DNA from: Hyphomonadaceae bacterium
Lineage (GTDB): Bacteria > Pseudomonadota > Alphaproteobacteria > Caulobacterales > Hyphomonadaceae
Assembly: GCA_022760335.1 (NCBI GenBank)
Contig: JALEGE010000101.1
Span: forward strand, 1-59,625
Direction of reading: 5' to 3'
Length of the DNA: 59,625 nucleotides
Part shown: one piece after another, positions 1 through 59,625 of the stretch
How the letters are laid out: every line of letters starts with the position of its first letter
Position numbering within the stretch: the stretch's first letter is position 1
The notes under the pieces: generated by a model
What the model saw: the letters and a program-made list of their open reading frames with translations, nothing else
What the model was told of the DNA's origin: nothing
Databases searched by the model: none
Made by a program: the position numbers and the translations under genes

Positions 1-1
1 G

Positions 2-910
2 ATCCTGGAGGCGGTTGCGGGAAGTTTTGGCACGCCGAGCGGGGAAATCACGCTCGAAGCCAATCCGAATGATATAACGCCAGCGTGCCTGACAGAGTGG
101 CGCGCGCTGGGCATCACGCGTCTCTCCCTTGGTGTTCAGTCGCTGGATGATACGGCGCTGCGGTTTCTTGGCCGCGACCATACTGGCGAACAGGCGCGCA
201 TCGCTGTCCGCTCGGCACTGGAAGTTTTCCCAAACACCAGCTTGGATCTGATCTATGCCCGTCCTGGCCAGACACTCGCGGCCTGGCAGGCCGAGCTTTC
301 GGCCGCACTGGCTTTCGGGGCGCCGCATCTGTCTCTCTATGAGTTGACCATTGAGGCGCGCACCGCTTTCGGACGGCGTGCGGCGCGCGGTGAACTTGTC
401 CCCATGGAAGAAGATGGACAGGCCGATCTCTATGAGCTGACGCAGCAGATTTGCGCGGCGGCCGGCCTGCCGGCTTATGAGATCTCCAATCATGCCCGCG
501 CCCCGGAATTTCAAAGCCGGCATAACCGGGTTTACTGGAATAGCGGCGATTGGCTGGGGCTTGGCCCCGGCGCGCATGGCCGTCTGACCATAGATGATGC
601 GCGTATGGCGACGGTCAGCTACCGCCGTCCGGCTGAATATATTGCGGGCCTGAAAGCCGGCGAATCCGGATGGCAGCAGGAAGAGCATCTTGATGCGGCC
701 CAGACCGGCCATGAATTGCTCGCAATGGGCCTGCGCGTTGCTGAAGGACTGGAGCTGGCGCGTCTGGAGAGGCTTGTCGGCTTGCTGGACGCCATGCGGC
801 TTGGGCGGCTGGAGGAAGACGGCCTCATCCTACGCAAAGGGAGCAAGCTGGCGCTCACCGCTCAAGGACGGCTTCTGGCCGATCATGTGGCAGCACAGAT
901 ATTGATCTGA
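2..910 (+). CDS. hemW: HemW-like radical SAM heme chaperone (5' end cut off)
   Basis: C-terminal three quarters of HemW, the radical SAM protein related to oxygen-independent coproporphyrinogen oxidase (HemN) that acts in heme trafficking in the cytoplasm. The reading frame is open from the first bases of the window, so the start and the CxxxCxxC iron-sulfur motif lie outside. Visible family marks are ITLEANP, the RLSLGVQSL(D)D stretch near base 120, DLIYARPGQT, HLSLYELTIE, YEISNHA and HNRVYW followed by GLGPGAHG. The last two blocks are typical of HemW. The gene ends at TGA and is followed by a strong hairpin. Identification is firm from family knowledge; function as chaperone rather than oxidase is inferred. 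Confidence 0.9.
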   Translation: MLEAVAGSFGTPSGEITLEANPNDITPACLTEWRALGITRLSLGVQSLDDTALRFLGRDHTGEQARIAVRSALEVFPNTSLDLIYARPGQTLAAWQAELSAALAFGAPHLSLYELTIEARTAFGRRAARGELVPMEEDGQADLYELTQQICAAAGLPAYEISNHARAPEFQSRHNRVYWNSGDWLGLGPGAHGRLTIDDARMATVSYRRPAEYIAGLKAGESGWQQEEHLDAAQTGHELLAMGLRVAEGLELARLERLVGLLDAMRLGRLEEDGLILRKGSKLALTAQGRLLADHVAAQILI

Positions 911-924
911 TCCACAAAAAGTAT

Positions 925-955
925 GACGCCCGGACAGGGGGGGTGTCCGGGCGTC
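925..955. terminator. Perfect 12-bp hairpin after hemW
   Basis: GACGCCCGGACA (925-936) and TGTCCGGGCGTC (944-955) form a perfect 12-bp stem with a 7-G loop, 15 bases after the hemW stop. No T-run follows on either strand, so it may act as an mRNA 3' end or a weak bidirectional terminator between the convergent hemW and LolA-like genes. The remaining bases to 1136 hold nothing recognisable. Confidence 0.5.
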
Positions 956-1136
956 CACTCGCTACGGTTCACCGGGAGGGGAAGGGACCGGTGAGCGATA
1001 AGCAGGTTTGCCATCTGGCGGTCGGGGTGTCCGCGCTAGCTTTCCCCTGCCTATGGTTGCAATATTGCCACGCTTTTTAAAAAATTCAAATCACAATCAC
1101 GTAACACTTTGAGTGTGATGTTTTTGCAGCGAAAAG

Positions 1137-2015
1137 TTAACGCCGATCTTCGTCGTCCTCATCCTCGGCATCTTCGATAATGAACAGCCTCGGATTCAGC
1201 GTCATGCCTGTTCGAACATCATCGAGTTGGACACTGGTGATGCCATTATTGGCATCCAGCACGCGCCAGCCGATCAGATCATAAGTGCCGGTATGGAACA
1301 GCATGGTTAGTTCGCCATCGGCCTCTTCGGTGGGGTCGATCACTGTGATTGCCACCAGGCCATTGGCGCGCTGTACGCGCAGAACCTCAGCATCGGTTTC
1401 GAAATCCACATCATTTGAAAGCAGAAGACCCAGCGGTGTGGCCCCCAGCGGGACGCGGTCCACCGTTTCCAGTTCGCGGTCCTGCATGGCTACGGTCACG
1501 CCATCGGCGGCGATCAGGATTGGCACGGGGTCATCATACTCAAAGCGCATCCGTCCCGGACGCTGCAGATAGAAGCGGCCCTCGCTGAGCGCGCCATTCT
1601 GGTCGATCTGGACAAAGTGACCTTCAGCCGTGCGCGTGCGGGCCAGCGCATTCGAGGCTTCTTTCAAGATTGCGCGGCGCTGGTTAGGTGAGACAACCGA
1701 CGGGTCCGGCCCGGCAGAAGACTGCCCAACCGTGTCGCGTGCGCTCGGGGCACTTTCGGTCTCTTGCGAGTTGAGCGCGATGGGCGCATCGCTGCCGGTG
1801 GTGACCTCGGTCTCGGTGTCGGGTGCCTGGGCTTCCACCACGGTGCCGGGATTGGCCTCTGGCGTTTTGGTCACCAGAACTTGGGTGTCATTTGCCGCAG
1901 CGGGTGCTGCGACCTGTATGATCGGCGCAGGGGCCGGGACGACCACGGCCGGAGCCGGGGAGGGCTCAACGCCGCCAATCATGCCGGCGGCAAGGGCGAT
2001 AAAGCTCGACAGCAT
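1137..2015 (-). CDS. LolA-like outer membrane lipoprotein carrier family protein
   Basis: Periplasmic protein with an N-terminal hydrophobic signal (MLSSFIALAAG), a long Pro/Ala-rich and acidic low-complexity linker to about residue 105, then a LolA-type half-barrel domain. The domain carries RTAEGHFVQ, GRFYLQRPGRMRFEYD, DPVPILIAADG and LLLSNDV, matching the hydrophobic cup that carries lipoproteins from LolCDE to the outer membrane. The tail is very acidic (EDAEDEDDEDRR). At 292 residues it is longer than usual LolA (about 200) because of the linker. AAGGAAAGG precedes the ATG. It may be a second LolA-like paralogue rather than the essential carrier; the window does not decide this. Confidence 0.8.
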   Translation of the reverse strand: MLSSFIALAAGMIGGVEPSPAPAVVVPAPAPIIQVAAPAAANDTQVLVTKTPEANPGTVVEAQAPDTETEVTTGSDAPIALNSQETESAPSARDTVGQSSAGPDPSVVSPNQRRAILKEASNALARTRTAEGHFVQIDQNGALSEGRFYLQRPGRMRFEYDDPVPILIAADGVTVAMQDRELETVDRVPLGATPLGLLLSNDVDFETDAEVLRVQRANGLVAITVIDPTEEADGELTMLFHTGTYDLIGWRVLDANNGITSVQLDDVRTGMTLNPRLFIIEDAEDEDDEDRR

Positions 2016-2163
2016 TGGACTGCCTTTCCTTCCACAAATTCATCTTGGAGTACCCTAGCCCGGTTTGTCAGCCAGATCTGGGCACAAATGGGGCAATTGC
2101 GCCGATTTTCGTTGGCGCGGGTTCAGATTGGCGAACATTGTGAATGCAGGTTTAGAGCGCCGG

Positions 2164-2190
2164 GCGAAAAAGTGGGCTCCGGTTTTTCGC
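2164..2190. repeat. Short intergenic inverted repeat
   Basis: GCGAAAAA (2164-2171) and TTTTTCGC (2183-2190) flank a GC-rich loop. Similar short palindromes are common between genes of alphaproteobacteria. It lies in the promoter-side gap of the LolA-like gene. Only one copy was noticed in the window, so membership of a repeat family is inference. Confidence 0.35.
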
Positions 2191-2214
2191 ATAATCGGCG
2201 CGGCCATCAATAAA

Positions 2215-2258
2215 CCTGGATCATCAGGCGTTTCACATTACACGCCTGATGATCCAGG
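2215..2258 (-). terminator. Rho-independent terminator of the PNPOx-like gene
   Basis: A perfect 17-bp inverted repeat, 2215-2231 against 2242-2258, has a 10-base loop. It begins 8 bases past the minus-strand stop at 2267, and the minus strand continues TTTATT. Position, stem and U-rich tail fit an intrinsic terminator for the flavin-binding protein. Confidence 0.8.
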
Positions 2259-2266
2259 GGCCGACC

Positions 2267-2833
2267 CTAACGTACACACCAGCTATGGCCGTAACCGGGA
2301 CGCCAGTCGAGCCTGGCCCGCCAGCCTGGGCGTGGCACCAGTTTCAGCACATCCATTTGGTCGATTGACACCAGAATGCGGGCGAAGTTTTCGCGCGCCA
2401 TACCTGGGTCAGCTGACGCTTCCGGCTCAGACAAGACACTGCCCGGCGGCATGCGGGTCGCATAGTTCAGAAGGTCGCCGGGCGAGATACGCGCGAAAGC
2501 GGCCTCCCAGTCAGAGCCCTGCGTTTCGACCCTGGCAGCTCCATAGGCGCGGATCTGTACCTGTGCGTAGGCATCGAAGAAGACCAGGGTGCAGCGTGGA
2601 TCCTGGCGCAATTCGGCGATCTTGGGTGTGCGCCTGTCTGTCCAGATTTCGGCAACGCGTGTCTGCGGGGAAAACCCGCGCAACACGACCGTACGCGCCA
2701 TCGCCATTCCGTCCGCTGAAACAGTGCCCAGCACGGGCCAGCGCAAGGGCGCGCCGGGGGTACAGCCCGCTACTTCCAGCGCGGCAAGGCACCATGCATC
2801 CACGGCATCGAGGGTCTGTAAGGGGTCAGGCAT
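2267..2833 (-). CDS. Pyridoxamine 5'-phosphate oxidase-like flavin-binding protein
   Basis: 188-residue split-barrel protein of the PNPOx-like superfamily, expected to bind FMN. Seen: LGTVSADGMAMARTVVLRG (substrate and flavin-binding strand), WTDRRTPKIAELRQDPR (the phosphate-contacting KxxxL..NP-like region), RCTLVFFDAY and QIRAYGAARVE. The C-terminal part has an RLDW motif. In true PdxH the last segment is more conserved and total length about 215-220, so this is more likely the general-stress or heme-utilisation-type branch, with substrate unknown. ATG 2833 is chosen over the adjacent upstream TTG 2836. It is a single gene, with a large gap to rplY on the other strand. Confidence 0.75.
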   Translation of the reverse strand: MPDPLQTLDAVDAWCLAALEVAGCTPGAPLRWPVLGTVSADGMAMARTVVLRGFSPQTRVAEIWTDRRTPKIAELRQDPRCTLVFFDAYAQVQIRAYGAARVETQGSDWEAAFARISPGDLLNYATRMPPGSVLSEPEASADPGMARENFARILVSIDQMDVLKLVPRPGWRARLDWRPGYGHSWCVR

Positions 2834-3024
2834 CAAACCAGACAGTCACTTGATGTGTCATGGCACTCAAGATGGGGCGCAGATGCGCGGTGCACAAAGG
2901 CTTGCATGGTCGCACCTTTTGTGCGCATAGCCCGCGCTCGATTATGAGGCGGCGGCGCAAGGCCGTGCGTGTCAGGCTGTTACCCGTAGTCAAGCGGGCG
3001 GACTTCAGGACGAAGGAAAATCAA

Positions 3025-3666
3025 ATGTCTACCGAAATCATCTTCAATGTTGATGTGCGCGAGCGTACGGGCAAGGGCGGCGCGCGCGAAGCCCGCAGGC
3101 AGGGTCTGGTGCCCGGCGTGCTGTATGGCGGCGGCAAGGATCCTGTCGCGATCAGCTTGCGTCTGAATGAAGTGATCAAGGCCATCAATACCGGTCAGCT
3201 TAGGTCCTCTACCGCGACACTGATCCACAAGGGTGAGAAACAGCTGGTGATCCCGCAGGACATCCAGATGCACCCTGTGTCGGACCAGCCGGTGCACATT
3301 GATCTTTATCGTGTTGACGAGACGCAGAAGATCAAGGTGGAAGTGGCTGTGCACTTTGTCGGCGAAGAGAAATCGCCGGGTCTGAAGCGCGGTGGTGCGC
3401 TGAATGTTGTGCGCCACACGGTGGAACTGCTCGTGCCGGCGGGCAATATTCCGGACTCGCTGGAGGCCGACGTGTCCACGCTGAACATTGGTGACAATGT
3501 GAAGATCTCCGATATTGCCCTGCCTGGCGATGCAGAGCCGACCATCACCGACCGTGACTTTACCATCGCCACCATTGCCGGCCGTGTGGCCACGGCAGAG
3601 CCGGCTGAGGGTGAAGAAGTCGATCCCGATGCTGTGGAAGCAACCGCGCAACAGGGCGACGAGTAA
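3025..3666 (+). CDS. rplY: 50S ribosomal protein L25/CTC family
   Basis: 213-residue long-form L25 (Ctc type): the N-terminal 5S-rRNA-binding domain (RERTGKGGAREARR, GLVPGVLYGG) is followed by the C-terminal TL5/CTC domain (VHFVGEEKSPGLKRGG, VPAGNIPDSLEADVS). It binds 5S rRNA in the large subunit. Start ATG 3025 has GAAGGAA upstream. The frame is open upstream to 2860 but similarity begins only here. It is first in the rplY-pth order common in alphaproteobacteria. The acidic C-terminal tail is ordinary for the family. Confidence 0.96.
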   Translation: MSTEIIFNVDVRERTGKGGAREARRQGLVPGVLYGGGKDPVAISLRLNEVIKAINTGQLRSSTATLIHKGEKQLVIPQDIQMHPVSDQPVHIDLYRVDETQKIKVEVAVHFVGEEKSPGLKRGGALNVVRHTVELLVPAGNIPDSLEADVSTLNIGDNVKISDIALPGDAEPTITDRDFTIATIAGRVATAEPAEGEEVDPDAVEATAQQGDE

Positions 3667-3723
3667 ATCTTGCCCTTGCGCCTGCCCCTGTTGGCGCACA
3701 TCTCGAAGACGATAAGAAACTGG

Positions 3724-3754
3724 CTGGCCGAGCTCTTTCATAGGGCTCGGCCAG
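3724..3754. terminator. Hairpin between rplY and pth
   Basis: CTGGCCGAGC (3724-3733) pairs perfectly with GCTCGGCCAG (3745-3754) across an 11-base loop in the 108-base gap between rplY and pth. No T-run follows, so it may be an mRNA processing or stability element that sets different levels of the two products rather than a full terminator. Confidence 0.5.
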
Positions 3755-3774
3755 TGCCTGTCGAGGAGAGACCC

Positions 3775-4392
3775 GTGCTGATCCTGTTGGGCCAGGGCAA
3801 TCCTGAGCCGAAATATCTGGGCAATCGCCACAATCTCGGATTCATGGCCATGGATGCGATTGCCGAGGCGCACGGGTTTGGCCCGTGGCGCGACAAGTTT
3901 CAGTCGGTTGTCAGCGAAGGCTGGATCGAGAGTGCGCAAGGACGGACCAAGGCGCTCTTGATGAAGCCGAAGACCTATTACAATGAGACCGGACGCGCAG
4001 CTTCAGAGGCGGTGCGTTTTTACAAACTCAGTGCGGAAGACGTGACGGTCTTTCATGACGAGATTGACCTGGCGCCGGGACGCGTGCGCGTGAAGCGCGG
4101 TGGCGGGCATTCAGGCAATAATGGGCTGCGCTCGATCATTTCGCATCTCGGCCCGGAAGTGCGCCGCGTGCGCATGGGTGTTGGCCATCCGGGAGATAAA
4201 TCCCGAGTGATGCCCTATGTGCTCTCGGATTTTCCCAAGGCAGAAACGCAATGGCGAGATGCGCTGCTTGATGCCATTCCCCGCGCGCTGGGTTTCCTGG
4301 CGGCGGGCGAGGATGAGCGCTTTCAGACCGAAGTGATGCGCCTTGCGCCAGCGCCGAAATCCGATCCGCGCAAATCCTCAGGCGAGACCTGA
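3775..4392 (+). CDS. pth: Peptidyl-tRNA hydrolase
   Basis: 205-residue cytoplasmic esterase that frees tRNA from stalled peptidyl-tRNA. Family residues visible: GQGNPEPKY with the substrate Asn, RHNLGF with the catalytic His, KPKTYYNETG with Asn, FHDEIDLAPG with the catalytic Asp, and GGHSGNNGLRS. GTG 3775 is taken as start because similarity begins at LILLGQGNP and GAGGAGAG lies 5-12 bases before it. An ATG-like extension from 3670 would run through the upstream hairpin. It is probably co-transcribed with rplY. The usual partner ychF follows only after an antisense TIR gene. Confidence 0.96.
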   Translation: MLILLGQGNPEPKYLGNRHNLGFMAMDAIAEAHGFGPWRDKFQSVVSEGWIESAQGRTKALLMKPKTYYNETGRAASEAVRFYKLSAEDVTVFHDEIDLAPGRVRVKRGGGHSGNNGLRSIISHLGPEVRRVRMGVGHPGDKSRVMPYVLSDFPKAETQWRDALLDAIPRALGFLAAGEDERFQTEVMRLAPAPKSDPRKSSGET

Positions 4393-4399
4393 TCTCAGC

Positions 4400-5302
4400 T
4401 TAGTCATTTGTATCATTGATGATCGGGCCGGGCTGGAGCAGGCGTTCATCCAGCAGGTTGTGTGGGACTGTGCCGGCCGGGCAGGTGGCGTAGACCGTAT
4501 TGGCGACGGCGGGAAGGCTCGCGCGCGGCGTGGCCTGCAGGGTGCGCACCAGATAGGCCAGCAGGAACAGCACGGCGATGGCCGCGAGCATCCACCAGAT
4601 CAGGCCGTTACCGCCAATCTCGGCTGGCTGCTCGGCTGGTGTCGCCGCCGCAACCGCCGCTGCGGGTTTGGCTTCAGGTTTTGGCTTGGCCGGCTCGGGC
4701 GTTGGCGCGCGCGCTGCGACTGTTGCAGTCGCCGCTGCTGCGGTCGTGGCAGCGGCGGCGGCGCCTGTCTTGGTTTCGGTCTTCTTCACGCCCACCGGCT
4801 GGCCTTTCTGGGCCAGCGGATCATCGGGGTGCTTGTCGCGCCAGGCATCCTGGCCTTCACGATCCTTGGTCGGGATCAGCAGCCAGTCCTTGAGACCCTT
4901 CCGGCCCTGCTGTTTTTCAAGCAGCGAGACGATCTCGAACCAGCCTTCGGTATTGGTTCGCGAGGTGAAGCCGGCAATGTCGTGGCGCGTGTCCACACTG
5001 TAAGGCTCATAGGGCACCACATCATCCAGCGCGGCCTGAATGAAAGGATAGCCTTCCGCGATCTTGGAATAACCCTGGCCGGCGGCGGCGCGCACGAAGG
5101 AAGAGTTCACCGCGTTTTCCGACCACAAGACAATCATCGCCTTGGAGCGGTCGATGGCACGCGATTCCTTGGCGTCGAATACATCGTCTGTTGACTTGGC
5201 ATCGTACCAGACGCGCATTTTCAGGCCGCGCAAACGCCGTGTTACCAGCTTGGCCATATCTCGGTCTTCAAGCGCCGCAACTACGAAAACGTCGTAACTC
5301 AT
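4400..5302 (-). CDS. TIR-domain protein with C-terminal membrane anchor
   Basis: 300-residue protein. Residues 1-135 read as a TIR fold: YDVFVVAALEDRD (strand A), LRGLKMRVWYDAK (strand B and BB loop), SKAMIVLWSENAVNSS (strand C/D region). A Pro/Ala/Lys-rich linker (about 170-225) leads to one membrane helix (about 233-252) and a short tail after it. In NAD-cleaving bacterial TIRs a Glu follows a W-x-x-x-E type helix; here the matching stretch SSFVRAAAGQ has no Glu, so catalysis is doubtful. It sits antisense between pth and ychF, which are normally neighbours. Function is unknown; it could be a signalling scaffold. Confidence 0.75.
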   Translation of the reverse strand: MSYDVFVVAALEDRDMAKLVTRRLRGLKMRVWYDAKSTDDVFDAKESRAIDRSKAMIVLWSENAVNSSFVRAAAGQGYSKIAEGYPFIQAALDDVVPYEPYSVDTRHDIAGFTSRTNTEGWFEIVSLLEKQQGRKGLKDWLLIPTKDREGQDAWRDKHPDDPLAQKGQPVGVKKTETKTGAAAAATTAAAATATVAARAPTPEPAKPKPEAKPAAAVAAATPAEQPAEIGGNGLIWWMLAAIAVLFLLAYLVRTLQATPRASLPAVANTVYATCPAGTVPHNLLDERLLQPGPIINDTND

Positions 5303-5454
5303 CGCAAAATCCCTTGAATTCAGAATCTCACCCTAACGGGGACTGCGCCAAAGGCCAATAGATTCAGCACTGACGCGAACGGGCCGTGTCTTTCGCCAGG
5401 AAATGGGCTAAAGCCGCGCCCAAGCGAAACATCTGAAACAAGAGGAGCCACGAA

Positions 5455-6552
5455 ATGGGCTTCAAATGCGGTATTGTCGGCCTGCCCAATGTGGGCAAAT
5501 CCACCCTGTTCAACGCCCTTACCCAGACGGCGGCCGCGCAGGCGGCGAACTATCCTTTCTGCACCATTGAACCGAATGTCGGCGAGGTCGCCGTGCCGGA
5601 GCCGCGTCTGAAGGAGCTCGCGCGCGTGGCGGGCTCGAAGGAGGTCATCCCGGCGCGTATGAATTTCGTCGATATTGCCGGCCTGGTGGAGGGCGCGTCC
5701 AAGGGCGAAGGGCTCGGCAACCAGTTCCTCGCCAATATCCGCGAAACCGACGCCATCGCCTATGTCCTGCGCTGTTTCGAGGATGAGGACATTACCCATG
5801 TCGCAGGCCGGATCGACCCGATCGCAGATCTGGAAACCGTGGAAACCGAGCTGATGCTGGCCGACATGGAAAGCCTTGAGAAACGCAAGGCCAATGTCGA
5901 GAAGAAGGCCCGCTCCGGCGACAAGGAGGCCAAGGCGCAGGTTGCGCTGATCGAGCTTGCCCTGAATGAGCTGAATGAGGGTCGCCCGGCCCGCCGCGCT
6001 GACGTGCCCAAGGACGAGATGAAAGCCTGGAAAATGCTCCAGCTGCTGACGGCCAAGCCGGTGCTCTATATCGCGAATGTAGACGAGGCTTCGGCGGCGA
6101 CGGGCAACGCCTATTCCGAACGCGTCATGGCGCGGGCGAAAGAGGAAGGTGCGGCCTGCGTGGCCATTTCAGTTCAGATCGAGAGCGAGCTCGCCCTGCT
6201 CGATGAAGAGGAGCGAGAGGAGTATCTTGCCGAGCTTGGCCTGGAAGAGCCCGGCCTCACGCGCATGATCCATTCCGGTTATGACCTGCTCGGCCTGCAG
6301 ACCTATTTCACCGCCGGCCCCAAGGAAGCGCGCGCCTGGACGGTCAAAAAGGGCGCGACCGCGCCGCAGGCGGCCGGCGTGATCCATGGCGACTTTGAAA
6401 AGGGCTTCATCCGCGCCGAAACCATCACATTTGAGGATTATGTCGCCTGCGGCGGAGAATCCGGCGCCAAGGAAGCCGGCAAGATGCGCGCCGAGGGCAA
6501 GGACTATCTGGTCCAGGATGGGGATGTGATGCTGTTCCGTTTCAATGTTTAA
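5455..6552 (+). CDS. ychF: Redox-responsive P-loop ATPase YchF/Obg-like
   Basis: 365-residue Obg-family nucleotidase that associates with ribosomes. G1 is [16 protein letters not shown]3 region is [17 protein letters not shown], and the G4 position reads NVDE instead of NKxD, the known reason YchF prefers ATP over GTP. A coiled region ([20 protein letters not shown]) is followed by a C-terminal TGS domain with the typical [12 protein letters not shown] end. AGGAG lies upstream of the ATG. The following thioesterase gene starts 15 bases after the stop and is likely co-transcribed. Confidence 0.97.
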
Positions 6553-6566
6553 GGGAGCAGGCTGCC

Positions 6567-7004
6567 ATGGCTGATGATCTCCTCCCGGAACAAACCAGTG
6601 ATATTCCGGCCGGCTATGCCGTTTTACCCTGGCATCGCGGGTTTGGCCGCATGGTCGGGCCGCTCTATGAGCGCGCTGAGCCGGGTGGGCACTATACGCG
6701 CGCCTTTCGTGTGGAAGAGCATCACGTCAACGGCATGTCGAACGCCCATGGCGGCATGCTGATGACCTTTGCCGACATGGCCTGGGGCCACGCGGTGGAT
6801 GCCGGAAACGAGTTCTGGTGGGTGACGGTACGGCTGGTTTGCGACTTTCTCTCCAGCGCGGCGCTCGGTGAATGGGTCGAGGGCACCGGCGAGGTGATCG
6901 GGACGCAGGATGGCCTTCACACAGTGCGCGGGCGTATCTGGTGTGGTGAGCGTCTGCTGATGACCGGGACGGGCACATTCAAGGTGCTGAAACGCAAGCC
7001 CTGA
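6567..7004 (+). CDS. PaaI-type hotdog thioesterase
   Basis: 145-residue hotdog-fold acyl-CoA thioesterase candidate. [19 protein letters not shown] carries the HGG and following acidic residue that PaaI-type enzymes use for catalysis at the central helix; [21 protein letters not shown] is the pairing strand. Start ATG 6567 has AAGGGAG 5 bases before. It is likely in one transcript with ychF. The acyl substrate cannot be predicted. Confidence 0.85.
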
Positions 7005-7017
7005 TATGGCTGAAAGC

Positions 7018-8040
7018 TCAAATCAGGTTGTGGGCAATCAAGCTCTCGGCACTGGCAATCGCGGCTTCGCGCGCTGAAATCGGCGTCCAACCAAGCTCTG
7101 AACGGGCCTTTTCGCTGGAGACAATGCGCTTCTTGCCCAATTCCGGGACCAACTGGCGCAGTGGCGGATTGACCAGGGACAGGATGCGCACCAGCCAGCT
7201 CGGCAATTGCCCGCTTGGGATCTTTTTCGGATGATCGGGAAAGGCGTCGCGCAGAATCTCAGCCAGCTCAGCCATCCACAAAAAGTCATCGGCCACCAGA
7301 TAGCGCTGGCCAATCGAGATGTCTTTTTCGAGGGCGAGAATATGCGCCTCGGCCACATCGCGCACATCCACAACGTGAAATCCGAATTTCGGAACGGCCG
7401 GGAGCTTCCCACTCATAAGCTGTGTGACGATTTCCAGTGAGGCGGAAAAATCCCCACCCATAACAGGCCCCAGAACCGCGCTGGGATTGATTGTCGTAAG
7501 TTTCAGGCCTTCTCCCTCGCTGGCGACATAGTCCCAGGCGGCGCGCTCGGCGATGGTTTTCGAGCGCGTATAGGCGGTGTTGTCCTTAAGGTTTTCAGGG
7601 TTCGACCAGTGTTGCTCGGTCAACAGATTGGGAAGGTTGTCACCCCAACCATAGGCAACCGCCGCCATCGAGCTTGTCATGACCACACGGTCCACGCCCG
7701 CCGTCTTTGCGGCGCGCAGAAGACGCAGGGCACCATCGCGGGCTGGCTTGATCAGCTCGTCGGCGTCGCGCGGAAGACTGGCCGGTATGGGCGAGGCGAC
7801 ATGCAGAATGGCGTCCACGCCCTCCACGGCTTCTTCCCAGCCGGCATCGCGGCTGAGATCGGCAGCAATCAGGGGCACCTCGATGCTTTTCTCGGTATAG
7901 TCGGAAAGGATCATGTTGAGCGCGGTTGCGCGAGAAGTGCTGCGGGCGGTGCCGCGCACGCTGTGGCCGCGTTCGATCAGCTTCACGATGCAATGCGTAG
8001 CGATAAAGCCCGTTGCGCCCGTCACAAGAATATGTGCCAT
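7018..8040 (-). CDS. NAD(P)-dependent epimerase/reductase of the extended SDR family (dihydroflavonol reductase-like)
   Basis: 340-residue extended SDR. The N-terminus VTGATGFIATHCIVKLIERG is the GxxGxxG nucleotide loop; ILHVASPIPAS and the catalytic YTRSK (Tyr-x3-Lys) with an upstream Ser-rich MTSSMAAV fit dihydroflavonol-4-reductase or cinnamoyl-CoA-reductase-like bacterial enzymes. The natural substrate is probably a small carbonyl compound. The EamA transporter gene ends 4 bases upstream on the same strand, so the two are likely co-transcribed. Confidence 0.88.
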   Translation of the reverse strand: MAHILVTGATGFIATHCIVKLIERGHSVRGTARSTSRATALNMILSDYTEKSIEVPLIAADLSRDAGWEEAVEGVDAILHVASPIPASLPRDADELIKPARDGALRLLRAAKTAGVDRVVMTSSMAAVAYGWGDNLPNLLTEQHWSNPENLKDNTAYTRSKTIAERAAWDYVASEGEGLKLTTINPSAVLGPVMGGDFSASLEIVTQLMSGKLPAVPKFGFHVVDVRDVAEAHILALEKDISIGQRYLVADDFLWMAELAEILRDAFPDHPKKIPSGQLPSWLVRILSLVNPPLRQLVPELGKKRIVSSEKARSELGWTPISAREAAIASAESLIAHNLI

Positions 8041-8044
8041 CGCC

Positions 8045-9013
8045 TTAGTCTCCCGTTGGGGGTGCGCGTTGCCTCAGGCGTGCTTCGCGCAGGGTGATGT
8101 ACAAGGTGGCCAGCACGATAATGGCCGCCCCAATCCAGACATACCTTCCAGGAAGCAACTGGAACAGGAGAAAGTCGGCGACTGCGGCCATGGGGAGCCG
8201 TAAATAGTCCATCGGCGAGAGAAAACTGGCATCGCCCATGCTCATCGCCTTGATGTAGCAAAACTGCGCCGCCAATCCGGTGAGCGCCATGGTGATGATC
8301 ATCAGCCAGGCCATCGGGCTGGGCGGACTCCAGAACCAGATTAGCCCGGGCAGAAGAAGAATGCTGGACAGGAGATTGGCCCAGACGACGAGCTGTATCG
8401 GTGAATGTGTAGCGCTCAGCGATTTGACCAGGGTGATCGCCCCGGCGAAGAAAAAGGCGCTGGAAATCGCCAGCAGCGAGCCAAGATCAAGCGGCGGACC
8501 GGCCCCATCGGGCAGCCAGAAAAAGATCACGCCCGGAACGGCCATGATCAGAACGCCGATAAACCCCACCGTGACGGCGCCAAAACGGTGTGGACCGACC
8601 GCCTCGCCCAAGAACAGAGCTGCGAGAAGTGTCACGAAAAGCGGGCGTGAAAAACTCAATGCGTTGAACTGGGACAATGGAAGCGTGAAAAAATCGGATA
8701 CCGCCAGCAGGCTGAAGATAAATCCCAGTGTGCCAAACAAGCTGCGCGTAAACAGGAGGCCAAAGCGTGGGGTCTTCAGGAAGCCGGTCCCCTGGCGCAT
8801 CAGGATCGGAGAAACGAACACGAGCCCGAAGAAAGATCTGAAGAAAGCCAGTACGATAGGGTGGGCTTCGCTGGAGACTTGCTTGGCCATCACCAGATAG
8901 ACAGTAAAGCCAATTCCCGATGCGATCATCCAGGCCGCCCCGGTTAAATTGCGGGCGGCACGCGGTGTGCTAGAGGGTGAAGCGGCGAGAGAGGAATCAG
9001 GCATGACTGGCAT
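8045..9013 (-). CDS. EamA/DMT-superfamily membrane transporter
   Basis: 322-residue inner-membrane protein with about ten hydrophobic helices in two five-helix EamA repeats. Examples are SGIGFTVYLVMAKQVSS, LALSRPLF-type helices in the first half, and AAVADFLLFQLLPG near the end. Members export small metabolites; the substrate is unknown. The start is uncertain: ATG 9013, 9004 or 8929 are in frame, and the first two overlap the start of the divergent gene at 9003. It precedes the SDR reductase by 4 bases. Confidence 0.85.
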   Translation of the reverse strand: MPVMPDSSLAASPSSTPRAARNLTGAAWMIASGIGFTVYLVMAKQVSSEAHPIVLAFFRSFFGLVFVSPILMRQGTGFLKTPRFGLLFTRSLFGTLGFIFSLLAVSDFFTLPLSQFNALSFSRPLFVTLLAALFLGEAVGPHRFGAVTVGFIGVLIMAVPGVIFFWLPDGAGPPLDLGSLLAISSAFFFAGAITLVKSLSATHSPIQLVVWANLLSSILLLPGLIWFWSPPSPMAWLMIITMALTGLAAQFCYIKAMSMGDASFLSPMDYLRLPMAAVADFLLFQLLPGRYVWIGAAIIVLATLYITLREARLRQRAPPTGD

Positions 9014-9302
9014 GTCTTTTACGCGTGAGGAGATCGAGACGATAGATCGTCTCTGGCGCGCAGTGGCTGAAGACCATGTCTGGACAGGCTGGGCCGTGGC
9101 CGGCGAGGCGCCGGAGGAAATCCTGATTTATCGTACGCGCGCCCATTGGCGCCGTTTCCCCTTGCGCAAGACCGAGGCCGGCTATGCCCTGCATATCGAG
9201 ACTGGCCGGAAGGTGGCTGAGGCTGAGACTCTCGATGCGCTGCTCAAGCGTGTGGAGTCCATTCCGGGCCTGCGTGTGGTCTCGCAAAAGGCCGCTCAAT
9301 AA
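9003..9302 (+). CDS. Conserved-looking small protein of unknown function
   Basis: 99-residue soluble protein, rich in charged residues and Trp (RLWRAVAEDHVWTGWAV). I do not recognise the family. The ATG at 9003 has AGAGAGGAA upstream; a second ATG lies at 9012. The codon pattern is typical of the surroundings and the frame is open for its whole length. Its 5' end overlaps the start of the divergent EamA gene and its 3' end overlaps the convergent gene at 9296 by 7 bases. Confidence 0.65.
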   Translation: MTGMSFTREEIETIDRLWRAVAEDHVWTGWAVAGEAPEEILIYRTRAHWRRFPLRKTEAGYALHIETGRKVAEAETLDALLKRVESIPGLRVVSQKAAQ

Positions 9303-9703
9303 AACAGCGCAATCAGGATCGAGGCGGCGGACACAATCAGGGACAGTCCCGCCAGCCGCGCGGAAACCACAAAGCGCTTCTTGTCATCCTGCAGGTCTGA
9401 CAAGACCGATGTCAGGAGCGGGAAATTCACGCAGTGGCGGTCCTGTCCAAGGCGGATGTTGAAGAAGTTCACCCTGTCTCCATCGCCCGTCGATGAGCCG
9501 TATTTCTCGTTCATGTGATAATAGAGCCGGCCGAAGATCAGGTCTGGATCCGTGCGGAACCGTTTTGCCAGGGCTTCGATATCGATCGGCACCCAGATCT
9601 TGGCTGCGCGCGTCTTGTTCTCGTCGGAAAAGTCGGAAAACACTCTCAGATACCGGCGATAAATCTCCGCCAGCATGCGCTCATCAGTGGGTATTCCGGC
9701 CAT
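9296..9703 (-). CDS. Small membrane-anchored protein of unknown function
   Basis: 135 residues: a soluble N-terminal region (ERMLAEIYRRYLRVFSDFSDENKTR, split here by family-less sequence) and a C-terminal hydrophobic helix (LAGLSLIVSAASILIALFY) ending the chain. It is probably a tail-anchored inner-membrane protein. ATG 9703 is chosen because GAGGGAGGGAC precedes it; an upstream in-frame ATG at 9778 adds only an Arg-rich stretch. No family recognised. Confidence 0.65.
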   Translation of the reverse strand: MAGIPTDERMLAEIYRRYLRVFSDFSDENKTRAAKIWVPIDIEALAKRFRTDPDLIFGRLYYHMNEKYGSSTGDGDRVNFFNIRLGQDRHCVNFPLLTSVLSDLQDDKKRFVVSARLAGLSLIVSAASILIALFY

Positions 9704-9878
9704 GGCGTCCCTCCCTCGGCCTCTCATGAGGCAGACTATAGCAGGGCCAGGCTTGCTGCGCGAGCGCGCACCATTCAAGCGATTTTAAGTCTGCAGTCTG
9801 CTGTTTTTGGGTGAGTTTTACTTGTCTTGCCGTACGAGCAATGAAACTGTGCGCGCGAACATTCAGGGAGATGCGCCC

Positions 9879-10379
9879 ATGAGAGGGGTTGTGATTGCAG
9901 GTCTGCTGGCGCTCGCGGCTTGTGGCGGTAGCGAAGTGGCCGAAGAGATCGAGGCCGACACGCCACCTGTCGAGACCGCCGAAACGCTGGAAGAGACATC
10001 GCCCGGCCCGGCGCCGGAAGAGATCGCCCTTCTGGCCGCGGGGGACTATTGCTATTTCCACGAGGATGAAATCGCCACCGAAGCACTGGAAATCCACGTC
10101 GCCGGGGATGGCAGCATCGCCGGGAGCCATTATGGCGAGGTCCATGACGAGGCAAACGCCTATTTCACCTCCTTTGACACCGCGCTCAGCAATGGCCAAC
10201 CCGGCGCGGACGGCGCCATCGTGTTCCAGACCGTGACCGAAGTGGAAGGTGACACCCAGACCGGCGATCAGATCTGGACCCTCACGCCTGAGGCCGCCTC
10301 CATGGCGGATTTTGACCCCGTCTTCACCCCGGCCGAATGCGATGGCCTGATGAACACGATCTGGCCGCCGATAGAATAG
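9879..10379 (+). CDS. Small acidic lipoprotein
   Basis: 166 residues. The N-terminus MRGVVIAGLLALAAC is a clear type II signal with lipobox LAAC, followed by Gly-Gly and a long Glu/Thr/Pro-rich spacer, so the mature protein is an acylated envelope lipoprotein. The C-terminal half is an unrecognised globular region with GDYCYFHEDE and a second Cys near the end (AECDGLMNTIW), possibly a disulfide. AGGGAG precedes ATG 9879. Confidence 0.75.
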   Translation: MRGVVIAGLLALAACGGSEVAEEIEADTPPVETAETLEETSPGPAPEEIALLAAGDYCYFHEDEIATEALEIHVAGDGSIAGSHYGEVHDEANAYFTSFDTALSNGQPGADGAIVFQTVTEVEGDTQTGDQIWTLTPEAASMADFDPVFTPAECDGLMNTIWPPIE

Positions 10380-10384
10380 CGCGC

Positions 10385-10398
10385 AAACTACGTAGTTT
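10385..10398. repeat. AAACTACGTAGTTT palindrome
   Basis: A perfect 14-bp palindrome lies 5 bases past the lipoprotein stop and about 70 bases before the YdcH-family start. It could be a binding site or a small hairpin. No T-run is present. Confidence 0.3.
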
Positions 10399-10468
10399 CC
10401 GCAATAGGCAAACCGTGCCGGACGCCCAACATGGATGGCCAGATCCAAAAGCCATTGGGAGGCCCGCT

Positions 10469-10708
10469 TTGTCCCACACACCGCATGAACTGGCCGAGGA
10501 ATTTCCCGAATTCGCCGATCAGATCCACGCCCTGAAAACTTCAAACGCGCACTTCGCCCGCCTCGCTGATGAATATCACGGGGTAAACCGCGAGATTCAC
10601 CGCATCGAAACCGACCTGCAGCCAGCAAGTGACGAGGCCCAGACCGATCTGCGAAAACAGCGCATGGTCTTGAAGGATGAACTCTATGCGATGTTGAAAT
10701 CGAGTTAG
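10469..10708 (+). CDS. YdcH/DUF465 family protein (TTG start)
   Basis: 79 residues; begins SHTPHELAEEFPEF, followed by IHALKTSNAHFARLADEYH and a C-terminal coiled coil (DLRKQRMVLKDELYAML), the hallmark of the YdcH/DUF465 family of small cytoplasmic proteins of unknown role. Similarity starts exactly at TTG 10469, which has GGGAGG six bases before it, so a TTG start is preferred to the longer ATG-initiated frame. Its TAG shares bases with the stop of the convergent outer membrane protein. Confidence 0.85.
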   Translation: MSHTPHELAEEFPEFADQIHALKTSNAHFARLADEYHGVNREIHRIETDLQPASDEAQTDLRKQRMVLKDELYAMLKSS

Positions 10709-11322
10709 AACCGGATGCCGACCGCCAGAGCGTATGTGTCAGCCTTCAGTTCGAAACCACCATCGCTTTCGGTGTCATAGCGTGTGTAATCGCCTCGCAG
10801 AAACACGGTATCGGTTGCGTTGACTTCGAAGCCGAGACCAACGCCGAAGCCATTGACGCCGCCTTCTCCCTGGGCCAGCGACTGGCCCGTGAATTGATCG
10901 ACAATGTCGATCTCGATGTCGCCGCCAACAAAGCCACCCTTGGCAAACAGGTGCAACTGGTCGGTCGGGTTGAAGCCGGCACGGCCATACAGGCCGGCAA
11001 GTGTGCCAATCGAAATCGTGTCAGTGGTCAGGAACACATTGTCATCGGCTTCTGCATCCGAGACGCCAACGGCGATATCCATCTCAACGCTGAAAATCGA
11101 GGTGAACTTGTAGCCGTACCGGCCCTGTAGAGCCATGGCATTATACTCGCCATCGGGATTGGACAGTGCATCACCGTCAAACATGACGAAGTTCGCGCCG
11201 GCATCGAAATAGCTCTTCGGCTGAAAGGTCGGCTTGCTCGGCACAGCCGTTTGTGCGCTAGCCGCGCCCGACATTATTGCGGCCGCAGACGCCAGGGCGA
11301 GCGGTGTAAGCTTCAGTTTCAT
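10705..11322 (-). CDS. Outer membrane beta-barrel (porin-like) protein
   Basis: 205 residues. A cleavable signal (MKLKLTPLALASAAAIMSGAASAQ) is followed by alternating strands typical of an 8-strand OmpA/OmpW-like barrel: YFDAGANFVMFDG, YGYKFTSIFSVEMDIAVG, VFLRGDYTRYD and the C-terminal YALAVGIRF, which ends in Phe as needed for BAM-dependent insertion. ATG 11322 has GGGGGAC upstream. The ligand or role is unknown. An AT-richer gap of about 170 bases upstream probably holds its promoter. Confidence 0.85.
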   Translation of the reverse strand: MKLKLTPLALASAAAIMSGAASAQTAVPSKPTFQPKSYFDAGANFVMFDGDALSNPDGEYNAMALQGRYGYKFTSIFSVEMDIAVGVSDAEADDNVFLTTDTISIGTLAGLYGRAGFNPTDQLHLFAKGGFVGGDIEIDIVDQFTGQSLAQGEGGVNGFGVGLGFEVNATDTVFLRGDYTRYDTESDGGFELKADTYALAVGIRF

Positions 11323-11498
11323 TTCAATGTCCCCCAAATACAACATGAGCAGGTCAAACCAGCCACCAACCTGCTTAGAAGTGTAGTATTCGTTTTGTCG
11401 AGCACATTTCGAGTTCTGGTGGAATAACGCCTGCGCGCGTGACTTATATGTCAAAGGTGCGCGGGCTGCGGAGCGAAGCCGCATTTGCTGAAATCGAC

Positions 11499-11975
11499 CT
11501 AATCTGCGCCTGCTTCCGGTCGCGCCGAGAACAGCTCTGCCGCCTCGATCCCGATACCGCCACAGGCCTCATCAAACTCGCTCGGCGCGCCGGACACGCC
11601 CACCCCGCCCAGCGGCGCGCCATCCCCGGTAAAGATCGGCAGGCCGCCCATGAAGGTGGAGATGTGCGGGGCTTCCGGCGCATTCCACTCCGCTGTTTCC
11701 GTCGTCGGGCGCTGATAAAGCGCAGCCGATTTGCCCTTCCACTGGGCGATATCGGCTGCGGCTGGCAGCGTGCCATCCATGCGCGCATACGCCATCATAT
11801 CCCCGGCCTGGTCACACACCGCCACGGCGACCATCTGGCTGTTTTCCTTCGCATGGGAGAGGCACGCATCGCGGATCACCGCCGCCGAGTGCAGGTCCAG
11901 CGTCGGCTGAGGCGTCTGAGCCCCGGCGGCAAAAACGGGCGCGGCGGCGAGCAAGGCCAGTATGGACAGGCGCAT
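11499..11975 (-). CDS. GlcG/HbpS-family heme-binding-like protein, exported
   Basis: 158 residues with a signal peptide (MRLSILALLAAAPVFAAGAQ) and one GlcG/HbpS domain: AVAVCDQAGDMMAYARMDG, WKGKSAALYQRPT, GGLPIFTGDGAPLGGVGVSG, then DEACGGIGIEA. The family includes the heme-binding HbpS and GlcG of glycolate operons; the exported form suggests a periplasmic sensor or binding protein. No glycolate gene is nearby. Confidence 0.85.
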   Translation of the reverse strand: MRLSILALLAAAPVFAAGAQTPQPTLDLHSAAVIRDACLSHAKENSQMVAVAVCDQAGDMMAYARMDGTLPAAADIAQWKGKSAALYQRPTTETAEWNAPEAPHISTFMGGLPIFTGDGAPLGGVGVSGAPSEFDEACGGIGIEAAELFSARPEAGAD

Positions 11976-12124
11976 GGATGGATCCTCCCTTTTCTATCGA
12001 CTACAGCCTTAGTCGCCAGCGCGCCCGGCGCAATGGCCCGGCGGGGCGATCACGCAGATGTCATCTCTGCCAGCAGGCGCGGGCCCGGTCCGGGCCAAAA
12101 GGAAGTGTTGACTGTCGCCTTGGT

Positions 12125-12742
12125 TCAGGGCCCAAGCGCATCGAGCGCCGAAAGCGCCCGCGCCTCCAGATCGCTTGCCGTGGCCGCAAGCAGGTCGCCC
12201 GCTCCCCTGCCCCGCCAGACCGGCCGCGCCAGACTGAACGGATGGGTCCGCCCCAGCCGCCGCGCCCGCATCCGTGCGATCAGGCCGGCAAACCGCCGTG
12301 CGGCCCGGTCTGGATCCTCAAGCAGGGCGCTGAGGGCCGCGAGCCGCTTCAGCAGCGGCGCAGCAGGCTTCGGCGCAGTATTCGGCGACAGATCCTGCCA
12401 CCAGGGCGCGGTGTCTAACGCGGGAAAATCCGCCAGCGGCTCGACCAGCGCAAACCCGCCTGGGGAATGCGTGCGAGCCGCGCTCTTTTCTGGCGGCTGT
12501 GCCCCAGGCCGGGCTGCCGCAGGCGCTGGGCGGGCCGTGGCCAGCGCCGTCATCCGCACCAGCGCGATGAGCAACACCACCCGCCGCGCCGCCGCCTCCA
12601 ACAGGGCAAGCTCCCGCCGCAACCGGTTGAACACATCCCGCCTGACGAAGACCACCCCACCCAACCGGCCGGCAATCGCCACCAGCGACCGGGCCAAAAA
12701 GCCCAACGCCCAGAGAATGGCCGGTTCGGTGTCAGCACGCAT
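12125..12742 (-). CDS. Hypothetical Ala/Arg-rich protein
   Basis: 205 residues, very rich in Ala, Arg and Leu, with an N-terminal hydrophobic stretch (ILWALGFLARSLVAIAGRL) and a Pro/Ala linker near residues 70-95. The C-terminal half is helical (LLKRLAALSALLEDPDRAARR). Family not recognised. The coding strand is supported by its start (ATG 12742) and GC3 pattern only; the opposite strand is also open over much of this region because of high GC. Confidence 0.5.
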   Translation of the reverse strand: MRADTEPAILWALGFLARSLVAIAGRLGGVVFVRRDVFNRLRRELALLEAAARRVVLLIALVRMTALATARPAPAAARPGAQPPEKSAARTHSPGGFALVEPLADFPALDTAPWWQDLSPNTAPKPAAPLLKRLAALSALLEDPDRAARRFAGLIARMRARRLGRTHPFSLARPVWRGRGAGDLLAATASDLEARALSALDALGP

Positions 12743-12787
12743 GGAGGGGAGTGTGACGGGGGCGGCAAGTGGGTCGGATTTCAGCGT

Positions 12788-13102
12788 TCAGGTCAACTCG
12801 ACCAGCGTCTCGCCTGCTTCCAGTGCGGCTTCGATGCTTGGCCAGTGCCGCTCAAAGGCTGCGATCAGGCGCGTATTTGTGACATTGCCGAGCCGGATGA
12901 TCACCGAAGGGGGCGGCCCCTGAGAGGCGAAATCATCATCCTTGGAGAGGATGGTTGCGCCTGTGGTATTCGCCTTCGATGCAATCACCACATCATCGAC
13001 GGCGTCGAGGCCGAGATCCTTTACATGTGTGGCGGAGTGGCCCTGTGCCGTGAGCCAGTCGGCAAGGGCCGGGGGCAGGTTCTGGTCGACCCAGAGGATC
13101 AT
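12788..13102 (-). CDS. DUF5615 PIN-like toxin candidate
   Basis: 104 residues. The start ILWVDQNLPPALADWLTAQGH and the later TILSKDDDFA match DUF5615 (Mut7-C/PIN-like) proteins: Asp-Gln-Asn-Leu/Pro-Pro near the start and Asp-Asp-Asp-Phe in the middle form the predicted acidic metal site of an RNase. These are usually paired with DUF433 proteins, as here, where the upstream gene overlaps by 4 bases (ATGA). Toxin activity is inferred from family and pairing. Confidence 0.85.
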   Translation of the reverse strand: MILWVDQNLPPALADWLTAQGHSATHVKDLGLDAVDDVVIASKANTTGATILSKDDDFASQGPPPSVIIRLGNVTNTRLIAAFERHWPSIEAALEAGETLVELT

Positions 13103-13332
13103 TCCGCGGCGATGACGGTGTGATCCGTGCTCCTGGCGGCATAAAGCAGGGCGGCGGTGATGTCCTCGTCTTCCAGGTATGGGAAGCTCTCAAGGATTTC
13201 GGCGCGCGTTGCCCCGCCGGCGAGATTTTCCAGGATATCCATCACCCGAATACGCATCCCCCGGATACAGGGCCGCCCACCCATCTTGCCGGGCTCGATC
13301 GTGATGCGGGAAAGGAGGGATGTGTCGCTCAT
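13099..13332 (-). CDS. DUF433 antitoxin-like DNA-binding protein
   Basis: 77 residues of the DUF433 family: ITIEPGKMGGRPCIRGMRI, LENLAGGATRAEILESFPYL and ITAALLYAA. These are small HTH proteins that usually act as antitoxin or repressor to a DUF5615 partner. Start ATG 13332 is where similarity begins; the frame is open further upstream through the palindromic repeat. It is the first gene of the two-gene operon. Confidence 0.85.
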   Translation of the reverse strand: MSDTSLLSRITIEPGKMGGRPCIRGMRIRVMDILENLAGGATRAEILESFPYLEDEDITAALLYAARSTDHTVIAAE

Positions 13333-13383
13333 AATGAGAAGGTACGCAGAATGCGGACTTTGGGCTAGCAAATTTGCGATCAG

Positions 13384-13476
13384 CGTAGGGTGCATGGAGG
13401 CCAAAGGCCGATATGCACCATCGTTTCGCGCAGCAAGGATGATTGGTGCATATCGCTCCGCTCCATGCACCCTACG
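13384..13476. repeat. Long two-block palindromic repeat
   Basis: CGTAGGGTGCATGGAG (13384-13399) pairs with CTCCATGCACCCTACG (13461-13476), and CGATATGCACCA (13409-13420) pairs with TGGTGCATATCG (13444-13455), so the whole 93 bases fold into one long interrupted stem. GGTGCAT or its complement occurs four times. This resembles the widespread GTAGGGTG-type REP palindromes of proteobacteria. It stands at the left edge of the AT-richer islet. Confidence 0.8.
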
Positions 13477-13539
13477 GAGCGTAGCGACGTTTGCTTGGTT
13501 CGCCAATTCACCGGCGATAAACGTCGATAACGACTAAAA

Positions 13540-13568
13540 TTGATTTCCCAATAATACTTAGATATAAC
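13540..13568 (+). promoter_or_regulatory. Candidate promoter of the HTH/CHAT operon
   Basis: TTGATT (13540-13545) and TATAAC (13563-13568) are separated by 17 bases in a strongly AT-rich gap. A T-run and a 7-bp inverted repeat (ATCTTCA 13590-13596 / TGAAGAT 13612-13618) follow. This is the best sigma-70-like match in the gap of about 360 bases between DUF433 and the operon; the only other elements there are the repeat and the palindrome listed separately. Confidence 0.4.
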
Positions 13569-13661
13569 ATGTTTTTTTTTGAATCATGCATCTTCAAAAT
13601 GTTATCGATTCTGAAGATTGTGAATTTTGTCTATTGAATTCCGCTCACTGTTCCCCATGTG

Positions 13662-13677
13662 TTCAAAAATTTTTGAA
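13662..13677. promoter_or_regulatory. 16-bp perfect palindrome before the HTH/CHAT operon (candidate operator)
   Basis: TTCAAAAATTTTTGAA is a perfect palindrome ending 14 bases before ATG 13692. Its dyad symmetry suits a dimeric HTH repressor, and the operon it precedes encodes five HTH proteins. Direct binding is inference. Confidence 0.55.
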
Positions 13678-13691
13678 AGCTGGGTGATGAA

Positions 13692-14000
13692 ATGTTCAAC
13701 CAAGAAGTGTTGCTTAAGGCAATCCTTTCAACCGTAGCACGGCAAAGCTTCCCGCCAGGTGAGCTTTACAAGCTAGTTTGCCCCAGAAGCGGCATGGCGA
13801 AGCAAGCAAAGGCATTCAATCTTTGTGATGGCAGTAAGACGCAGTCGGAGATCGCTGATGCTGTGGGGCTCGATAAGGGCAACTTTAGCAAGCAGGTGAA
13901 GCGATGGATCGACGTAGGAATTGTAGTGAAGGTTGCGACTGAAAAAGGTGAACTTCCCTTGCACGTCTACCCGATCCCCGAAACGCAGATCGAGGATTGA
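13692..14000 (+). CDS. Small winged-helix DNA-binding protein
   Basis: 102 residues, one MarR/ArsR-like winged helix. The segment KTQSEIADAVGLDKGNFSKQVKRW is a clear helix-turn-helix with the recognition helix near residues 63-72, followed by the wing (GIVVKVATEKGELPLHVYPI). First gene of a five-gene operon; the next start follows after 2 bases. The base composition is clearly AT-richer than the flanking housekeeping genes. It is probably the regulator acting at the palindrome just upstream. No named family recognised. Confidence 0.75.
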   Translation: MFNQEVLLKAILSTVARQSFPPGELYKLVCPRSGMAKQAKAFNLCDGSKTQSEIADAVGLDKGNFSKQVKRWIDVGIVVKVATEKGELPLHVYPIPETQIED

Positions 14001-14002
14001 GC

Positions 14003-14230
14003 ATGCAATCGGTCAATGATGAAATTCTGAGACGCCTCGACATGCTCGTGCGACTGCAAGCGCAATCTCTCGTGTCGAACTTGGAGAGCCAGAAAGAGAA
14101 AACACTGTTTCTGGCGAAAGCGGGTTTTGAGTCAAAAGAGATAGCGCAGATTTTGGGCACGACGCGCAACACCGTCAGTGTCGCTCTGTCGAATGCCAGA
14201 AAAGCTGGGGAGTTGCCTCCGAATGAGTGA
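14003..14230 (+). CDS. Mini-HTH protein, sigma-region-4-like
   Basis: 75 residues. An N-terminal helix (DEILRRLDMLVRLQAQ) is followed by the trihelical HTH FLAKAGFESKEIAQILGTTR with recognition helix NTVSVALSNARK, the pattern of sigma-70 region 4-like DNA-binding modules. ATG 14003 is 2 bases after the previous stop; a TTG at 13997 also exists in frame. Overlaps the next gene by 8 bases. No enzymatic domain. Confidence 0.75.
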   Translation: MQSVNDEILRRLDMLVRLQAQSLVSNLESQKEKTLFLAKAGFESKEIAQILGTTRNTVSVALSNARKAGELPPNE

Positions 14231-14420
14231 AGAACAATCACCTCGTCCCCAGTCAATGGGAACCGATGCTCTTATAAAGCTGCAAATATTGCAGCTGCTC
14301 CATCAGGGCGTGAAGCAAACCCATATTGCGGCAATGCTTGGCGTTAGCGATGCAACACTCAGCCGAATGATACCGAAAGGGCTAGGTGCCGCAATTCGGA
14401 AGGAACGTAACAATGGCTGA
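14223..14420 (+). CDS. Mini-HTH protein 2
   Basis: 65 residues. Core LIKLQILQLLHQGVKQTHIA leads into an HTH with recognition helix VSDATLSRMIPKG. It is similar in layout to its neighbours on both sides, suggesting tandem duplication and divergence. ATG 14223 overlaps the preceding stop by 8 bases, so translation is probably coupled. It lacks any other domain. Confidence 0.7.
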   Translation: MSEEQSPRPQSMGTDALIKLQILQLLHQGVKQTHIAAMLGVSDATLSRMIPKGLGAAIRKERNNG

Positions 14421-14586
14421 CAAAAGCCTAGAACAGATTTCGAAAGACCTCGAGGCAATTAAGAAGCTTCTCGTTTTCAGACTTATTAGCGAGGGCCACT
14501 CGCAGTCCAAAGTAGCGGCTGCGATAGGCGTGAGTCAGGCAAGCATCAGTCGGATGTTCGCCACCAAAGATAAACAGAAGGAATGA
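14413..14586 (+). CDS. Mini-HTH protein 3
   Basis: 57 residues, the smallest of the three. A Lys-rich amphipathic helix (LEQISKDLEAIKKLLVFRLI) precedes an HTH with recognition helix VSQASISRMF, closest to mini-HTH 2 (shared VS.A..SRM pattern). ATG 14413 overlaps the previous stop by 8 bases, the same geometry as the preceding pair. It is followed by GGGGAGG serving the CHAT gene. Confidence 0.7.
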   Translation: MADKSLEQISKDLEAIKKLLVFRLISEGHSQSKVAAAIGVSQASISRMFATKDKQKE

Positions 14587-14600
14587 TGGGGAGGTAACCG

Positions 14601-15620
14601 ATGAACGCCATCCAAGTGAATGACGCCGCCTCCAACTTTCCTGAGGTTCTGGAGTACTACACCGACTTCATCCGCCGATCGGAGAATTACAAGACGATAT
14701 TCGAGACCGTATACTCAAGCAACAAAACCAAATGGACAGTTGACGAGCTTTCTGAACGTTCTGGTCTAACCCGCAGCGCCACTTCAAAGGCTGCTCGCGC
14801 GATGGCGAATAAGGGTGCGCTTCGACGTATTTCTAGTGGTTCTGGACGACAAACCATCTACGGCAAATCGGAGTTTCCCAGAAACCATGCCGGCGACATC
14901 AGGCGCGATATCAACCGATCAAAAGCAGAGTCTTCGCGCCCCACTAAGAGGTCGCCTCAAGTGACCGCTACATCGAACTCTAAGCGATCCGCTCGACAAT
15001 CAAACTCACAAAAAGCAGGCCGTCAGTGCAATGTTCTTTATCTAACGGCGAGTCCCGCAACATCAACTCGACTGCGCGTGGACAAAGAGATCTCACATGT
15101 TCAGGAACACATTCAACGTTCGAAGTATCGAGACCAAATTAACGTGCATGCGCGCCCCGCGGCCAGCGCAAAAAATCTCGTCGAGGGTCTAAATGATCTT
15201 CGACCCAACATTGTACATTTTTCAGGTCATGCCGACGTCGACGGCATTGAGCTCGACACGACCGACATTGCGAATGATGGCGGAAAATTCCTTTCGTTCG
15301 ACCTATTCAGAGACGTGCTGAGAGGGACGTCCACACCTCCATCTCTAGTAATCCTCAACGGCTGCAATACTGGGGGAGGAGTGAAAGCGCTACTGGAAGT
15401 AGTGCCCGCAGTCATTTCTATGAACGACTCAGTTGGCGACACCGAAGCAATAGTTTTTGCCGCTAGCTTCTACGCCGCGATTGGCGCAAAGCAGCCGCTC
15501 GACAAGTGTTTCGAGCAAGGAGTGACTGGTCTGAAACTTGTCGGTTCAGCCGATTCTCACATTCCACAGTTAGATTTAGCTACGGGCACAAAAGCCGCCA
15601 ACATCAAGCTTATTGGCTAA
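14601..15620 (+). CDS. Winged-helix/CHAT caspase-like protease fusion
   Basis: 339 residues. Residues 30-90 form a winged HTH (WTVDELSERSGLTRSATSKA, then a wing GSGRQTIYGKS). Residues 95-140 are a Ser/Arg/Lys-rich disordered linker. Residues 141-339 match a CHAT (caspase HetF-associated TPR-type) peptidase domain: VLYLTASP first strand, NIVHFSGHA with predicted catalytic His210, and SLVILNGCNTG with predicted catalytic Cys255, then VISMNDSVGD and a final LVGS. Usual CHAT proteins have sensor repeats; here a DNA-binding domain replaces them. Last gene of the operon, with GGGGAGG before ATG, and its stop lies 3 bases from the convergent thiC stop. Substrate and trigger unknown; a DNA-bound protease acting in defence or cell death is inference. 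Confidence 0.8.
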   Translation: MNAIQVNDAASNFPEVLEYYTDFIRRSENYKTIFETVYSSNKTKWTVDELSERSGLTRSATSKAARAMANKGALRRISSGSGRQTIYGKSEFPRNHAGDIRRDINRSKAESSRPTKRSPQVTATSNSKRSARQSNSQKAGRQCNVLYLTASPATSTRLRVDKEISHVQEHIQRSKYRDQINVHARPAASAKNLVEGLNDLRPNIVHFSGHADVDGIELDTTDIANDGGKFLSFDLFRDVLRGTSTPPSLVILNGCNTGGGVKALLEVVPAVISMNDSVGDTEAIVFAASFYAAIGAKQPLDKCFEQGVTGLKLVGSADSHIPQLDLATGTKAANIKLIG

Positions 15621-15623
15621 ACC

Positions 15624-17920
<2,297 letters not shown>

Positions 17921-17927
17921 AGCTGCC

Positions 17928-18296
17928 TCACGCTTCCGGCAGGAAGCCGAGTTCCCGCTGTTTTTTCTTGCTGAAGCCCGCCGCGACAAGGGCGTGGCTG
18001 CCGGCGATGTAGGATTTCAGCTCGTCATCACTAAGCGTCTCGTCGCTGAACCATTGGATCCAGCTCATCCCGCGCGAGGCCAGATGCGGCGCGCCGCGCA
18101 GGCCGGCTTGGGTTTTCATGATCTCAAAGCTCATGGGGCTGACCTTGAAGGAACAGCGCGCAAGCGCCTCGCCCTCCAGCCCCCCAATCGCGTAGACCTT
18201 GCCGGCCACCTTCCAGACATGACTATCACCCCATTGTACCACATGGTGGCTGTGGGGCAGGGACTCGCAGAAGGAATTGTATTCTGTCAGCGTCAA
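17928..18296 (-). CDS. MmcQ/YjbR family protein (TTG start)
   Basis: 122 residues of the MmcQ/YjbR (DUF419) family: CESLPHSHHVVQWGDSHVWKV, KVYAIGG, CSFKVSP and the C-terminal SKKKQRELG. These are small CyaY-like DNA-binding-like domains of unknown role. The start is TTG 18296, placed 7 bases after GGAG; no ATG lies in frame upstream before the riboswitch. First gene behind the TPP riboswitch, so its initiation region is the probable switch output. Confidence 0.82.
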   Translation of the reverse strand: MTLTEYNSFCESLPHSHHVVQWGDSHVWKVAGKVYAIGGLEGEALARCSFKVSPMSFEIMKTQAGLRGAPHLASRGMSWIQWFSDETLSDDELKSYIAGSHALVAAGFSKKKQRELGFLPEA

Positions 18297-18305
18297 TTCT
18301 TCACT

Positions 18306-18395
18306 CCGTTCCTACGCCGGTTTGATCCGGATCAGGTTCAAAGGGTGCTCGCTCGGTGACAGAGCGATCTCAGCGCTTCCAGACGCGCCCCTCGG
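18306..18395 (-). ncRNA. TPP riboswitch (THI element)
   Basis: Read on the minus strand, the conserved THI blocks are present in order: GAGGGGCGC at the 5' end, GCTGAGAT, ACCCTTTGAACCTGATC, and CCGGCGTAGGAA at the 3' end closing helix P1. It ends about 10 bases before the Shine-Dalgarno and TTG start of the MmcQ-like gene. No terminator hairpin with a T-run is visible, so control is probably at translation start through occlusion of GGAG. Confidence 0.95.
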
Positions 18396-18529
18396 ATTTG
18401 TATTACCTTAGGAGATATTCGCGCGGCTTCCTAGGGGGCTTATCCGGCGCGCGTTTCGCGGCTTTCAAAGGCGGCAAAGATTGAAGCGCGTGCGCAATCA
18501 TTGGAAAAGAGTGGTGGGAGGAAATCGAG

Positions 18530-18922
18530 ATGACACAATTTGAAGCGGCGACACTTTATGCCGGCCTGCTGGTGCTTTTGCTGTTGGCCTTGAAGGTGAA
18601 TACCGGGCGCGCGCGGGGCGGTGCAAAGATCACGATCGGCGATGGTGGCAATGACAGTCTCATTCGCGCCATGCGCACCCATGCCAATGCGGTGGAGGAT
18701 GTACCGATCACCCTGATCGGGATCTTCGCGTTGGCCGGGCTCAGCGCACCGCTGGCCCTGATCCATGCTCTGGGTGCCAGCCTGGTGGTGACGCGTCTGC
18801 TGCATGCCCTTGGTCTTGGTCGAAATTCCGGCACCAGTTTCGGACGCTTTGCCGGCACGCTGGGCACATTGCTGGTCATGCTGGTGACGGCAGGGGCGTG
18901 TCTCTGGTTTGCTCTGATGTGA
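18530..18922 (+). CDS. MAPEG-family membrane protein
   Basis: 130 residues with four hydrophobic helices. LYAGLLVLLLLALKVNTGRARGG, the RAMRTHANAVEDVPITLIGI block and GRNSGTSFGR fit the MAPEG family (microsomal glutathione transferase-like; eicosanoid and glutathione metabolism in eukaryotes). Bacterial role uncertain, perhaps conjugation of electrophiles at the inner membrane. GGGAGG precedes ATG. Confidence 0.88.
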   Translation: MTQFEAATLYAGLLVLLLLALKVNTGRARGGAKITIGDGGNDSLIRAMRTHANAVEDVPITLIGIFALAGLSAPLALIHALGASLVVTRLLHALGLGRNSGTSFGRFAGTLGTLLVMLVTAGACLWFALM

Positions 18923-18929
18923 GACCGGT

Positions 18930-19361
18930 TCAGAAAGGCAGGGGCGCGAGATCTGGCGCGACCCAGTCGCGGCGGGCTTCGGGCGAGAACAGGCAGTCCT
19001 TCGACCAGTAGTCCAGCAGCCAGCCCGGCGCGCCGCAGGGTCCGGTGAGCAGCGTTTCGAGTGTCACGACCAGGGGTGTGCCCTGTGCGGCGGTTTTCAA
19101 CGCCGCGTCGGCCGCGCGCAGGGAGGCCTGGGTGATGGTCTCGTGATAGCCTTCCGTGTCGGTGTTCTGCCCGCCCTTGGCCTCGTTATAACTGCGGATC
19201 ATTCCGGGCATCTCGGTATAGGTCGCGGCGCCGCGTGTGGAGAGCAGCCACAGTGCGGTGGCGAAATGGGCTGCATGGGTCCAGCTTTCCTTGGGCAGAG
19301 AGTGATCGAGAAAGCCCTCGGCAAGGCGGGCGATTTCAGCGTCTGAAGCATAGTGGGGCAT
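18930..19361 (-). CDS. Hypothetical soluble protein
   Basis: 143 residues, helical, with SLPKESWTHAAHFATALWLL, PGMIRSYNEAKGGQNTDTEG and a C-terminal WSKDCLFSPEARRDWV. I do not know a family name, but the conserved-looking W-x-H-xx-H region suggests a helical metal or ligand site. ATG 19361 (AGGAC nearby) is preferred to ATG 19391, whose upstream AGAGG lies too close. Confidence 0.6.
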   Translation of the reverse strand: MPHYASDAEIARLAEGFLDHSLPKESWTHAAHFATALWLLSTRGAATYTEMPGMIRSYNEAKGGQNTDTEGYHETITQASLRAADAALKTAAQGTPLVVTLETLLTGPCGAPGWLLDYWSKDCLFSPEARRDWVAPDLAPLPF

Positions 19362-19414
19362 GGGATCGGTCCTGTTGGGGGCGATGGACATAGCCTCTGA
19401 ATGCGTTCGGCGCT

Positions 19415-20014
19415 ATGGCGAGTTTCATGAGTGATACCGTTGAGCTTTCCGCGCCGGGTCTTTTCCTTGGTGATGTCAGCCTGTCCCACCCCGTGGAGGC
19501 AGACCGGGAAGAAGTGCGCCGCGCTGCAGACAGCTCCGAAACCTGGACCTGGTACACCTATCGCGCAGATGGCGCGCATTTCGAGACATTCTGGCCGCGC
19601 TTTGTCGATGAACACTGCCCGCCTGATGAGGTGCATCATGTGGTGCGCTGGCGCGGCGAAGTGGTTGGCGCGACCTGTTTCCTGGCGGTGGATACACGCC
19701 ACAAGCGGGTGGAGATTGGCGGCACCTGGTACAGTGCGGCTGCGCGCGGCACGAAGGTCAATCCGGCCTGCAAGTATTTGCTCTTGCAGCGCGCTTTTGA
19801 CTGGGGCGCCCGGCGGGTCGAGATCAAGACCGACAGCAAGAATGCCCGCTCGCGCGCCGCGATCGAGAAGCTGGGTGCGCGGTTTGAGGGCACGCTGCGC
19901 AATCACATGCTGCTGCATGACGGGCGCTCGCGCGACACAGTGTATTATTCCGTAATCCCGGAGGATTGGCCGGCAATTCAGGCCAGACTGGCCCGGCGCC
20001 TGAAGCTAGACTAG
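19415..20014 (+). CDS. GNAT-family N-acetyltransferase (RimJ/RimL-like)
   Basis: 199 residues. The C-terminal half carries the acetyl-CoA fold: VEIGGTWYSAAARGTKVNPACK (strand 4 and P-loop), ARRVEIKTDSKNARSRAAIEKLGA (RimL signature) and EGTLRNHMLLHDGRSRDTVYYS. It resembles small-molecule or ribosomal-protein Ser/Ala N-acetyltransferases. The start could be ATG 19415 or ATG 19427. Its 3' end overlaps the convergent ArsC-like gene by 9 bases. Confidence 0.85.
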   Translation: MASFMSDTVELSAPGLFLGDVSLSHPVEADREEVRRAADSSETWTWYTYRADGAHFETFWPRFVDEHCPPDEVHHVVRWRGEVVGATCFLAVDTRHKRVEIGGTWYSAAARGTKVNPACKYLLLQRAFDWGARRVEIKTDSKNARSRAAIEKLGARFEGTLRNHMLLHDGRSRDTVYYSVIPEDWPAIQARLARRLKLD

Positions 20015-20338
20015 CGCCGCCTGGACATCCTTTTTCCAGCCAACATATATCTCGCCGCCTGTCTCGATGACGGGGCGCTTTATCAGGGTCGGATTGGCGA
20101 TCAGCAGGCTGGCCGGGTCGCTTTCGGCTTTGGTCCTCTGCTCTTCAGGCAGGTTGCGCCATGTGGTTGACGCCTTGTTGAGAAGCTTCTCCCCCGCGGC
20201 CTCCAGCCAGGCTGGCACCTTGGTGGAAAGATCCGCGTCAGTGCGAATATCGACGAAATCGGCTGGTTTTCCGGCGGATTCGAGAGCTTTGAGCGCTTTC
20301 TTGCAGGTGTCGCAATTTTTCAGGCCATACAGGATCAT
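20006..20338 (-). CDS. ArsC/Spx-family (YffB-like) protein
   Basis: 110 residues, thioredoxin-like ArsC fold: YGLKNCDTCKKALKAL has the N-terminal redox Cys of a CxxC, and TLIKRPVIE carries the conserved Arg-Pro loop. It is nearer to YffB/Spx than to true arsenate reductase, since the TxGxxR context of arsenate enzymes is not evident. Its ATG overlaps the upstream lipoprotein gene by 4 bases. Confidence 0.85.
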   Translation of the reverse strand: MILYGLKNCDTCKKALKALESAGKPADFVDIRTDADLSTKVPAWLEAAGEKLLNKASTTWRNLPEEQRTKAESDPASLLIANPTLIKRPVIETGGEIYVGWKKDVQAALV

Positions 20339-21183
20339 GAGGCGGGCTCTTCATCTGGGGATTTGCAGGCCAGCGTGCCCGAGAACAGGCCACTCGCCGC
20401 TTCGATTTCGGCCATGCGGGCGGGATTTCCGGTCACCGTGGTTTCAAATACGCTGCGATAATTGCCTGGATCGAGATTGGGCAGGCAGGTTTCCAGCATG
20501 TCCGGTTCGACAATCATCATGGCCTGACCGGTCAGCGGAGTTTCGCGCGGGCGCAGCGTACCAGTGAAATGGGTCAGGAAGCACAGGGCCGGATCCGCGC
20601 AACCCTCGGCGCGGTAAAGCCGCCAGCCCGGCCGGATGCCCAGTTCGGCGGCCAGCGCATCTTCATCGGCGAAGATTACTGCGCTGCTCACCTGCCAGGC
20701 GGCCTCGCCGGCGGTGCGCTCTTGCGCACTCATTTCCCCGGCAGCGACGGCGGCGTCCCATTCAGCGCGCTGGCTGGCCAACTGTAACGCGTCGGTGCCG
20801 GGATCGGGCGTGCCGTGCAGGCCAATATAGCTGCCCGGCGTGGCTTGCAGCCGGGCGGCGGCGGGCACGAAATAATTTCCGCATGAGGAGGTGCAACGCC
20901 CGTCAATTACCAGGGTGCGCGGATTTTCGGCGATCTTGCGGGCAATCTCGCGCCCGGGCCCGGTCAGGCCACCAGGGCTGTTGACCACGACTCGGGTGAC
21001 GCCAGGGGTCAGCAGCGCGCTGGCGCAGGCGGCCATGTCTTCATCGATATACCCGTCCAGACGCAGGGTCTGTCCGGAGACCTGCGTGCAGGCGGCCTGT
21101 TGTCGAACTGTGCCCAGATTGGCGCATCCGGTCAGGGCCATCAGCCCAGCCAAAAGCGCGCAACCCCAAAGCTTTTTAACCAT
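20335..21183 (-). CDS. ClpP/crotonase-like periplasmic lipoprotein
   Basis: 282 residues with a type II signal (LLAGLMALTGC, lipobox LTGC). The mature part has RVVVNSPGGLTGPGREIAR and DGRCTSSCGNYFVPAA, matching exported ClpP-like proteins in which the Ser after a Cys/Ser-rich turn takes the nucleophile position. GSYIGLHG is the following His-containing segment. Probably a periplasmic protease-like or inactive scaffold; five or more Cys could form disulfides. Confidence 0.7.
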   Translation of the reverse strand: MVKKLWGCALLAGLMALTGCANLGTVRQQAACTQVSGQTLRLDGYIDEDMAACASALLTPGVTRVVVNSPGGLTGPGREIARKIAENPRTLVIDGRCTSSCGNYFVPAAARLQATPGSYIGLHGTPDPGTDALQLASQRAEWDAAVAAGEMSAQERTAGEAAWQVSSAVIFADEDALAAELGIRPGWRLYRAEGCADPALCFLTHFTGTLRPRETPLTGQAMMIVEPDMLETCLPNLDPGNYRSVFETTVTGNPARMAEIEAASGLFSGTLACKSPDEEPAS

Positions 21184-21279
21184 GCTCGCCCCTCGCAGAC
21201 TTCATGCTAGATGTCCTGACACAAGACTGACGAATTTCCGACCTATGCCAAGCGTCAATTGGTGAAAAGGAGACAGGTG

Positions 21280-21504
21280 ATGGCAAAACTGTTCTACAAT
21301 ATTGTGTTCCTGCTGATGGCGCTTTTCGTGCTGATCATGGTCTTGTTCCGCATTACCGAAGGCTCGTTCGAGGCTGCCGGTGCGCGCATGGATGCGCTGA
21401 TGGGCGTGGCGGCAGAGCGCGGGGGTGAAGCGGCGCGGGATATTGCCGATGAAGCCGGTGAGATTGCGCGCGATGTTGCCGATGGGCCGGACGATCAGAA
21501 CTAG
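21280..21504 (+). CDS. Small single-pass membrane protein
   Basis: 74 residues: one N-terminal hydrophobic helix (FYNIVFLLMALFVLIMVLF) and an acidic amphipathic C-terminal helix (GEAARDIADEAGEIARDVAD). AAAGGAG precedes ATG 21280. Likely an inner-membrane microprotein; no family recognised. Its TAG shares four bases with the stop of the convergent glycosidase gene. Confidence 0.6.
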   Translation: MAKLFYNIVFLLMALFVLIMVLFRITEGSFEAAGARMDALMGVAAERGGEAARDIADEAGEIARDVADGPDDQN

Positions 21505-22292
21505 CTGTCCGGTTCAGTTTCCACTGGCCGTGCGGTCACGGCCAGGATCGGGCCCATGCGCAGGCCAGGCTCATGACGGCCTTCACCGGGCAGATCCAAC
21601 CGGCAGACCTTGCCGTCTATGAACAGGGCATTGTCGATGCTCAGCCGGTCGCGGAACAGGCTGGCGAAGGCGTGGAAGGTGACGGGCTGTTCGCTGATGG
21701 CCAACGTGACATGGCGCCCATCCTCGCTGACCCCGATGCCAGAGCGGCGGAACCGACTGTCGCTGGCCACACGAAAGGCCGGGTGCACTTCGCCATCCAG
21801 CACCAGCATGGGGCCAGACTGGGTGGCGAAATCAGGCGTGCGCACGGCTTCGGCATAGGCTTCGGTTTCTTCCACGCCGGCGCGACCATTTTCGATCCAG
21901 AAAACGCCATTGGGCAGCATCTGGAAATTCCCCGGCCCATCCCCGCGCACCAGCGGGCGGAGGGTTTCTCCCTGCTCGACATAAAGGCCAACCGGGCGGC
22001 GATCGGCGTGATACATTCCGCCATTGGTCAGGGCGATCACCTCATGGCCGGCTTCGCGAAGCTCTGCTTCCAGCGCCAGCGGCTGGCCGAACAGGGTGCC
22101 GTCAGCCTGGGCGAGATGCAGGCTGATTGCGAAACGCGTCAGCGGAAACTGGCACACCGTATAGCTGGCTGTGCCATCCTGGAGGGTTTCGCAGGGCGAG
22201 GGTTTGTCGGGCTCGGCTGTGTCATGATCGCCCAGCGCAGACCAGGCGAGGGCACAAAGCAGGGTTGTCAGGGCAAGGGCGCGGAGCATCAT
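21501..22292 (-). CDS. Phosphodiester glycosidase (NAGPA/DUF2233) family protein, exported
   Basis: 263 residues with a signal peptide (MLRALALTTLLCALAWSALG). Domain marks of the uncovering-enzyme fold: LTNGGMYHADRRPVGLYVEQG, GNFQMLPNGVFWI, ATQSGPMLVLDG, RRSGIGVSEDGR and DNALFIDGKVCRLDLP. Bacterial homologues act on sugar phosphodiesters of cell-wall polymers or exopolysaccharide. ATG 22292 and ATG 22289 are adjacent; a GTG at 22298 is also in frame. Confidence 0.85.
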   Translation of the reverse strand: MMLRALALTTLLCALAWSALGDHDTAEPDKPSPCETLQDGTASYTVCQFPLTRFAISLHLAQADGTLFGQPLALEAELREAGHEVIALTNGGMYHADRRPVGLYVEQGETLRPLVRGDGPGNFQMLPNGVFWIENGRAGVEETEAYAEAVRTPDFATQSGPMLVLDGEVHPAFRVASDSRFRRSGIGVSEDGRHVTLAISEQPVTFHAFASLFRDRLSIDNALFIDGKVCRLDLPGEGRHEPGLRMGPILAVTARPVETEPDS

Positions 22293-22515
22293 TACCACTC
22301 AACACTGACAGCAGGGTGGGGCCAAACCAAGGCCGGGCTGCAGCGCTGCGTCAGTCTGACTCGGCGCCGTGCCTGGCCTGGAAGGCGGCCCATTCTTCCT
22401 CGGTCATGTCACATCCCACACGCGAAATCCCGCAACCTTGCGGAAACGCTATTGTGAACAGATGACAGATGGCCGGCATGGACCTTGCCGGCCTGATGAG
22501 CCCATATCCATGGTG

Positions 22516-22538
22516 CACCAGCGGTGTGTGTGCTGGTG
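22516..22538 (+). promoter_or_regulatory. Hairpin abutting the DUF3429 ribosome binding site
   Basis: CACCAGC (22516-22522) pairs with GCTGGTG (22532-22538) immediately before AAAGGAG and the ATG at 22555. It could tune ribosome access. The rest of the 22293-22554 gap shows no convincing gene. Confidence 0.3.
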
Positions 22539-22554
22539 AAAGGAGTGATGACCC

Positions 22555-23040
22555 ATGCTGAGATCCGGTGCATTTGCCATTCCGCCGGCGCCGCTGGCGT
22601 TGACCATTGCCGGACTGATGCCCTTTGTCGGCGGTGCGCTGGCATGCTGGGCGCTGGAAGGCGACATTGCCCGCCAGGCAGCGGCCTATCTCACTCTGCT
22701 GACCTATGGTGCGGTCGTGTTGAGTTTTCTGGGCGGTGTGCGTTGGGGTGTGGAGATGAGCGATGCCATGCTGACCCCGCCGCGCTGGGGCGTGATGTCA
22801 GCTGCCATTCTGGGTGCGCTGATCGGTTGGGCGCTGGTGCTGTATTATGTGTTGGGTGCGCCCTCGCCGTGGGTGTTCCCGATCATGGCGGCGGCCTTTG
22901 CTGGGCACTGGCTGTGGGATGTGCTCAGCCGCAAGGCGCTTCCGGTTTGGTATGATGGGTTGCGCACGATTGCCAGTGTCGGCGCCGTTCTGTCTCTTTT
23001 GGCGGCCTGGGCGACGACGGGGCCAGCCGCGCTTTTCTAA
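22555..23040 (+). CDS. DUF3429 inner-membrane protein
   Basis: 161 residues, about five membrane helices. LTYGAVVLSFLGGVRWGVEM and HWLWDVLSRKALPVWYDGLR match DUF3429 proteins, unknown function. ATG 22555 has AAAGGAG in front, preceded by a small hairpin. Its TAA shares bases with the stop of convergent dsbB. Confidence 0.85.
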   Translation: MLRSGAFAIPPAPLALTIAGLMPFVGGALACWALEGDIARQAAAYLTLLTYGAVVLSFLGGVRWGVEMSDAMLTPPRWGVMSAAILGALIGWALVLYYVLGAPSPWVFPIMAAAFAGHWLWDVLSRKALPVWYDGLRTIASVGAVLSLLAAWATTGPAALF

Positions 23041-23600
23041 TCCAGGGCCTCATCCAGCTCGGCCGCGCTGGCCGTACGCAGTTTTTCCGTGCGTGTACGG
23101 CGCGCTGCGTAGAAACTGATCCCGGCGAGAAGGGCCGATACGACCAAATTCCATCCAGCCATTGAGAGCCCCAGAAGAGACCAGGGGATATCCGTGCAGG
23201 AGGAGGTCGCCATGCGTTTGCCGAGGCCGAGATCCCCGGTAGCGGTGCGCGCGGCGTCCTCAGCGCTGGGCACCGCGCACCCGGCTGGTGCCGGGAACCA
23301 GCCATATTCCACGCCCATATGATAGAAGGCGATGCCGGCCCCGCACAGGAAAACCAGGCCGACCAGCACATTCAACCCTTCCAGAAAACGCGGAATCGGC
23401 CTCACGCGCCATAAGGCCAGACCGACCAGAGCCATGGCGATCAACGCCCAGTAAATCTCGCGCTGGCGCAGGCAAAGCGGGCAGGGATAAAGCAGCATGA
23501 TGCGCTCAAAGCCATGCGCGGCGGCGAGCATGGCAGCAGCGATCAGGATCGCCAGGGCCGGCCAGCGCCAGCCTTCAAGAAAGGTTATCAGACCTCGCAT
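23037..23600 (-). CDS. dsbB: DsbB-family disulfide bond formation protein
   Basis: 187 residues, four membrane helices. YPCPLCLRQREIYW contains the first periplasmic-loop CxxC that passes electrons to quinone; the second loop has Cys in PAGCAVP and SSCTDIPWSL, the pair that oxidises DsbA. No dsbA is in the window. ATG 23600 begins at MRGLITFLEGWRW; an upstream start at 23633 is less likely. Some relatives are called DsbI, so the exact partner is inferred. Confidence 0.88.
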   Translation of the reverse strand: MRGLITFLEGWRWPALAILIAAAMLAAAHGFERIMLLYPCPLCLRQREIYWALIAMALVGLALWRVRPIPRFLEGLNVLVGLVFLCGAGIAFYHMGVEYGWFPAPAGCAVPSAEDAARTATGDLGLGKRMATSSCTDIPWSLLGLSMAGWNLVVSALLAGISFYAARRTRTEKLRTASAAELDEALD

Positions 23601-23680
23601 CGTGAGCAGATGAACACACCATGGCGTGTCCACAATGCGGCGATGCGCGCATCACGGGCAGTTGATGATATTGGCCAGGG

Positions 23681-24322
23681 CTAAAGGCCTAGCAGTGATT
23701 TGATATTGTCGGGCGTGATGCTCATGCCGAGCGAAAGCAGATAGGCTGTTGAGAAGACCAGCGTGCCAACCCAGAGAGAGCCGAGGATCAGCCCACCGAG
23801 CACCAGCAGCCCATCGCGCTGGATAAGGCCAAAGCTGGCCAGCGCCACGGCAAAGCCTGGCACGGTGTTGGTCATTGGCAGGGGCACCAGGATGGACGCG
23901 CAGAAAATGCAGAGCACCGCGCCGATGACGCGCTCTGGTCCCTTGCCGGTCAGGAAAGTGAGGCGCGGGCGGGCAATCGCCTCGACCCAACCGAACCACT
24001 TGCGCCCTCCCCGCGCGGTATTGGCCAGGCCCGCCTTGTCGATCTTGCGTGCCGCCAGCTTGCCCGGCAGCCAGGGGTCTTCGCGCCCGATCGCCATCTG
24101 GAAGGCCAGCGCCATCATCGGCAGCGAGACAATTTGCGGCACGATATAGAGAAACGGAATGCAGCAGGGCAACGCCAGCACGAAGAGCATCGCCCCGAAG
24201 GCGCGCTCGTCCAGCCGGTCCATGATCTGGCGCAGGGAATAACCTTCCGCGCCCGCCTCATCGGCCATGGACTCGATGGATTGCAGCAAAGTGTGCGGGT
24301 TGGGCGCGGCGCGATCAGTCAT
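23681..24322 (-). CDS. exoD: ExoD-family membrane protein
   Basis: 213 residues. YSLRQIMDRLDERAFGAMLF, LPCCIPFLYIVPQI and the Gly-rich terminal helices match ExoD (exopolysaccharide synthesis-associated inner-membrane protein first known from rhizobia). The biochemical role is not known. Stands alone; no exopolysaccharide cluster adjoins. Confidence 0.88.
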   Translation of the reverse strand: MTDRAAPNPHTLLQSIESMADEAGAEGYSLRQIMDRLDERAFGAMLFVLALPCCIPFLYIVPQIVSLPMMALAFQMAIGREDPWLPGKLAARKIDKAGLANTARGGRKWFGWVEAIARPRLTFLTGKGPERVIGAVLCIFCASILVPLPMTNTVPGFAVALASFGLIQRDGLLVLGGLILGSLWVGTLVFSTAYLLSLGMSITPDNIKSLLGL

Positions 24323-24400
24323 GGCGCTGCGTATCGCAGCTACGGGTTAGCGCCAAGTGAATTGACGTCAGAGCAGGCTTGCGGCAGTGAGAGCGCCGTT

Positions 24401-24485
24401 GCCCCTGTGGCGGAACCGGTAGACGCGACGGATTCAAAATCCGTTTCCTTCGGGAGTGCCCGTTCGAGTCGGGCCAGGGGCACCA
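24401..24485 (+). tRNA. tRNA-Leu (anticodon CAA)
   Basis: 85 bases with acceptor stem GCCCCTG/CAGGGGC, discriminator A and encoded CCA (24483-24485). The anticodon arm has stem ACGGA/TCCGT and loop TTCAAAA, giving anticodon CAA. The long variable arm (CCTTCGGGAG region) is typical of Leu tRNA and the T arm reads CGTTCGAGTCG. It is followed by terminator hairpins. Confidence 0.96.
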
Positions 24486-24496
24486 TTCAAAACCGG

Positions 24497-24539
24497 TTAG
24501 CGCTTTAGCGCTAAAAAATTGATCCGGGGGATCAATTTT
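24497..24539 (+). terminator. Tandem terminator hairpins after tRNA-Leu
   Basis: First stem TTAGCGC (24497-24503) with GCGCTAA (24508-24514), loop TTTA. Second stem AAAATTGATCC (24515-24525) with GGATCAATTTT (24529-24539). Both are perfect and ready to end the tRNA transcript. Downstream, AAAGACTCC (24569-24577) and GGAGTCTTT (24600-24608) form another 9-bp pair; otherwise the gap to 24736 shows nothing. Confidence 0.8.
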
Positions 24540-24736
24540 AGGCGGAGGATGCCACGGCAGGGGCCAGGAAAGACTCCTTGCTTTGTCTCGGCTGCGTATG
24601 GAGTCTTTGTTTTGTCCCCGCTCCACTGCGTTCCGCGATGGACTGCGCTCAGGGCTGCTTGTCAGTCACGCCGATTGCGCTTGAGGGACGACTTTTCTAC
24701 GCGGTTTCCTTGCCACGCGCCTGGTGCACTGAAGCC

Positions 24737-25594
24737 TCAGCCGGCGACCAGCGGATCCACCGCACCGCGATAGTTTCGCGAGGTTGGCACCACATCGCCA
24801 TTTGAAAGAAAGAGTTCCAATCCGCCATCGCCGGCTGGCCTCGCCTCACGCACAGCATCGAGATTGACGATATGGGAGCGGTGCACGCGGGCATGGCGCT
24901 GGCTTGAGGCCGACAGCAGGCCCTCCATTTCCGACAGGGTCATGCGGGCGAGCTGTGGCTTTCCGGCGGTGATCACCTCGACATAATTGCCCGCCGCCTG
25001 AACGCGAAGCACTTCGCCGGGATCAATGAACAGGGTGCGCCCGCCGCATTTCAGCATCAGCCGCCCGCCGGTGCTGGCTTCGGTGCGCGCGGCTTCTGTT
25101 TCCAGGCGTGCCTGTTCCAATAGCCGGTTGGCGCTGAAGCCCAGGCTGATCAGGACATAGCTGAAAAGATCGATCCGCAGCTCATAGAGCCAGGTGGAAA
25201 GGTCAGCGAGGCCGAAAATATATGGCCCGTCCATCACTGCGAAATAGGCAAGCTTGCGCAGCCCGACCATGAGCAGGATATGCGTCACGGAAAAGGCGAG
25301 AAATGCCAGGCCATGCGCCGGCAGGGCCCATTTCCAGGTCGAGGCCGTCAGCGGAGCACGTGTCAGCGCCAGGGGGATGATTGGCAGGGCGACCAGTGTG
25401 GCGAAATGGGAGGCGGTCTCCCAGATCCAGGGTTCAATGGCGGAATAGCTGCGGATGGAGTTTTCCATTTCATCGCTGACCGAAAGCCCGCGCACGATGA
25501 GCGAGAGCATCACGATGCCGGCCGCAATGAGATAGCTGCGCCGGTCTGCGCGCCGGTCGGCGGGATCGGAGGCGAAGAGAAAGCGCGGGCTCAT
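24737..25594 (-). CDS. Membrane-anchored LytTR-family transcription regulator
   Basis: 285 residues. The N-terminal half has about four membrane helices (YLIAAGIVMLSLIVRGLSV, FATLVALPIIPLALT and others). The C-terminal 100 residues are a LytTR DNA-binding domain: RVQAAGNYVEVITAGKPQLARMTLSEME, RVHRSHIVNLDAV and GDVVPTSRNYR. Such membrane LytTR proteins sense an unknown signal and bind direct repeats. Divergent from the acyltransferase gene, with phased repeats between them. Confidence 0.9.
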   Translation of the reverse strand: MSPRFLFASDPADRRADRRSYLIAAGIVMLSLIVRGLSVSDEMENSIRSYSAIEPWIWETASHFATLVALPIIPLALTRAPLTASTWKWALPAHGLAFLAFSVTHILLMVGLRKLAYFAVMDGPYIFGLADLSTWLYELRIDLFSYVLISLGFSANRLLEQARLETEAARTEASTGGRLMLKCGGRTLFIDPGEVLRVQAAGNYVEVITAGKPQLARMTLSEMEGLLSASSQRHARVHRSHIVNLDAVREARPAGDGGLELFLSNGDVVPTSRNYRGAVDPLVAG

Positions 25595-25646
25595 ATGCTG
25601 TGCATCTCATGGCTGGGCGGTTTGATGAAGCCGCGCCGTGCGGGAA

Positions 25647-25719
25647 TTCATCCCAAATCGGCGGGGTTTCGTCCCGCAACACCCGGTTTTGTCCCAAAGG
25701 CCCGCACTTGATCCCATTG
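25647..25719. promoter_or_regulatory. Four phased direct repeats, candidate LytTR operator
   Basis: Units with cores ATCCCAA (25650), GTCCCGC (25671), GTCCCAA (25691) and ATCCCAT (25711), each preceded by a T-rich pair, recur at 21, 20 and 20 base steps, about two helical turns. LytTR proteins bind direct repeats spaced by 20-22 bases, and this lies between the regulator and its divergent neighbour. Confidence 0.7.
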
Positions 25720-25778
25720 CGGGCGACAGGGTGGGGTGGCGCGCGAGAAAACCAGGGCGCCGCAAAAGGAACCCTGTC

Positions 25779-26984
25779 ATGTTCTCATCCTCACACGCTC
25801 CGCGCCGCAATGATCTCGACTGGCTGCGCATCCTCGCCTTCGGGATTCTCATCTTTTACCATATCGGCATGTTCTATGTGTCCTGGGACTGGCATGTGAA
25901 AAGCGTGCATGCCGGGCCTGAGGCCGAGTGGCTGATGATGCTGGTCAATCCATGGCGGCTCAGCCTGTTGTTCCTGATTTCCGGCGTGGCCCTGCGCTTT
26001 GCCCTCGACAAGACCGGCGGCGGGCGGCTGGCGCGCGAGAGGGTGGTGCGGCTCGGCCTGCCGGTGATCTTTGGCATGGCCGTGGTGGTGGCGCCGCAGT
26101 CCTGGCTGCAACTGCTGGAGAGCGGCGAGATCAGCGAGGGCTTTTTCGGCTTTTATCCCGAGTATCTCGATTTCGGCTCGGCATTCTCGATCACGACACC
26201 GACCTGGAACCATCTCTGGTATGTCGTCTACCTGCTGGTTTACACGCTGGTCCTGGCGCTTGTTGGCCCAGTGATCTCGGCCTGGGCAAGCGGGCCGGGC
26301 GAGCGTGTGTTCGAAACCGTGTTCGGCGGGCGCTGGGGCGTGCCGGCCTTGCTGCTGGTTCCGGCCCTGCCGCATTGTCTCTATCGCGTCCTGCTCGACC
26401 CGCATTTTCCGACAACCCATGCCCTCGCCAATGATTGGGCCAATCATGCCCACAGCTTCACCATCCTGATGACCGGCTTCCTCTTCGCCAAGAGCCCGGC
26501 TTTCTGGCGCGCCGTGGCGCGGGCCTGGCCCTGGGCGCTTGGCCTGACGATCGGGCTGGGGGCGGGCCTTTCCGTGGTGTGGGCAAACTGGGAGGTCTGG
26601 ATGGCAGAGGATGGCGCGCTCATCGACTATGTCTGGCCGGCCCGGCTCGCGCGCATCTGGTATGCCTGGCTGATGATCGCAGCAATTCTCGGCATGGGCC
26701 AGCGGTGGCTGAACCGCCCAGGCCGCGCGCTCACCTATATGACCGAGGCGATCTTTCCCTGGTATATCCTGCACCAGACGCTGACAGTGATGGCCGGCTT
26801 CTGGCTGACGCGCCAGGGGCTGAATGTCTGGGTTGAGTTCGCCGGCGTCACGCTGGCCACGATCGGCGGTTGCCTGTTGCTGCACGAGTTTGTGATCCGC
26901 CGCCTCGGCTGGCTGCGTCCGCTGTTTGGCCTCAAGCCGCGGCGGGGGTCGCGCATGCGCCTGGAACAGCCCAGTCGCGCCTGA
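25779..26984 (+). CDS. Membrane acyltransferase, family 3 type
   Basis: 401 residues, about ten membrane helices. The N-terminus RRNDLDWLRILAFGILIFYHIGMFYV has the conserved RxxDWLR and His of acyltransferase-3 proteins; WNHLWYVVYLLVYTLV and YILHQTLTVMAGFW are other family blocks. Members O-acylate surface sugars. ATG 25779 follows AAAGGA; the longer frame crosses the repeats and is rejected. Likely regulated by the divergent LytTR protein. Confidence 0.88.
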   Translation: MFSSSHAPRRNDLDWLRILAFGILIFYHIGMFYVSWDWHVKSVHAGPEAEWLMMLVNPWRLSLLFLISGVALRFALDKTGGGRLARERVVRLGLPVIFGMAVVVAPQSWLQLLESGEISEGFFGFYPEYLDFGSAFSITTPTWNHLWYVVYLLVYTLVLALVGPVISAWASGPGERVFETVFGGRWGVPALLLVPALPHCLYRVLLDPHFPTTHALANDWANHAHSFTILMTGFLFAKSPAFWRAVARAWPWALGLTIGLGAGLSVVWANWEVWMAEDGALIDYVWPARLARIWYAWLMIAAILGMGQRWLNRPGRALTYMTEAIFPWYILHQTLTVMAGFWLTRQGLNVWVEFAGVTLATIGGCLLLHEFVIRRLGWLRPLFGLKPRRGSRMRLEQPSRA

Positions 26985-27005
26985 GCAAAAAGGGAAAGGG
27001 CGCGC

Positions 27006-27776
27006 TCAGGCTGTTTCAAGAATCCCGATATCGATGCTTTTAAGATGACGCTTTAGCATGGGGTACTGGACCAGCATGTTCTGCTTGATGGCCGGATAAT
27101 CGCTTGCTTTCAGCCAGCCATCTATCGTCTCGATCTGATCCGGGCTGAGATGGTTGGCGTGATCGCCGACCACACCCTTGCGGCGATGATGGCCCTCGCC
27201 GGTCATTGTCTGGCGTTTCATATCGGTCTTGCGCTTGGCCAGCTTGAGCAGAGTCTCGGTGCGGGCAGGTTCAAGATCGATAAATTCGAACAGGCGCCGA
27301 ACCTCGGCCTTGAAGGCATGCTGCATGCGTTCATAGCTTAAGAGCAGGATGGGATGCGGTTGGGCATGCCAGAACCGGTGATACTCGACATATTCGTCAA
27401 TCCGGCTTCTTGCCTGGCCGGTGGAGAAGAAGTCATCCATCGAGCCTTTGAAATGGCCATGGCGGACATCGTGAAAATAGCGCGAGACACAGACATCACG
27501 CACATCCCGGATAATATTGATCATCCGGACATGTGGCTGGCCTGCGATCTTGTGATGGATGGACTCGCCACGCCAATGCTGTTTGCAGAAGATAAGATTG
27601 CTAGAGAACCGCTCCGGCTCCAGCGCGGACTTCAGCTTGTTGGGGTGAAAGCTTGGATTGAGCCATCCCGGATTGCGCAACTCTTCTGGCAGTGGCTCGG
27701 CGATGCCCGTGCGCTTGATGATCTGGCCGATCCAGGTTGATCCTGATTTCGGGGCGCCATTATTGATAATCAGCAC
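27006..27776 (-). CDS. Sulfotransferase domain protein (GTG start)
   Basis: 256 residues. NNGAPKSGSTWIGQIIKRTG is the 5'-phosphosulfate-binding loop and IIRDVRDVCVSRYFHDV the 3'-phosphate-binding RDPRD-like motif of PAPS-dependent sulfotransferases. The acceptor is probably a surface glycan or lipid. Starts at GTG 27776 with GGGAG upstream. Convergent with the acyltransferase; both may modify surface polymers, which is inference. Confidence 0.85.
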   Translation of the reverse strand: MLIINNGAPKSGSTWIGQIIKRTGIAEPLPEELRNPGWLNPSFHPNKLKSALEPERFSSNLIFCKQHWRGESIHHKIAGQPHVRMINIIRDVRDVCVSRYFHDVRHGHFKGSMDDFFSTGQARSRIDEYVEYHRFWHAQPHPILLLSYERMQHAFKAEVRRLFEFIDLEPARTETLLKLAKRKTDMKRQTMTGEGHHRRKGVVGDHANHLSPDQIETIDGWLKASDYPAIKQNMLVQYPMLKRHLKSIDIGILETA

Positions 27777-27946
27777 AGTCTACTCCCAGGCTCCGCAGGC
27801 TTCCAGACAGGTCGCCAGCCATCCTTTGGGGATATATCAATGCGGGCGCGAAGCAAGCGGGTGGCCGAGTTGAAACTGCATTCTGCAGGCCGCCTGGCAG
27901 GAATATTCCCATCTGCGAACATTCCCTAACATCGCTGTGCGCGGCG

Positions 27947-27954
27947 TTAACCAT
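27947..27954. promoter_or_regulatory. CtrA-type octamer before flhF
   Basis: TTAACCAT, a known short form of the CtrA recognition motif, lies 87 bases upstream of flhF in a 264-base gap. Chance occurrence is possible; biological sense comes from flagellar genes being CtrA-regulated in this lineage. Nothing else is evident in the gap. Confidence 0.4.
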
Positions 27955-28040
27955 TCAAGAACACTTCCCCCGCAATAGTCCCCTCAAACGGGGCTGCTGC
28001 TGGGGCAGTGGTAGCTGATCGAACAAGGGATCCGTGCCTC

Positions 28041-29042
28041 ATGCGTATGAAGATGTTTGCCGCGAAAACCTTCCAGGATGCCAAGGCGATGATTTTTGCC
28101 GAGATGGGCAAGGACGCGGTTATTCTGTCTGAACGTGAGGTTGATGGCGGCGTGGAAGTGCGTGCAGCCACCGACAAGATGGGCGGCGGCATGGTGCCGA
28201 ACGAGCCGCTCTTCATGAGCCGTTTTGCCGACCCCGGTACGCCGCGCATTGTCGATACCTCCCTGCGCACTCGCGTGAAGGATGCGCTGAGCTGGCATGG
28301 TGCGCCAGGCGGGTTTGCTCGTCGCATCTCCGAGGAGGGTACGCTCGACCCGTCCATCACCGACCCGGTGCAGGCCCTGCAGGAAGGGCTCGCCGCGCAG
28401 ATCATCTGCGACCCGCTGCCGATCCGCCCGGATCGCGATGTGGTGCTGGTGGGCGCGCCCGGCCATGGCCGTACCGCTGTTGCGGCAAAACTCACGCGCC
28501 GGGCCGCGGTGGCCAAGGCCGAACTGTTGCCCGTCGCCGCGGATCTTGATGGCACGGCGGGCGGAGCACAGCTCGCGGCCTATCTGGAGCTGGAACAGGC
28601 CCAGATCCGCGTGACCGGAACACCTGATGCGCTGTTCCAGCAGCTGCGTGAGGCCCGCAAGCTGGGTCAACGCTGCATCATCGACTTGCCAGCTATTGTG
28701 CCCTTTGACAGCGATGACATGGCCCAGCTGCAGGATCTGCTCGCGGCAATTGATGCCGAGCCGGTTCTCGTCATGTCGGCTGAAGGCCACCCTGATGACC
28801 TGTCAGAAGCTGCACGCAGCTTCGCCAAGGTCGGCGTGAAACGCGCCATCCTGACCAAGCTGGATGCGGTGCGCCGCAGGGGCGGGGCCGTGGCCGCGCT
28901 CTCGACCGCCAAGATCGCCTTTTCCCATTTGGCCGCCACACCGTTCATCGGCGGTGGCCTTGTCCCGGCCGCGCCATCGCGCCTGGCCGCACTGCTCCTG
29001 GAAGATGCTCCAGGTCAGGTCGCCCTGAGAGGAGCCGCTTAA
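28041..29042 (+). CDS. flhF: FlhF-like SRP-family GTPase (degenerate P-loop)
   Basis: 333 residues. MRMKMFAAKTFQDAKAMI, then ILSEREVDGGVEV, is the FlhF B-domain; VLVGAPGHGRTAVAAKL is the G1 loop of the NG domain; ILTKLDAVRRRGGAVAAL is the G4/G5 region; the end FIGGGLVPAAPSRLAALL is typical. FlhF directs polar flagellum placement. The P-loop has Arg144 in place of the nearly invariant Lys, so GTP binding may be weak. ATG 28041 starts the similarity. flhG starts directly after its stop. Confidence 0.88.
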   Translation: MRMKMFAAKTFQDAKAMIFAEMGKDAVILSEREVDGGVEVRAATDKMGGGMVPNEPLFMSRFADPGTPRIVDTSLRTRVKDALSWHGAPGGFARRISEEGTLDPSITDPVQALQEGLAAQIICDPLPIRPDRDVVLVGAPGHGRTAVAAKLTRRAAVAKAELLPVAADLDGTAGGAQLAAYLELEQAQIRVTGTPDALFQQLREARKLGQRCIIDLPAIVPFDSDDMAQLQDLLAAIDAEPVLVMSAEGHPDDLSEAARSFAKVGVKRAILTKLDAVRRRGGAVAALSTAKIAFSHLAATPFIGGGLVPAAPSRLAALLLEDAPGQVALRGAA

Positions 29043-29879
29043 ATGAGCTTCATGCTTCGCAAATCCATGGATCGACGAGCCACGCCCACACGGCGCGTCG
29101 CTCCCGCCTCGATCCTCGCTGTCGCCTCTGGCAAAGGCGGGGTTGGCAAGACTTTCATGTCCATCACAATGGCAAGCGCCTTTGCCCAGGCCGGCAAGCG
29201 GACGCTTCTGGTCGATGGCGATCTGGGGCTGGCCAATATCGATGTTCAGCTCGGCATTGCGCCGGAGACAGACCTGGCGGCAGTGATTGCCGGCTGGGTC
29301 GAACTTGATGATGCGGTGACCCATGTCGATGGCGGCGCGGGCGCGGGTGGATTTGATGTGCTGCCGGGCCGTTCTGGCTCAGGCGCGCTCGCCGAACTGC
29401 CGCCGGAAGAGGTTGCCCGTCTGGCTGCGGGCCTTTCTGCGCTGGCCCTGCAATATGACCAGGTGATCGTCGATCTTGGCGCCGGGATCGAGGCCAACTG
29501 CATGCGCCTTGCGCGGGCCTGCGACAAATGCCTGATGATCATTACCGACGAGCCAACCTCGATGACGGATGCCTATGCCTTCATCAAGGTTCTGCGCGGC
29601 TATGCGCCGAATGTGGAAGCGGTGGTCGCCATCAACCAGGCTGAAACGCGCGCCTCCGGGCAGCGCACCTATGAAGCCATTGCACGTGCCTGCCAGACTT
29701 TCCTCGGCTTCCGTCCGGCGCTTGCCGGTACGGTGATGATGGATCCAAAAGTACGCGAGGCGATCCGTAGCCAGAAGACCCTGATCTCAACCGACACACA
29801 GGCCCAGCCGGTGCAGGATGCGATCGCAATTGCCCATGCCCTGATGGCCGACGCGCCCTCCGCGGCGGTGGGTTACTAG
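29043..29879 (+). CDS. flhG: FlhG/FleN-like MinD-family ATPase
   Basis: 278 residues. VASGKGGVGKTFMSITMASAFA is the deviant Walker A; VDGDLGLANIDVQLGI is switch I and the FlhG signature; VIVDLGAGIEANCM is the Walker B/switch II region; ITDEPTSMTDAYA follows. FlhG limits flagellar number with FlhF. ATG follows the flhF TAA with no gap, so translation is coupled. Confidence 0.92.
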   Translation: MSFMLRKSMDRRATPTRRVAPASILAVASGKGGVGKTFMSITMASAFAQAGKRTLLVDGDLGLANIDVQLGIAPETDLAAVIAGWVELDDAVTHVDGGAGAGGFDVLPGRSGSGALAELPPEEVARLAAGLSALALQYDQVIVDLGAGIEANCMRLARACDKCLMIITDEPTSMTDAYAFIKVLRGYAPNVEAVVAINQAETRASGQRTYEAIARACQTFLGFRPALAGTVMMDPKVREAIRSQKTLISTDTQAQPVQDAIAIAHALMADAPSAAVGY

Positions 29880-29925
29880 AAATGGACACACTGATTAAAA
29901 CCTTTGCGGAAAATCCGTGTACGTT

Positions 29926-30000
29926 AATATCTTGGCAAGAGTTGCCATTTTAAGGTTAACACCAGAGCGAATGCGACTAGGTTGGTCGCCAGAGTGATTC
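29926..30000 (+). promoter_or_regulatory. ctrA upstream control region with GANTC site
   Basis: The 133 bases before ctrA contain GTTAAT, a TTTTAAGGTTAAC cluster rich in TTAA half-sites, a GCGAC/GTCGC mini-hairpin (29973-29989), and GATTC at 29996-30000, a CcrM methylation target (GANTC). In Caulobacter the ctrA promoter is controlled by CcrM methylation and by CtrA itself; the same logic is inferred here. Confidence 0.5.
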
Positions 30001-30012
30001 GGAGACGAGAAC

Positions 30013-30723
30013 ATGCGGGTTCTTTTGATCGAAGATGATAATGCGGTGGCCCGCAGTATCGAACTGATGTTGAAGGCCGCCGGCTTTAATATCTACACGA
30101 CCGATCTTGGCGAAGAAGGTGTCGATCTTGGAAAGATCTACGAGTACGACATCATTGTTCTTGATCTCGATCTGCCTGATATTTCCGGCTATGATGTGTT
30201 GAAACAGCTGCGCATGGCGCGGATCAATACGCCGGTCATGATCTTGTCAGGCAATCCCGATATTGAAGCCAAGGTGAAGACACTTGGCTATGGCGCCGAT
30301 GACTATCTGACCAAGCCTTTCAACAAGGATGAACTGGTCGCCCGCATCACGGCCATTGTTCGCCGCTCCAAGGGTCATGCCGAAAGCATTATCCGTACCG
30401 GTGAGATCATTGTGAATCTTGACGCCAAGACTGTTGAAGTTGATGGCGAGCGCGTGCATCTGACCGGCAAGGAATACCAGATGTTCGAGCTCTTGAGCCT
30501 GCGCAAGGGCACCACGCTCACCAAGGAAATGTTCCTCAACCATCTCTATGGCGGTATGGACGAGCCAGAGCTGAAAATCATCGACGTGTTTATCTGCAAG
30601 CTGCGCAAGAAGCTTCAGAAGGCCGCTGGCGACCACCATATTGAGACCGTCTGGGGACGAGGCTATGTCCTGCGCGATCCCAAGCAGAGCAAGGCGGTCG
30701 AGAGCGAAGCCGAAGCTGCTTGA
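30013..30723 (+). CDS. ctrA: Cell-cycle response regulator CtrA
   Basis: 236 residues, OmpR family. The receiver has the acidic pair in LLIEDDN, phospho-acceptor Asp51 in VLDLDLPD and Lys101 in YLTKPF. The winged-helix output domain carries the highly conserved [20 protein letters not shown] and [19 protein letters not shown] of CtrA. It ends in Ala-Ala, as in Caulobacter CtrA, where the tail marks it for ClpXP. It controls replication initiation, division and flagellar genes. GGAGACGAG precedes the ATG. Confidence 0.97.
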
Positions 30724-30749
30724 GTGCTCTAAAATTCAGATCACGGATG

Positions 30750-30780
30750 AAGCCGGGCAGACTGCCCGGCTTTGCCTTTT
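30750..30780 (+). terminator. Rho-independent terminator of ctrA
   Basis: AAGCCGGGC (30750-30758) pairs with GCCCGGCTT (30764-30772) around loop AGACT, followed by TGCCTTTT. It starts 26 bases after the ctrA stop. Confidence 0.9.
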
Positions 30781-30869
30781 TGAGAGCATGGCTCATCAAG
30801 TTTACGCGGGCTTAAAGCTGATGCGCTAGGCACCAAGCCTTGTTTCCCGTGTAAGGATGACTGCGCCCC

Positions 30870-31607
30870 GTGTCTCGTTCTGTTCACACATCCTCCGCCT
30901 TCGGAACAATGCTTTCTTCCAGGCAGGTGACTTGGGGGCTGGGGCTCGCCATTGCCAGCCTGCTGGTGGGGAATCTGTTTGCGATCACAATGCATCATGG
31001 ATTTGGTGTTCCGTTGACGAACGGGTTCGTGCGCGCCTTCCATTTTGATGGCGAGGGCAATCTGCCGACGACCTATGCGGCCTGCCAGATCGCCGGGGCG
31101 AGCTATCTGCTCTGGTGCGCGGGTCAGTTGCGGGCGCGCAATCTCTGGGACCGGGCAAGCTGGTGGGGGCTGTCACTGCTGTTTCTCCTGCTGGCGGCCG
31201 ATGAGTATTTCAAGCTGCATGAAGGCGTCATTACGCGGCTGACGCGCGTGGAAGGCGCGCCGGGCCTGTTGAATGGTGACTGGATGGTGCTCTATGGCTT
31301 TCTCGGCCTGTTTCTCGCCGCGCTTTATCTGCGCTGGTTCCTGCGCCTGGACCCGGCGCTGCGCTGGCGGTTTGTGATTGCAGGATTGATCTTCATTTCC
31401 GGCGCGGCTGGATTTGAGCTCATCAGCCGGGGCGTCTATGCTGACTATCCAGGTGCGCATGGGCAGCTGTTGATCGGCGATGTGTTGGCGACCTTTGAGG
31501 AGTTGGGAGAAAAATGCGGTATGGCGTTGTTCTTCGTGTCTCTCTATGGCTGGCTCAGCCGTCCGGTCGCCAGCTCGCAGATTTCGGCGGCGCCGGCGGC
31601 GCAATGA
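30870..31607 (+). CDS. Multi-pass membrane protein of unknown function (GTG start)
   Basis: 245 residues with about six hydrophobic helices (WGLGLAIASLLVGNLFAITM, WGLSLLFLLLAADEYFKLHE, FLGLFLAALYLRWFL, FVIAGLIFISGAAGFELIS, ALFFVSLYGWL). Charged residues within helices (DEYFKLHE, ELISRG, EELGEK) hint at a ligand or metal path. GTG 30870 has AAGGAT upstream; ATG 30909 is an alternative. Followed by the glutamate-synthase-like gene after 28 bases, probably the same transcript. Confidence 0.65.
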   Translation: MSRSVHTSSAFGTMLSSRQVTWGLGLAIASLLVGNLFAITMHHGFGVPLTNGFVRAFHFDGEGNLPTTYAACQIAGASYLLWCAGQLRARNLWDRASWWGLSLLFLLLAADEYFKLHEGVITRLTRVEGAPGLLNGDWMVLYGFLGLFLAALYLRWFLRLDPALRWRFVIAGLIFISGAAGFELISRGVYADYPGAHGQLLIGDVLATFEELGEKCGMALFFVSLYGWLSRPVASSQISAAPAAQ

Positions 31608-31635
31608 GACCCGCCAAGTGCCGGGTCTCTCGGTC

Positions 31636-33231
31636 ATGATGCGTTTTCTCCCTTTCTCGCTGGTTCTTGTTGCTGCGGGTCTGGCCGCATGGTGGGCAAG
31701 TCTCAGCCCTGGTATTCCGGCTTTTGCCGTCCTGGCTGTGCTGGTGATCTTCACGCTTTTGGGGCTGTATGATCTCGTGCAGATGCGCCACACGCTATGG
31801 CGCAATTTCCCGCTGACGGGCCGGATCCGCTGGCTCGGTGAGGCGCTGCGGCCCTTCCTGCGGGCCTATATTGTCGAGAGTGAAACCGAGGGCCGGCCCT
31901 TCAATCACGAGACGCGCGCCATGGTTTATCGCCGGGCCAAGGATGTGACCTCTGTCGAGCCGTTCGGCAGCCTGATCGATATGGACAAGCCGCCTTATGA
32001 ATGGCTGGCCCATTCCATTTGTGCGGCTCATCCGGATACTGATGACCCCCGTATTCTCGTCGGCGCACCGGGTACCGCCCAGCCCTATTCGGCCAGCGTG
32101 TTCAATATTTCCGCCATGAGTTTCGGGTCATTGGGCGCAAGAGCAATCGAAGCGCTCAATCGTGGTGCAGCCATTGGCGGATTTTATCATGACAGCGGCG
32201 AAGGCGGGGTTTCGCGCTATCACAAGGTAGGCGGCGGTGACCTGGTCTATGAGCTGGGCTCTGGCTATTTCGGCGCGCGCGCCGCAGACGGATCATTCGA
32301 CCCGCAGCGGTTTCGCGATGTTGCCGCCGATCCGCAGATCAAGATGATCGAGGTCAAGCTTAGCCAGGGTGCCAAGCCCGGCCATGGCGGCGTGTTGCCG
32401 GGCGAGAAGGTCAGCACCGAGATTGCCGAGGCGCGAGGCATTCCGGTGGGCCAGACCTGTTTTTCACCCGCCGCTCATTCAGCCTTTTCCACACCGATCG
32501 AAATGATGGAGTTCCTCGCTCAGCTGCGCGAGCTTTCCGGCGGCAAGCCGGTGGGCGTGAAGTTCTGTGTCGGCAATCGCTGGGAAGTCCTGGCCATGAT
32601 GAAGGCCAGCCTTGAGACGGGCATCCGGCCGGATTTCATGCTTGTGGATGGCGCCGAGGGTGGTACGGGCGCGGCGCCGGCAGAGTTTCAGGATCATGTC
32701 GGCATGCCCCTGCGCCATGGCTTGATCCTTGTGCGGAATGCACTTGTAGGCGCCGGACTGAAGCCGGATGTGCGGCTCGCGGCATCGGGCAAGCTCGTGT
32801 CTTCCTTCCAGCTCGCAGCGGCCATGGCAATTGGCGCCGACTGGGTAAACTCCGCACGCGGATTCATGTTCGCGCTCGGCTGTATCCAGTCTCTGCATTG
32901 CCACGAGAATACCTGCCCGACGGGCATCGCGACGACCGATCCTGGCCGGCAACGCGGCCTGGTGATCCCTGACAAGGCCCAGCGCGTGGCGAGTTTTCAC
33001 CGCAACACGGTCAAGGCGTTGATGGAAGTGGTCGGCGCGGCGGGCTGCGAGCATCCCAGTGAACTGCGCCCTGAAATGGTGATGCACCGCGTGACCGAGG
33101 ACAATGCCTGCACCCTGAACGAGGCGTACAATTTGCTGGAACCCGGTGTCTTGGAGGCGGACCCCGGCAGCACACATCTTGCCCGGGACTGGGCGCGCGC
33201 CCAGGCGGGCAGTTTCAAACCACTCAGTTAG
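31636..33231 (+). CDS. FMN-binding glutamate synthase-like protein
   Basis: 531 residues. A short N-terminal membrane stretch (FLPFSLVLVAAGLAAWWA) precedes a GltB FMN/glutamate-synthase domain: SAMSFGSLGARAIEALNRGA, FYHDSGEGGVSRYH, IKMIEVKLSQGAKPGHGG, VDGAEGGTGAAPAEF, and CHENTCPTGIATTDP with the 3Fe-4S Cys cluster. It lacks the amidotransferase half, so it is the stand-alone membrane-linked type found in many bacteria; substrate uncertain. Its stop overlaps the convergent dehydrogenase stop by four bases. Confidence 0.9.
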   Translation: MMRFLPFSLVLVAAGLAAWWASLSPGIPAFAVLAVLVIFTLLGLYDLVQMRHTLWRNFPLTGRIRWLGEALRPFLRAYIVESETEGRPFNHETRAMVYRRAKDVTSVEPFGSLIDMDKPPYEWLAHSICAAHPDTDDPRILVGAPGTAQPYSASVFNISAMSFGSLGARAIEALNRGAAIGGFYHDSGEGGVSRYHKVGGGDLVYELGSGYFGARAADGSFDPQRFRDVAADPQIKMIEVKLSQGAKPGHGGVLPGEKVSTEIAEARGIPVGQTCFSPAAHSAFSTPIEMMEFLAQLRELSGGKPVGVKFCVGNRWEVLAMMKASLETGIRPDFMLVDGAEGGTGAAPAEFQDHVGMPLRHGLILVRNALVGAGLKPDVRLAASGKLVSSFQLAAAMAIGADWVNSARGFMFALGCIQSLHCHENTCPTGIATTDPGRQRGLVIPDKAQRVASFHRNTVKALMEVVGAAGCEHPSELRPEMVMHRVTEDNACTLNEAYNLLEPGVLEADPGSTHLARDWARAQAGSFKPLS

Positions 33232-34358
33232 AGCGCGGCTTCGAAGATGCGCTCATAGTCGCCCTGGTCCAGGGGTTTGGCGTTGCTGAAATGGGCCAGA
33301 TCCTTCAGTGCGCCTTCAACAATGCCAGGGCCATCGCTCGCTTCCACACCGATCGCTGAAAGTTTGGCCGGGATACCGATATCGGCATTCAACTGATCGA
33401 CCGCTTCGCCCAGATCGGCGCCTTCTGCCAGGCCCATGGCAAAACGCAGGCGGGCATATTTCGCATCCGCCACGCCTTCATTCGCGCGCAGCAGATGGGG
33501 CAGGAAGATCGCATTCAGCGTGCCGTGATGCAGGCGTTTCTCATGCAGACGGCCGGCCGCGTGGGAGAGGGCATGCACGCCGCCAAGCCCCTTCATGAAG
33601 GCCAGCGCGCCTTCATAGCTCGCCATCATCATATGGTAGCGCGCTTCCTCATCGCTGCCATCGGTCACGGCGCGCTTCAGCCAGCCATCGCCGATGGCGC
33701 GGTGCACGCCGTCATAGCCGATGGCCTCACAGGGCGGGTTCTCGCGCGGGCTCAGAACAGCTTCGATGCAGTGGGTGACTGCGTCCATGCCGGTCGCGGC
33801 GGTGAGATGGGCCGGCAGGCCGAGGGTCAGTGTCGGATCGCAGATCGCTGTTGCCGGGATCAGATTCGGCGAGACAATGGTCTCCTTCACGCCGGTGTCG
33901 AGGATGACGACGGCACCAACAGAGACTTCCGAGCCGGTGCCAGACGTGGTCGGGATCGCCACCAAAGGCGGGATCTTTCCGATATACTTCGCCCCGCCTG
34001 TCTTGGCGGCGTATTTCTCATAGGGACCCTCATGGGTGGCCATCAGGCCGACGATCTTGGCCATGTCCATGCTGGACCCGCCGCCCAGGGCGATGATGCT
34101 GTCCGCACCGCATTTCTGATACTGGGCGGTTGCCTCGCGCGCTTGGGCCTCGATCGGGTTCGGCAAAGTCTCGGCGAAGATGCCAGCCGGTTCACCGCTC
34201 AGTGCTTCGGTGACGCGTTCCAGCAGGCCGGCGGCCTTGATGCCGGGATCGGTCACGATGAAGGGTTTGCTGGCGCCAAGACCCTGCAGCGTCCTCTGCA
34301 GCTTGCCGAGGGCGCCGTGATCAAAGATGCAGGGGGTCATGAAATTCATCACAGGCAT
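33228..34358 (-). CDS. Iron-containing alcohol dehydrogenase
   Basis: 376 residues of the group III Fe-ADH family. ALGGGSSMDMAKIVGL binds NAD(P); AIPTTSGTGSEVSVGA, ATGMDAVTHCIEAVLS and GVHALSHAAGRLHEKRLHHG supply the Asp and three His metal ligands. It reduces aldehydes or oxidises alcohols, exact substrate unknown. Start ATG 34358 has GGAGGAT in front, much better than the longer frame. Confidence 0.92.
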   Translation of the reverse strand: MPVMNFMTPCIFDHGALGKLQRTLQGLGASKPFIVTDPGIKAAGLLERVTEALSGEPAGIFAETLPNPIEAQAREATAQYQKCGADSIIALGGGSSMDMAKIVGLMATHEGPYEKYAAKTGGAKYIGKIPPLVAIPTTSGTGSEVSVGAVVILDTGVKETIVSPNLIPATAICDPTLTLGLPAHLTAATGMDAVTHCIEAVLSPRENPPCEAIGYDGVHRAIGDGWLKRAVTDGSDEEARYHMMMASYEGALAFMKGLGGVHALSHAAGRLHEKRLHHGTLNAIFLPHLLRANEGVADAKYARLRFAMGLAEGADLGEAVDQLNADIGIPAKLSAIGVEASDGPGIVEGALKDLAHFSNAKPLDQGDYERIFEAAL

Positions 34359-34472
34359 GGCGAGATCCTCCGAGTGGCTCTTGGTGGCTTGAATCGACAA
34401 TGACCATGACCTGATGTGGCGTTCAACCCTGACGTTAGGCGAGCGTCTGCAGCAACAAGTTGACAGGCGTGC

Positions 34473-36338
34473 ATGGATCATCACCGATACATGGCCATGA
34501 CAGATCCCCTGCTTTCCGTTCGCGATCTCACCATCACTTTCCAGACCCCTGATGGGGCCGTGCGCGCAGTGCGCGGGACGACATTCGATGTCGGCAAGGG
34601 CGAATGCCTGGGCATTGTCGGCGAGAGTGGTTCGGGCAAGTCCCAAAGCGCGCTCGCGGCCATGGGCCTTTTGGCGGAAAATGGTACGGCAACCGGCGAG
34701 ATGCGGTTTGACGGGACAGACCTCCTCTCGGCCAGCCGTGCTGAGATGCGCCGCATTTGTGGCGCGCGCGTCTCCATGATTTTCCAGGACCCGCTAACCT
34801 CGCTGACCCCGCACATGACTGTGGGCGCTCAGATGCGCGAGACTCTGGCCCTGCACAAGGGCCTGAAGGGCGAGGCGGCCAACAAGCTGTGCGTGGACTG
34901 GCTCGAAAATGTCCGTATTCCCGAAGCGGCCCGGCGAATGGATCAGTATCCGCATGAACTTTCCGGCGGCATGCGCCAGCGTGTCATGATCGCCATCGCC
35001 ATGGTTTGCGGACCAGAGCTTTTGATTGCGGACGAACCGACAACCGCGCTGGATGTCACCGTGCAGGCCCAGGTGTTGGACCTGATGGATGAGTTGAAGC
35101 GCGAGACCGGTACGTCGATCGTCCTGATCACGCATGATATGGGCGTTGTTGCGCGCATGTGCGACCGTGTGGTGGTGATGCGCCATGGCGAGATTGTCGA
35201 GCGCGGCGGGGCCCGCGACATCTTCTATGCGCCTGCGCATGATTACACCAGGATGTTGCTGGAGGCTGTGCCGCGTATTGACCAACCCAATCGCGAGGGC
35301 CGGCCCATGCTCGGCCCCGCGCCGGCTGTGGATGTCGAGCCCATCCTCCGTGTGCGGGATATGGAGGTGCACTTCCCGGTCAAGATTGGCGGAACCTTCT
35401 TTCCGAAGACCAAGCCCTTGCGCGCGGTGAACGGGGTCAGCTTCGATCTCCGTCCGGGTGAGACACTTGGCGTGGTGGGCGAGTCCGGGTGCGGAAAGTC
35501 TACATTGGCTCGGGCTGTGCTGAAGCTTGTGCCGCCCACGGGCGGGGCGGTGGCCTGGCTGGGGCGCGACATTGCCCAGGCCTCAAAATCTGAGATGCGG
35601 GGCCTGCGAGATGATTTGCAGATCGTTTTCCAGGACCCGCTCGCCTCGCTCGACCCGCGCATGACCATTGGCCGCTCGATTGCTGAGCCGCTGACGGTGC
35701 ATTCCCCGCATCTGGATGCTGCCGCGCGTGAGGCGCGGGTGCGCGAGATCCTGCCGCGTGTCGGGCTGGATCCGGCAATGATCAACCGTTATCCGCACGA
35801 GCTTTCAGGCGGGCAAAACCAGCGCGTCGGCATTGCCCGGGCGATGATCCTGGAGCCGAAACTGGTGATTTGCGACGAGGCGGTCTCGGCACTGGATGTG
35901 TCGGTGCAGGCTCAGGTCGTGGATCTTCTGATCCAGCTGCAGAAGGAATTCGGCCTGTCGATGATCTTCATCAGCCACGATCTTTCCGTGGTGCGCGAGA
36001 TCAGCCACCGTGTCATGGTGCTGTATCTTGGGCGCGTGGTGGAACTGGCGGGCCGCGATGCGATCTATGAAGAGGCACGCCATCCGTATACACGCGCACT
36101 GATCTCTGCCGTTCCCATGCCGGACCCGGACAGTGAGCGTGCGCGCGAACGTGTGAAACTGGTCGGCGACCTGCCTAGCCCGATGGACACCCGGGCGCCG
36201 CTGCGGTTTTTGAAATCGAAAATCCTGGATGATCCGGATGCTGAGCAATACCGCGCGGAATTGATCGAAGTGTCGCCTGGCCATTTTGTTGCCGAGCATG
36301 ACCCCTTTGAGGGGGAGGCAGGACTGCTGGCCGGGTAG
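34473..36338 (+). CDS. Double ATP-binding subunit of a peptide-type ABC transporter (DppD-DppF/YejF-like fusion)
   Basis: 621 residues with two complete ABC ATPases. First: GESGSGKSQSA (Walker A), LSGGMRQRV (signature), LLIADEPTTALD (Walker B). Second: GESGCGKSTLA, LSGGQNQRVGIARA, LVICDEAVSALD. Each has the PHDY or HPYTRAL C-terminal block of oligopeptide transporters. No peptide permease or binding protein is near, so partners are elsewhere. Start could be ATG 34473, 34491 or 34497. Confidence 0.93.
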   Translation: MDHHRYMAMTDPLLSVRDLTITFQTPDGAVRAVRGTTFDVGKGECLGIVGESGSGKSQSALAAMGLLAENGTATGEMRFDGTDLLSASRAEMRRICGARVSMIFQDPLTSLTPHMTVGAQMRETLALHKGLKGEAANKLCVDWLENVRIPEAARRMDQYPHELSGGMRQRVMIAIAMVCGPELLIADEPTTALDVTVQAQVLDLMDELKRETGTSIVLITHDMGVVARMCDRVVVMRHGEIVERGGARDIFYAPAHDYTRMLLEAVPRIDQPNREGRPMLGPAPAVDVEPILRVRDMEVHFPVKIGGTFFPKTKPLRAVNGVSFDLRPGETLGVVGESGCGKSTLARAVLKLVPPTGGAVAWLGRDIAQASKSEMRGLRDDLQIVFQDPLASLDPRMTIGRSIAEPLTVHSPHLDAAAREARVREILPRVGLDPAMINRYPHELSGGQNQRVGIARAMILEPKLVICDEAVSALDVSVQAQVVDLLIQLQKEFGLSMIFISHDLSVVREISHRVMVLYLGRVVELAGRDAIYEEARHPYTRALISAVPMPDPDSERARERVKLVGDLPSPMDTRAPLRFLKSKILDDPDAEQYRAELIEVSPGHFVAEHDPFEGEAGLLAG

Positions 36339-36364
36339 TTCGGCCCAATTCAGCTTGATCCCCT

Positions 36365-36468
36365 GAGGAGCCCTCATCCCGAGCGGAGACGAGGGGCGAG
36401 GGCGGGCAACCAAGAGCGGATCTCTGCTGCTCGCCCCATGGTTCGTCTCCGCTCACCATGAGGCTCCT
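36365..36468. repeat. Composite palindromic repeat, family A copy 1
   Basis: The left arm (from 36368) is a type II unit with core CGAGCGGAGACGA; the right arm (36430-36467) is a type I unit with core GTTCGTCTCCGCTCACCATG. The arms face each other, and outer ends GGAGCC/GGCTCC pair. Related copies are at 50273-50371 and 59078-59115. Confidence 0.8.
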
Positions 36469-36502
36469 TTGGGACCAAGCTATAGACAACCGGGTCTGGC
36501 GC

Positions 36503-38041
36503 CTACGGCTCGATCTCATCGGACAGCCAGTCTGCCGCTTGGCGGACGGACGCCCGCTCCAGATCCACCTTGCCATTGGCATTGCGCATCATCTCACTGG
36601 AAATGGCGCTGGCAAGCGGCGCCAGGGCCGCCTGGAGCGCGCGATCCTCAGCGGCATCCGGGCTGAGAATGATGAAGGCATCATAGGGCGGCAAGGCGCC
36701 GGCGGGCTCTTCCAGCAGAACGAGATCATAGGCATCGATCCGGCCATCGGTGGTGTAGGCGGTGATGACATCCACTTCGCCATTCGCCACGGCCTCATAC
36801 ATGAAGGTGCTTTCCATGCCGCGCGTGCGCAGCGCGCCGAGACCATAAATATCCCGCGTACGCGTCCATTCCGCCCGACCAAAAAATTCCGGATCGCTGG
36901 CCAGGGTAAGCCCCTTGCCGGCCAGATCGCCGACAGAGATAAGGTCCAGCCGGGCGGCTGTTTCGCGCGTCACCGCATAGGCATAGGCATTCTCAAAGCC
37001 CAATGGTGCAAAGGCCAGCGCGCCATGCTCTTCCAGCAGCCAGGCAGAGGTTTCCGCATACATCACCGCGCGCGGGGGTACATCCTCGCGATCCATCAAT
37101 GTGGTCCAGACAGTGCCGGTATAATCAATGCCGATATCCACTTCGCCACGGATAATTGCATCGAAGGCGATGGCTGAGCCCAGGCCCTGGCGCAAATCGA
37201 CGCGCGCGCCTTCGGCCTCCAGACGCTGGGTGATCAATTCGGCGAGGATATATTGTTCGGTAAAAGCCTTCGCCGCCAATGTTATGGTGCGCCCGGCCAG
37301 CGGCTCGGCGGCGACATTGAAGTCGCGGTTCAGCCTCTCGCCAGAGCCGGAGCCCCCCAGGGTGAGAACCAGCGGCGCCAGGATCAGGGCGAGACCCGCC
37401 GTGCCGAACAGGGCCAGGCGCCGCGAGCGCCGTTCCGCCGAAAGCTCGAACAGGCGGATCACCTGATCCAGGATCAGTGCAAGGCCCGCGGAGACCAGAC
37501 AGCCGAACAGCACCGCGCCCCAATTACGGGTCTGCAGGCCCTGGAAGATATAATTGCCGAGGCTTTCCGCACCCACGGGTGTGGAGAGCGTGGCGGCGCC
37601 GACGACCCAGACACAAGCGGTGCGCAAGCCCGCGACGATCACCGGGCCGGCCAATGGCAGCTCAACCTGTGTCAGGCGCTGGCGTGCGGTCATGCCCACG
37701 CCAAGTGCGCCTTCCTTCAGCGCACCGTCCACGCCCTGCAGGCCGACAATCGTGTTGCGCAGGATCGGCAGCAGGGAATAGAGCGCCAACGCCGCATAGG
37801 CCGGCCAAAAGCCGATCCGCCCGCCCATCACCGGCACCATCAGTGCCAGCAGGGCGATACCCGGAATGGTCTGCACCAGGCTGGCAACACCGAGCGCGGG
37901 GCCAGAGAGGCGCGGTCGGCTGGCGGCATGAATGCCGAGCGGGATCGAAACAGCAAGGCCGGTGAGGATCGCTGACAGCGACAAAAACAGATGGCCGGCA
38001 TAGCGGCTCGGGAAGACGGCGAGTTCCTCGGCGAACATCAT
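36503..38041 (-). CDS. Fused permease and substrate-binding protein of a glycine betaine/choline-type ABC transporter
   Basis: 512 residues. Residues 1-235 are the permease (LSLSAILTGLAVSIPLGIHAA, GALKEGALGVGMTARQRLTQVELPLA as EAA loop, several helices). After a short linker, residues 245-512 are an OpuAC/OpuCC-like binding domain (AAKAFTEQYILAELITQRLE, GEVDIGIDYTGT, DVITAYTTDGRI). Such fusions occur in osmoprotectant importers. It overlaps the ATPase gene by 4 bases. The ligand is likely a quaternary amine. Confidence 0.9.
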   Translation of the reverse strand: MMFAEELAVFPSRYAGHLFLSLSAILTGLAVSIPLGIHAASRPRLSGPALGVASLVQTIPGIALLALMVPVMGGRIGFWPAYAALALYSLLPILRNTIVGLQGVDGALKEGALGVGMTARQRLTQVELPLAGPVIVAGLRTACVWVVGAATLSTPVGAESLGNYIFQGLQTRNWGAVLFGCLVSAGLALILDQVIRLFELSAERRSRRLALFGTAGLALILAPLVLTLGGSGSGERLNRDFNVAAEPLAGRTITLAAKAFTEQYILAELITQRLEAEGARVDLRQGLGSAIAFDAIIRGEVDIGIDYTGTVWTTLMDREDVPPRAVMYAETSAWLLEEHGALAFAPLGFENAYAYAVTRETAARLDLISVGDLAGKGLTLASDPEFFGRAEWTRTRDIYGLGALRTRGMESTFMYEAVANGEVDVITAYTTDGRIDAYDLVLLEEPAGALPPYDAFIILSPDAAEDRALQAALAPLASAISSEMMRNANGKVDLERASVRQAADWLSDEIEP

Positions 38042-38838
38042 GCTCTCTCAAAAGCGGAAGAAACCGCTGCCGCCGTGCGCTTGGGCGCCTCGAGAAGTTG
38101 CGCGACAATCTCATTGGCCGGGCTGGACATCAGCTCGCGTGCCGGGCCGATCTGGACGATCTTTCCGCAATCCATCACCGCAATGCGATCGGCAAAGCAC
38201 AGGGCTTCAGAGAAATCATGGGTGACGATGACCGCGGCAAAGCCAAGCTCGGCCCGCAGGCGTTTCACATCCTCAATGAGGGTGTCCTTGGTCATCGCAT
38301 CCAGCGCGGAAAAGGGCTCATCCATCAGCACGATCTCCGGTTCGCCGGCCAGCGCACGGGCCAGACCAATGCGCTGGGCCTGGCCGCCGGAGAGATCGGC
38401 GGGAAAGCGCGGGCCATACTCCGCGAAAGGCAATCCGATCAGATCGAACAGGCGTGTAAGCTGCGCCTCGATCCGGTTTGCATCCCAGCCGAGCAGACGC
38501 GGGGTGACCGCGACATTCTCCGCCAGGCGCAGATGCGGGAAGAGGCCCGCCGACTGGATGACATAGCCCATGCGCCGGCGCCAGGCATGGGCGCTGACCG
38601 CGTGGGCCTCCTGTCCGCCAAGGCGCACGTCCCCTGAATCTGGTTCGACCAGCCGGTTGAGCAGTTTCAGCGTCGTTGTCTTGCCACAGCCCGACGGGCC
38701 GATCAGGGCCAGGGTTTCGCCAGCTGCAAGGTCAAAGGATACGCCATCGACGGCGGCAATGCCGTCAAAGCACTTTTTCAGATCGCGGGCTGAAAGGAGG
38801 ATGTCTTCGCCCCCAGGCTGGACAATGCGGTGGCTCAG
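38038..38838 (-). CDS. ATP-binding subunit of the glycine betaine-type ABC transporter, non-canonical start
   Basis: About 266 residues. LALIGPSGCGKTTTLKLLN (Walker A), LSGGQAQRIGLARAL (signature) and IVLMDEPFSALD (Walker B) are all present, and the N-terminal SARDLKKCFDGIAAV block shows the frame must extend well past the first GTG (38628). Between the in-frame stop near 38895 and the ABC domain there is no ATG, GTG or TTG. Candidates are CTG 38838, which overlaps the TGA of the preceding gene, or ATT 38826. An error in the sequence is possible. Operon: DUF3126, ATPase, permease-binding fusion. Confidence 0.8.
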   Translation of the reverse strand: MSHRIVQPGGEDILLSARDLKKCFDGIAAVDGVSFDLAAGETLALIGPSGCGKTTTLKLLNRLVEPDSGDVRLGGQEAHAVSAHAWRRRMGYVIQSAGLFPHLRLAENVAVTPRLLGWDANRIEAQLTRLFDLIGLPFAEYGPRFPADLSGGQAQRIGLARALAGEPEIVLMDEPFSALDAMTKDTLIEDVKRLRAELGFAAVIVTHDFSEALCFADRIAVMDCGKIVQIGPARELMSSPANEIVAQLLEAPKRTAAAVSSAFERA

Positions 38839-39047
38839 ACGCCTTTGATGTCTTCTTCCAGCACCGTCATCTGGAACTGGTAGCTGGTCTCGCCTTCATC
38901 CACATCCTTGTAGACAACGGCCAGGAACTCGGCGCCGAGATAGACCTCGACACTGTCATCTGTCTTGTCGCGCGCCACAAGGCGCAGGCCGGGATGCAGT
39001 TTTTCCTTCAAATACGCTTCAAGGCGCAGCGTTTCTTCGCGCTCCAT
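38835..39047 (-). CDS. DUF3126 family protein
   Basis: 70 residues: LEAYLKEKLHPGLRLVAR, DDSVEVYLGAEFLAVVYKD and ETSYQFQMTVLEEDI fit DUF3126, a small alphaproteobacterial protein of unknown function. ATG 39047 has AGGAGT upstream. It is the first gene of the ABC transporter cluster; coupling of its stop to the ATPase start is suggested by the overlap. Confidence 0.85.
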   Translation of the reverse strand: MEREETLRLEAYLKEKLHPGLRLVARDKTDDSVEVYLGAEFLAVVYKDVDEGETSYQFQMTVLEEDIKGV

Positions 39048-39238
39048 GGGGCACTCCTGTACTTCGGTTCCTGCCCTGTCTAGGCGCTTTGCCCGCTCGG
39101 GGAAACCGTATGGGCGAGGAAACAACAGCGCATGCGGCATAAGTCTGGGGGGAAGTTTCGCGCAAGACGAGACCGCCCCTCTGGCCTTTCGCCCAATCGT
39201 GTTGCATAGCTTTGCCAGAGGAGAGTGAGGGAACTGGC

Positions 39239-40195
39239 ATGGCCAAGGCACCCCCGGTGGTGGCCGTTGCGAATCTCAAGGGCGGCGTGGGCAAATCGAC
39301 CACGGCGCTGATGCTTGCCGAGGGTTTGGCCTATTTCTATGGGTTGAACATCCTGCTCTGCGATTTTGATGCTCAGGCCAATTTATCCGAAACCCTGCTG
39401 ACCAGTGCCGGAGTTCAGCGCGAGCTGAATCAGGGGCGTGGGGTTTCCGCCGTGCTCGACACCTTCCTGCCAGTTGGCCAGCGTATGGACACCAATCTTG
39501 ATGATGTGGTGGAGACCAAGAATTCCACGGTCATAGACGAGCTGATCTATAATCGTGAGCGCCGAAAGCCGGGTGGCTGGATTTCTCTCTTGCCGGCCCA
39601 CCCCGGTATGCGTTTCCTGGAACCGCATCTTGAGCGCAGCCCAGGCGAGGGCTGGTTCGAAATCGGCGATCAACTGGCGAACCAATTCCTGAATGCGACG
39701 AAGGAGACGCGGGAAACCGCCGATCTGGTTATCATTGACTGCCCACCCCATGTCTCGGCGCTGTGCCGCGCGGCGCTGAAACTGGCCGACTATTATGTCA
39801 CCCCGACCCTGGCCGAGGCGCTATCGGTCTGGGGCGTGCATCAGTTCCTGCGCTGGCTGGCGCATCCATCCATGAGCGACTGGCTGGGGGTTGAGCATGC
39901 CACCCTGCCGCGCCGGCAATTTGTGGTCTGTACGCGGTTTGCCCCGCGCTCGCGCAGCCATCAGAAGATTTATGACACCCTGCGCGCGGACTGGGCGGAC
40001 CGGGCCTTTTCCACGCCGATCCGCCAGCGGCTGTCCCTGTCCAGGGATCTGGAGCGCACGGATCTGGACAGTCAGCATAGCTTTACCGGGCGCTATCGGG
40101 GGCATGTGAAGTCAGATGTGCAGTCCATGGTGGACGCTTTTGTCGAGTTCATGGTGGCGCGCGCGGATGTGGATTGGGCACTGCGCACGGCGTGA
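39239..40195 (+). CDS. ParA-family ATPase (orphan)
   Basis: 318 residues. VANLKGGVGKSTTALMLAEGLA is the deviant Walker A, CDFDAQANLSETLL switch I, VIIDCPPHVSALC switch II, and CTRFAPRSRSHQKIY a late conserved block. No ParB or parS-like site was noted nearby, so it is not the chromosome ParA; it may position another cargo. GAGGAGAG lies before the ATG. Confidence 0.88.
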   Translation: MAKAPPVVAVANLKGGVGKSTTALMLAEGLAYFYGLNILLCDFDAQANLSETLLTSAGVQRELNQGRGVSAVLDTFLPVGQRMDTNLDDVVETKNSTVIDELIYNRERRKPGGWISLLPAHPGMRFLEPHLERSPGEGWFEIGDQLANQFLNATKETRETADLVIIDCPPHVSALCRAALKLADYYVTPTLAEALSVWGVHQFLRWLAHPSMSDWLGVEHATLPRRQFVVCTRFAPRSRSHQKIYDTLRADWADRAFSTPIRQRLSLSRDLERTDLDSQHSFTGRYRGHVKSDVQSMVDAFVEFMVARADVDWALRTA

Positions 40196-40287
40196 CCTGA
40201 GCGCAGGCCAGATACACGCCGCCATTGACGGGCAGGCCCAGCGCGCATAGCCCGTGGCAAAAGATCAAATTCAAGGAGGCAAGGCCC

Positions 40288-41103
40288 ATGGCCGACGATT
40301 GGAACATGCCGGAAGGCAATTTGATGGCTGGCAAGCGCGGCGTCGTCATGGGCGTGGCCAACCAGAACTCCATCGCCTGGGGCATTTCCCGCCAACTCGC
40401 AGCCCAGGGCGCCGAGATTGCTTTCACCTATCAGGGCGAAGGCCTGGAGCGCCGCGTGCGCCCGCTGGTGGAATCGATCGGCATGGACACCATGATCCCG
40501 GCCGATGTCACCGATGATGAAAGCATGGATGCCGCTTTCGCCGCCATCAAGGACAAGTGGGGCACGATCGATTTCCTGGTCCACTCCATCGCCTTTGCCG
40601 GCAAGGAGGAGTTGATGGGCTCTATGGTCGAGAAAACCTCGCGCGAGGGGTTCCGCCGCGCCATGGATATTTCGGTCTACAGCTTCATCGATTGCGCTCG
40701 CCGGGGCTCCGAGCTGATGCCGAATGGCGGGGCGATGATCTGCATGACCTATCTCGGCGCAGAGCGCACCATTCCGTCCTATAATGTGATGGGCGTGGCC
40801 AAGGCAGCGCTGGAAGCCTCCACGCGCTATGCCGCCCGTGATCTCGGCAAGCAGGGCATTCGCGTCAATGCGATTTCCGCCGGGGCGATGCGCACACTTT
40901 CGCTGGCCGGAATTCGTGGCGGCAAGTCGTTGATGGGCACGGGCCGTGAATGGTCGCTGCTCAAGGAAGATACCAAGATGGAAGGCGTGGCCGGGGCGGC
41001 GCTCTATCTGCTGTCTGATATCGGCCAGTCCATCACCGGCGAAGTGATGCATGTCGATGCCGGTTTCCATGCAGTCGGTGTGCCCGAGCCATCTGAAGAG
41101 TAG
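40288..41103 (+). CDS. fabI: Enoyl-ACP reductase
   Basis: 271 residues, last reduction of fatty acid elongation. GVANQNSIAWGISRQLAAQG is the NADH-binding loop; HSIAFAGKEEL, then TYLGAERTIPSYNVMGVAKAALE with the Tyr-x6-Lys catalytic pair, followed by NAISAGAMRTLS. AAGGAGG is 6 bases upstream of ATG 40288. Target of triclosan-type inhibitors in other species. Confidence 0.96.
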   Translation: MADDWNMPEGNLMAGKRGVVMGVANQNSIAWGISRQLAAQGAEIAFTYQGEGLERRVRPLVESIGMDTMIPADVTDDESMDAAFAAIKDKWGTIDFLVHSIAFAGKEELMGSMVEKTSREGFRRAMDISVYSFIDCARRGSELMPNGGAMICMTYLGAERTIPSYNVMGVAKAALEASTRYAARDLGKQGIRVNAISAGAMRTLSLAGIRGGKSLMGTGREWSLLKEDTKMEGVAGAALYLLSDIGQSITGEVMHVDAGFHAVGVPEPSEE

Positions 41104-41171
41104 CGCCAACTCTAGCCCATGGCTCGGTTTTTGCTCGGCTCCCAGTTGGAAGCCGAAGGGATTGAGCCTTG

Positions 41172-42770
41172 ATGGCGCTATGGACCCGCATGAGACAAGG
41201 CCTTGAGGCCGGGCAATCGGAAGATGCCCGGGTTTTGAGCTATGTCTTTTGGGGCATTTTGGCGTTTGCCGCGCTTCTGCGGCTGTGGAACTTCAATGGT
41301 CCCTCGCTGTGGATGGATGAGGCGATTTCGTTGAGCCTGGCGGAGCTGCCGGCGCATGCGATCTTCCTGGACAGGGTCGACAATCACCCGCCCCTCCACT
41401 TTCTGATCCAGCATCTGTGGCAACAGATCTTCCCGGACCCGGCCGTTGCGCGTCTGCCGGCCATCGCGTTCGGAATTACGACAGTCTATGTCGTCATGGC
41501 CATGCTGCGTGATCTTGTCAGCCTGCGCGCGGCGCTTTTGGCCGGGCTGCTACTCGCCCTGTGCACGGGCCATATCTATTATAGCCAGGAAGCGCGGATG
41601 TACTCGCTGGTCCTGTTTGGCCTGGCCGTTGCGGCCTGGGGCGGGATTGGGCAGGTTGAGCCAGGCCGGCGCAGCCCGCGCGGCTATGCCCTGCTCTATG
41701 TGATTGGCGGCCTGGTCGCGATTTACGCTCATATTCTGGGCCTGCTCGCCATGGCGGCAATTGGTTTTGCCAGTCTGGCCGGCGGTTTGATGGCTGGCGG
41801 CGGGGTGCGCTTTGCCCGCGAGTGGCTCGTGCGCAATATTATCCTGTTCCTTCTCAGCCTGCCCTGGTTGGTGCAGATTCCGGCAAATCTCGGTTTTGCA
41901 GGCCTTCACCAGCCCACATCGATCATCAAGTCGATCTGGTATTTCAAGACGATCACCGCCTTTCCGGGGCTTGGTGGCTTCGACAATCTCTTTGCGCCCA
42001 TCCTCTATGCTCTTGCGGCGGCGAGCCTGGCGCTGACCTGGCTTGGCGGGCGGCGGACGCTGGCATTGACCATGGCCGGACTGTTTGTGATCTATCCGGC
42101 TCTGCTTTTCCTGCTCAGTCTGGACCGGCCCCTGATCGGGGCGCGAACGCTGATCCCGGCGACGCTCGGCGTGTATCTGGCCGCGGGGATTGCCATCTCA
42201 GTTCTGCCGGGCCTGCGCTTGCGTTATGGCGTGGCGGGCCTGCTGGTGCTGGCGGGTTTGGTCTCCAGCGGGCACCATCTTGCCAATCTGATCAAGCCGG
42301 AGAATTTCGACGCCGCCTTTGCGCATGTGGATGCGGCCGGCTATGGCGATGCGCCAGTGCTCAATTGTATCGACATGTCGACCAGCGCGACCTGGTATGC
42401 CCGGCCTGAGGCGGAGATCTATATGTATCAGCGCGGCGGGTTGATGCGCTATCCGGGGCCGGATTATTGGCAGGCTGCGCGCATGTCGATGAGTCGCTAT
42501 GGCAGCTCCACCGCCCAAGAGGTCGACGCCTTCATGGGCCGGGGCTGGCTGGTCACGGGCGGGTTTGAGGAAGCTTTTGGTGAGGCCGCGCAGATCGCCT
42601 TCATCCGTCCGTTCTGCTCAGAGGACAGCCAGCGAATGATCGAGACCCGGCTTGCGGAAATGGGCTTTGTTGTCCAATCGGAGACCCTGATCACGGAAGG
42701 GGCGCCAAGCTTTCAGATCATGGCCTGGCCGCGCACCTGGGTGACGCTCTATGCCCGGCCAATGGAATAG
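41172..42770 (+). CDS. GT39/PMT-like membrane glycosyltransferase
   Basis: 532 residues with about ten membrane helices. The first periplasmic loop has PSLWMDEAISLSLAELP with the Asp-Glu of GT-C enzymes; DNHPPLHFLIQHLW and IYYSQEARMYSLVLFG are other ArnT/PMT-like blocks. A C-terminal soluble domain follows (about residue 385 on). It probably transfers a sugar from a polyprenyl donor. ATG 41172 is preferred to the TTG just before it. Confidence 0.85.
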   Translation: MALWTRMRQGLEAGQSEDARVLSYVFWGILAFAALLRLWNFNGPSLWMDEAISLSLAELPAHAIFLDRVDNHPPLHFLIQHLWQQIFPDPAVARLPAIAFGITTVYVVMAMLRDLVSLRAALLAGLLLALCTGHIYYSQEARMYSLVLFGLAVAAWGGIGQVEPGRRSPRGYALLYVIGGLVAIYAHILGLLAMAAIGFASLAGGLMAGGGVRFAREWLVRNIILFLLSLPWLVQIPANLGFAGLHQPTSIIKSIWYFKTITAFPGLGGFDNLFAPILYALAAASLALTWLGGRRTLALTMAGLFVIYPALLFLLSLDRPLIGARTLIPATLGVYLAAGIAISVLPGLRLRYGVAGLLVLAGLVSSGHHLANLIKPENFDAAFAHVDAAGYGDAPVLNCIDMSTSATWYARPEAEIYMYQRGGLMRYPGPDYWQAARMSMSRYGSSTAQEVDAFMGRGWLVTGGFEEAFGEAAQIAFIRPFCSEDSQRMIETRLAEMGFVVQSETLITEGAPSFQIMAWPRTWVTLYARPME

Positions 42771-42820
42771 ACCTGGTTGCCGATCGCGCAGGCGTTCTCT
42801 CGCCCGCACTGCAACCGGCG

Positions 42821-43522
42821 CTAGGGCGCGATCCCTGCATGGGCAAGGCGCTCTAGCACGGGCGCCAACATGCGCTCGATCGCCGCTGGCGTCGGACGGA
42901 CATGGCCATAGGCTGGCAGTCCTTCATCGGCGATTACGAGATCGGCCTGGAACTTGGTCGGGAAAGTATAGCGATAATGGGACGGACGTACGGTGGAGAG
43001 ATACTGGCTCAGCACGCTTTCCACCGTGCGCCCGCGCTCCAGCACATCGCGGCGCAAACGGCGCGCCAGGCGCAGATCGTCCGGCGTGTCGACGTATACG
43101 GACAGATCGATCAATGGTGTGATTTCCGGGATTGAGAGAGCATGGATGCCTTCCAGCACCAAAATGTCGGCCGGCGCGATGTGTTGGGTCTTGTCTGACC
43201 GGTCATGGCGCGCGTAATCGTAGATTGGTGCGTTTACGGAGTTTCCGCTTTTCAGGGCCGTTAAGTCTGAACGCAACAGCGAGGCTTGTTTCGCCTCCGG
43301 GCTGTCATAATCAATGCTCTCGATGATTGCAGCGCGGGCCTCGGCGGTATCGGTGTCGCCGTAATCCGACATCGGACGGTAATAGGCATCCTCTCCGATC
43401 AGAACGGCGCGGACCGAACCGAACCGTTCGATCAAGGCATCCGCGAGGGTGGACTTTCCCGAACCGGACCCGCCCGAGAGGGCAAGGAGAAAAGGTGTGG
43501 TGGCCGCATGCATCCTGCTCAT
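42821..43522 (-). CDS. udk: Uridine kinase-like P-loop kinase
   Basis: 233 residues. LALSGGSGSGKSTLADAL (P-loop), LIGEDAYYRPM (uridine-binding DxYY), IDYDSPEA, PIYDYARHDRSD and DILVLEGIHALS match uridine/cytidine kinase, used in pyrimidine salvage. ATG 43522 or ATG 43513. The upstream CAP gene is separated by two strong hairpins. Confidence 0.88.
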   Translation of the reverse strand: MSRMHAATTPFLLALSGGSGSGKSTLADALIERFGSVRAVLIGEDAYYRPMSDYGDTDTAEARAAIIESIDYDSPEAKQASLLRSDLTALKSGNSVNAPIYDYARHDRSDKTQHIAPADILVLEGIHALSIPEITPLIDLSVYVDTPDDLRLARRLRRDVLERGRTVESVLSQYLSTVRPSHYRYTFPTKFQADLVIADEGLPAYGHVRPTPAAIERMLAPVLERLAHAGIAP

Positions 43523-43554
43523 TAGCCGGTCGTGAGCAAACGATCCAGAGCCCC

Positions 43555-43604
43555 TAAAAAAGGAAAGGGTGCCCGGCCACTTGTCGAGGGTCGGCCGGGC
43601 ACCC
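43555..43604 (-). terminator. Rho-independent terminator of the CAP-domain gene
   Basis: GGGTGCCCGGCC (43567-43578) pairs with GGCCGGGCACCC (43593-43604). On the minus strand the stem is followed by TTTCCTTTTTT. A second nested hairpin, CTGCCGAC (43611-43618) with GTCGGCAG (43642-43649) and inner GGTCA/TGACC, lies between it and the gene. Confidence 0.9.
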
Positions 43605-43667
43605 CAGTGTCTGCCGACAAGGGGTCAGGGGGTGACCGGCCGTCGGCAGAACCTTATGAGACGCGCG

Positions 43668-44510
43668 CTATTGCAAGCTGATGGCGGGCCCTCGAAGGGC
43701 GAACACCTCGGTGCCAAGACGTGCATCAATTTCGATCAGGCCAGTTTCGCCTTCCAAACGGCGCGAACTGATCCCCCGTGTGCCGCCACTTGCCAGGCGA
43801 ACAGCGTCACCGGTTTCTACGCGCCAGCCGGTATGTTCGAAGCGGGCATTGGCGAAATTGGCGTTCAGGCGCACTGAGTGGGCAAGCGAGAGCGGGGCGG
43901 GGCGGTTAAGCTCACCGTCCAGCTGAGCCAGGACCTGAACAATGTACAGATCGCCATTGTCGGCTTGTGCGACGCCAAGACCGGCATGGGTGAATACACC
44001 GCGAGTCAGATTTTCCGCGTTCACGGGATCACTGATCAGTGCATTGAAGGCATCAATCGGGTCGGTGCCGGCGGGGACGATGGTAATGTTTGCGCCCATG
44101 GCGCCATAGAGGCCGGCGCGGTCGAGCCGTCTTACACGGTCAAGATGGTCCAGGCCTTCCGGAGAAACATGATCGGCATAGCCACGTGCGGCCATGTCCA
44201 TTGCGTGGGCCCGCGCGGCTGCGTCCAGGCTGGTGCGCTGGGCCAGCGGATCCATATTGTAACGCGCACGATGGCGCTCGGTCAGGGCGCGAATACGCGT
44301 GTCGACTGCGGTGACTTCGTCGGCTTCCAACGCTGACAGGCAGGCGGTTGATTCGCCGAGATAGGCCTCAACGTTGCTGGCAAAGCCATTGCTGAGATCA
44401 CAAGCAATGGGCTCGGTTTCTCGATCGGCCGTAGTGGCCTGGGCTGCTCCCCCCAACGCCGCAAGAGCCAGCGCAGAAAGGATAAAGGGTTTGTCATAAA
44501 ACTGTAACAT
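43668..44510 (-). CDS. Exported CAP/SCP-domain protein
   Basis: 280 residues with signal peptide (FILSALALAALGGAAQA). The middle is a CAP domain: LDAAARAHAMDMAARGYADHVSP with the conserved His and Asp, GLDHLDRVRRLD, GANITIV and RGVFTHAGLGVAQ. The C-terminal 70 residues are a beta-rich extension not known to me. Bacterial CAP proteins are extracellular and mostly of unknown role. Confidence 0.85.
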   Translation of the reverse strand: MLQFYDKPFILSALALAALGGAAQATTADRETEPIACDLSNGFASNVEAYLGESTACLSALEADEVTAVDTRIRALTERHRARYNMDPLAQRTSLDAAARAHAMDMAARGYADHVSPEGLDHLDRVRRLDRAGLYGAMGANITIVPAGTDPIDAFNALISDPVNAENLTRGVFTHAGLGVAQADNGDLYIVQVLAQLDGELNRPAPLSLAHSVRLNANFANARFEHTGWRVETGDAVRLASGGTRGISSRRLEGETGLIEIDARLGTEVFALRGPAISLQ

Positions 44511-44670
44511 AACGAGGAAGCTGATCTCGCTTCATCGCTTTGTCAATCATATTCCATCCGGGTTGCGGAACATTTTTATAATCAGTATACAGAACGAAAT
44601 AGCTAATTCCTTGTTCGGATTACAGTATGCGGCTTTTGGATTGTATCTGACGAATATGTGGAAAAATCAT

Positions 44671-44699
44671 AGAAAAAGGCCGCCGGAAGCGGCGGCCTT
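44671..44699 (-). terminator. Rho-independent terminator of pnp
   Basis: AAGGCCGCC (44676-44684) pairs with GGCGGCCTT (44691-44699) and TTTTTCT follows on the minus strand, 43 bases past the pnp stop. The gap 44511-44670 is AT-rich and otherwise empty. Confidence 0.9.
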
Positions 44700-44741
44700 G
44701 TCCAAATTTCAAGAATTCTTGTTTGTCCTTATACGGGCAAA

Positions 44742-46868
44742 CTATTCTTCTTCATCCGAACCCGTCAGTTCCTGACCGGTCTCCTGGTCGACCATCTTCA
44801 TGGCCAGGCGCACCTTGCCACGATCATCGAAACCGACCAGCTTTACGAACACCTTGTCGCCTTCCTTGACCAGGTCTTTGGGGTGGCCGACGCGTTCCTT
44901 GGCCATTTGCGAGACATGGACCAGGCCGTCCTTCGGGCCGAAGAAGTTCACGAAGGCGCCGAAATCCTTGATCGAGACCACGGTGCCTTCATAGATCTCG
45001 CCAACTTCCGGCTCTGCGGTCAGCTCGCGGATGCGCTTCTTGGCAGCATCGATGGAGGCCCGGTCGAGCGCAGCCAGCTGTACCGTGCCGTCATCCTCGA
45101 TATTCACCTTGCAGCCCGTGGTATCGACAATATCGCGAATGGTCTTGCCGCCCGAGCCGATCACGTCGCGGATCTTGTCGACCGGCACCTGGATCACTTC
45201 CATTTGCGGGGCGTTTTCCGACAGCTGGTCACGCGAGGTATCCAGTGCCTTGGCCATTTCGCCGAGAATGTGCTCGCGCCCACCCTTGGCCTGCTCGAGC
45301 GCCGTGGACATGATATCGCGGGTGATGCCGGCGATCTTGATGTCCATTTGCAGCGAGGTGATGCCTTCGCTGGTGCCGGCCACCTTGAAGTCCATATCGC
45401 CAAGATGGTCCTCGTCGCCGAGAATATCCGACAGTACGGCCACACCATCCTCTTCCTTGATCAGGCCCATGGCGATGCCCGAGACCGGGCGCGTGATCGG
45501 CACGCCGGCATCCATCATCGCCAGCGCACTGCCGCACACGGTCGCCATGGAAGACGAGCCGTTGGATTCGGTGATCTCCGAGACCAGGCGCAGCGTGTAG
45601 GGGAAGTCCTCCGGTTTCGGCAGCACGGCCTGAAGCGCGCGCCAGGCGAGCTTGCCGTGGCCGGTCTCGCGGCGGCTGGTGCCCCCCATGCGGCCCGTCT
45701 CACCGACCGAATAGGGCGGGAAGTTGTAGTGCAGCATGAATTTGGACTTGTAGGTCCCGCCCAGCGCATCGATGAACTGCTCATCATCGCTGGTGCCGAG
45801 CGTGGCGACGCACAGGGCCTGGGTTTCCCCGCGCGTGAACAGCGCCGAACCATGGGTGCGCGGCAGGACGCCGGCCTCGGCCAGGATCGGGCGGACATCG
45901 GCGAGGCCACGGCCATCGATGCGCTTGCCGGTCTTAAGGATACCGCCGCGAACCACAGCCGCTTCGGCTTTCTTGAAAGCGGACTTGAACACCAGCGCGT
46001 CCATGCCCTCTTTCTCTTCGGTGGCAACCAGTTCTGCCGCGGCCTTCTCGCGGGCGGCGCCGACGGCCTCCTGACGATCCAGCTTTTCGGTGATCTGGTA
46101 GGCTTTCTCGATATCCTTGCCGACCAGTTTCTGGATCGCTTTCAGTTCGGCGGAAAGATCCTCGCCTTCAAACTCGAACGGCTCCTTGGCGGCTTTTTCG
46201 GCCAGGCTGATGATCGCGTCGATCACCGGCTGCATGGCTTCATGGCCGGCCATCACGGCGCCGAGCATGACATCCTCGGAAAGCTCCTTGGCCTCGGACT
46301 CCACCATCATCACGGCGTCTTGCGTGCCGGCGACGACGAGGTCGAGATCGGACTCTTCCAGCTCATCCACGGTCGGGTTGATGATGTATTCGCCATCCTT
46401 ATAGCCGACGCGCGCGGCGCCGATCGGACCAAGGAAAGGCGCACCAGACAGGACCAGTGCGGCGGACGCGCCGACCATGGCGACCACGTCCGGATCGTTT
46501 TCCAGGTCATAGGAGACCGCGGTCAGCACGACCTGAACTTCATTCTTGAAGCCATCGACAAAGAGCGGGCGGATCGGTCGGTCGATGAGACGCGAGGTCA
46601 GCGTTTCCTTTTCGGTCGGGCGGCCTTCGCGCTTGAAAAAGCCGCCGGGAATGCGGCCGGCGGCGTAGAATTTCTCCATATAGTTCACGGTCAGCGGGAA
46701 GAAGTCCTGGCCGGGCTTTTCCGATTTCTGGAAGACCGCAGTGGCGAGCACGGTGGTGTCGCCATAGGTGACGAGGACGGCCCCGTCGGCCTGGCGGGCC
46801 ACCCGGCCCGTTTCAATCGTCAGCGTGCGGCCAGCCCATTCCAGCGACACGGTTTGTTTGTCGAACAT
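44742..46868 (-). CDS. pnp: Polynucleotide phosphorylase
   Basis: 708 residues, the 3'-to-5' phosphorolytic exoribonuclease of RNA decay. Domains in order: RNase PH 1 ([21 protein letters not shown]), helical linker, RNase PH 2 ([30 protein letters not shown] with the active-site Arg pair), KH domain ([17 protein letters not shown]), S1 domain ([19 protein letters not shown]). Acidic C-terminus. It follows rpsO, the usual order. Confidence 0.98.
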
Positions 46869-46890
46869 AAGATTTCGTCTTTCATACATG

Positions 46891-46926
46891 CGAAAAACCC
46901 GCCGGCCCCCATGGCGCGGCGGGTTT
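46891..46926 (-). terminator. Rho-independent terminator/attenuator between rpsO and pnp
   Basis: AAACCCGCCG (46895-46904) pairs with CGGCGGGTTT (46917-46926); the minus strand continues TTTTTCG. It sits 13 bases past the rpsO stop and 22 before pnp, so it may both end rpsO mRNA and form part of the pnp leader. Confidence 0.85.
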
Positions 46927-46939
46927 GGAGTGGGGCGCC

Positions 46940-47209
46940 CTAGCGGCGGATCCCGAGTTCTCCGATCAGGGCGGTGTAGCGGCCCTCATCCTTGCGCTTG
47001 ACATAGTCAAGCAGTTTGCGGCGCGTGGCCACCATGGTGAGAAGACCCCGGCGCGAATGATTGTCTTTCGCGTTGGTCTTGAAGTGCTCGGTCAGATTGT
47101 TGATCCGTTCGGTCAGGATCGCGACCTGCACTTCGGGGCTTCCGGTATCGCCTTCGGATTGGGCGAATTTCTTGATCAGTTCGGCTTTACGCTCGGGTGT
47201 GATCGACAT
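46940..47209 (-). CDS. rpsO: 30S ribosomal protein S15
   Basis: 89 residues, normal length. [50 protein letters not shown] are the two signature blocks that bind 16S rRNA helix. Upstream gene pnp follows on the same strand; truB, normally next to it, is separated by about 2 kb of other genes. Confidence 0.98.
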
Positions 47210-47438
47210 CGGTCATAGTCTTTCATTCTTGCGCCCGAAGGCGCGTTCGGTGATGGCCATCCGGCCGGTTTGCTTGGGGAGGGCGACGGCCATTCAGCCA
47301 GGGCCGGGATGTCGTCCAGCCAGGCTAGAGAGCACGCTGCTCGCCTCAAGGCGCGCACATGGCATATTTGGGGGGGAATGGAAAGGGGTGAGGTCAGCTC
47401 AAAGCCAAGGCAGTCTTGAAGACGACTGCCGAGGCTCC

Positions 47439-48053
47439 TTAGTGGCGAGCCTTGCTCTTGCCTTGGGCCAGCAATACCAGGAATGGCAAGGCCCCACCCA
47501 GAATTATGATGAACACGATCGAGGTCCATTGCGCGACTGCATCGCCCCAGATCGCGTCAACAAAGAAGATCGCGAAGGCCCAGAGGATTGAAAGCAAGAG
47601 AAGGCCGACAAGCGCACGTCCTGGCGTGAAAGACGGGACCAGCGAGCCGGCCTGGCCTCGACGCCAGGAAAGCCAGCGCGCCAGCACGAGGAGAAACCCG
47701 GCCACACCGATCATCGGCGATCCGAGCATGGCCTTGTCCAGCGGCGCAAACAGCCAGACCGTGCTGAACGCCAGGCCGCAAATCACAAAGACCCATCCTG
47801 CAAACCGGTCCACTGCCGAGGCGCCCGCCAAATTCCCCTTTGCCGGTTGGAAAAGTCGCATTTTTGGAACAAAATTACCGGCAATCACGAGCATGAGCCC
47901 CAGCATGGCAGCCGCCCCGCGCTTGGCAAAAGCCGGATCCGCATATCCGGTTTTCTTGGCAACGGCGAAGATCATCATGAAGATGACCACCGCGGCAATG
48001 GCGATTCCCAAGCTGCGCATTGGGTGTGTGCTATTTGTATTGTGATCGGTCAT
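47439..48053 (-). CDS. SdpI-like membrane protein
   Basis: 204 residues with about six helices. VIAGNFVPKMRLF resembles the GNYxPKI signature of SdpI/YhfL immunity proteins, and the protein is coupled by a 4-base overlap to an SdpR-like repressor. The second half (GWVFVICGLAFSTVWLF and later helices) is less familiar. In Bacillus, SdpI protects against the SdpC toxin and sequesters SdpR; a comparable signal role here is inference. Confidence 0.55.
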   Translation of the reverse strand: MTDHNTNSTHPMRSLGIAIAAVVIFMMIFAVAKKTGYADPAFAKRGAAAMLGLMLVIAGNFVPKMRLFQPAKGNLAGASAVDRFAGWVFVICGLAFSTVWLFAPLDKAMLGSPMIGVAGFLLVLARWLSWRRGQAGSLVPSFTPGRALVGLLLLSILWAFAIFFVDAIWGDAVAQWTSIVFIIILGGALPFLVLLAQGKSKARH

Positions 48054-48361
48054 TCGCCGCGTCTCCTGATCAAGTTCCCGTCTGGAGGCTGGGCCTGGCG
48101 CAGATCCCAGCCGAATGTCTTTGCAAATCCGTAAAGCGCGTCTTCAAGCACCGACATTTGCAGGTGGTAGATGACCTGCTTGCCGGATTTCTCCGTCGTC
48201 ACGAGCCCGGCCTCTTTCAGGACTGCGAAATGCGCTGACATGGTTGGCTTTGACACCGCAAAATCAGCTGCCAGTTCGCCCGCTGTTTTCGGCCCCTTGC
48301 GCAGAAGCTCCAGGACACGCCGGCGGGTCGGATCGGAAAGGGCTTTGAAGACCGAGCTCAT
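48050..48361 (-). CDS. ArsR/SdpR-type winged-helix repressor
   Basis: 103 residues. SSVFKALSDPTRRRVLELL, KTAGELAADFAVSKPTMSAHFAVL and TEKSGKQVIYHLQMSVLED match autorepressors like SdpR, without Cys metal ligands of ArsR or SmtB. ATG 48361 starts the similarity. First gene of the SdpR-SdpI-like pair. Confidence 0.85.
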   Translation of the reverse strand: MSSVFKALSDPTRRRVLELLRKGPKTAGELAADFAVSKPTMSAHFAVLKEAGLVTTEKSGKQVIYHLQMSVLEDALYGFAKTFGWDLRQAQPPDGNLIRRRGE

Positions 48362-48498
48362 GAATCGATAATTAGCTAAACATCGAAATGAGTCAAGCGT
48401 GCGCATGCGAGGCACGTTCTGTGCTGTGGGGTCTCGGGAAGCGCGCACGGCGCGTCAAAACTCTCCACAAACAGATCTGGCCGTGGTGGAGTGCAAAC

Positions 48499-49170
48499 AT
48501 GCGCCATTTCGACGAAATCCTCGCCCTCGCCGCCCAACATCACGGCTCGCCCGAAGCCGTGCTGGAAAAGGCCGTCAATGCCCACGCCGTTGCCGATCTC
48601 ACCTCCGTGCCCGATGACCGCTATCTCGCGACCATGACGCGGTGTGTGTTCAATGCCGGGTTCAACTGGAAGGTCATCGAAGCGAAATGGGAGGGGTTCG
48701 AGGCGGCGTTTGAAGGCTTTGATCCGCACAAGGTCGCCTTCATGACGGATGAGGATCTCGACCGGCTGGTGTCCGACGAGCGCATTGTCCGCCATGGCGC
48801 GAAGATCAAGTCCACGCTGGAAAATGCCCGCTTTATCGTGGCCGAGGCGGAGGCACATGGCAGTTTCGGCGCCTTCCTCGCGGGTTGGCCCATGGGCGAC
48901 CAGGCCGGGCTGCTCGCCCATCTCGGCAAGCATGGCTCGCGGCTTGGCGGAGCGACCGGGCAGTATGCCCTGCGCTTTTCCGGCTATGACGCCTGGATCA
49001 CCTCGCGCGATGTCTGCGCTGCGCTTGTCCGCGAAGGCGTGCTGGATGAGCCGAAAGCGACGAGCAAGTCGGCGCTGAAAGCCGTGGATGAGGCGTTCAA
49101 TGAGCTTGCCGAACAGAGCGGCCAGTCCAGGGCCCTGATCTCGCGCGTTCTGGCGTTGAGCGTGGGTTAA
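48499..49170 (+). CDS. DNA-3-methyladenine glycosylase I (Tag)-like protein
   Basis: 223 residues. RCVFNAGFNWKVIEAKWEGFEAAF with FDPHKVAFMTDEDLDRLVSDERIVR is the Tag fold: base-binding Trp/Phe pocket followed by the helix with conserved Asp. The usual Tag zinc Cys/His are not all evident, so substrate range may differ. ATG 48499 is used; the longer frame upstream overlaps the SdpR promoter. Ends in a 4-base stop overlap with truB. Confidence 0.8.
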   Translation: MRHFDEILALAAQHHGSPEAVLEKAVNAHAVADLTSVPDDRYLATMTRCVFNAGFNWKVIEAKWEGFEAAFEGFDPHKVAFMTDEDLDRLVSDERIVRHGAKIKSTLENARFIVAEAEAHGSFGAFLAGWPMGDQAGLLAHLGKHGSRLGGATGQYALRFSGYDAWITSRDVCAALVREGVLDEPKATSKSALKAVDEAFNELAEQSGQSRALISRVLALSVG

Positions 49171-50111
49171 ACCTGAAACACACGGCTCGGCTTGAACTGT
49201 CCCGCGCGCACCTCGCCGATGGCGAGCGCCGTTTCGCCGTCCATGGCCAGCGCCAGGCGGTCTTCGCGGCGTGAGCGATCGTCGGCGCGCCAGGCCTCCA
49301 TGACATGCGGCAGCAGTTTCACCGTGCGGCCCTGTCGCAAGGCATCGCCATCGCCGGGGGCGAGGTCGACCCAGGGCAGGTCTTCCAGCGCGGTTTCCAG
49401 CGGCAATAGGGCGGTCATGCGGTCGGCCGGGGCTTCGCCCATGGCTTCCAGCGCCTCGGGCGTGATCGCCACTTCAGTGGTGAAATCGCCGACACGCGTC
49501 CGGCGCAGCATGGAGATGTGCCCCTCACAGCCAAGATCGAAGGCAAGATCCCGGGCCAGGGCGCGGACATAAAAGCCCTTGCCAGTGACGACGTGCAGCG
49601 TGGTGTGATCGGCGTCCGGCATTTCTGTGACACGTGCCTCGTGGACCACCACTTTCCGGCTTTCCAGCTCGAAATCCTCCCCGTCGCGCGCCAGATCATA
49701 GGCGCGCTCGCCATTCACCTTGATGGCGGAAAATTTCGGCGGCACCTGATCGATCTCGCCGATGAATTTTCCAAGCGCGGCTCCCACAGCTTCGCGTGTG
49801 GGCCGGGCCGGGCTGGTCGCGATCACCGCGCCTTCCTTGTCCTGGCTGTCGGTGGATGTGCCCCACTCAATGGTGAAGAGGTATTCCTTTTCCGAATCCA
49901 TCGCCCACTGGCTGGTCTTGGTGGCTTCGCCGAGCGCGATTGGCAGGATGCCGGAGGCGAGCGGATCCAGCGTGCCGCCATGGCCTGCTTTCTGAGCGTT
50001 GAACAGGCGTTTGATGATGCCGACCGCCTGGGTGGAGGTCATATCCACCGGCTTGTCGAGCACAAGCCAGCCATGGACCGGATCGCCCTTGCGTTTGCGT
50101 TGCCGCGCCAT
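49167..50111 (-). CDS. truB: tRNA pseudouridine(55) synthase
   Basis: 314 residues. GWLVLDKPVDMTSTQAV, KAGHGGTLDPLASGILPIALGEATK with the catalytic Asp, and KEYLFTIEWG are the TruB signatures; GKGFYVRALARDLAFDLGCEGH marks the later conserved motif and a PUA-like tail follows. Modifies U55 of tRNA. Normal neighbours rpsO and pnp lie about 2 kb away on the same strand. Confidence 0.97.
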   Translation of the reverse strand: MARQRKRKGDPVHGWLVLDKPVDMTSTQAVGIIKRLFNAQKAGHGGTLDPLASGILPIALGEATKTSQWAMDSEKEYLFTIEWGTSTDSQDKEGAVIATSPARPTREAVGAALGKFIGEIDQVPPKFSAIKVNGERAYDLARDGEDFELESRKVVVHEARVTEMPDADHTTLHVVTGKGFYVRALARDLAFDLGCEGHISMLRRTRVGDFTTEVAITPEALEAMGEAPADRMTALLPLETALEDLPWVDLAPGDGDALRQGRTVKLLPHVMEAWRADDRSRREDRLALAMDGETALAIGEVRAGQFKPSRVFQV

Positions 50112-50212
50112 CGGGAGTGCCTTTCATTCGCGCCGACCGCGCGGGTCGAACACGGGGTCAGCGAAGTTGGGAATGGCGGCGTGATAGGCTGGCTACGGCG
50201 GCCAGATCAAGA

Positions 50213-50252
50213 GCCTGAAAAGTAAATCGCCCAGGCGCGAGGCCCGGGCGAT
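50213..50252 (-). terminator. Terminator after the DUF2853 gene
   Basis: ATCGCCC (50226-50232) pairs with GGGCGAT (50246-50252), with CAGGC/GCCCG nearby extending the fold; the minus strand then reads TTTACTTTTC. It lies before truB, downstream of DUF2853 and the family A repeat. Confidence 0.65.
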
Positions 50253-50272
50253 GATGAAGTTGATCCGGCATT

Positions 50273-50371
50273 AGCCTCATGGTGAGCGGAGACGAACCAT
50301 GTGGCGCGCAGGTGAGAGCGGCTCTCAAACCTCCCGCCCTCGTCCTTCGTCTCCGCTCAGGATGAGGGCTG
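50273..50371. repeat. Composite palindromic repeat, family A copy 2
   Basis: A left type I unit with core CATGGTGAGCGGAGACGAAC and a right type II unit with core CTTCGTCTCCGCTCAGGATG face each other across a GC-rich loop, as in the copy at 36365 but in the reversed order. Confidence 0.8.
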
Positions 50372-50391
50372 TGGCGGGCAAGCTGCTAGCC

Positions 50392-50733
50392 TTAGGCGTA
50401 GACGCTCTTCTTCTTGAAGTGGATCACCAGCAGATAATAGATCGCCGCGCGATACTTGTTGCGGTCGGATTTGCCGTATTGCTCGATCACGGCGTCGAGA
50501 CCCTCATCCAGTGTCGGACCTTCTGTCAGGCCGAGTTTCTTGATCAGGAAATTCTTTTTCACGCGGTCCATTTCGGCCGAATCATTGGCTGAAATGGTCG
50601 AGCTGTCCTTGTTGTAGATGGATGGGCCGCAACCGATGGTGACCTTTTTCAGAAGGTCCATATCAACAGTTACACCGGCCTTTTCCTTCAACGCCGCAGC
50701 ATATTTTTCGATGAGTTCATCGCGCTTTGACAT
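50392..50733 (-). CDS. DUF2853 family protein
   Basis: 113 residues. ELIEKYAAALKEKAGVTVD, KKVTIGCGPSIYNKDSSTI and DRNKYRAAIYYLLVIHF match DUF2853, a small soluble protein of unknown role. It stands alone between the DUF4105 gene and the repeat. Confidence 0.88.
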   Translation of the reverse strand: MSKRDELIEKYAAALKEKAGVTVDMDLLKKVTIGCGPSIYNKDSSTISANDSAEMDRVKKNFLIKKLGLTEGPTLDEGLDAVIEQYGKSDRNKYRAAIYYLLVIHFKKKSVYA

Positions 50734-50808
50734 GTGTTTCTCCTCACGGGACTAGTCCCCGATTACCGTGCGGGGTGGGATCACTTGCTCTACATCAATG
50801 CAGAACCG

Positions 50809-51660
50809 CTACTGCGAATCTGTCGATTTACAAAACGGCGTATCTGTAGTTGCGGCAACAGATGTGAGCAGTTCGCAATTGAAACTGTCATGGGGCAGGC
50901 CGACATTTTCGACGGTCCAGCCGGCGATCTGTGCTCGCGCCTGCGCCACTTCGAAGCTCTCGCCTGCGATGATCCCGCGTTTGTGGAGAGCTTTTGCCGC
51001 CCCGCCGGTCAAGATGAAGGCTGGGTCCCAGGCAAGGTCTGCAGCCTTGGCCAGCTCATTGGTGCAATTGCTGACGGCGGTGTTGTAAAAGCGTGGTTGT
51101 TCCGCGATGGCGGCGGTGCGGTCCAGCACACTGGTCAGGAAGGCACGCGCTTGCGCGCGGCTGAGATCGAGCGGGTAAAGCTCCAATTCATGGCCGAGCA
51201 TCACCGCGCGGCGCGTGAGCAGGTCGCGCGGGGTGGCCCAGACATAGATCAGCTCGAACTTGTTGAGTGCGCCGCGCAGGGGCGCATATTTCTCGTTTGT
51301 CTCCTTGCGCGCCTCGATGGTCAGGCCGATCAGGTCGCCATTGGCAAACTCGAACAGGACCAGCGTGTGGGCCATCACAGGCAAGCCGGGATGGGGCTCC
51401 AGCACCAGCCAGACGCGCTCGACAGCATCGGTGTCAATGCGCGCGCTGGCGAGCCATCGGGTCTCGGCCGGGCCAGCCTGCGTATAGCTCCAGTCGCGGA
51501 TCGGTGAGACAGTCCAGACCGCGCCGTCCACATCCACGCCGGGCGTGCGCGCCAGATGCGGCTGCCAGTCGCGATCATGGCGCGGGGTCTTGGTCAGCAC
51601 AGCGGCGATGAAGACACCCAGCGCGGCCAGCAGGCCGAGCAGGAGTGGCTTCATCCACAT
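50809..51660 (-). CDS. DUF4105 (Lnb-type) membrane-anchored protein
   Basis: 283 residues. N-terminal helix (LLLGLLAALGVFIAAVL), then a DUF4105 domain: LASARIDTDAVERVWLVLEP, AHTLVLFEF, LIYVWATPRD and RFYNTAVSNCTNELAK with the conserved Asn-Cys-Thr. DUF4105 includes the Lnb lipoprotein N-acyltransferase of firmicutes, in which His and Cys are catalytic; here His106-like HTLVLF and the Cys are present. Enzyme activity is inferred. ATG 51660 is nearest to argD; GTG 51681 would overlap it. Confidence 0.75.
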   Translation of the reverse strand: MWMKPLLLGLLAALGVFIAAVLTKTPRHDRDWQPHLARTPGVDVDGAVWTVSPIRDWSYTQAGPAETRWLASARIDTDAVERVWLVLEPHPGLPVMAHTLVLFEFANGDLIGLTIEARKETNEKYAPLRGALNKFELIYVWATPRDLLTRRAVMLGHELELYPLDLSRAQARAFLTSVLDRTAAIAEQPRFYNTAVSNCTNELAKAADLAWDPAFILTGGAAKALHKRGIIAGESFEVAQARAQIAGWTVENVGLPHDSFNCELLTSVAATTDTPFCKSTDSQ

Positions 51661-51665
51661 GCGGG

Positions 51666-52853
51666 CTAGGTCGCTTTCCACTCGGCGATGGCCGCATCGA
51701 TGGTGGACGTCGCGGTGCGCACATCTTCGTCATTGATGATCAGTGGCGGGGCGAGGCGCAGCACATTGTTCCCGGCCACTCCGACCAGCAGGCCCTTGTC
51801 GCGGCAATGACCTTGCAGCGGCTTTGGCGGTTCCTTCATTTTCAGACCGGTGAGCAGGCCCTTGCCGGTGACACCTTCGCAGAGATCGGGATGGCTCTCC
51901 GCAATGCCGGCCAGCGATTGGGCCAGCGTGCCGGAAACACGGCGCACCTGGGCGAGGAAGTCCTCGTCTGAAATGATGTCCCAGACGACATTGCCGACCG
52001 CCATGGCCAGCGGATTGCCGCCATAGGTCGAGCCATGGCTGCCGGGCTGCATCACGCTGCCAGTTTCCTCTGTGGTCAGGCATGCGCCGAACGGGAAACC
52101 GCCGCCAACGCCCTTGGCCACGCACATGATGTCCGGGGCGGCATCATCGACCCACTCATGGGCGAAGAGTTGGCCGGTGCGGCCCATGCCGCACTGGACC
52201 TCGTCATAGATGAGTAGCACGCCGCGTTCATCGCACAGCTTGCGCAGCCCTGTCAGACATGCCTCCGGCATGGCGCGCACGCCGCCTTCACCCTGAACGG
52301 GTTCGACAAACACCGCTGCAGTCTTGTCGGTGACAGCGGCATCAAGCGCGTCATGGTCGCCCCATTCAATCTGGGTAAAGCCCGGCAGCGGCGGGCCGAA
52401 GCCTTCAAGATATTTCGGATTGCCGCCGGCATTGATGGCGCCGAGAGAGCGGCCATGGAAGGCGCCGGTGAAGGTAACGATCTCGTAGCGGTCTTCCCGG
52501 CCATTGGCCCAGTGATATTTGCGTGCGGTCTTGATCGCGCATTCCACCGCCTCGGTGCCGGAATTGGTGAAAAAGACGCGGTCTGCAAAGGTGCGTGCGC
52601 AGATCTTGTCGGCCAGTTGCTCGCCGGCAGGCACACGGAACATGTTCGAAGTGTGCCACAGTTTTTCGGCCTGTGATTTCAGGGCTTCGACCATGGCGGG
52701 ATGGGCATGACCCAGGGCGCTGACGGCGATACCCGCGATGAAATCGAGATAGGCGGTGCCGTCCTCGGTGTACAGGCGCGCGCCTTCGCCTCGCACAAAT
52801 GCCTCCTCGGGAGGATTGTAGACGGGCATGATGTGTTGGCGCGGATCGCTCAC
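51666..52853 (-). CDS. argD: Acetylornithine aminotransferase
   Basis: 395 residues, PLP class III. GIAVSALGHAHPAMVEAL, FTNSGTEAVECAIKTAR, GAFHGRSLGAINA, LLIYDEVQCGMGRTG and CVAKGVGGGFPFGACL with the PLP Lys. It makes N-acetylornithine in arginine synthesis. GTG 52853 has AGGAG 7 bases before it. TGTCAA (52907-52912) upstream is a -35-like element on the minus strand. No other arg gene adjoins. Confidence 0.93.
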   Translation of the reverse strand: MSDPRQHIMPVYNPPEEAFVRGEGARLYTEDGTAYLDFIAGIAVSALGHAHPAMVEALKSQAEKLWHTSNMFRVPAGEQLADKICARTFADRVFFTNSGTEAVECAIKTARKYHWANGREDRYEIVTFTGAFHGRSLGAINAGGNPKYLEGFGPPLPGFTQIEWGDHDALDAAVTDKTAAVFVEPVQGEGGVRAMPEACLTGLRKLCDERGVLLIYDEVQCGMGRTGQLFAHEWVDDAAPDIMCVAKGVGGGFPFGACLTTEETGSVMQPGSHGSTYGGNPLAMAVGNVVWDIISDEDFLAQVRRVSGTLAQSLAGIAESHPDLCEGVTGKGLLTGLKMKEPPKPLQGHCRDKGLLVGVAGNNVLRLAPPLIINDEDVRTATSTIDAAIAEWKAT

Positions 52854-52981
52854 GGCGGTGCTCCTTGAGGTTAAAGAGCGCACCGGTGTGCCAGAGGCAG
52901 GCGATGTGTCAAGGCAGAGTTTTTGAAGAGGGCTTCATGACAATGATGACAGGAACTTAATCGAAAAACGATATGAGGCAC

Positions 52982-53009
52982 TTGACGAAAAGCGATAAAT
53001 GCATATTGT
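52982..53009 (+). promoter_or_regulatory. Promoter of the candidate small RNA
   Basis: TTGACG (52982-52987) and TATTGT (53004-53009) are 16 bases apart on the plus strand, facing a terminated region without a gene. Predicted transcription start is near 53016. Confidence 0.5.
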
Positions 53010-53015
53010 TTATCA

Positions 53016-53146
53016 GTAAGTCAGCTGGGTCTGTCGCTGGAACTGCAACGCCCCTACCTCACCCCTGAGCCTCCACGATGGGCCCGGCTGACGGACTTCC
53101 AAACTGCTAAGATTACCTGGCCGGCCGCAAGGGCGGCCTTTTCTTT
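53016..53146 (+). ncRNA. Candidate small RNA between argD and hisG
   Basis: About 130 nucleotides, in a 429-base gap otherwise empty. A promoter-like pair lies directly upstream. A perfect 12-bp helix including two G-U pairs forms between 53020-53031 and 53081-53092, enclosing a C-rich loop (CCCCTACCTCACCCCTGAGC region). The 3' end is a GGCCGC/GCGGCC hairpin (53123-53138) with TTTTCTTT. C-rich single-stranded loops in alphaproteobacterial sRNAs can pair with Shine-Dalgarno sequences; the identity and targets are unknown. It does not look like 6S, tmRNA or SRP RNA. Confidence 0.55.
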
Positions 53147-53162
53147 GATCGTAGGGCGCAAA

Positions 53163-53204
53163 GCAAAAAAGAAAGGCGCGGTCAGCCTTTCGGCCTCCGC
53201 GCCT
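53163..53204 (-). terminator. Rho-independent terminator of the hisSZG operon
   Basis: AGGCGCGG (53174-53181) pairs with CCGCGCCT (53197-53204); the minus strand continues TTTCTTTTTTGC. It lies about 80 bases past the hisG stop. Confidence 0.85.
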
Positions 53205-53282
53205 CTCACACTCGCAGCGTTTCCTCCCAGAACCTGCATCGTCAGAAAAACGTCAAAAGTCGCGACATGTCAACGCAGATTC

Positions 53283-54215
53283 TTAAATCTTTTTCAGCAG
53301 CTGTTGAAGTGCGTCTGTTTCTGCACGGAACAGGAAGTCGACACTCTCTACACTGACAGGGCCCAAACCTGCCCGGCAGAGCTGTTCTGCAGCATAAGCT
53401 GCTGTGTTCCTTGGACAAAAAGCAACAGACTCCCGGAAATCGAGCAATCCCAAATTGATAGCGGTATCATTTGGAATCGCTCCGTAGGCGGTCAACTTCA
53501 CGAGTCGTTCAGCTTCTGCGCGAGCCTCCACACTGGCCATCAGGCGGGCAATGGCGGCGCGTGCCGATGCGCTCCAGTCTGCCCCCAAAGAAGCAACCAG
53601 AGCAGCCTGACTTTTCAGGATCAGGCCATCCTCCAGGATCTTCAATCCATTGGCCTTCAGTGTCGCGCCGGTCGTGGTGATGTCCACGATCAGGTCCGCC
53701 GTGCCGGAATTGGGCGCGGCCTCCGTTGCTCCGGCGCTCTCCACAAGACGATACTCGCCAACCGAGCGCGCGGCGAAAAACCGCCGTGTTGAGGCGAGAT
53801 ACTTGGTCGCCACGCGCAGGCGCCGGCCGTGCCGGGCGCGAAAGCGTGCGCCGGCCGCATCGAGATCGGCCATGGTCGAAACATCAACCCAGGCGCCTGG
53901 CACGGCCACCACCATATCCGCCTTTCCAAAACCCAGCTTGCGGATGATATGTGCCTGTGCATCCAGATCACTGGACAGGTCGTGCAGAAGATCCTCGCCC
54001 GTCACACCGACATGCAGCCGCCCGCTGAGCAGGCCCTCGGCGATCTCGCGCGCAGACAGCAGCAGGACATCCGTATCGGGCAGGCCGGAAAGTTCGGCCT
54101 GATAGCCCCGCTCGCCGCCAATCTGGCGCAGCCTGAAGCCACAGGCAGACAGCCAGGCCTCGGCCTGGTCCTTCAGACGCCCCTTGGAGGGGATTGCAAT
54201 CGTAAGCCGGCTCAT
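53283..54215 (-). CDS. hisG: ATP phosphoribosyltransferase catalytic subunit
   Basis: 310 residues. AIPSKGRLKDQAEAWL, VGVTGEDLLHDL, LRVATKYLASTRRFF and DLIVDITTTGATLKANGL are the HisG signatures; the last is the PRPP loop. It catalyses the first step of histidine synthesis. Short-form HisG that works with HisZ usually has about 220 residues; this one carries a C-terminal extension of about 90. Starts at ATG 54215, overlapping hisZ by 4 bases. Confidence 0.93.
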   Translation of the reverse strand: MSRLTIAIPSKGRLKDQAEAWLSACGFRLRQIGGERGYQAELSGLPDTDVLLLSAREIAEGLLSGRLHVGVTGEDLLHDLSSDLDAQAHIIRKLGFGKADMVVAVPGAWVDVSTMADLDAAGARFRARHGRRLRVATKYLASTRRFFAARSVGEYRLVESAGATEAAPNSGTADLIVDITTTGATLKANGLKILEDGLILKSQAALVASLGADWSASARAAIARLMASVEARAEAERLVKLTAYGAIPNDTAINLGLLDFRESVAFCPRNTAAYAAEQLCRAGLGPVSVESVDFLFRAETDALQQLLKKI

Positions 54216-55312
54216 TGGCGCGCCTCCCTGGCCTCTGCGAGGCGATCGGGGCGCACCACGCCGCCTATCGCGGTCATATCCATGGTTCCGCCACTGAGAT
54301 CGCGGATCAGCCCGTCATAGCGCCCGCCCGAGCCGAAGGGCCGGCGCGGATCACCATCTTGGGCGATCAACTCAAAGACAAAGCCGTCATAATAATTGAA
54401 ACGTCGCCCGAAAGGCGTCCCGAAGCGAGCCGATTTCAGGAAATCCGGCGCAAGGCGAGCCATGCCCGCAACCCGCGCGCTGAGGCGTTCCAGCACCGGG
54501 TCGACGCCATCAATTCCGGCCTGACGGGCTATGGCGAGCAAGGCGTCGGCGGCATTTTCCGGTGCGCACTCCACCGCCATCACCGCTTCCAGGGTCTGGC
54601 GAGCCAGCGCTGGGGCTTCCTCGTCTTCTTCCTCGGCAGCCTGGGCGAGCAGGCCTTCGACAATATCATCCAGGCTGCGCGCCCCCTGCATCTGTGTGCC
54701 CGCCAAAGCGAAGATTTCAGCGACAATGTCGCGGGCTTCGGTGAGGCTGGCGCCTTTCAGGCGTGCGGACAGCCCACTTGCGGGCGGCTTGTGGGCGCCA
54801 GACAGAAGTGCGCTGACTCCACCCGCCTGGCGGAATGCGCGTTTCAGGGCGTCGGCAAGGCCCTCCGGCAGGGTGAGCGCATCGACAAAGGCCGGAAAGA
54901 CGGCGAGGTCACCCATTCGCAGCATGCTGTCGGTGATGCCGGCAGAAGCGGCGGCCTCACAGACCAGAGCAAAGCTTTCCGCATCCACATCGGCAGTGGC
55001 GGGGGCGCCATAGCGCTCAAAGCCGATCTGAGTGAACTCCATCGGATCGCCCGGCACGCTGGGCAGGCGGAAAGCACGCGCGGCATACCGCTTGATGGTC
55101 TCATCGGCGGTGCCCGCCCCGGCCTGGGCGAGCGCCAACGGCAGGGTGAGATCAGGACGCAGTGCGCATTCCTCGCCATTGGCATCGGTGAACACGCACA
55201 GGCGCGCGCGCACGGCCTCGCCCGACAGCTCCAGCGGTTGGGCCGCTGGCATCAGGATGGGCGGGTCGACCAGCTCGCCGCCGAGTTTTGCGAAAATCTC
55301 AACGGGACTCAT
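54212..55312 (-). CDS. hisZ: ATP phosphoribosyltransferase regulatory subunit
   Basis: 366 residues, a histidyl-tRNA-synthetase-like protein without aminoacylation. LRPDLTLPLALAQAG and GDPMEFTQIGFERYG are the motif 2-like region; FNYYDGFVFELIAQDG and FGSGGRYDGLIRDL are the motif 3-like region. It activates HisG and gives histidine feedback. Overlaps hisS and hisG by 4 bases each (ATGA). Confidence 0.93.
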   Translation of the reverse strand: MSPVEIFAKLGGELVDPPILMPAAQPLELSGEAVRARLCVFTDANGEECALRPDLTLPLALAQAGAGTADETIKRYAARAFRLPSVPGDPMEFTQIGFERYGAPATADVDAESFALVCEAAASAGITDSMLRMGDLAVFPAFVDALTLPEGLADALKRAFRQAGGVSALLSGAHKPPASGLSARLKGASLTEARDIVAEIFALAGTQMQGARSLDDIVEGLLAQAAEEEDEEAPALARQTLEAVMAVECAPENAADALLAIARQAGIDGVDPVLERLSARVAGMARLAPDFLKSARFGTPFGRRFNYYDGFVFELIAQDGDPRRPFGSGGRYDGLIRDLSGGTMDMTAIGGVVRPDRLAEAREARQ

Positions 55313-56781
55313 TCCGCCGCCTCCACGATCTCTTTCAGTCGCGCGACCATGTCCGCGCGCGGCGCCTCGAATTGGCCGGGGCGAGCGGCGCGATATTCCT
55401 CATTGGACTTGATCGCTGCGGCCTCGGCCGCGCCAGCCTTCAGATCCTTGATGGTGACAACGCCCTTCTCGATCTCGTCCTCGCCGACGATCACCACAGC
55501 CGGCGCGCCGCGCCGGTCGGCATACTTCATCTGCGGTCGCATGCCCGAGCCGCCCATATAGGGCTCGGCGCGCAGCCCTGCCGCGCGTAGTTCGCTGGCG
55601 AGTTTCAAGGCCTCGCTCGGGTCTTCGCGGTTGAGATTGAGCACTACAATAGGCCCGCTGCGGGCGGTGAGATCCTGCTGCAGGGCGAAGGCCGTGACGA
55701 GCCGGCTGACGCCCACGCTCATGCCGGTGGCCGGCACGGACTGGCCCGTAAAACGCGCGATGAGATCATCATAGCGCCCGCCGCCGCCGACCGAGCCGAT
55801 GCGCACTGGATTGCCGTCTTCATCCTTGGTTTCGGTGAGCAACTCGGCCTCAAACACGGCGCCGGTATAATATTCCAGGCCCCTTACAATCGTTGGGTCG
55901 ATCAGCACATCGCTTTCCGGCACACCGAAGGCGGCAAGGCCGGATGTGATGGCCGTGAGTTCATCAAGACCGGCCTTACCCGCCTCGCTGCCGCCAGCGG
56001 CCTTTTCCAGATTGGCGAGTGTTTCCGCGCGCGTCCCGGCGCCCGCCTCGGCAAAGGCGAGGAGGCGTGTGCGGGCGCCTTCTTCAAGTCCGGCGCCCTT
56101 GGTAAAGTCGCCGCTTTCATCCAGCCGGCCTTCGCCGAGCAGGGCTTCCACGCCGTCCAGGCCAAGCCGGTCGAGCTTGTCGAGCGCGCGCAAAACCGTG
56201 AGCTTTGCCCCGCTATCGCTCACGCCAGCCTCGCTCAGCACGCCATCCAGCAGGCGGCGCGTATTCACCCGCACCACGAACTCTCCATCACCTGCCCCCG
56301 CCGCGCGCATGGCTTGGGCCGTCATGGCGATCATTTCCGCATCGGCATGGGCGCCCGGCGCGCCGACCGTGTCGGCATCGCACTGGGTGAACTGGCGAAA
56401 GCGCCCTGGCCCCGGCTTCTCATTGCGCCAGACCGGGCCATAGGCATAGCGGCGGAAAGGCTTGGCCAGCGTCTGCCAGTTCTCGGCGGCAAAGCGCGCC
56501 AGAGGTGCGGTGAGATCATAGCGCAGGGCGATCCACTGTTCGTCATCATCGGTGAGGGCAAAGACGCCTTCATTCGGGCGGTCAGTATCGGGCAGGAACT
56601 TGCCCAGCGCGTCGACATATTCGAACGCGCCGGTGTCGAGTGCTTCAAATCCCCAGCGCGCATACACCTCTGTGATACGCGTAATGATCTCGGCTTCGGC
56701 GCGAAGGAGGCTCTCGCGATGGTCAGGGAAGCCGCGCGGTTTGCGGGCGAGATCCTTGCCGGTTTTCGGCGTGTCGGTCAT
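55309..56781 (-). CDS. hisS: Histidine-tRNA ligase
   Basis: 490 residues, class II synthetase. ALRYDLTAPLARFAAEN, RRYAYGPVWRNEKPGPGRFRQ (motif 2), RGLEYYTGAVFEAE (HisA motif) and GGGRYDDLIARF (motif 3), then a C-terminal anticodon domain (VVLNLNREDPSEALK). Being upstream of hisZ and hisG, it puts tRNA charging and histidine synthesis under one control. ATG 56781 starts the similarity. Confidence 0.95.
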   Translation of the reverse strand: MTDTPKTGKDLARKPRGFPDHRESLLRAEAEIITRITEVYARWGFEALDTGAFEYVDALGKFLPDTDRPNEGVFALTDDDEQWIALRYDLTAPLARFAAENWQTLAKPFRRYAYGPVWRNEKPGPGRFRQFTQCDADTVGAPGAHADAEMIAMTAQAMRAAGAGDGEFVVRVNTRRLLDGVLSEAGVSDSGAKLTVLRALDKLDRLGLDGVEALLGEGRLDESGDFTKGAGLEEGARTRLLAFAEAGAGTRAETLANLEKAAGGSEAGKAGLDELTAITSGLAAFGVPESDVLIDPTIVRGLEYYTGAVFEAELLTETKDEDGNPVRIGSVGGGGRYDDLIARFTGQSVPATGMSVGVSRLVTAFALQQDLTARSGPIVVLNLNREDPSEALKLASELRAAGLRAEPYMGGSGMRPQMKYADRRGAPAVVIVGEDEIEKGVVTIKDLKAGAAEAAAIKSNEEYRAARPGQFEAPRADMVARLKEIVEAAE

Positions 56782-56927
56782 GGCATCGGCCTTTTCAGCG
56801 TTCGGGCACCGCATAGACGATGCGCCGGGGGGTGTGAAGTCTGGATGCCGGGGCTGGATTTAAGCCAGCATTGGCCGGTCCAAAACCGGCTGCCTTAGCC
56901 TTAGACGACCCGGCATGGGTCTTGGCA

Positions 56928-57006
56928 GGCGTGCAATGCTTGAAATGTCCGGGGGGAGAACTTTCGCAAGGCACGCCTTCAGCGGTCGCGCCTTGTTGCG
57001 GGCGCG
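56928..57006 (-). promoter_or_regulatory. Histidine attenuator hairpin region
   Basis: After the leader peptide the minus strand can fold in mutually exclusive ways. Segment 1 (57001-57006) pairs with segment 2 (56987-56992). CAAGGC of segment 2 (56990-56995) pairs with GCCTTG of segment 3 (56967-56972). GGCGTGC of segment 3 (56971-56977) pairs with GCACGCC of segment 4 (56928-56934). No clear T-run follows segment 4, so the output may be Rho-dependent or translational. Confidence 0.65.
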
Positions 57007-57042
57007 TCAGCTGTGGTGGTGATGGTGCTGTTGCGTGTTCAT
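57007..57042 (-). CDS. hisL: Histidine leader peptide
   Basis: An 11-residue open frame encodes MNTQQHHHHHS, five consecutive His codons (CAC CAT CAC CAC CAC) followed by Ser and TGA. It lies 225 bases before hisS in the same direction and directly precedes alternative hairpins. This is the hallmark of ribosome-mediated attenuation by histidyl-tRNA. The promoter's -10 ends only 6 bases before the ATG, so the peptide is probably read from a leaderless 5' end, as known for trpL in Sinorhizobium. Confidence 0.9.
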   Translation of the reverse strand: MNTQQHHHHHS

Positions 57043-57048
57043 GGGCGC

Positions 57049-57077
57049 GAGATATGCCGTGCAGCGAATGGCGTCAA
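57049..57077 (-). promoter_or_regulatory. Promoter of hisL-hisSZG
   Basis: Minus-strand TTGACG (57072-57077) and TATCTC (57049-57054) are 17 bases apart. Predicted start is at about 57042, the A of the leader ATG. The remaining gap to 57215 shows nothing further. Confidence 0.7.
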
Positions 57078-57215
57078 GTTTTTCGACCCTGCCATGAGCC
57101 TGCTCTTCTCAGAAAGCATCTCACCGCAGACACACTCGCTAATAAGACGGAACTGTACACTAAAGCGGGGATCCATAGGGCGGTGTAACAATCGGGAGCG
57201 TTGGCTGTCGGATTT

Positions 57216-57252
57216 GTCCATGGATTCCTGCTTTCGCAGGAATTCACGAATA
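57216..57252 (+). repeat. Palindromic repeat family B, copy 1
   Basis: GTCCATGG followed by stem ATTCCTGC/GCAGGAAT around loop TTTC, then TCACGAATAT. Similar copies at 58957-58997 (reverse) and 59034-59074 keep the same layout with changed but still paired stem bases. Confidence 0.85.
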
Positions 57253-57272
57253 TCGGGGATGGTTATCAGGCT

Positions 57273-57815
57273 TTACGCATCGTCAGCCTCATCCCCGCCC
57301 GCCCACAATTGCCAACTCGCCACCACAAGCCGGCCTGTCTCCAGGTCCACCTCTGGCACATCTTCCTCGCTGAAGGGGATATAGACCGCGCCGCCTCCAC
57401 CCGCGGGCGCGATTTCAAGCAAGTCCCCGGCTCCGAAATTCTGCACCGCCTTCACCTTGCCGAGCGCTGTGCCATCGGGTGCGACCACAGCCAGGCCGAC
57501 AAGATCATCGACATAGACCTCGTCTTCTTCCGGCTCTGGCAAGGCGCTGCGCGGCACATAAAGCCGTGTGCCTTTCATCGCGTCCCATTCTTCACGCTGG
57601 CGCGGGGCCTTGGGCATGACAATGAACAGCGCCTTGGCCGGGCGGGCCGATTTGGCCTCCAGCAGAACCGCGCCATCCTCGCCCAAGAGGGGGCCGAAAC
57701 TGAATACATCCTCGGGCACCTGGGTAAAGCTTTTCACGCGCACATCGCCACGAACACCATGGGCGCCCGCCAGGGCGCCCACGACAATCAGATCGTCTTT
57801 TTCAGACTTGCTCAA
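57273..57815 (-). CDS. rimM: Ribosome maturation factor RimM (TTG start)
   Basis: 180 residues. VVGALAGAHGVRGDVRVKSFT is the N-terminal RimM domain; VYVDDLVGLAVVAPDGTALG and YIPFSEEDVPEVDLETGRLVV are the PRC-barrel. It assists 16S 3'-domain maturation with S19. The start is TTG 57815, directly after the TGA of the crystallin gene (TGATTG), so translation is coupled. trmD and rplS, usual next genes, are absent; an intergenic gap and hisS follow. Confidence 0.93.
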   Translation of the reverse strand: MSKSEKDDLIVVGALAGAHGVRGDVRVKSFTQVPEDVFSFGPLLGEDGAVLLEAKSARPAKALFIVMPKAPRQREEWDAMKGTRLYVPRSALPEPEEDEVYVDDLVGLAVVAPDGTALGKVKAVQNFGAGDLLEIAPAGGGGAVYIPFSEEDVPEVDLETGRLVVASWQLWAGGDEADDA

Positions 57816-58793
57816 TCACCAGCTCCAGCCGCGGTCTCCCCGGCCATCCACACGGCGGATCGAGGAGATATTGTCATTCAGGCCTATATCTCGCGTGGAA
57901 CCGATGGAGCGGTCAATGATCCGGCAGCGGCCGCGATAATCAGGATCGGAACAGATCTCCCAGCGGCCGGAGTTTACCCGGATGGAGGAGATATTGTCAT
58001 TGAAGCCACGTGCCCTCAGCTCTCTCAGCGAGCTATTCACTGTCATGGAACGGCCACGGCCATTGGGGTCGACAAACACTACGATCCCGGCACCGCCATA
58101 GCCGGCATTGCCCCAATCTCGGTTTCCCCAGTCCCGATTGTTGCCCCAACCACGACCATTATTGCCATAGCGGCGCGCCTCCTGGTCGCTGATCGGGCGC
58201 AGGGAGCTGATCCGGTCATTCAGGCCATGGCGCGGGAAACCAGCCTGGTCGCTGCGGATCACGGCGCAATTGCCGCGATAGTCCGGATCGGTACAGACCA
58301 GCCAGGTGCCATTGCGCACGCGAATGGAGGACACCTCATCATTCAGTCCGGTGTGACGGATACTGCGCTGTGCGCCGTTAAGAGCATAATTCCTTCCGCG
58401 ATAGCCGGGGTCAGCATAAAGGATGATGGCGCCGCGATTGCCGTAGCGGTTACCGGAACGCCAGTCATTGTCGCGGTGGTCCCGGTCGCGCCAATCATGG
58501 TTGCGGTTGCGGTCGCGGTCATTGTGATCCCGGTCCCGGTCGCGCCAGTCATGATGGTCATCATCCCGATCCCAGTCGCGGTCGTGATGATCGCGGTCAC
58601 GGTCCCGGTCGGCATTGCGCTGGCCATTGTGAAAGGTAATGGTGGGCGAACCGCCCAACAGGTTACCAACAGTGATCTGCGCTGCAGCGGCCTGGCGGCG
58701 GCTGGCATCCTCGCCGTCGGCCAGGGCCGGCGCGGTAAAAACAAGGGCGGCGGTCGCCGTAGCGGCCAGCCGCGAGAGCCATTTGAGGTCCAT
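57816..58793 (-). CDS. Secreted protein with two beta/gamma-crystallin domains
   Basis: 325 residues. Signal peptide with cleavage after APALA (about 25). Residues 60-115 are a low-complexity Arg/Asp/His stretch of RD repeats. Two double-Greek-key domains follow (about 121-200 and 235-315), each with two motifs containing the calcium-binding pattern NDxxSS: NDEVSS, NDRISS, NDNISS, NDNISS. Asp-Pro-Asp/Gly-Tyr-Arg-Gly starts the strands. Probably a periplasmic or surface calcium binder. It sits between rpsP and rimM, normally neighbours. Start ATG 58793 begins the signal. Confidence 0.85.
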   Translation of the reverse strand: MDLKWLSRLAATATAALVFTAPALADGEDASRRQAAAAQITVGNLLGGSPTITFHNGQRNADRDRDRDHHDRDWDRDDDHHDWRDRDRDHNDRDRNRNHDWRDRDHRDNDWRSGNRYGNRGAIILYADPGYRGRNYALNGAQRSIRHTGLNDEVSSIRVRNGTWLVCTDPDYRGNCAVIRSDQAGFPRHGLNDRISSLRPISDQEARRYGNNGRGWGNNRDWGNRDWGNAGYGGAGIVVFVDPNGRGRSMTVNSSLRELRARGFNDNISSIRVNSGRWEICSDPDYRGRCRIIDRSIGSTRDIGLNDNISSIRRVDGRGDRGWSW

Positions 58794-58956
58794 GCGGGGT
58801 CTCCTTACCAGTAGCATGGAAGGAGCATCGCATGGGGGGCCTGAATGTGATTTCATCGCCACATTCAGGCCCAGTTTAGCTTCTGTTCAGGTTGGGGTGG
58901 GGCCATTTTTGCCCGTAACTGACAACTCGCATGAAATTCAGAAGCACGCGGCAACA

Positions 58957-58997
58957 TAGAAATCCGTAAATGCCTGCGCAGGCAGGCATCCATGGAC
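58957..58997 (-). repeat. Palindromic repeat family B, copy 2 (reverse)
   Basis: On the minus strand: GTCCATGG (58990-58997), stem ATGCCTGC (58982-58989) / GCAGGCAT (58970-58977) with loop CTGC, then TTACGGATTT. Same layout as copies 1 and 3. Confidence 0.8.
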
Positions 58998-59033
58998 GAA
59001 AGATGCAATCAGGAGTTCCCGGTTGATGGAATG

Positions 59034-59074
59034 GTCCATGGATCCCCGCTTTCGCGGGGATTCGCGGATATGGT
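59034..59074 (+). repeat. Palindromic repeat family B, copy 3
   Basis: GTCCATGG (59034-59041), stem ATCCCCGC (59042-59049)/GCGGGGAT (59054-59061), loop TTTC, then TCGCGGATATGG. It faces copy 2 in head-to-head orientation about 36 bases away. Confidence 0.85.
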
Positions 59075-59077
59075 GTA

Positions 59078-59115
59078 TCTCGCCCCATGGTTCGTCTTCT
59101 CTCACCATGAGGCTA
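59078..59115 (+). repeat. Repeat family A, half copy (type I unit)
   Basis: CGCCCCATGGTTCGTCT followed by TCTCACCATGAGGCT resembles the type I arm of the copies at 36365 and 50273, with a TC change in the middle. It borders copy 3 of family B, so two repeat families are stacked before rpsP's 3' end. Confidence 0.75.
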
Positions 59116-59124
59116 GGGGCAGCC

Positions 59125-59565
59125 TTACTCAGCCGCTTCGGCTTCGGCCTCTTCAGCCGGGGCTTCTTCCTCGGCCGGGGCGTTTTTCGCCTCTTCCTCA
59201 GCGGCCTTGCGGGCAGCTTCCTTCTCGGCCTTTTCCTCGGCGCGTTCCTTGGCCTTCACGCCCGGCTCGCCCTTGTTGGGGTTGTTGCCGTGTTCCCAGG
59301 TCCAGACTTTGCCGGCCTCGGTTTCCAGCGCGCTCAGGAAGCGGGCGACGCGGTCGGTCGGCTTGGCGCCTTTCTTGATCCAGTCGGCGGCCTTTTCGGC
59401 ATCGATCTGGACGCGGTTCTCGTCATCCTTGGGCAGACGCGGATCATAGGTGCCGATTTTATCGATGTAACGGCCATCGCGCGGGGCGCGCGAGTCCGCG
59501 ACGACGACGCGGTAGAAGGGACGTTTCTTGGACCCGCCGCGGGCGAGCCGGATTTTAAGAGCCAT
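59125..59565 (-). CDS. rpsP: 30S ribosomal protein S16 with extended tail
   Basis: 146 residues. [22 protein letters not shown] and [15 protein letters not shown] are the S16 signature; the body ends near residue 85. A long Lys/Glu/Ala-rich helical tail ([17 protein letters not shown] region, very acidic end) follows, as in several alphaproteobacteria. It starts the interrupted rpsP-rimM cluster. Bases 59566-59625 hold only its leader. Confidence 0.96.
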
Positions 59566-59625
59566 GGTGTATCTCCTTAAGTGTCTTATGGCGTCTTCGT
59601 TTTTGGTGTGCTCGCGGCTGTTGGC

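Follow-up and report, generated by a model that had tools for sequence, protein, structure and literature searches.

Why should a predicted protease gene close a row of four tiny HTH genes, and what could such an arrangement do? We asked this of a locus in a 59,625-nucleotide stretch of DNA from a Hyphomonadaceae bacterium (contig JALEGE010000101.1), referred to here as the window. A sequence-only reading had described five packed HTH and CHAT genes in an AT-richer islet at 13510-15620. All five open reading frames are present, with overlaps or with gaps of at most 14 bases; the unit of gain or loss had to be corrected to about 13496-15625 by comparison with a congener that lacks the islet. 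The features are as follows.

about 13496-15625, plus strand: the islet, gained or lost as one unit; a genome of the same genus lacks it
13508-13691, plus strand: AT-rich leader (33% GC) that contains inverted repeats, a candidate promoter/operator
13692-14000, plus strand: gene A, MarR-like winged helix, 102 aa (ORF call and Pfam)
14003-14230, plus strand: gene B, sigma-70 region-4-like HTH with an N-terminal helix, 75 aa (ORF call and Pfam)
14223-14420, plus strand: gene C, mini-HTH (HTH_23/TrpR/KorA-like), 65 aa (ORF call and Pfam)
14413-14586, plus strand: gene D, mini-HTH, 57 aa, paralogue of C (ORF call and Pfam)
14601-15620, plus strand: gene E, winged helix plus CHAT, 339 aa (ORF call, Pfam and structure model)
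14601-14963, plus strand: N-terminal adaptor of gene E, winged helix plus PTKR motif, also present in a non-CHAT effector
15024-15620, plus strand: C-terminal CHAT peptidase domain of gene E (H210 in HFSGH, C255 in LNGC)

Two bases separate A from B, the B/C and C/D overlaps measure 8 bases each, and D and E are 14 bases apart, with GGAGG preceding gene E. The islet is indeed AT-richer than its surroundings: the GC content of 13496-15625 is 0.494 versus 0.611 for the window, and no sampled 2.1-kb stretch is lower.

Gene E carries the putative enzyme. Residues 122-305 match CHAT in Pfam (7.4e-12; 45.7 bits against a curated cut-off of 24), and four other operon CHATs score 46-53 bits against PF12770. 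An AlphaFold2 model of E is confident except for residues 1-12 and a disordered linker (111-136), with pLDDT >90 over most of 143-339. By sequence profile as well as by structure, the nearest solved relative of the CHAT part is the activated SAVED-CHAT filament 8tl0 (hmmsearch E 8.8e-35; Foldseek 4e-16; VIA Z 26.2 with an rmsd of 2.0 over 194 residues for the model), well ahead of caspases (Z about 14) and gingipain. As seen in caspases, H210 and C255 each come directly after a strand (204-209 and 249-253, respectively). They align by sequence index with His355 and Cys402 of 8tl0, and are invariant in the operon CHATs aligned and in a wider CHAT alignment. Based on Pfam and the model, we are confident that the C-terminus of E is a CHAT domain with a caspase-like fold and a predicted His-Cys dyad. 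The earlier proposal of a CHAT protease with a likely His210/Cys255 dyad is borne out to this extent, and the region folds in the model as CHAT rather than as another family.

Towards the N-terminus, residues 46-83 give a sub-threshold match to a MarR-like wHTH (3.4e-4, Pfam), and the structures that Foldseek matched to E include MarR-type and TubR ones. From the modelled fold it is possible that the protease is placed on DNA by its winged helix; winged helices bind proteins too. We do not claim that gene A and the N-terminal part of E are paralogues, as the similarity of their profiles is weak.

The four small proteins each resemble HTH families in Pfam: A matches MarR_2 (2.5e-5, just below the gathering cut-off), B Sigma70_r4_2 (5.8e-7), C HTH_23 (6.7e-7) and D HTH_3 (6.6e-5). 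B is profile kin of the C/D family (hhalign 96%, E 2.6e-9), and they follow a common plan of an N-terminal helical stretch and then the HTH. Pfam did not reveal a full sigma-70 factor in gene B, whose 75 aa give a region-4 HTH match only, without region 2. Ahead of A, the leader contains the inverted repeats ATCTTCAAAATGTTATCGATTCTGAAGAT and TTCAAAAATTTTTGAA (shuffle test 49/1000 and 3/1000, respectively). No sigma-70-like site was found in 13508-13691, and promoter and terminator scans returned no more matches than in shuffles. Self-regulation, as proposed from sequence at first, loses ground here, as the window's palindromes are not conserved among the upstream regions of relatives; as operators they are suggestive at best.

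Is the arrangement more than chance? Searches with A, E or the E adaptor added seven complete operons with this gene order to that of the window, each in a different genome, so that there are eight in all. Seven of the eight hosts are alphaproteobacterial and one is a MAG labelled Nitrospinaceae. The operons outside the window are:

L002/L019: MAG alphaproteobacterium
L016: Brevundimonas denitrificans, with a second B gene
L017: MAG labelled Nitrospinaceae
L018: Mesorhizobium B4-1-3
L013/L021: Mesorhizobium loti LU
L094 and L095: two genomes of the order sampled around G653

The order of A, B, mini-HTHs and adaptor-effector is constant in all eight, so that the layout first read from one genome does recur, with a mini-HTH number of one (L095), two (window, L016, L017, L018) or three (L019, L021, L094). 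The taxon label of L017 may be a binning error, given its 3.9-kb MAG contig and its closeness to L019 (their A proteins are 75% identical). The system is rare: it was found in at least 2 of 146 Mesorhizobium genomes, in at least 3 of 279 genomes of the order of G653 and in at least 2 credible cases among 385 genomes of the class sample (where a weak A-like match in G401, 5.5e-4, was left out), all lower bounds because the genome-wide scan used narrow patterns. Among 101 relatives of the window, the window genome itself alone carries it. A Rhodospirillaceae MAG (L022; 5512-6150 and 4243-5142) has a truncated A and a pair of B-like genes, in reversed order, beside a divergent trypsin-like protease gene; it may be a relic or an alternative arrangement of the operon's kit.

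In two species pairs, A-D differ far less at nonsynonymous than at synonymous sites, and so does E in the one pair compared; the tiny ORFs are thus real genes. This strong purifying selection and the recurrence of the same order in seven other genomes indicate that the operon is more than chance. The same result bears on the idea that the locus is what is left of a mobile element, either decayed or purely regulatory, and that the CHAT protein is a passenger on it. While such a remnant would account for the low GC and the site variability, every gene tested is under strong purifying selection, the dyad is intact in the CHAT copies and, when the ORFs of the islet were read, neither a transposase nor an integrase was seen among them; we consider a remnant very improbable.

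The last genes of all eight operons start with the same winged-helix/PTKR region, but only six end with CHAT; the other two (M. loti LU and G1071) end with an unrelated domain. This second type of C-terminal domain has the invariant motifs KDWGGE-x2-D, KGP, G-x-NGDQ and QH, and it also forms the C-terminus of proteins that differ in the rest of their sequence, on plasmids of Gordonia and Rhodococcus and on a viral contig. Pfam and PDB searches gave no usable match for it, and its predicted fold reached a pLDDT of 31. Its conserved E, D, K and Q are a hint of a PD-(D/E)XK-kind nuclease, with a D/ExK motif that is atypical. We therefore call the domain a putative effector.

The two Mesorhizobium operons, one with CHAT (B4-1-3) and one with the KDWGGE domain (M. 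loti LU), abut lepA at one site. Their DNA is 86% identical on the lepA side and 69% identical over C-D, and their last genes differ. In Mesorhizobium G873, a close relative, this site is empty: lepA and the far-side gene are present with 88 bp in place of the 2.6 kb of M. loti LU. Correspondingly, in the congener G001 (L074) the match to the window breaks off after 13495 and resumes at 15626; an unrelated 568 bp fill the interval, flanked by the DUF433/DUF5615 pair and thiC, both of which G001 keeps. Judged from these sequences, the thiC site in the window's genus is evidently a second empty or alternative site. The swap at the lepA site and the empty or alternative sites in relatives indicate that the cassette comes and goes as a unit and that its last domain is exchangeable. 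The C-terminus of the last gene is evidently open to at least two domains that replace each other, the protease being just one of them, a point that the sequence-only reading had missed. Whether the six CHATs were captured once is a separate matter: as one clade the operon CHATs received an AU p of 0.11 in the tree, so a single origin and repeated capture are both possible.

Three further observations concern the surroundings of the thiC site. The unrelated short sequence in G001 (L074, 933-1500) has a membrane-protein-like reading on the minus strand, and the slot beside thiC may therefore be a small variable site. Within the window, 13381-13495 holds a palindromic repeat (GGTGCATATCG / CGATATGCACC), and the congeners L071 and L074 carry similar copies (two in L074); from its sequence the repeat looks like a member of a dispersed family, and it ends at the islet boundary. 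The DUF433/DUF5615 (PIN-like) pair at 12788-13335 on the minus strand adjoins the islet, and DUF433 of G001 is 97% identical. Such a pair is a typical toxin-antitoxin-like arrangement.

Exchange of the last domain is key for a second alternative, a proteolytic transcription switch. Here, E would cleave one of the HTH proteins A-D and thereby relieve repression or release a sigma-4-like activator, with gene expression as the output. CalpL/CalpT/CalpS and CapP/CapH act as switches of this type. The operon consists mostly of HTH proteins, B resembles sigma region 4, and there are known protease cascades with a sigma factor as their last step (PMC11229360). However, two operons keep the HTH genes with an unrelated domain in place of the protease, which would be intolerable unless that domain also removes the repressor, and B has just 75 aa without sigma region 2. 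Weakened by the replacement of the protease, the switch seems unlikely to us.

The empty sites would suit a third alternative, a toxin-antitoxin-like addiction cassette in which E is the toxin and one or several HTH proteins serve as antitoxin and autorepressor, so that the cassette spreads by addiction and not by immunity. Small HTH genes before a larger enzyme, overlapping genes, sporadic islets and the palindromes ahead of A in the window would all be expected of it. But type II modules do not usually comprise as many as four genes or more, one to three of them for mini-HTHs, and the operons are mostly chromosomal and lie beside housekeeping genes, while plasmids gave a marginal match to A and none to B. 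We regard an addiction cassette as doubtful, and this reading overlaps with that of an effector module, which we prefer.

The wider context was analysed as well. The operons are flanked by thiC with the DUF433/DUF5615 pair, by lepA, or by rpsB-tsf/dnaE (the last identified by eye). Enrichment in defence islands had been suggested as a check; no such setting is demonstrated in the flanks read, where the neighbours are housekeeping genes and one DUF433/DUF5615 pair. Neither cyclase nor CRISPR genes were seen in 10000-19500 of the window or around the other operons (by eye and with a partial Pfam scan). Phage records contained no close relatives of E, viral contigs yielded none when searched with E alone and no match when searched with alignments of A and B, and the N-terminal adaptor alone gave no credible match on plasmids.

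What, then, does the islet do? We believe about as much as we doubt that the islet is an effector module, compact and spread by horizontal transfer, in which A-D exert control and a winged-helix adaptor couples a latent enzyme. The proteins A-D would be control parts that act by binding DNA or by HTH-mediated binding of proteins, and the N-terminal helices of the mini-HTHs probably allow mixed oligomers. The winged-helix adaptor of E would link the latent enzyme to this control assembly, which would keep the effector inactive and repress the operon. If the assembly were disturbed, most likely by an invading element, the effector would be freed or clustered and could then cleave the HTH partners and/or cell proteins, and growth would stop. 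It is the modularity that we argue for most strongly, given the constant control part, the variable enzyme part and the patchy distribution. Inhibition or sensing by the control parts, the trigger, the substrate and an outcome in defence or addiction are proposals. Conflict systems typically show constant control together with a variable enzyme and patchy spread, and a role of CHAT as an immune effector is well established; we infer that a conflict role (defence, abortive or addiction) fits best. At about 2 kb, the unit is small enough for direct testing.

How does the operon compare with known systems? PADLOC 2.0 gave no whole-system match; A, B, C and E each matched its models weakly and in part, D not at all, and a partial match to SAVED_CHAT was obtained in relatives only. 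No model in Pfam, NCBIfam or PADLOC covers the whole system, and no paper with this layout was found among open-licence papers, in agreement with the first impression that no named system has it. Tentatively, and with more doubt than belief, we suggest that the operons could form an undescribed modular class of immune or conflict systems, in which the variable mini-HTH set would be the sensor (a DNA- or polymerase-reading array) and a common winged-helix adaptor would couple it to interchangeable enzymes, be it the caspase-like protease or a different effector.

The SAVED-CHAT proteins of type III CRISPR and CBASS (PDB 8tl0) resemble E in CHAT sequence and fold, in the aligned His and Cys and in the C-terminal position of the effector. 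However, their N-terminus is a cyclic-nucleotide-binding SAVED domain, whereas residues 1-110 of E form a winged helix according to Pfam and the model, and neither Pfam nor PADLOC reported a SAVED match for E. In addition, E is adjoined by HTH genes, and CRISPR or CBASS genes were not seen next to it. The closest CHATs outside the operons (35-44% identity) belong to coiled-coil-CHAT plasmid proteins of Agrobacterium, Sphingomonas, Curtobacterium and Cytobacillus, which the tree does not resolve from the operon CHATs. Yet these are single-gene proteins with a long coiled-coil N-terminus and without A-D, and the orphan plasmid genes were for that reason ruled out as operon copies. Other plasmid-borne CHATs were noted along the way: 14 Staphylococcus plasmid records contain a CHAT gene apparently without an N-terminus (L009, 4001-4522), and on Ti plasmids three CHAT proteins are clustered with winged-helix, TIR, caspase and metallophosphoesterase genes (L004, 1-8498, Agrobacterium pTi).

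The protease of CapH/CapP is a metallopeptidase and a separate regulator. Unlike E, it is not fused to an adaptor at the end of the operon. In CapK/CapS (PMC13373217), as in CapH/CapP, an HTH repressor and a partner protein control an immune operon, but the CBASS, kinase and WYL genes are absent here. That CHAT proteases can serve as immune effectors is known (PMC11229360, PMC10952713), and in Craspase the CHAT protease effector TPR-CHAT (Csx29) is held by a partner until triggered (PMC9729208). There, however, TPR takes the place of the wHTH, and Cas7-11 and crRNA are needed, both of which are absent next to the operon. To our knowledge, RNA-guided complexes or cyclic nucleotides trigger those CHAT proteases that have so far been characterised in bacterial immunity. 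Coupling of such a protease to tiny DNA-binding proteins, and its replacement by another domain at one chromosomal site, would indicate a different trigger of the bacterial response, possibly cell death.

What the first reader, a model, noticed from the sequence alone, without database searches (positions are those of the whole stretch)
57007..57077. Leaderless five-histidine leader peptide controls hisS-hisZ-hisG
Seen: an 11-residue frame with five consecutive His codons, a TTGACG-17-TATCTC promoter whose start falls on the ATG itself, and alternative hairpins. Known: his operon attenuation uses such leaders, and leaderless trpL occurs in rhizobia. Here the regulated genes include histidyl-tRNA synthetase itself, so charging and synthesis rise together.
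Basis: partly seen in the sequence, partly recalled or inferred. Interest (0 to 1): 0.75.

Follow-up and report, generated by a model that had tools for sequence, protein, structure and literature searches.

The report
Histidine leader peptide ahead of hisS
Just ahead of the gene for the enzyme that loads histidine onto its tRNA, this alphaproteobacterium and most of its relatives carry a tiny histidine-rich peptide gene, apparently translated from the very first base of the RNA, that very likely senses histidine shortage; in a few relatives a glutamine tRNA gene is built into the same control region.

Summary
On the minus strand 57042-57007 encodes MNTQQHHHHHS, the only run of five His codons in the 3.5 Mb genome. 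TTGACG-17-TATCTC puts the predicted start on the A of the ATG. Of 90 hisS upstream regions fetched from the family (Hyphomonadaceae), 63 carry a His leader, all with TTGAC 35-39 nt before the ATG. Caulobacter and Phenylobacterium have another version. After the stop codon, segments pair 1:2, 2:3 or 3:4; most relatives also pair the leader's start codon with a sequence behind segment 3, with covariation; the window has lost most of that. hisS-hisZ-hisG overlap as an operon. His sensing by a near-leaderless leader is well supported; how the switch acts on hisS is not: no U-tract terminator follows, and a probable second promoter lies behind the switch. The window's copy is damaged in its T loop.

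The parts
57049..57077 (-). Promoter P1, TTGACG (57077-57072), 17 nt, TATCTC (57054-57049); predicted start at 57042, the A of the leader ATG
   Evidence: Sequence; TTGAC 35-39 nt before the leader ATG in 63 of 63 leaders
57007..57042 (-). Leader peptide MNTQQHHHHHS, five His codons and two Gln codons
   Evidence: Sequence; 63 of 90 relatives carry a His leader here; covariance model finds 64 of 105 family genomes
57001..57006 (-). Segment 1, CGCGCC, directly after the stop codon
   Evidence: 1:2 helix paired in 99.6% of cells in 45 aligned leaders
56987..56994 (-). Segment 2, AAGGCGCG, pairs with segment 1 or segment 3
   Evidence: 2:3 helix paired in 98.7% of cells; folds
56968..56978 (-). 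Segment 3, AGGCGUGCCUU, pairs with segment 2 or segment 4
   Evidence: Folds of growing transcript
56958..56961 (-). GUUC, remnant of the sequence that pairs with the leader start codon region in relatives (only 4 pairs left here)
   Evidence: Run of 6 or more pairs in 58 of 63 relatives; the window is among the 5 exceptions
56927..56934 (-). Segment 4, GCACGCCU, pairs with segment 3
   Evidence: corresponding helix 83% paired in 45 relatives
56842..56915 (-). tRNA-Gln(UUG)-like gene with encoded CCA, T loop CTTAAAT instead of TTCGAAT (degenerate)
   Evidence: ARAGORN, Rfam tRNA 47.2 bits; seven-sequence alignment and pair counts
56810..56838 (-). Probable second promoter P2, TTCACA (56838-56833), 17 nt, TATGCG (56815-56810); could also be read as a small hairpin
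   Evidence: Spacing from CTT to the TA box constant (23) in 58 of 63 leader loci by script
55309..56781 (-). hisS, histidine-tRNA ligase
   Evidence: TIGR00442 368.5 bits, cut-off 286.75
54212..55312 (-). hisZ, ATP phosphoribosyltransferase regulatory subunit; overlaps hisS by 4 bases
   Evidence: Best NCBIfam hits all named ATP-PRT regulatory subunit, below curated cut-offs; coordinates
53283..54215 (-). hisG, ATP phosphoribosyltransferase; overlaps hisZ by 4 bases
   Evidence: TIGR00070 162.3 bits, cut-off 75.75

Best explanation
A leaderless or near-leaderless mRNA starts at P1 on the ATG of an 11-codon His leader. When charged tRNA-His is plentiful the ribosome runs to the stop codon and covers segment 1, so segments 2:3 pair. 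When tRNA-His is uncharged it stalls on the first His codons, segment 1 is free, and 1:2 plus 3:4 form. The second state lets the P1 transcript reach hisS-hisZ-hisG, so the charging enzyme and the first enzyme of His synthesis rise together. A second promoter downstream of the switch keeps a basal supply of the essential hisS. Shown by sequence and comparison: the leader, its conservation, the promoter geometry, the mutually exclusive pairings, the gene order. Inferred: the start site, the stalling, which state is 'on', and P2. Unresolved: what the off-state does (Rho-dependent termination seems likeliest to me, because no U-tract is present; not tested). The embedded tRNA-Gln gene is an accessory part of this leader in some lineages and is decaying in the window's genome.
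For: Only 5-His run in the genome. His leader in 63 of 90 hisS upstream regions of the family and in 64 of 105 genomes by covariance model, and a different His-rich leader in 20 of the 80 named loci, all of Caulobacteraceae type. TTGAC 35-39 nt before the ATG in 63 of 63, with a TA box 17 nt on. Segment 1 follows the stop codon immediately, so a ribosome at the stop should cover it. 1:2 paired in 99.6% and 2:3 in 98.7% of cells of 45 aligned leaders. Consensus folds of the Henriciella set switch between 2:3 and 1:2+3:4 according to whether segment 1 is available. Start-codon helix: 58 of 63 with 6 or more contiguous pairs, shuffled regions mean 4.8, maximum 12 of 63; MNT-type starts pair poorly with MKT-type regions and the reverse.
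Against: No mapped 5' end, no expression data. No intrinsic terminator on this strand; T-run of 4 after 2:3 in only 10 of 63. In the window 3:4 is more stable than 2:3 even with segment 1 covered, once segment 4 has been transcribed, so the switch would have to be kinetic. Shuffle controls on the 45-leader alignment gave no significant covariation for 1:2, 2:3 and 3:4, whose columns hardly vary. In the MKT subgroup the consensus fold gave 2:3 whether or not segment 1 was present. The window is the weakest of the clear members (64.8 bits; other clear matches 67-110) and has lost most of the start-codon helix. 27 of 90 relatives have no such leader.
Confidence: 0.72

Rival explanations
1. Translational rather than transcriptional control: the leader decides whether the hisS start region is open, as an RNA switch without termination.
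For: No terminator in the window. In Caulobacteraceae the chain of alternative hairpins ends close to the hisS start (CCGTCG facing CGACG just before the start in several loci, read by eye).
Against: In Hyphomonadaceae the switch lies well over 100 nt before hisS with a tRNA (some) and a probable promoter in between, and I saw no pairing to the hisS ribosome-binding site.
Confidence: 0.2
2. The P1 RNA is mainly a separate small RNA (like rnTrpL of Sinorhizobium) that ends at the switch, and hisS is expressed from P2 alone.
For: P2-like boxes with constant spacing before hisS; in relatives the 5' and 3' parts of the leader RNA pair with each other, which would stabilise a released RNA; rnTrpL precedent (PMC7298713, passages read).
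Against: The His leader stands before hisS wherever I had located hisS, which is unexplained if hisS is not a target.
Confidence: 0.12
3. The His run is a metal-binding or otherwise functional micropeptide and not a codon sensor.
For: A block of His residues is conserved as a peptide.
Against: The peptide around the run is not conserved, the second clade has a wholly different peptide with split His runs, and the run sits before hisS and a switch-like RNA.
Confidence: 0.03
4. On the embedded tRNA-Gln only: it is a stray, phage-like tRNA gene that landed in the spacer and is decaying; its link to Gln codons is chance plus shared ancestry.
For: Viral contigs carry tRNA-Gln genes with the same first 18 bases; an intact copy in few genomes, damaged in the window and remnant-like in L029 and L046; only 3 changes of each trait on the hisS tree, too few for a test; all ten genomes checked also have a canonical tRNA-Gln.
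Against: Four of five anticodon-stem pairs changed on both sides among seven sequences (0 of 500 shuffles reach the covariation score); all 7 tRNA-bearing leaders hold Gln codons against 2 of 56 others.
Confidence: 0.6

Closest known systems
Histidine leader peptides and His attenuators (his operon of enterobacteria, Rfam RF00514; Bacillus hisS*/hisZ leaders, PMC2965389, section on hisS read in full; Firmicutes his leaders, PMC9413887, passages read)
   Same: Short ORF with a run of His codons, alternative hairpins after it, His genes downstream; in Bacillus also before a hisS paralogue and hisZ.
   Different: [quoted passage not shown] no U-tract terminator in the window; no match to RF00514; stands before the only hisS found, in one operon with hisZ and hisG.
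uORFC-8-2, Cys leader before cysS in Rhodobacterales (PMC8632094, that section read in full)
   Same: Alphaproteobacterial leader peptide attenuator of an aminoacyl-tRNA synthetase gene.
   Different: Cys codons at positions 14-15, U run consistent with an intrinsic terminator in all cases, order Rhodobacterales.
Leaderless trpL attenuator of Sinorhizobium meliloti (PMC7298713, passages read)
   Same: RNA that begins with the ATG of a leader peptide gene; attenuation.
   Different: Trp codons, trpE(G), terminator releasing the sRNA rnTrpL; no tRNA gene inside mentioned.
Escherichia coli pheST (Phe leader) and metY-nusA (tRNA gene at the head of an mRNA), both recalled, no call
   Same: Leader peptide control of a synthetase operon; tRNA in an mRNA leader.
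   Different: Not both in one leader, as far as I recall.
Caulobacter sRNA CC3513, Rfam RF01528
   Same: Covers the Caulobacter version of this hisS leader.
   Different: Rfam places it on the opposite strand; its relation to the leader is unknown to me.

Membership tests
Ribosome-mediated His transcription attenuator | Short leader ORF with run of His codons before His genes | tested here: met
Ribosome-mediated His transcription attenuator | Mutually exclusive hairpins, one of which needs the sequence a ribosome at the stop codon covers | tested here: met
   covariation not demonstrable because columns are nearly invariant
Ribosome-mediated His transcription attenuator | Intrinsic terminator (GC hairpin plus U tract) between leader and first gene | tested here: not met
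   None on this strand; T-run of 4 after 2:3 in only 10 of 63 relatives, not in the window. So it is not filed as a classical member
Ribosome-mediated His transcription attenuator | Expression responds to charging of tRNA-His | not testable with these tools
   No expression data
Rfam His leader RF00514 | Match to the covariance model | tested here: not met
   No hit in window at gathering or in six loci up to E 0.5
T-box leader | Match to T-box model | tested here: not met
   Only TPP and tRNA found in the window
Leaderless leader-peptide mRNA (trpL type) | Transcript begins at the start codon | tested here: inconclusive
   Predicted from promoter spacing, 35 nt in the window and 35-39 nt in 63 of 63; 5' end not mapped
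Functional tRNA-Gln gene | Cloverleaf, UUG anticodon, encoded CCA | tested here: met
Functional tRNA-Gln gene | Canonical T loop (TTCRA...) | tested here: not met
   Window has CTTAAAT; the other six sequences have TTCGA. So the window's copy is filed as degenerate

The most novel reading that the evidence does not exclude
The tRNA-Gln encoded inside the leader transcript reads the Gln codons of that same transcript's leader peptide, closing a small feedback loop: readthrough makes more of this tRNA, which speeds later ribosomes across the leader. The leader would then weigh His and Gln together (Gln is the nitrogen donor in His synthesis, recalled), and relatives without an intact tRNA show PK where tRNA-bearing relatives show QQ (L029, L034, L036).
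Probability: 0.1. Interest if true: 0.85.

Novelty: new variant of a known kind. Interest (0 to 1): 0.52.

Why it matters
It adds an apparently undescribed aminoacyl-tRNA synthetase control element, present across much of Hyphomonadaceae and, in another form, in Caulobacteraceae including relatives of the model Caulobacter crescentus, where published start-site and ribosome data could test it directly. It would be a leaderless leader peptide that couples tRNA charging with synthesis of the same amino acid. An embedded tRNA-Gln together with Gln codons in the peptide has no precedent that I know of. My nine literature searches showed no paper on a hisS leader in these groups; that library lacks most subscription journals, so an earlier description (for example in comparative-genomics work on proteobacterial attenuators that I recall from 2004) is not excluded.

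Tried and rejected
A long-range helix between the 2:3 loop and a downstream CCGGU segment looked convincing by eye and in one consensus fold, but only 4 of 63 loci beat 90% of shuffles and the alignment pairs only 55% of cells: rejected.

The inner GUUC/GAAC hairpin is visible in most loci but is misaligned between clades (71% of cells): left as unproven.

Intrinsic terminator at 2:3 or 3:4: not supported.

The idea that the embedded tRNA is the only tRNA-Gln of these genomes: wrong, the canonical UGGGG-type tRNA-Gln(UUG) was read by ARAGORN in all ten genomes searched.

Independent-contrast test of tRNA against Gln codons: 3 changes each, no significance possible. The naive Fisher p of 6.5e-8 ignores shared ancestry.

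Phage and plasmid origin of the tRNA: phages give tRNA-Gln genes, mostly at 73-77% identity, plasmids nothing useful, viral contigs 14 stretches with the same first-18-bases pattern, 12 of them read as tRNA-Gln by ARAGORN; direction of transfer unknown.

Rows dropped: L080 and L092 (chance ORFs) before the 63-leader counts; six genomes with a hisS match were not fetched (G004, G017, G030, G053, G056, G059), so 90 of 96; 45 of 63 leaders went into alignment A2, 28 of 63 into A3; L030 and L098 were left out of the tree for short hisS; L058 is identical to L057 over the aligned stretch. In one search one further hit, L173, was taken as a chance ORF.

Full report
What is there. Reading the minus strand from 57077: TTGACG, 17 bases, TATCTC, six bases, then ATG at 57042. 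The ORF is ATG AAC ACG CAA CAG CAC CAT CAC CAC CAC AGC TGA, ending at 57007. Five His codons in a row occur nowhere else in the 3.5 Mb genome (in the window 1 found, 0.01 expected). Downstream come hisS (56781-55309), hisZ and hisG, each overlapping the next by four bases. hisZ is named from the best NCBIfam hits, which stay under their curated cut-offs.

Conservation. A protein search found hisS in 96 of 101 genomes of the family. I fetched 90 upstream regions. 63 hold a short ORF with two or more His codons at the same place, typically MNTxLHHHHHHA (two chance ORFs, L080 and L092, were dropped from 65). The other 27 lack it; they are mostly other genera (g2, g3, g5, g7, g9, g10) plus three genomes of g6. 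A covariance model of the leader (R2) finds 64 of 105 family genomes; the strong match lies at the hisS leader wherever I had located hisS. Across the class it finds 3 of 385 genomes, two of them in the family and one weak. Names come from a second search: Henriciella and Hyphomonas carry this version; Caulobacter, Phenylobacterium and other Caulobacteraceae carry a different one, such as MTRTPHHHGHHHHPTSPRGIGRVRTL, with its own hairpins (20 of the 80 named loci). The rhizobial loci in the same list showed none.

Promoter and start. In all 63 leaders TTGAC stands 35-39 nt before the A of the ATG (37 of 63 at exactly 37; the window at 35), and a TA box, most often TATCCG or TATCGG, lies 17 nt after the -35 hexamer. 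With usual sigma-70 spacing the RNA starts on the ATG or up to about four bases before it. In Caulobacteraceae the CTA of the -10 lies 14-17 nt before the ATG in 17 of 20. This is strong indirect evidence for leaderless or near-leaderless translation, common in this class (375 leaderless mRNAs in C. crescentus, PMC4117421, passages read). It is still a prediction.

The switch. After the stop codon the consensus in the family is CGCGCC (1), GAGGCGCG (2), GCGCCUC (3), GUGUUCAU, then GAGGC (4). 1:2 and 2:3 are paired in 99.6% and 98.7% of cells in 45 aligned leaders, 3:4 in 83%. Because these columns hardly vary, shuffle controls show no covariation for them; I rest on conservation and exclusivity. 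RNAalifold on the 14 Henriciella-type leaders gives the start-codon helix plus 2:3 for the full leader, 1:2 plus 3:4 when segment 1 is free, and 2:3 when segment 1 is covered; the MKT subgroup gave 2:3 in both truncated cases. In the window the growing chain forms 2:3 first and changes to 1:2 plus 3:4 when segment 4 appears; with segment 1 covered, 3:4 still wins in the end. So the window's switch would depend on timing.

Start-codon helix. In relatives the first eight bases AUGAACAC face GUGUUCAU behind segment 3; where the leader begins AUGAAAAC the partner is GUUUUCAU. 58 of 63 have six or more pairs in a row; shuffled partner regions reach that in a mean of 4.8 and at most 12 of 63. MNT starts against MKT regions give runs of 4-5 only (10 of 10), and MKT starts against MNT regions reach 6 in 2 of 38 and 5 or fewer in the rest. 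This pairing would shut the start codon of a leaderless mRNA and is not part of any attenuator I know. The window, with four pairs, is an exception.

What turns hisS on or off is open. No intrinsic terminator exists on this strand of the window, and only 10 of 63 have a run of four U shortly after 2:3. I think Rho-dependent termination likeliest, but nothing here tests it. A second pair of boxes just before hisS, TTCACA-17-TATGCG in the window, keeps constant spacing in 58 of 63 leader loci by script. I read it as a basal promoter; a small hairpin around its -10 is the alternative.

The embedded tRNA. ARAGORN and Rfam both call a tRNA-Gln(UUG) at 56842-56915 between leader and hisS. It scores second-lowest of 39 tRNA matches in the genome; its T loop is CTTAAAT. 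The copy in the sister genome G008 is canonical. A model of this tRNA finds it in 7 of 105 family genomes, once each, always at the hisS leader. The seven sequences keep acceptor and T-arm stems unchanged while four of five anticodon-stem pairs have changed on both sides (0 of 500 shuffles reach the covariation score), so it has been under selection as a tRNA-shaped RNA. The ten genomes checked also have an ordinary tRNA-Gln of a different type. The embedded type resembles tRNA-Gln genes, mostly CUG, of other alphaproteobacteria and some phage tRNAs.

Gln codons. All seven leaders with this tRNA contain Gln codons next to the His run (MNTQQHHHHHS, MNTQQHHHHQHS, MKTRLHHHHQQT and the like, MKTITHHHHQHM); of 56 others two do, one of which (L046) has a decayed tRNA. 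L029, with only an acceptor-stem remnant, and L034 and L036, with none that I can see, read PK where the relatives read QQ. On the hisS tree each trait changes three times, so shared ancestry cannot be ruled out.

Comparison. Leader-peptide control of synthetase genes is known, including cysS in Rhodobacterales (PMC8632094) and His leaders before a hisS paralogue and hisZ in Bacillus (PMC2965389). A leaderless attenuator is known for trpL (PMC7298713). The combination here is a new variant. Rfam showed no family on the leader strand in the loci searched; its CC3513 family lies on the opposite strand of the Caulobacter leader.

Verdict. Observation confirmed; His sensing by a near-leaderless leader is well supported by comparison; classical termination is not shown; the embedded tRNA-Gln is the most unusual part and is of uncertain function.

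Noticed in passing
window 56842-56915 (-): tRNA-Gln(UUG)-like gene with degenerate T loop inside the hisS leader; canonical T loop in the sister genome and five others.
   Followed up: yes
L123 2283-2445 (-): Rfam sRNA family CC3513 (106 bits) lies antisense over the Caulobacter hisS leader; either an antisense RNA or a strand assignment worth checking.
   Followed up: partly
window 56810-56838 (-): Boxes TTCACA-17-TATGCG before hisS with spacing constant in relatives, also part of a small dyad around the -10.
   Followed up: partly
window 18292-18402 (-): TPP riboswitch, 71.8 bits.
   Followed up: no
window 57816-58862 (-): Protein between rpsP and rimM with a long Asp/Arg/His-rich stretch; no NCBIfam family at E 0.001.
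   Followed up: no
window 57215-57250 and 58970-59070: Similar palindromic stretches (CCTGCTTTCGCAGG, CCCCGCTTTCGCGGGG) that look like dispersed intergenic repeats.
   Followed up: no
L025-L028, L031 (leader transcripts): Leader peptides with the embedded tRNA carry CAA/CAG codons at the end of the His run, in parallel with the window genus.
   Followed up: yes
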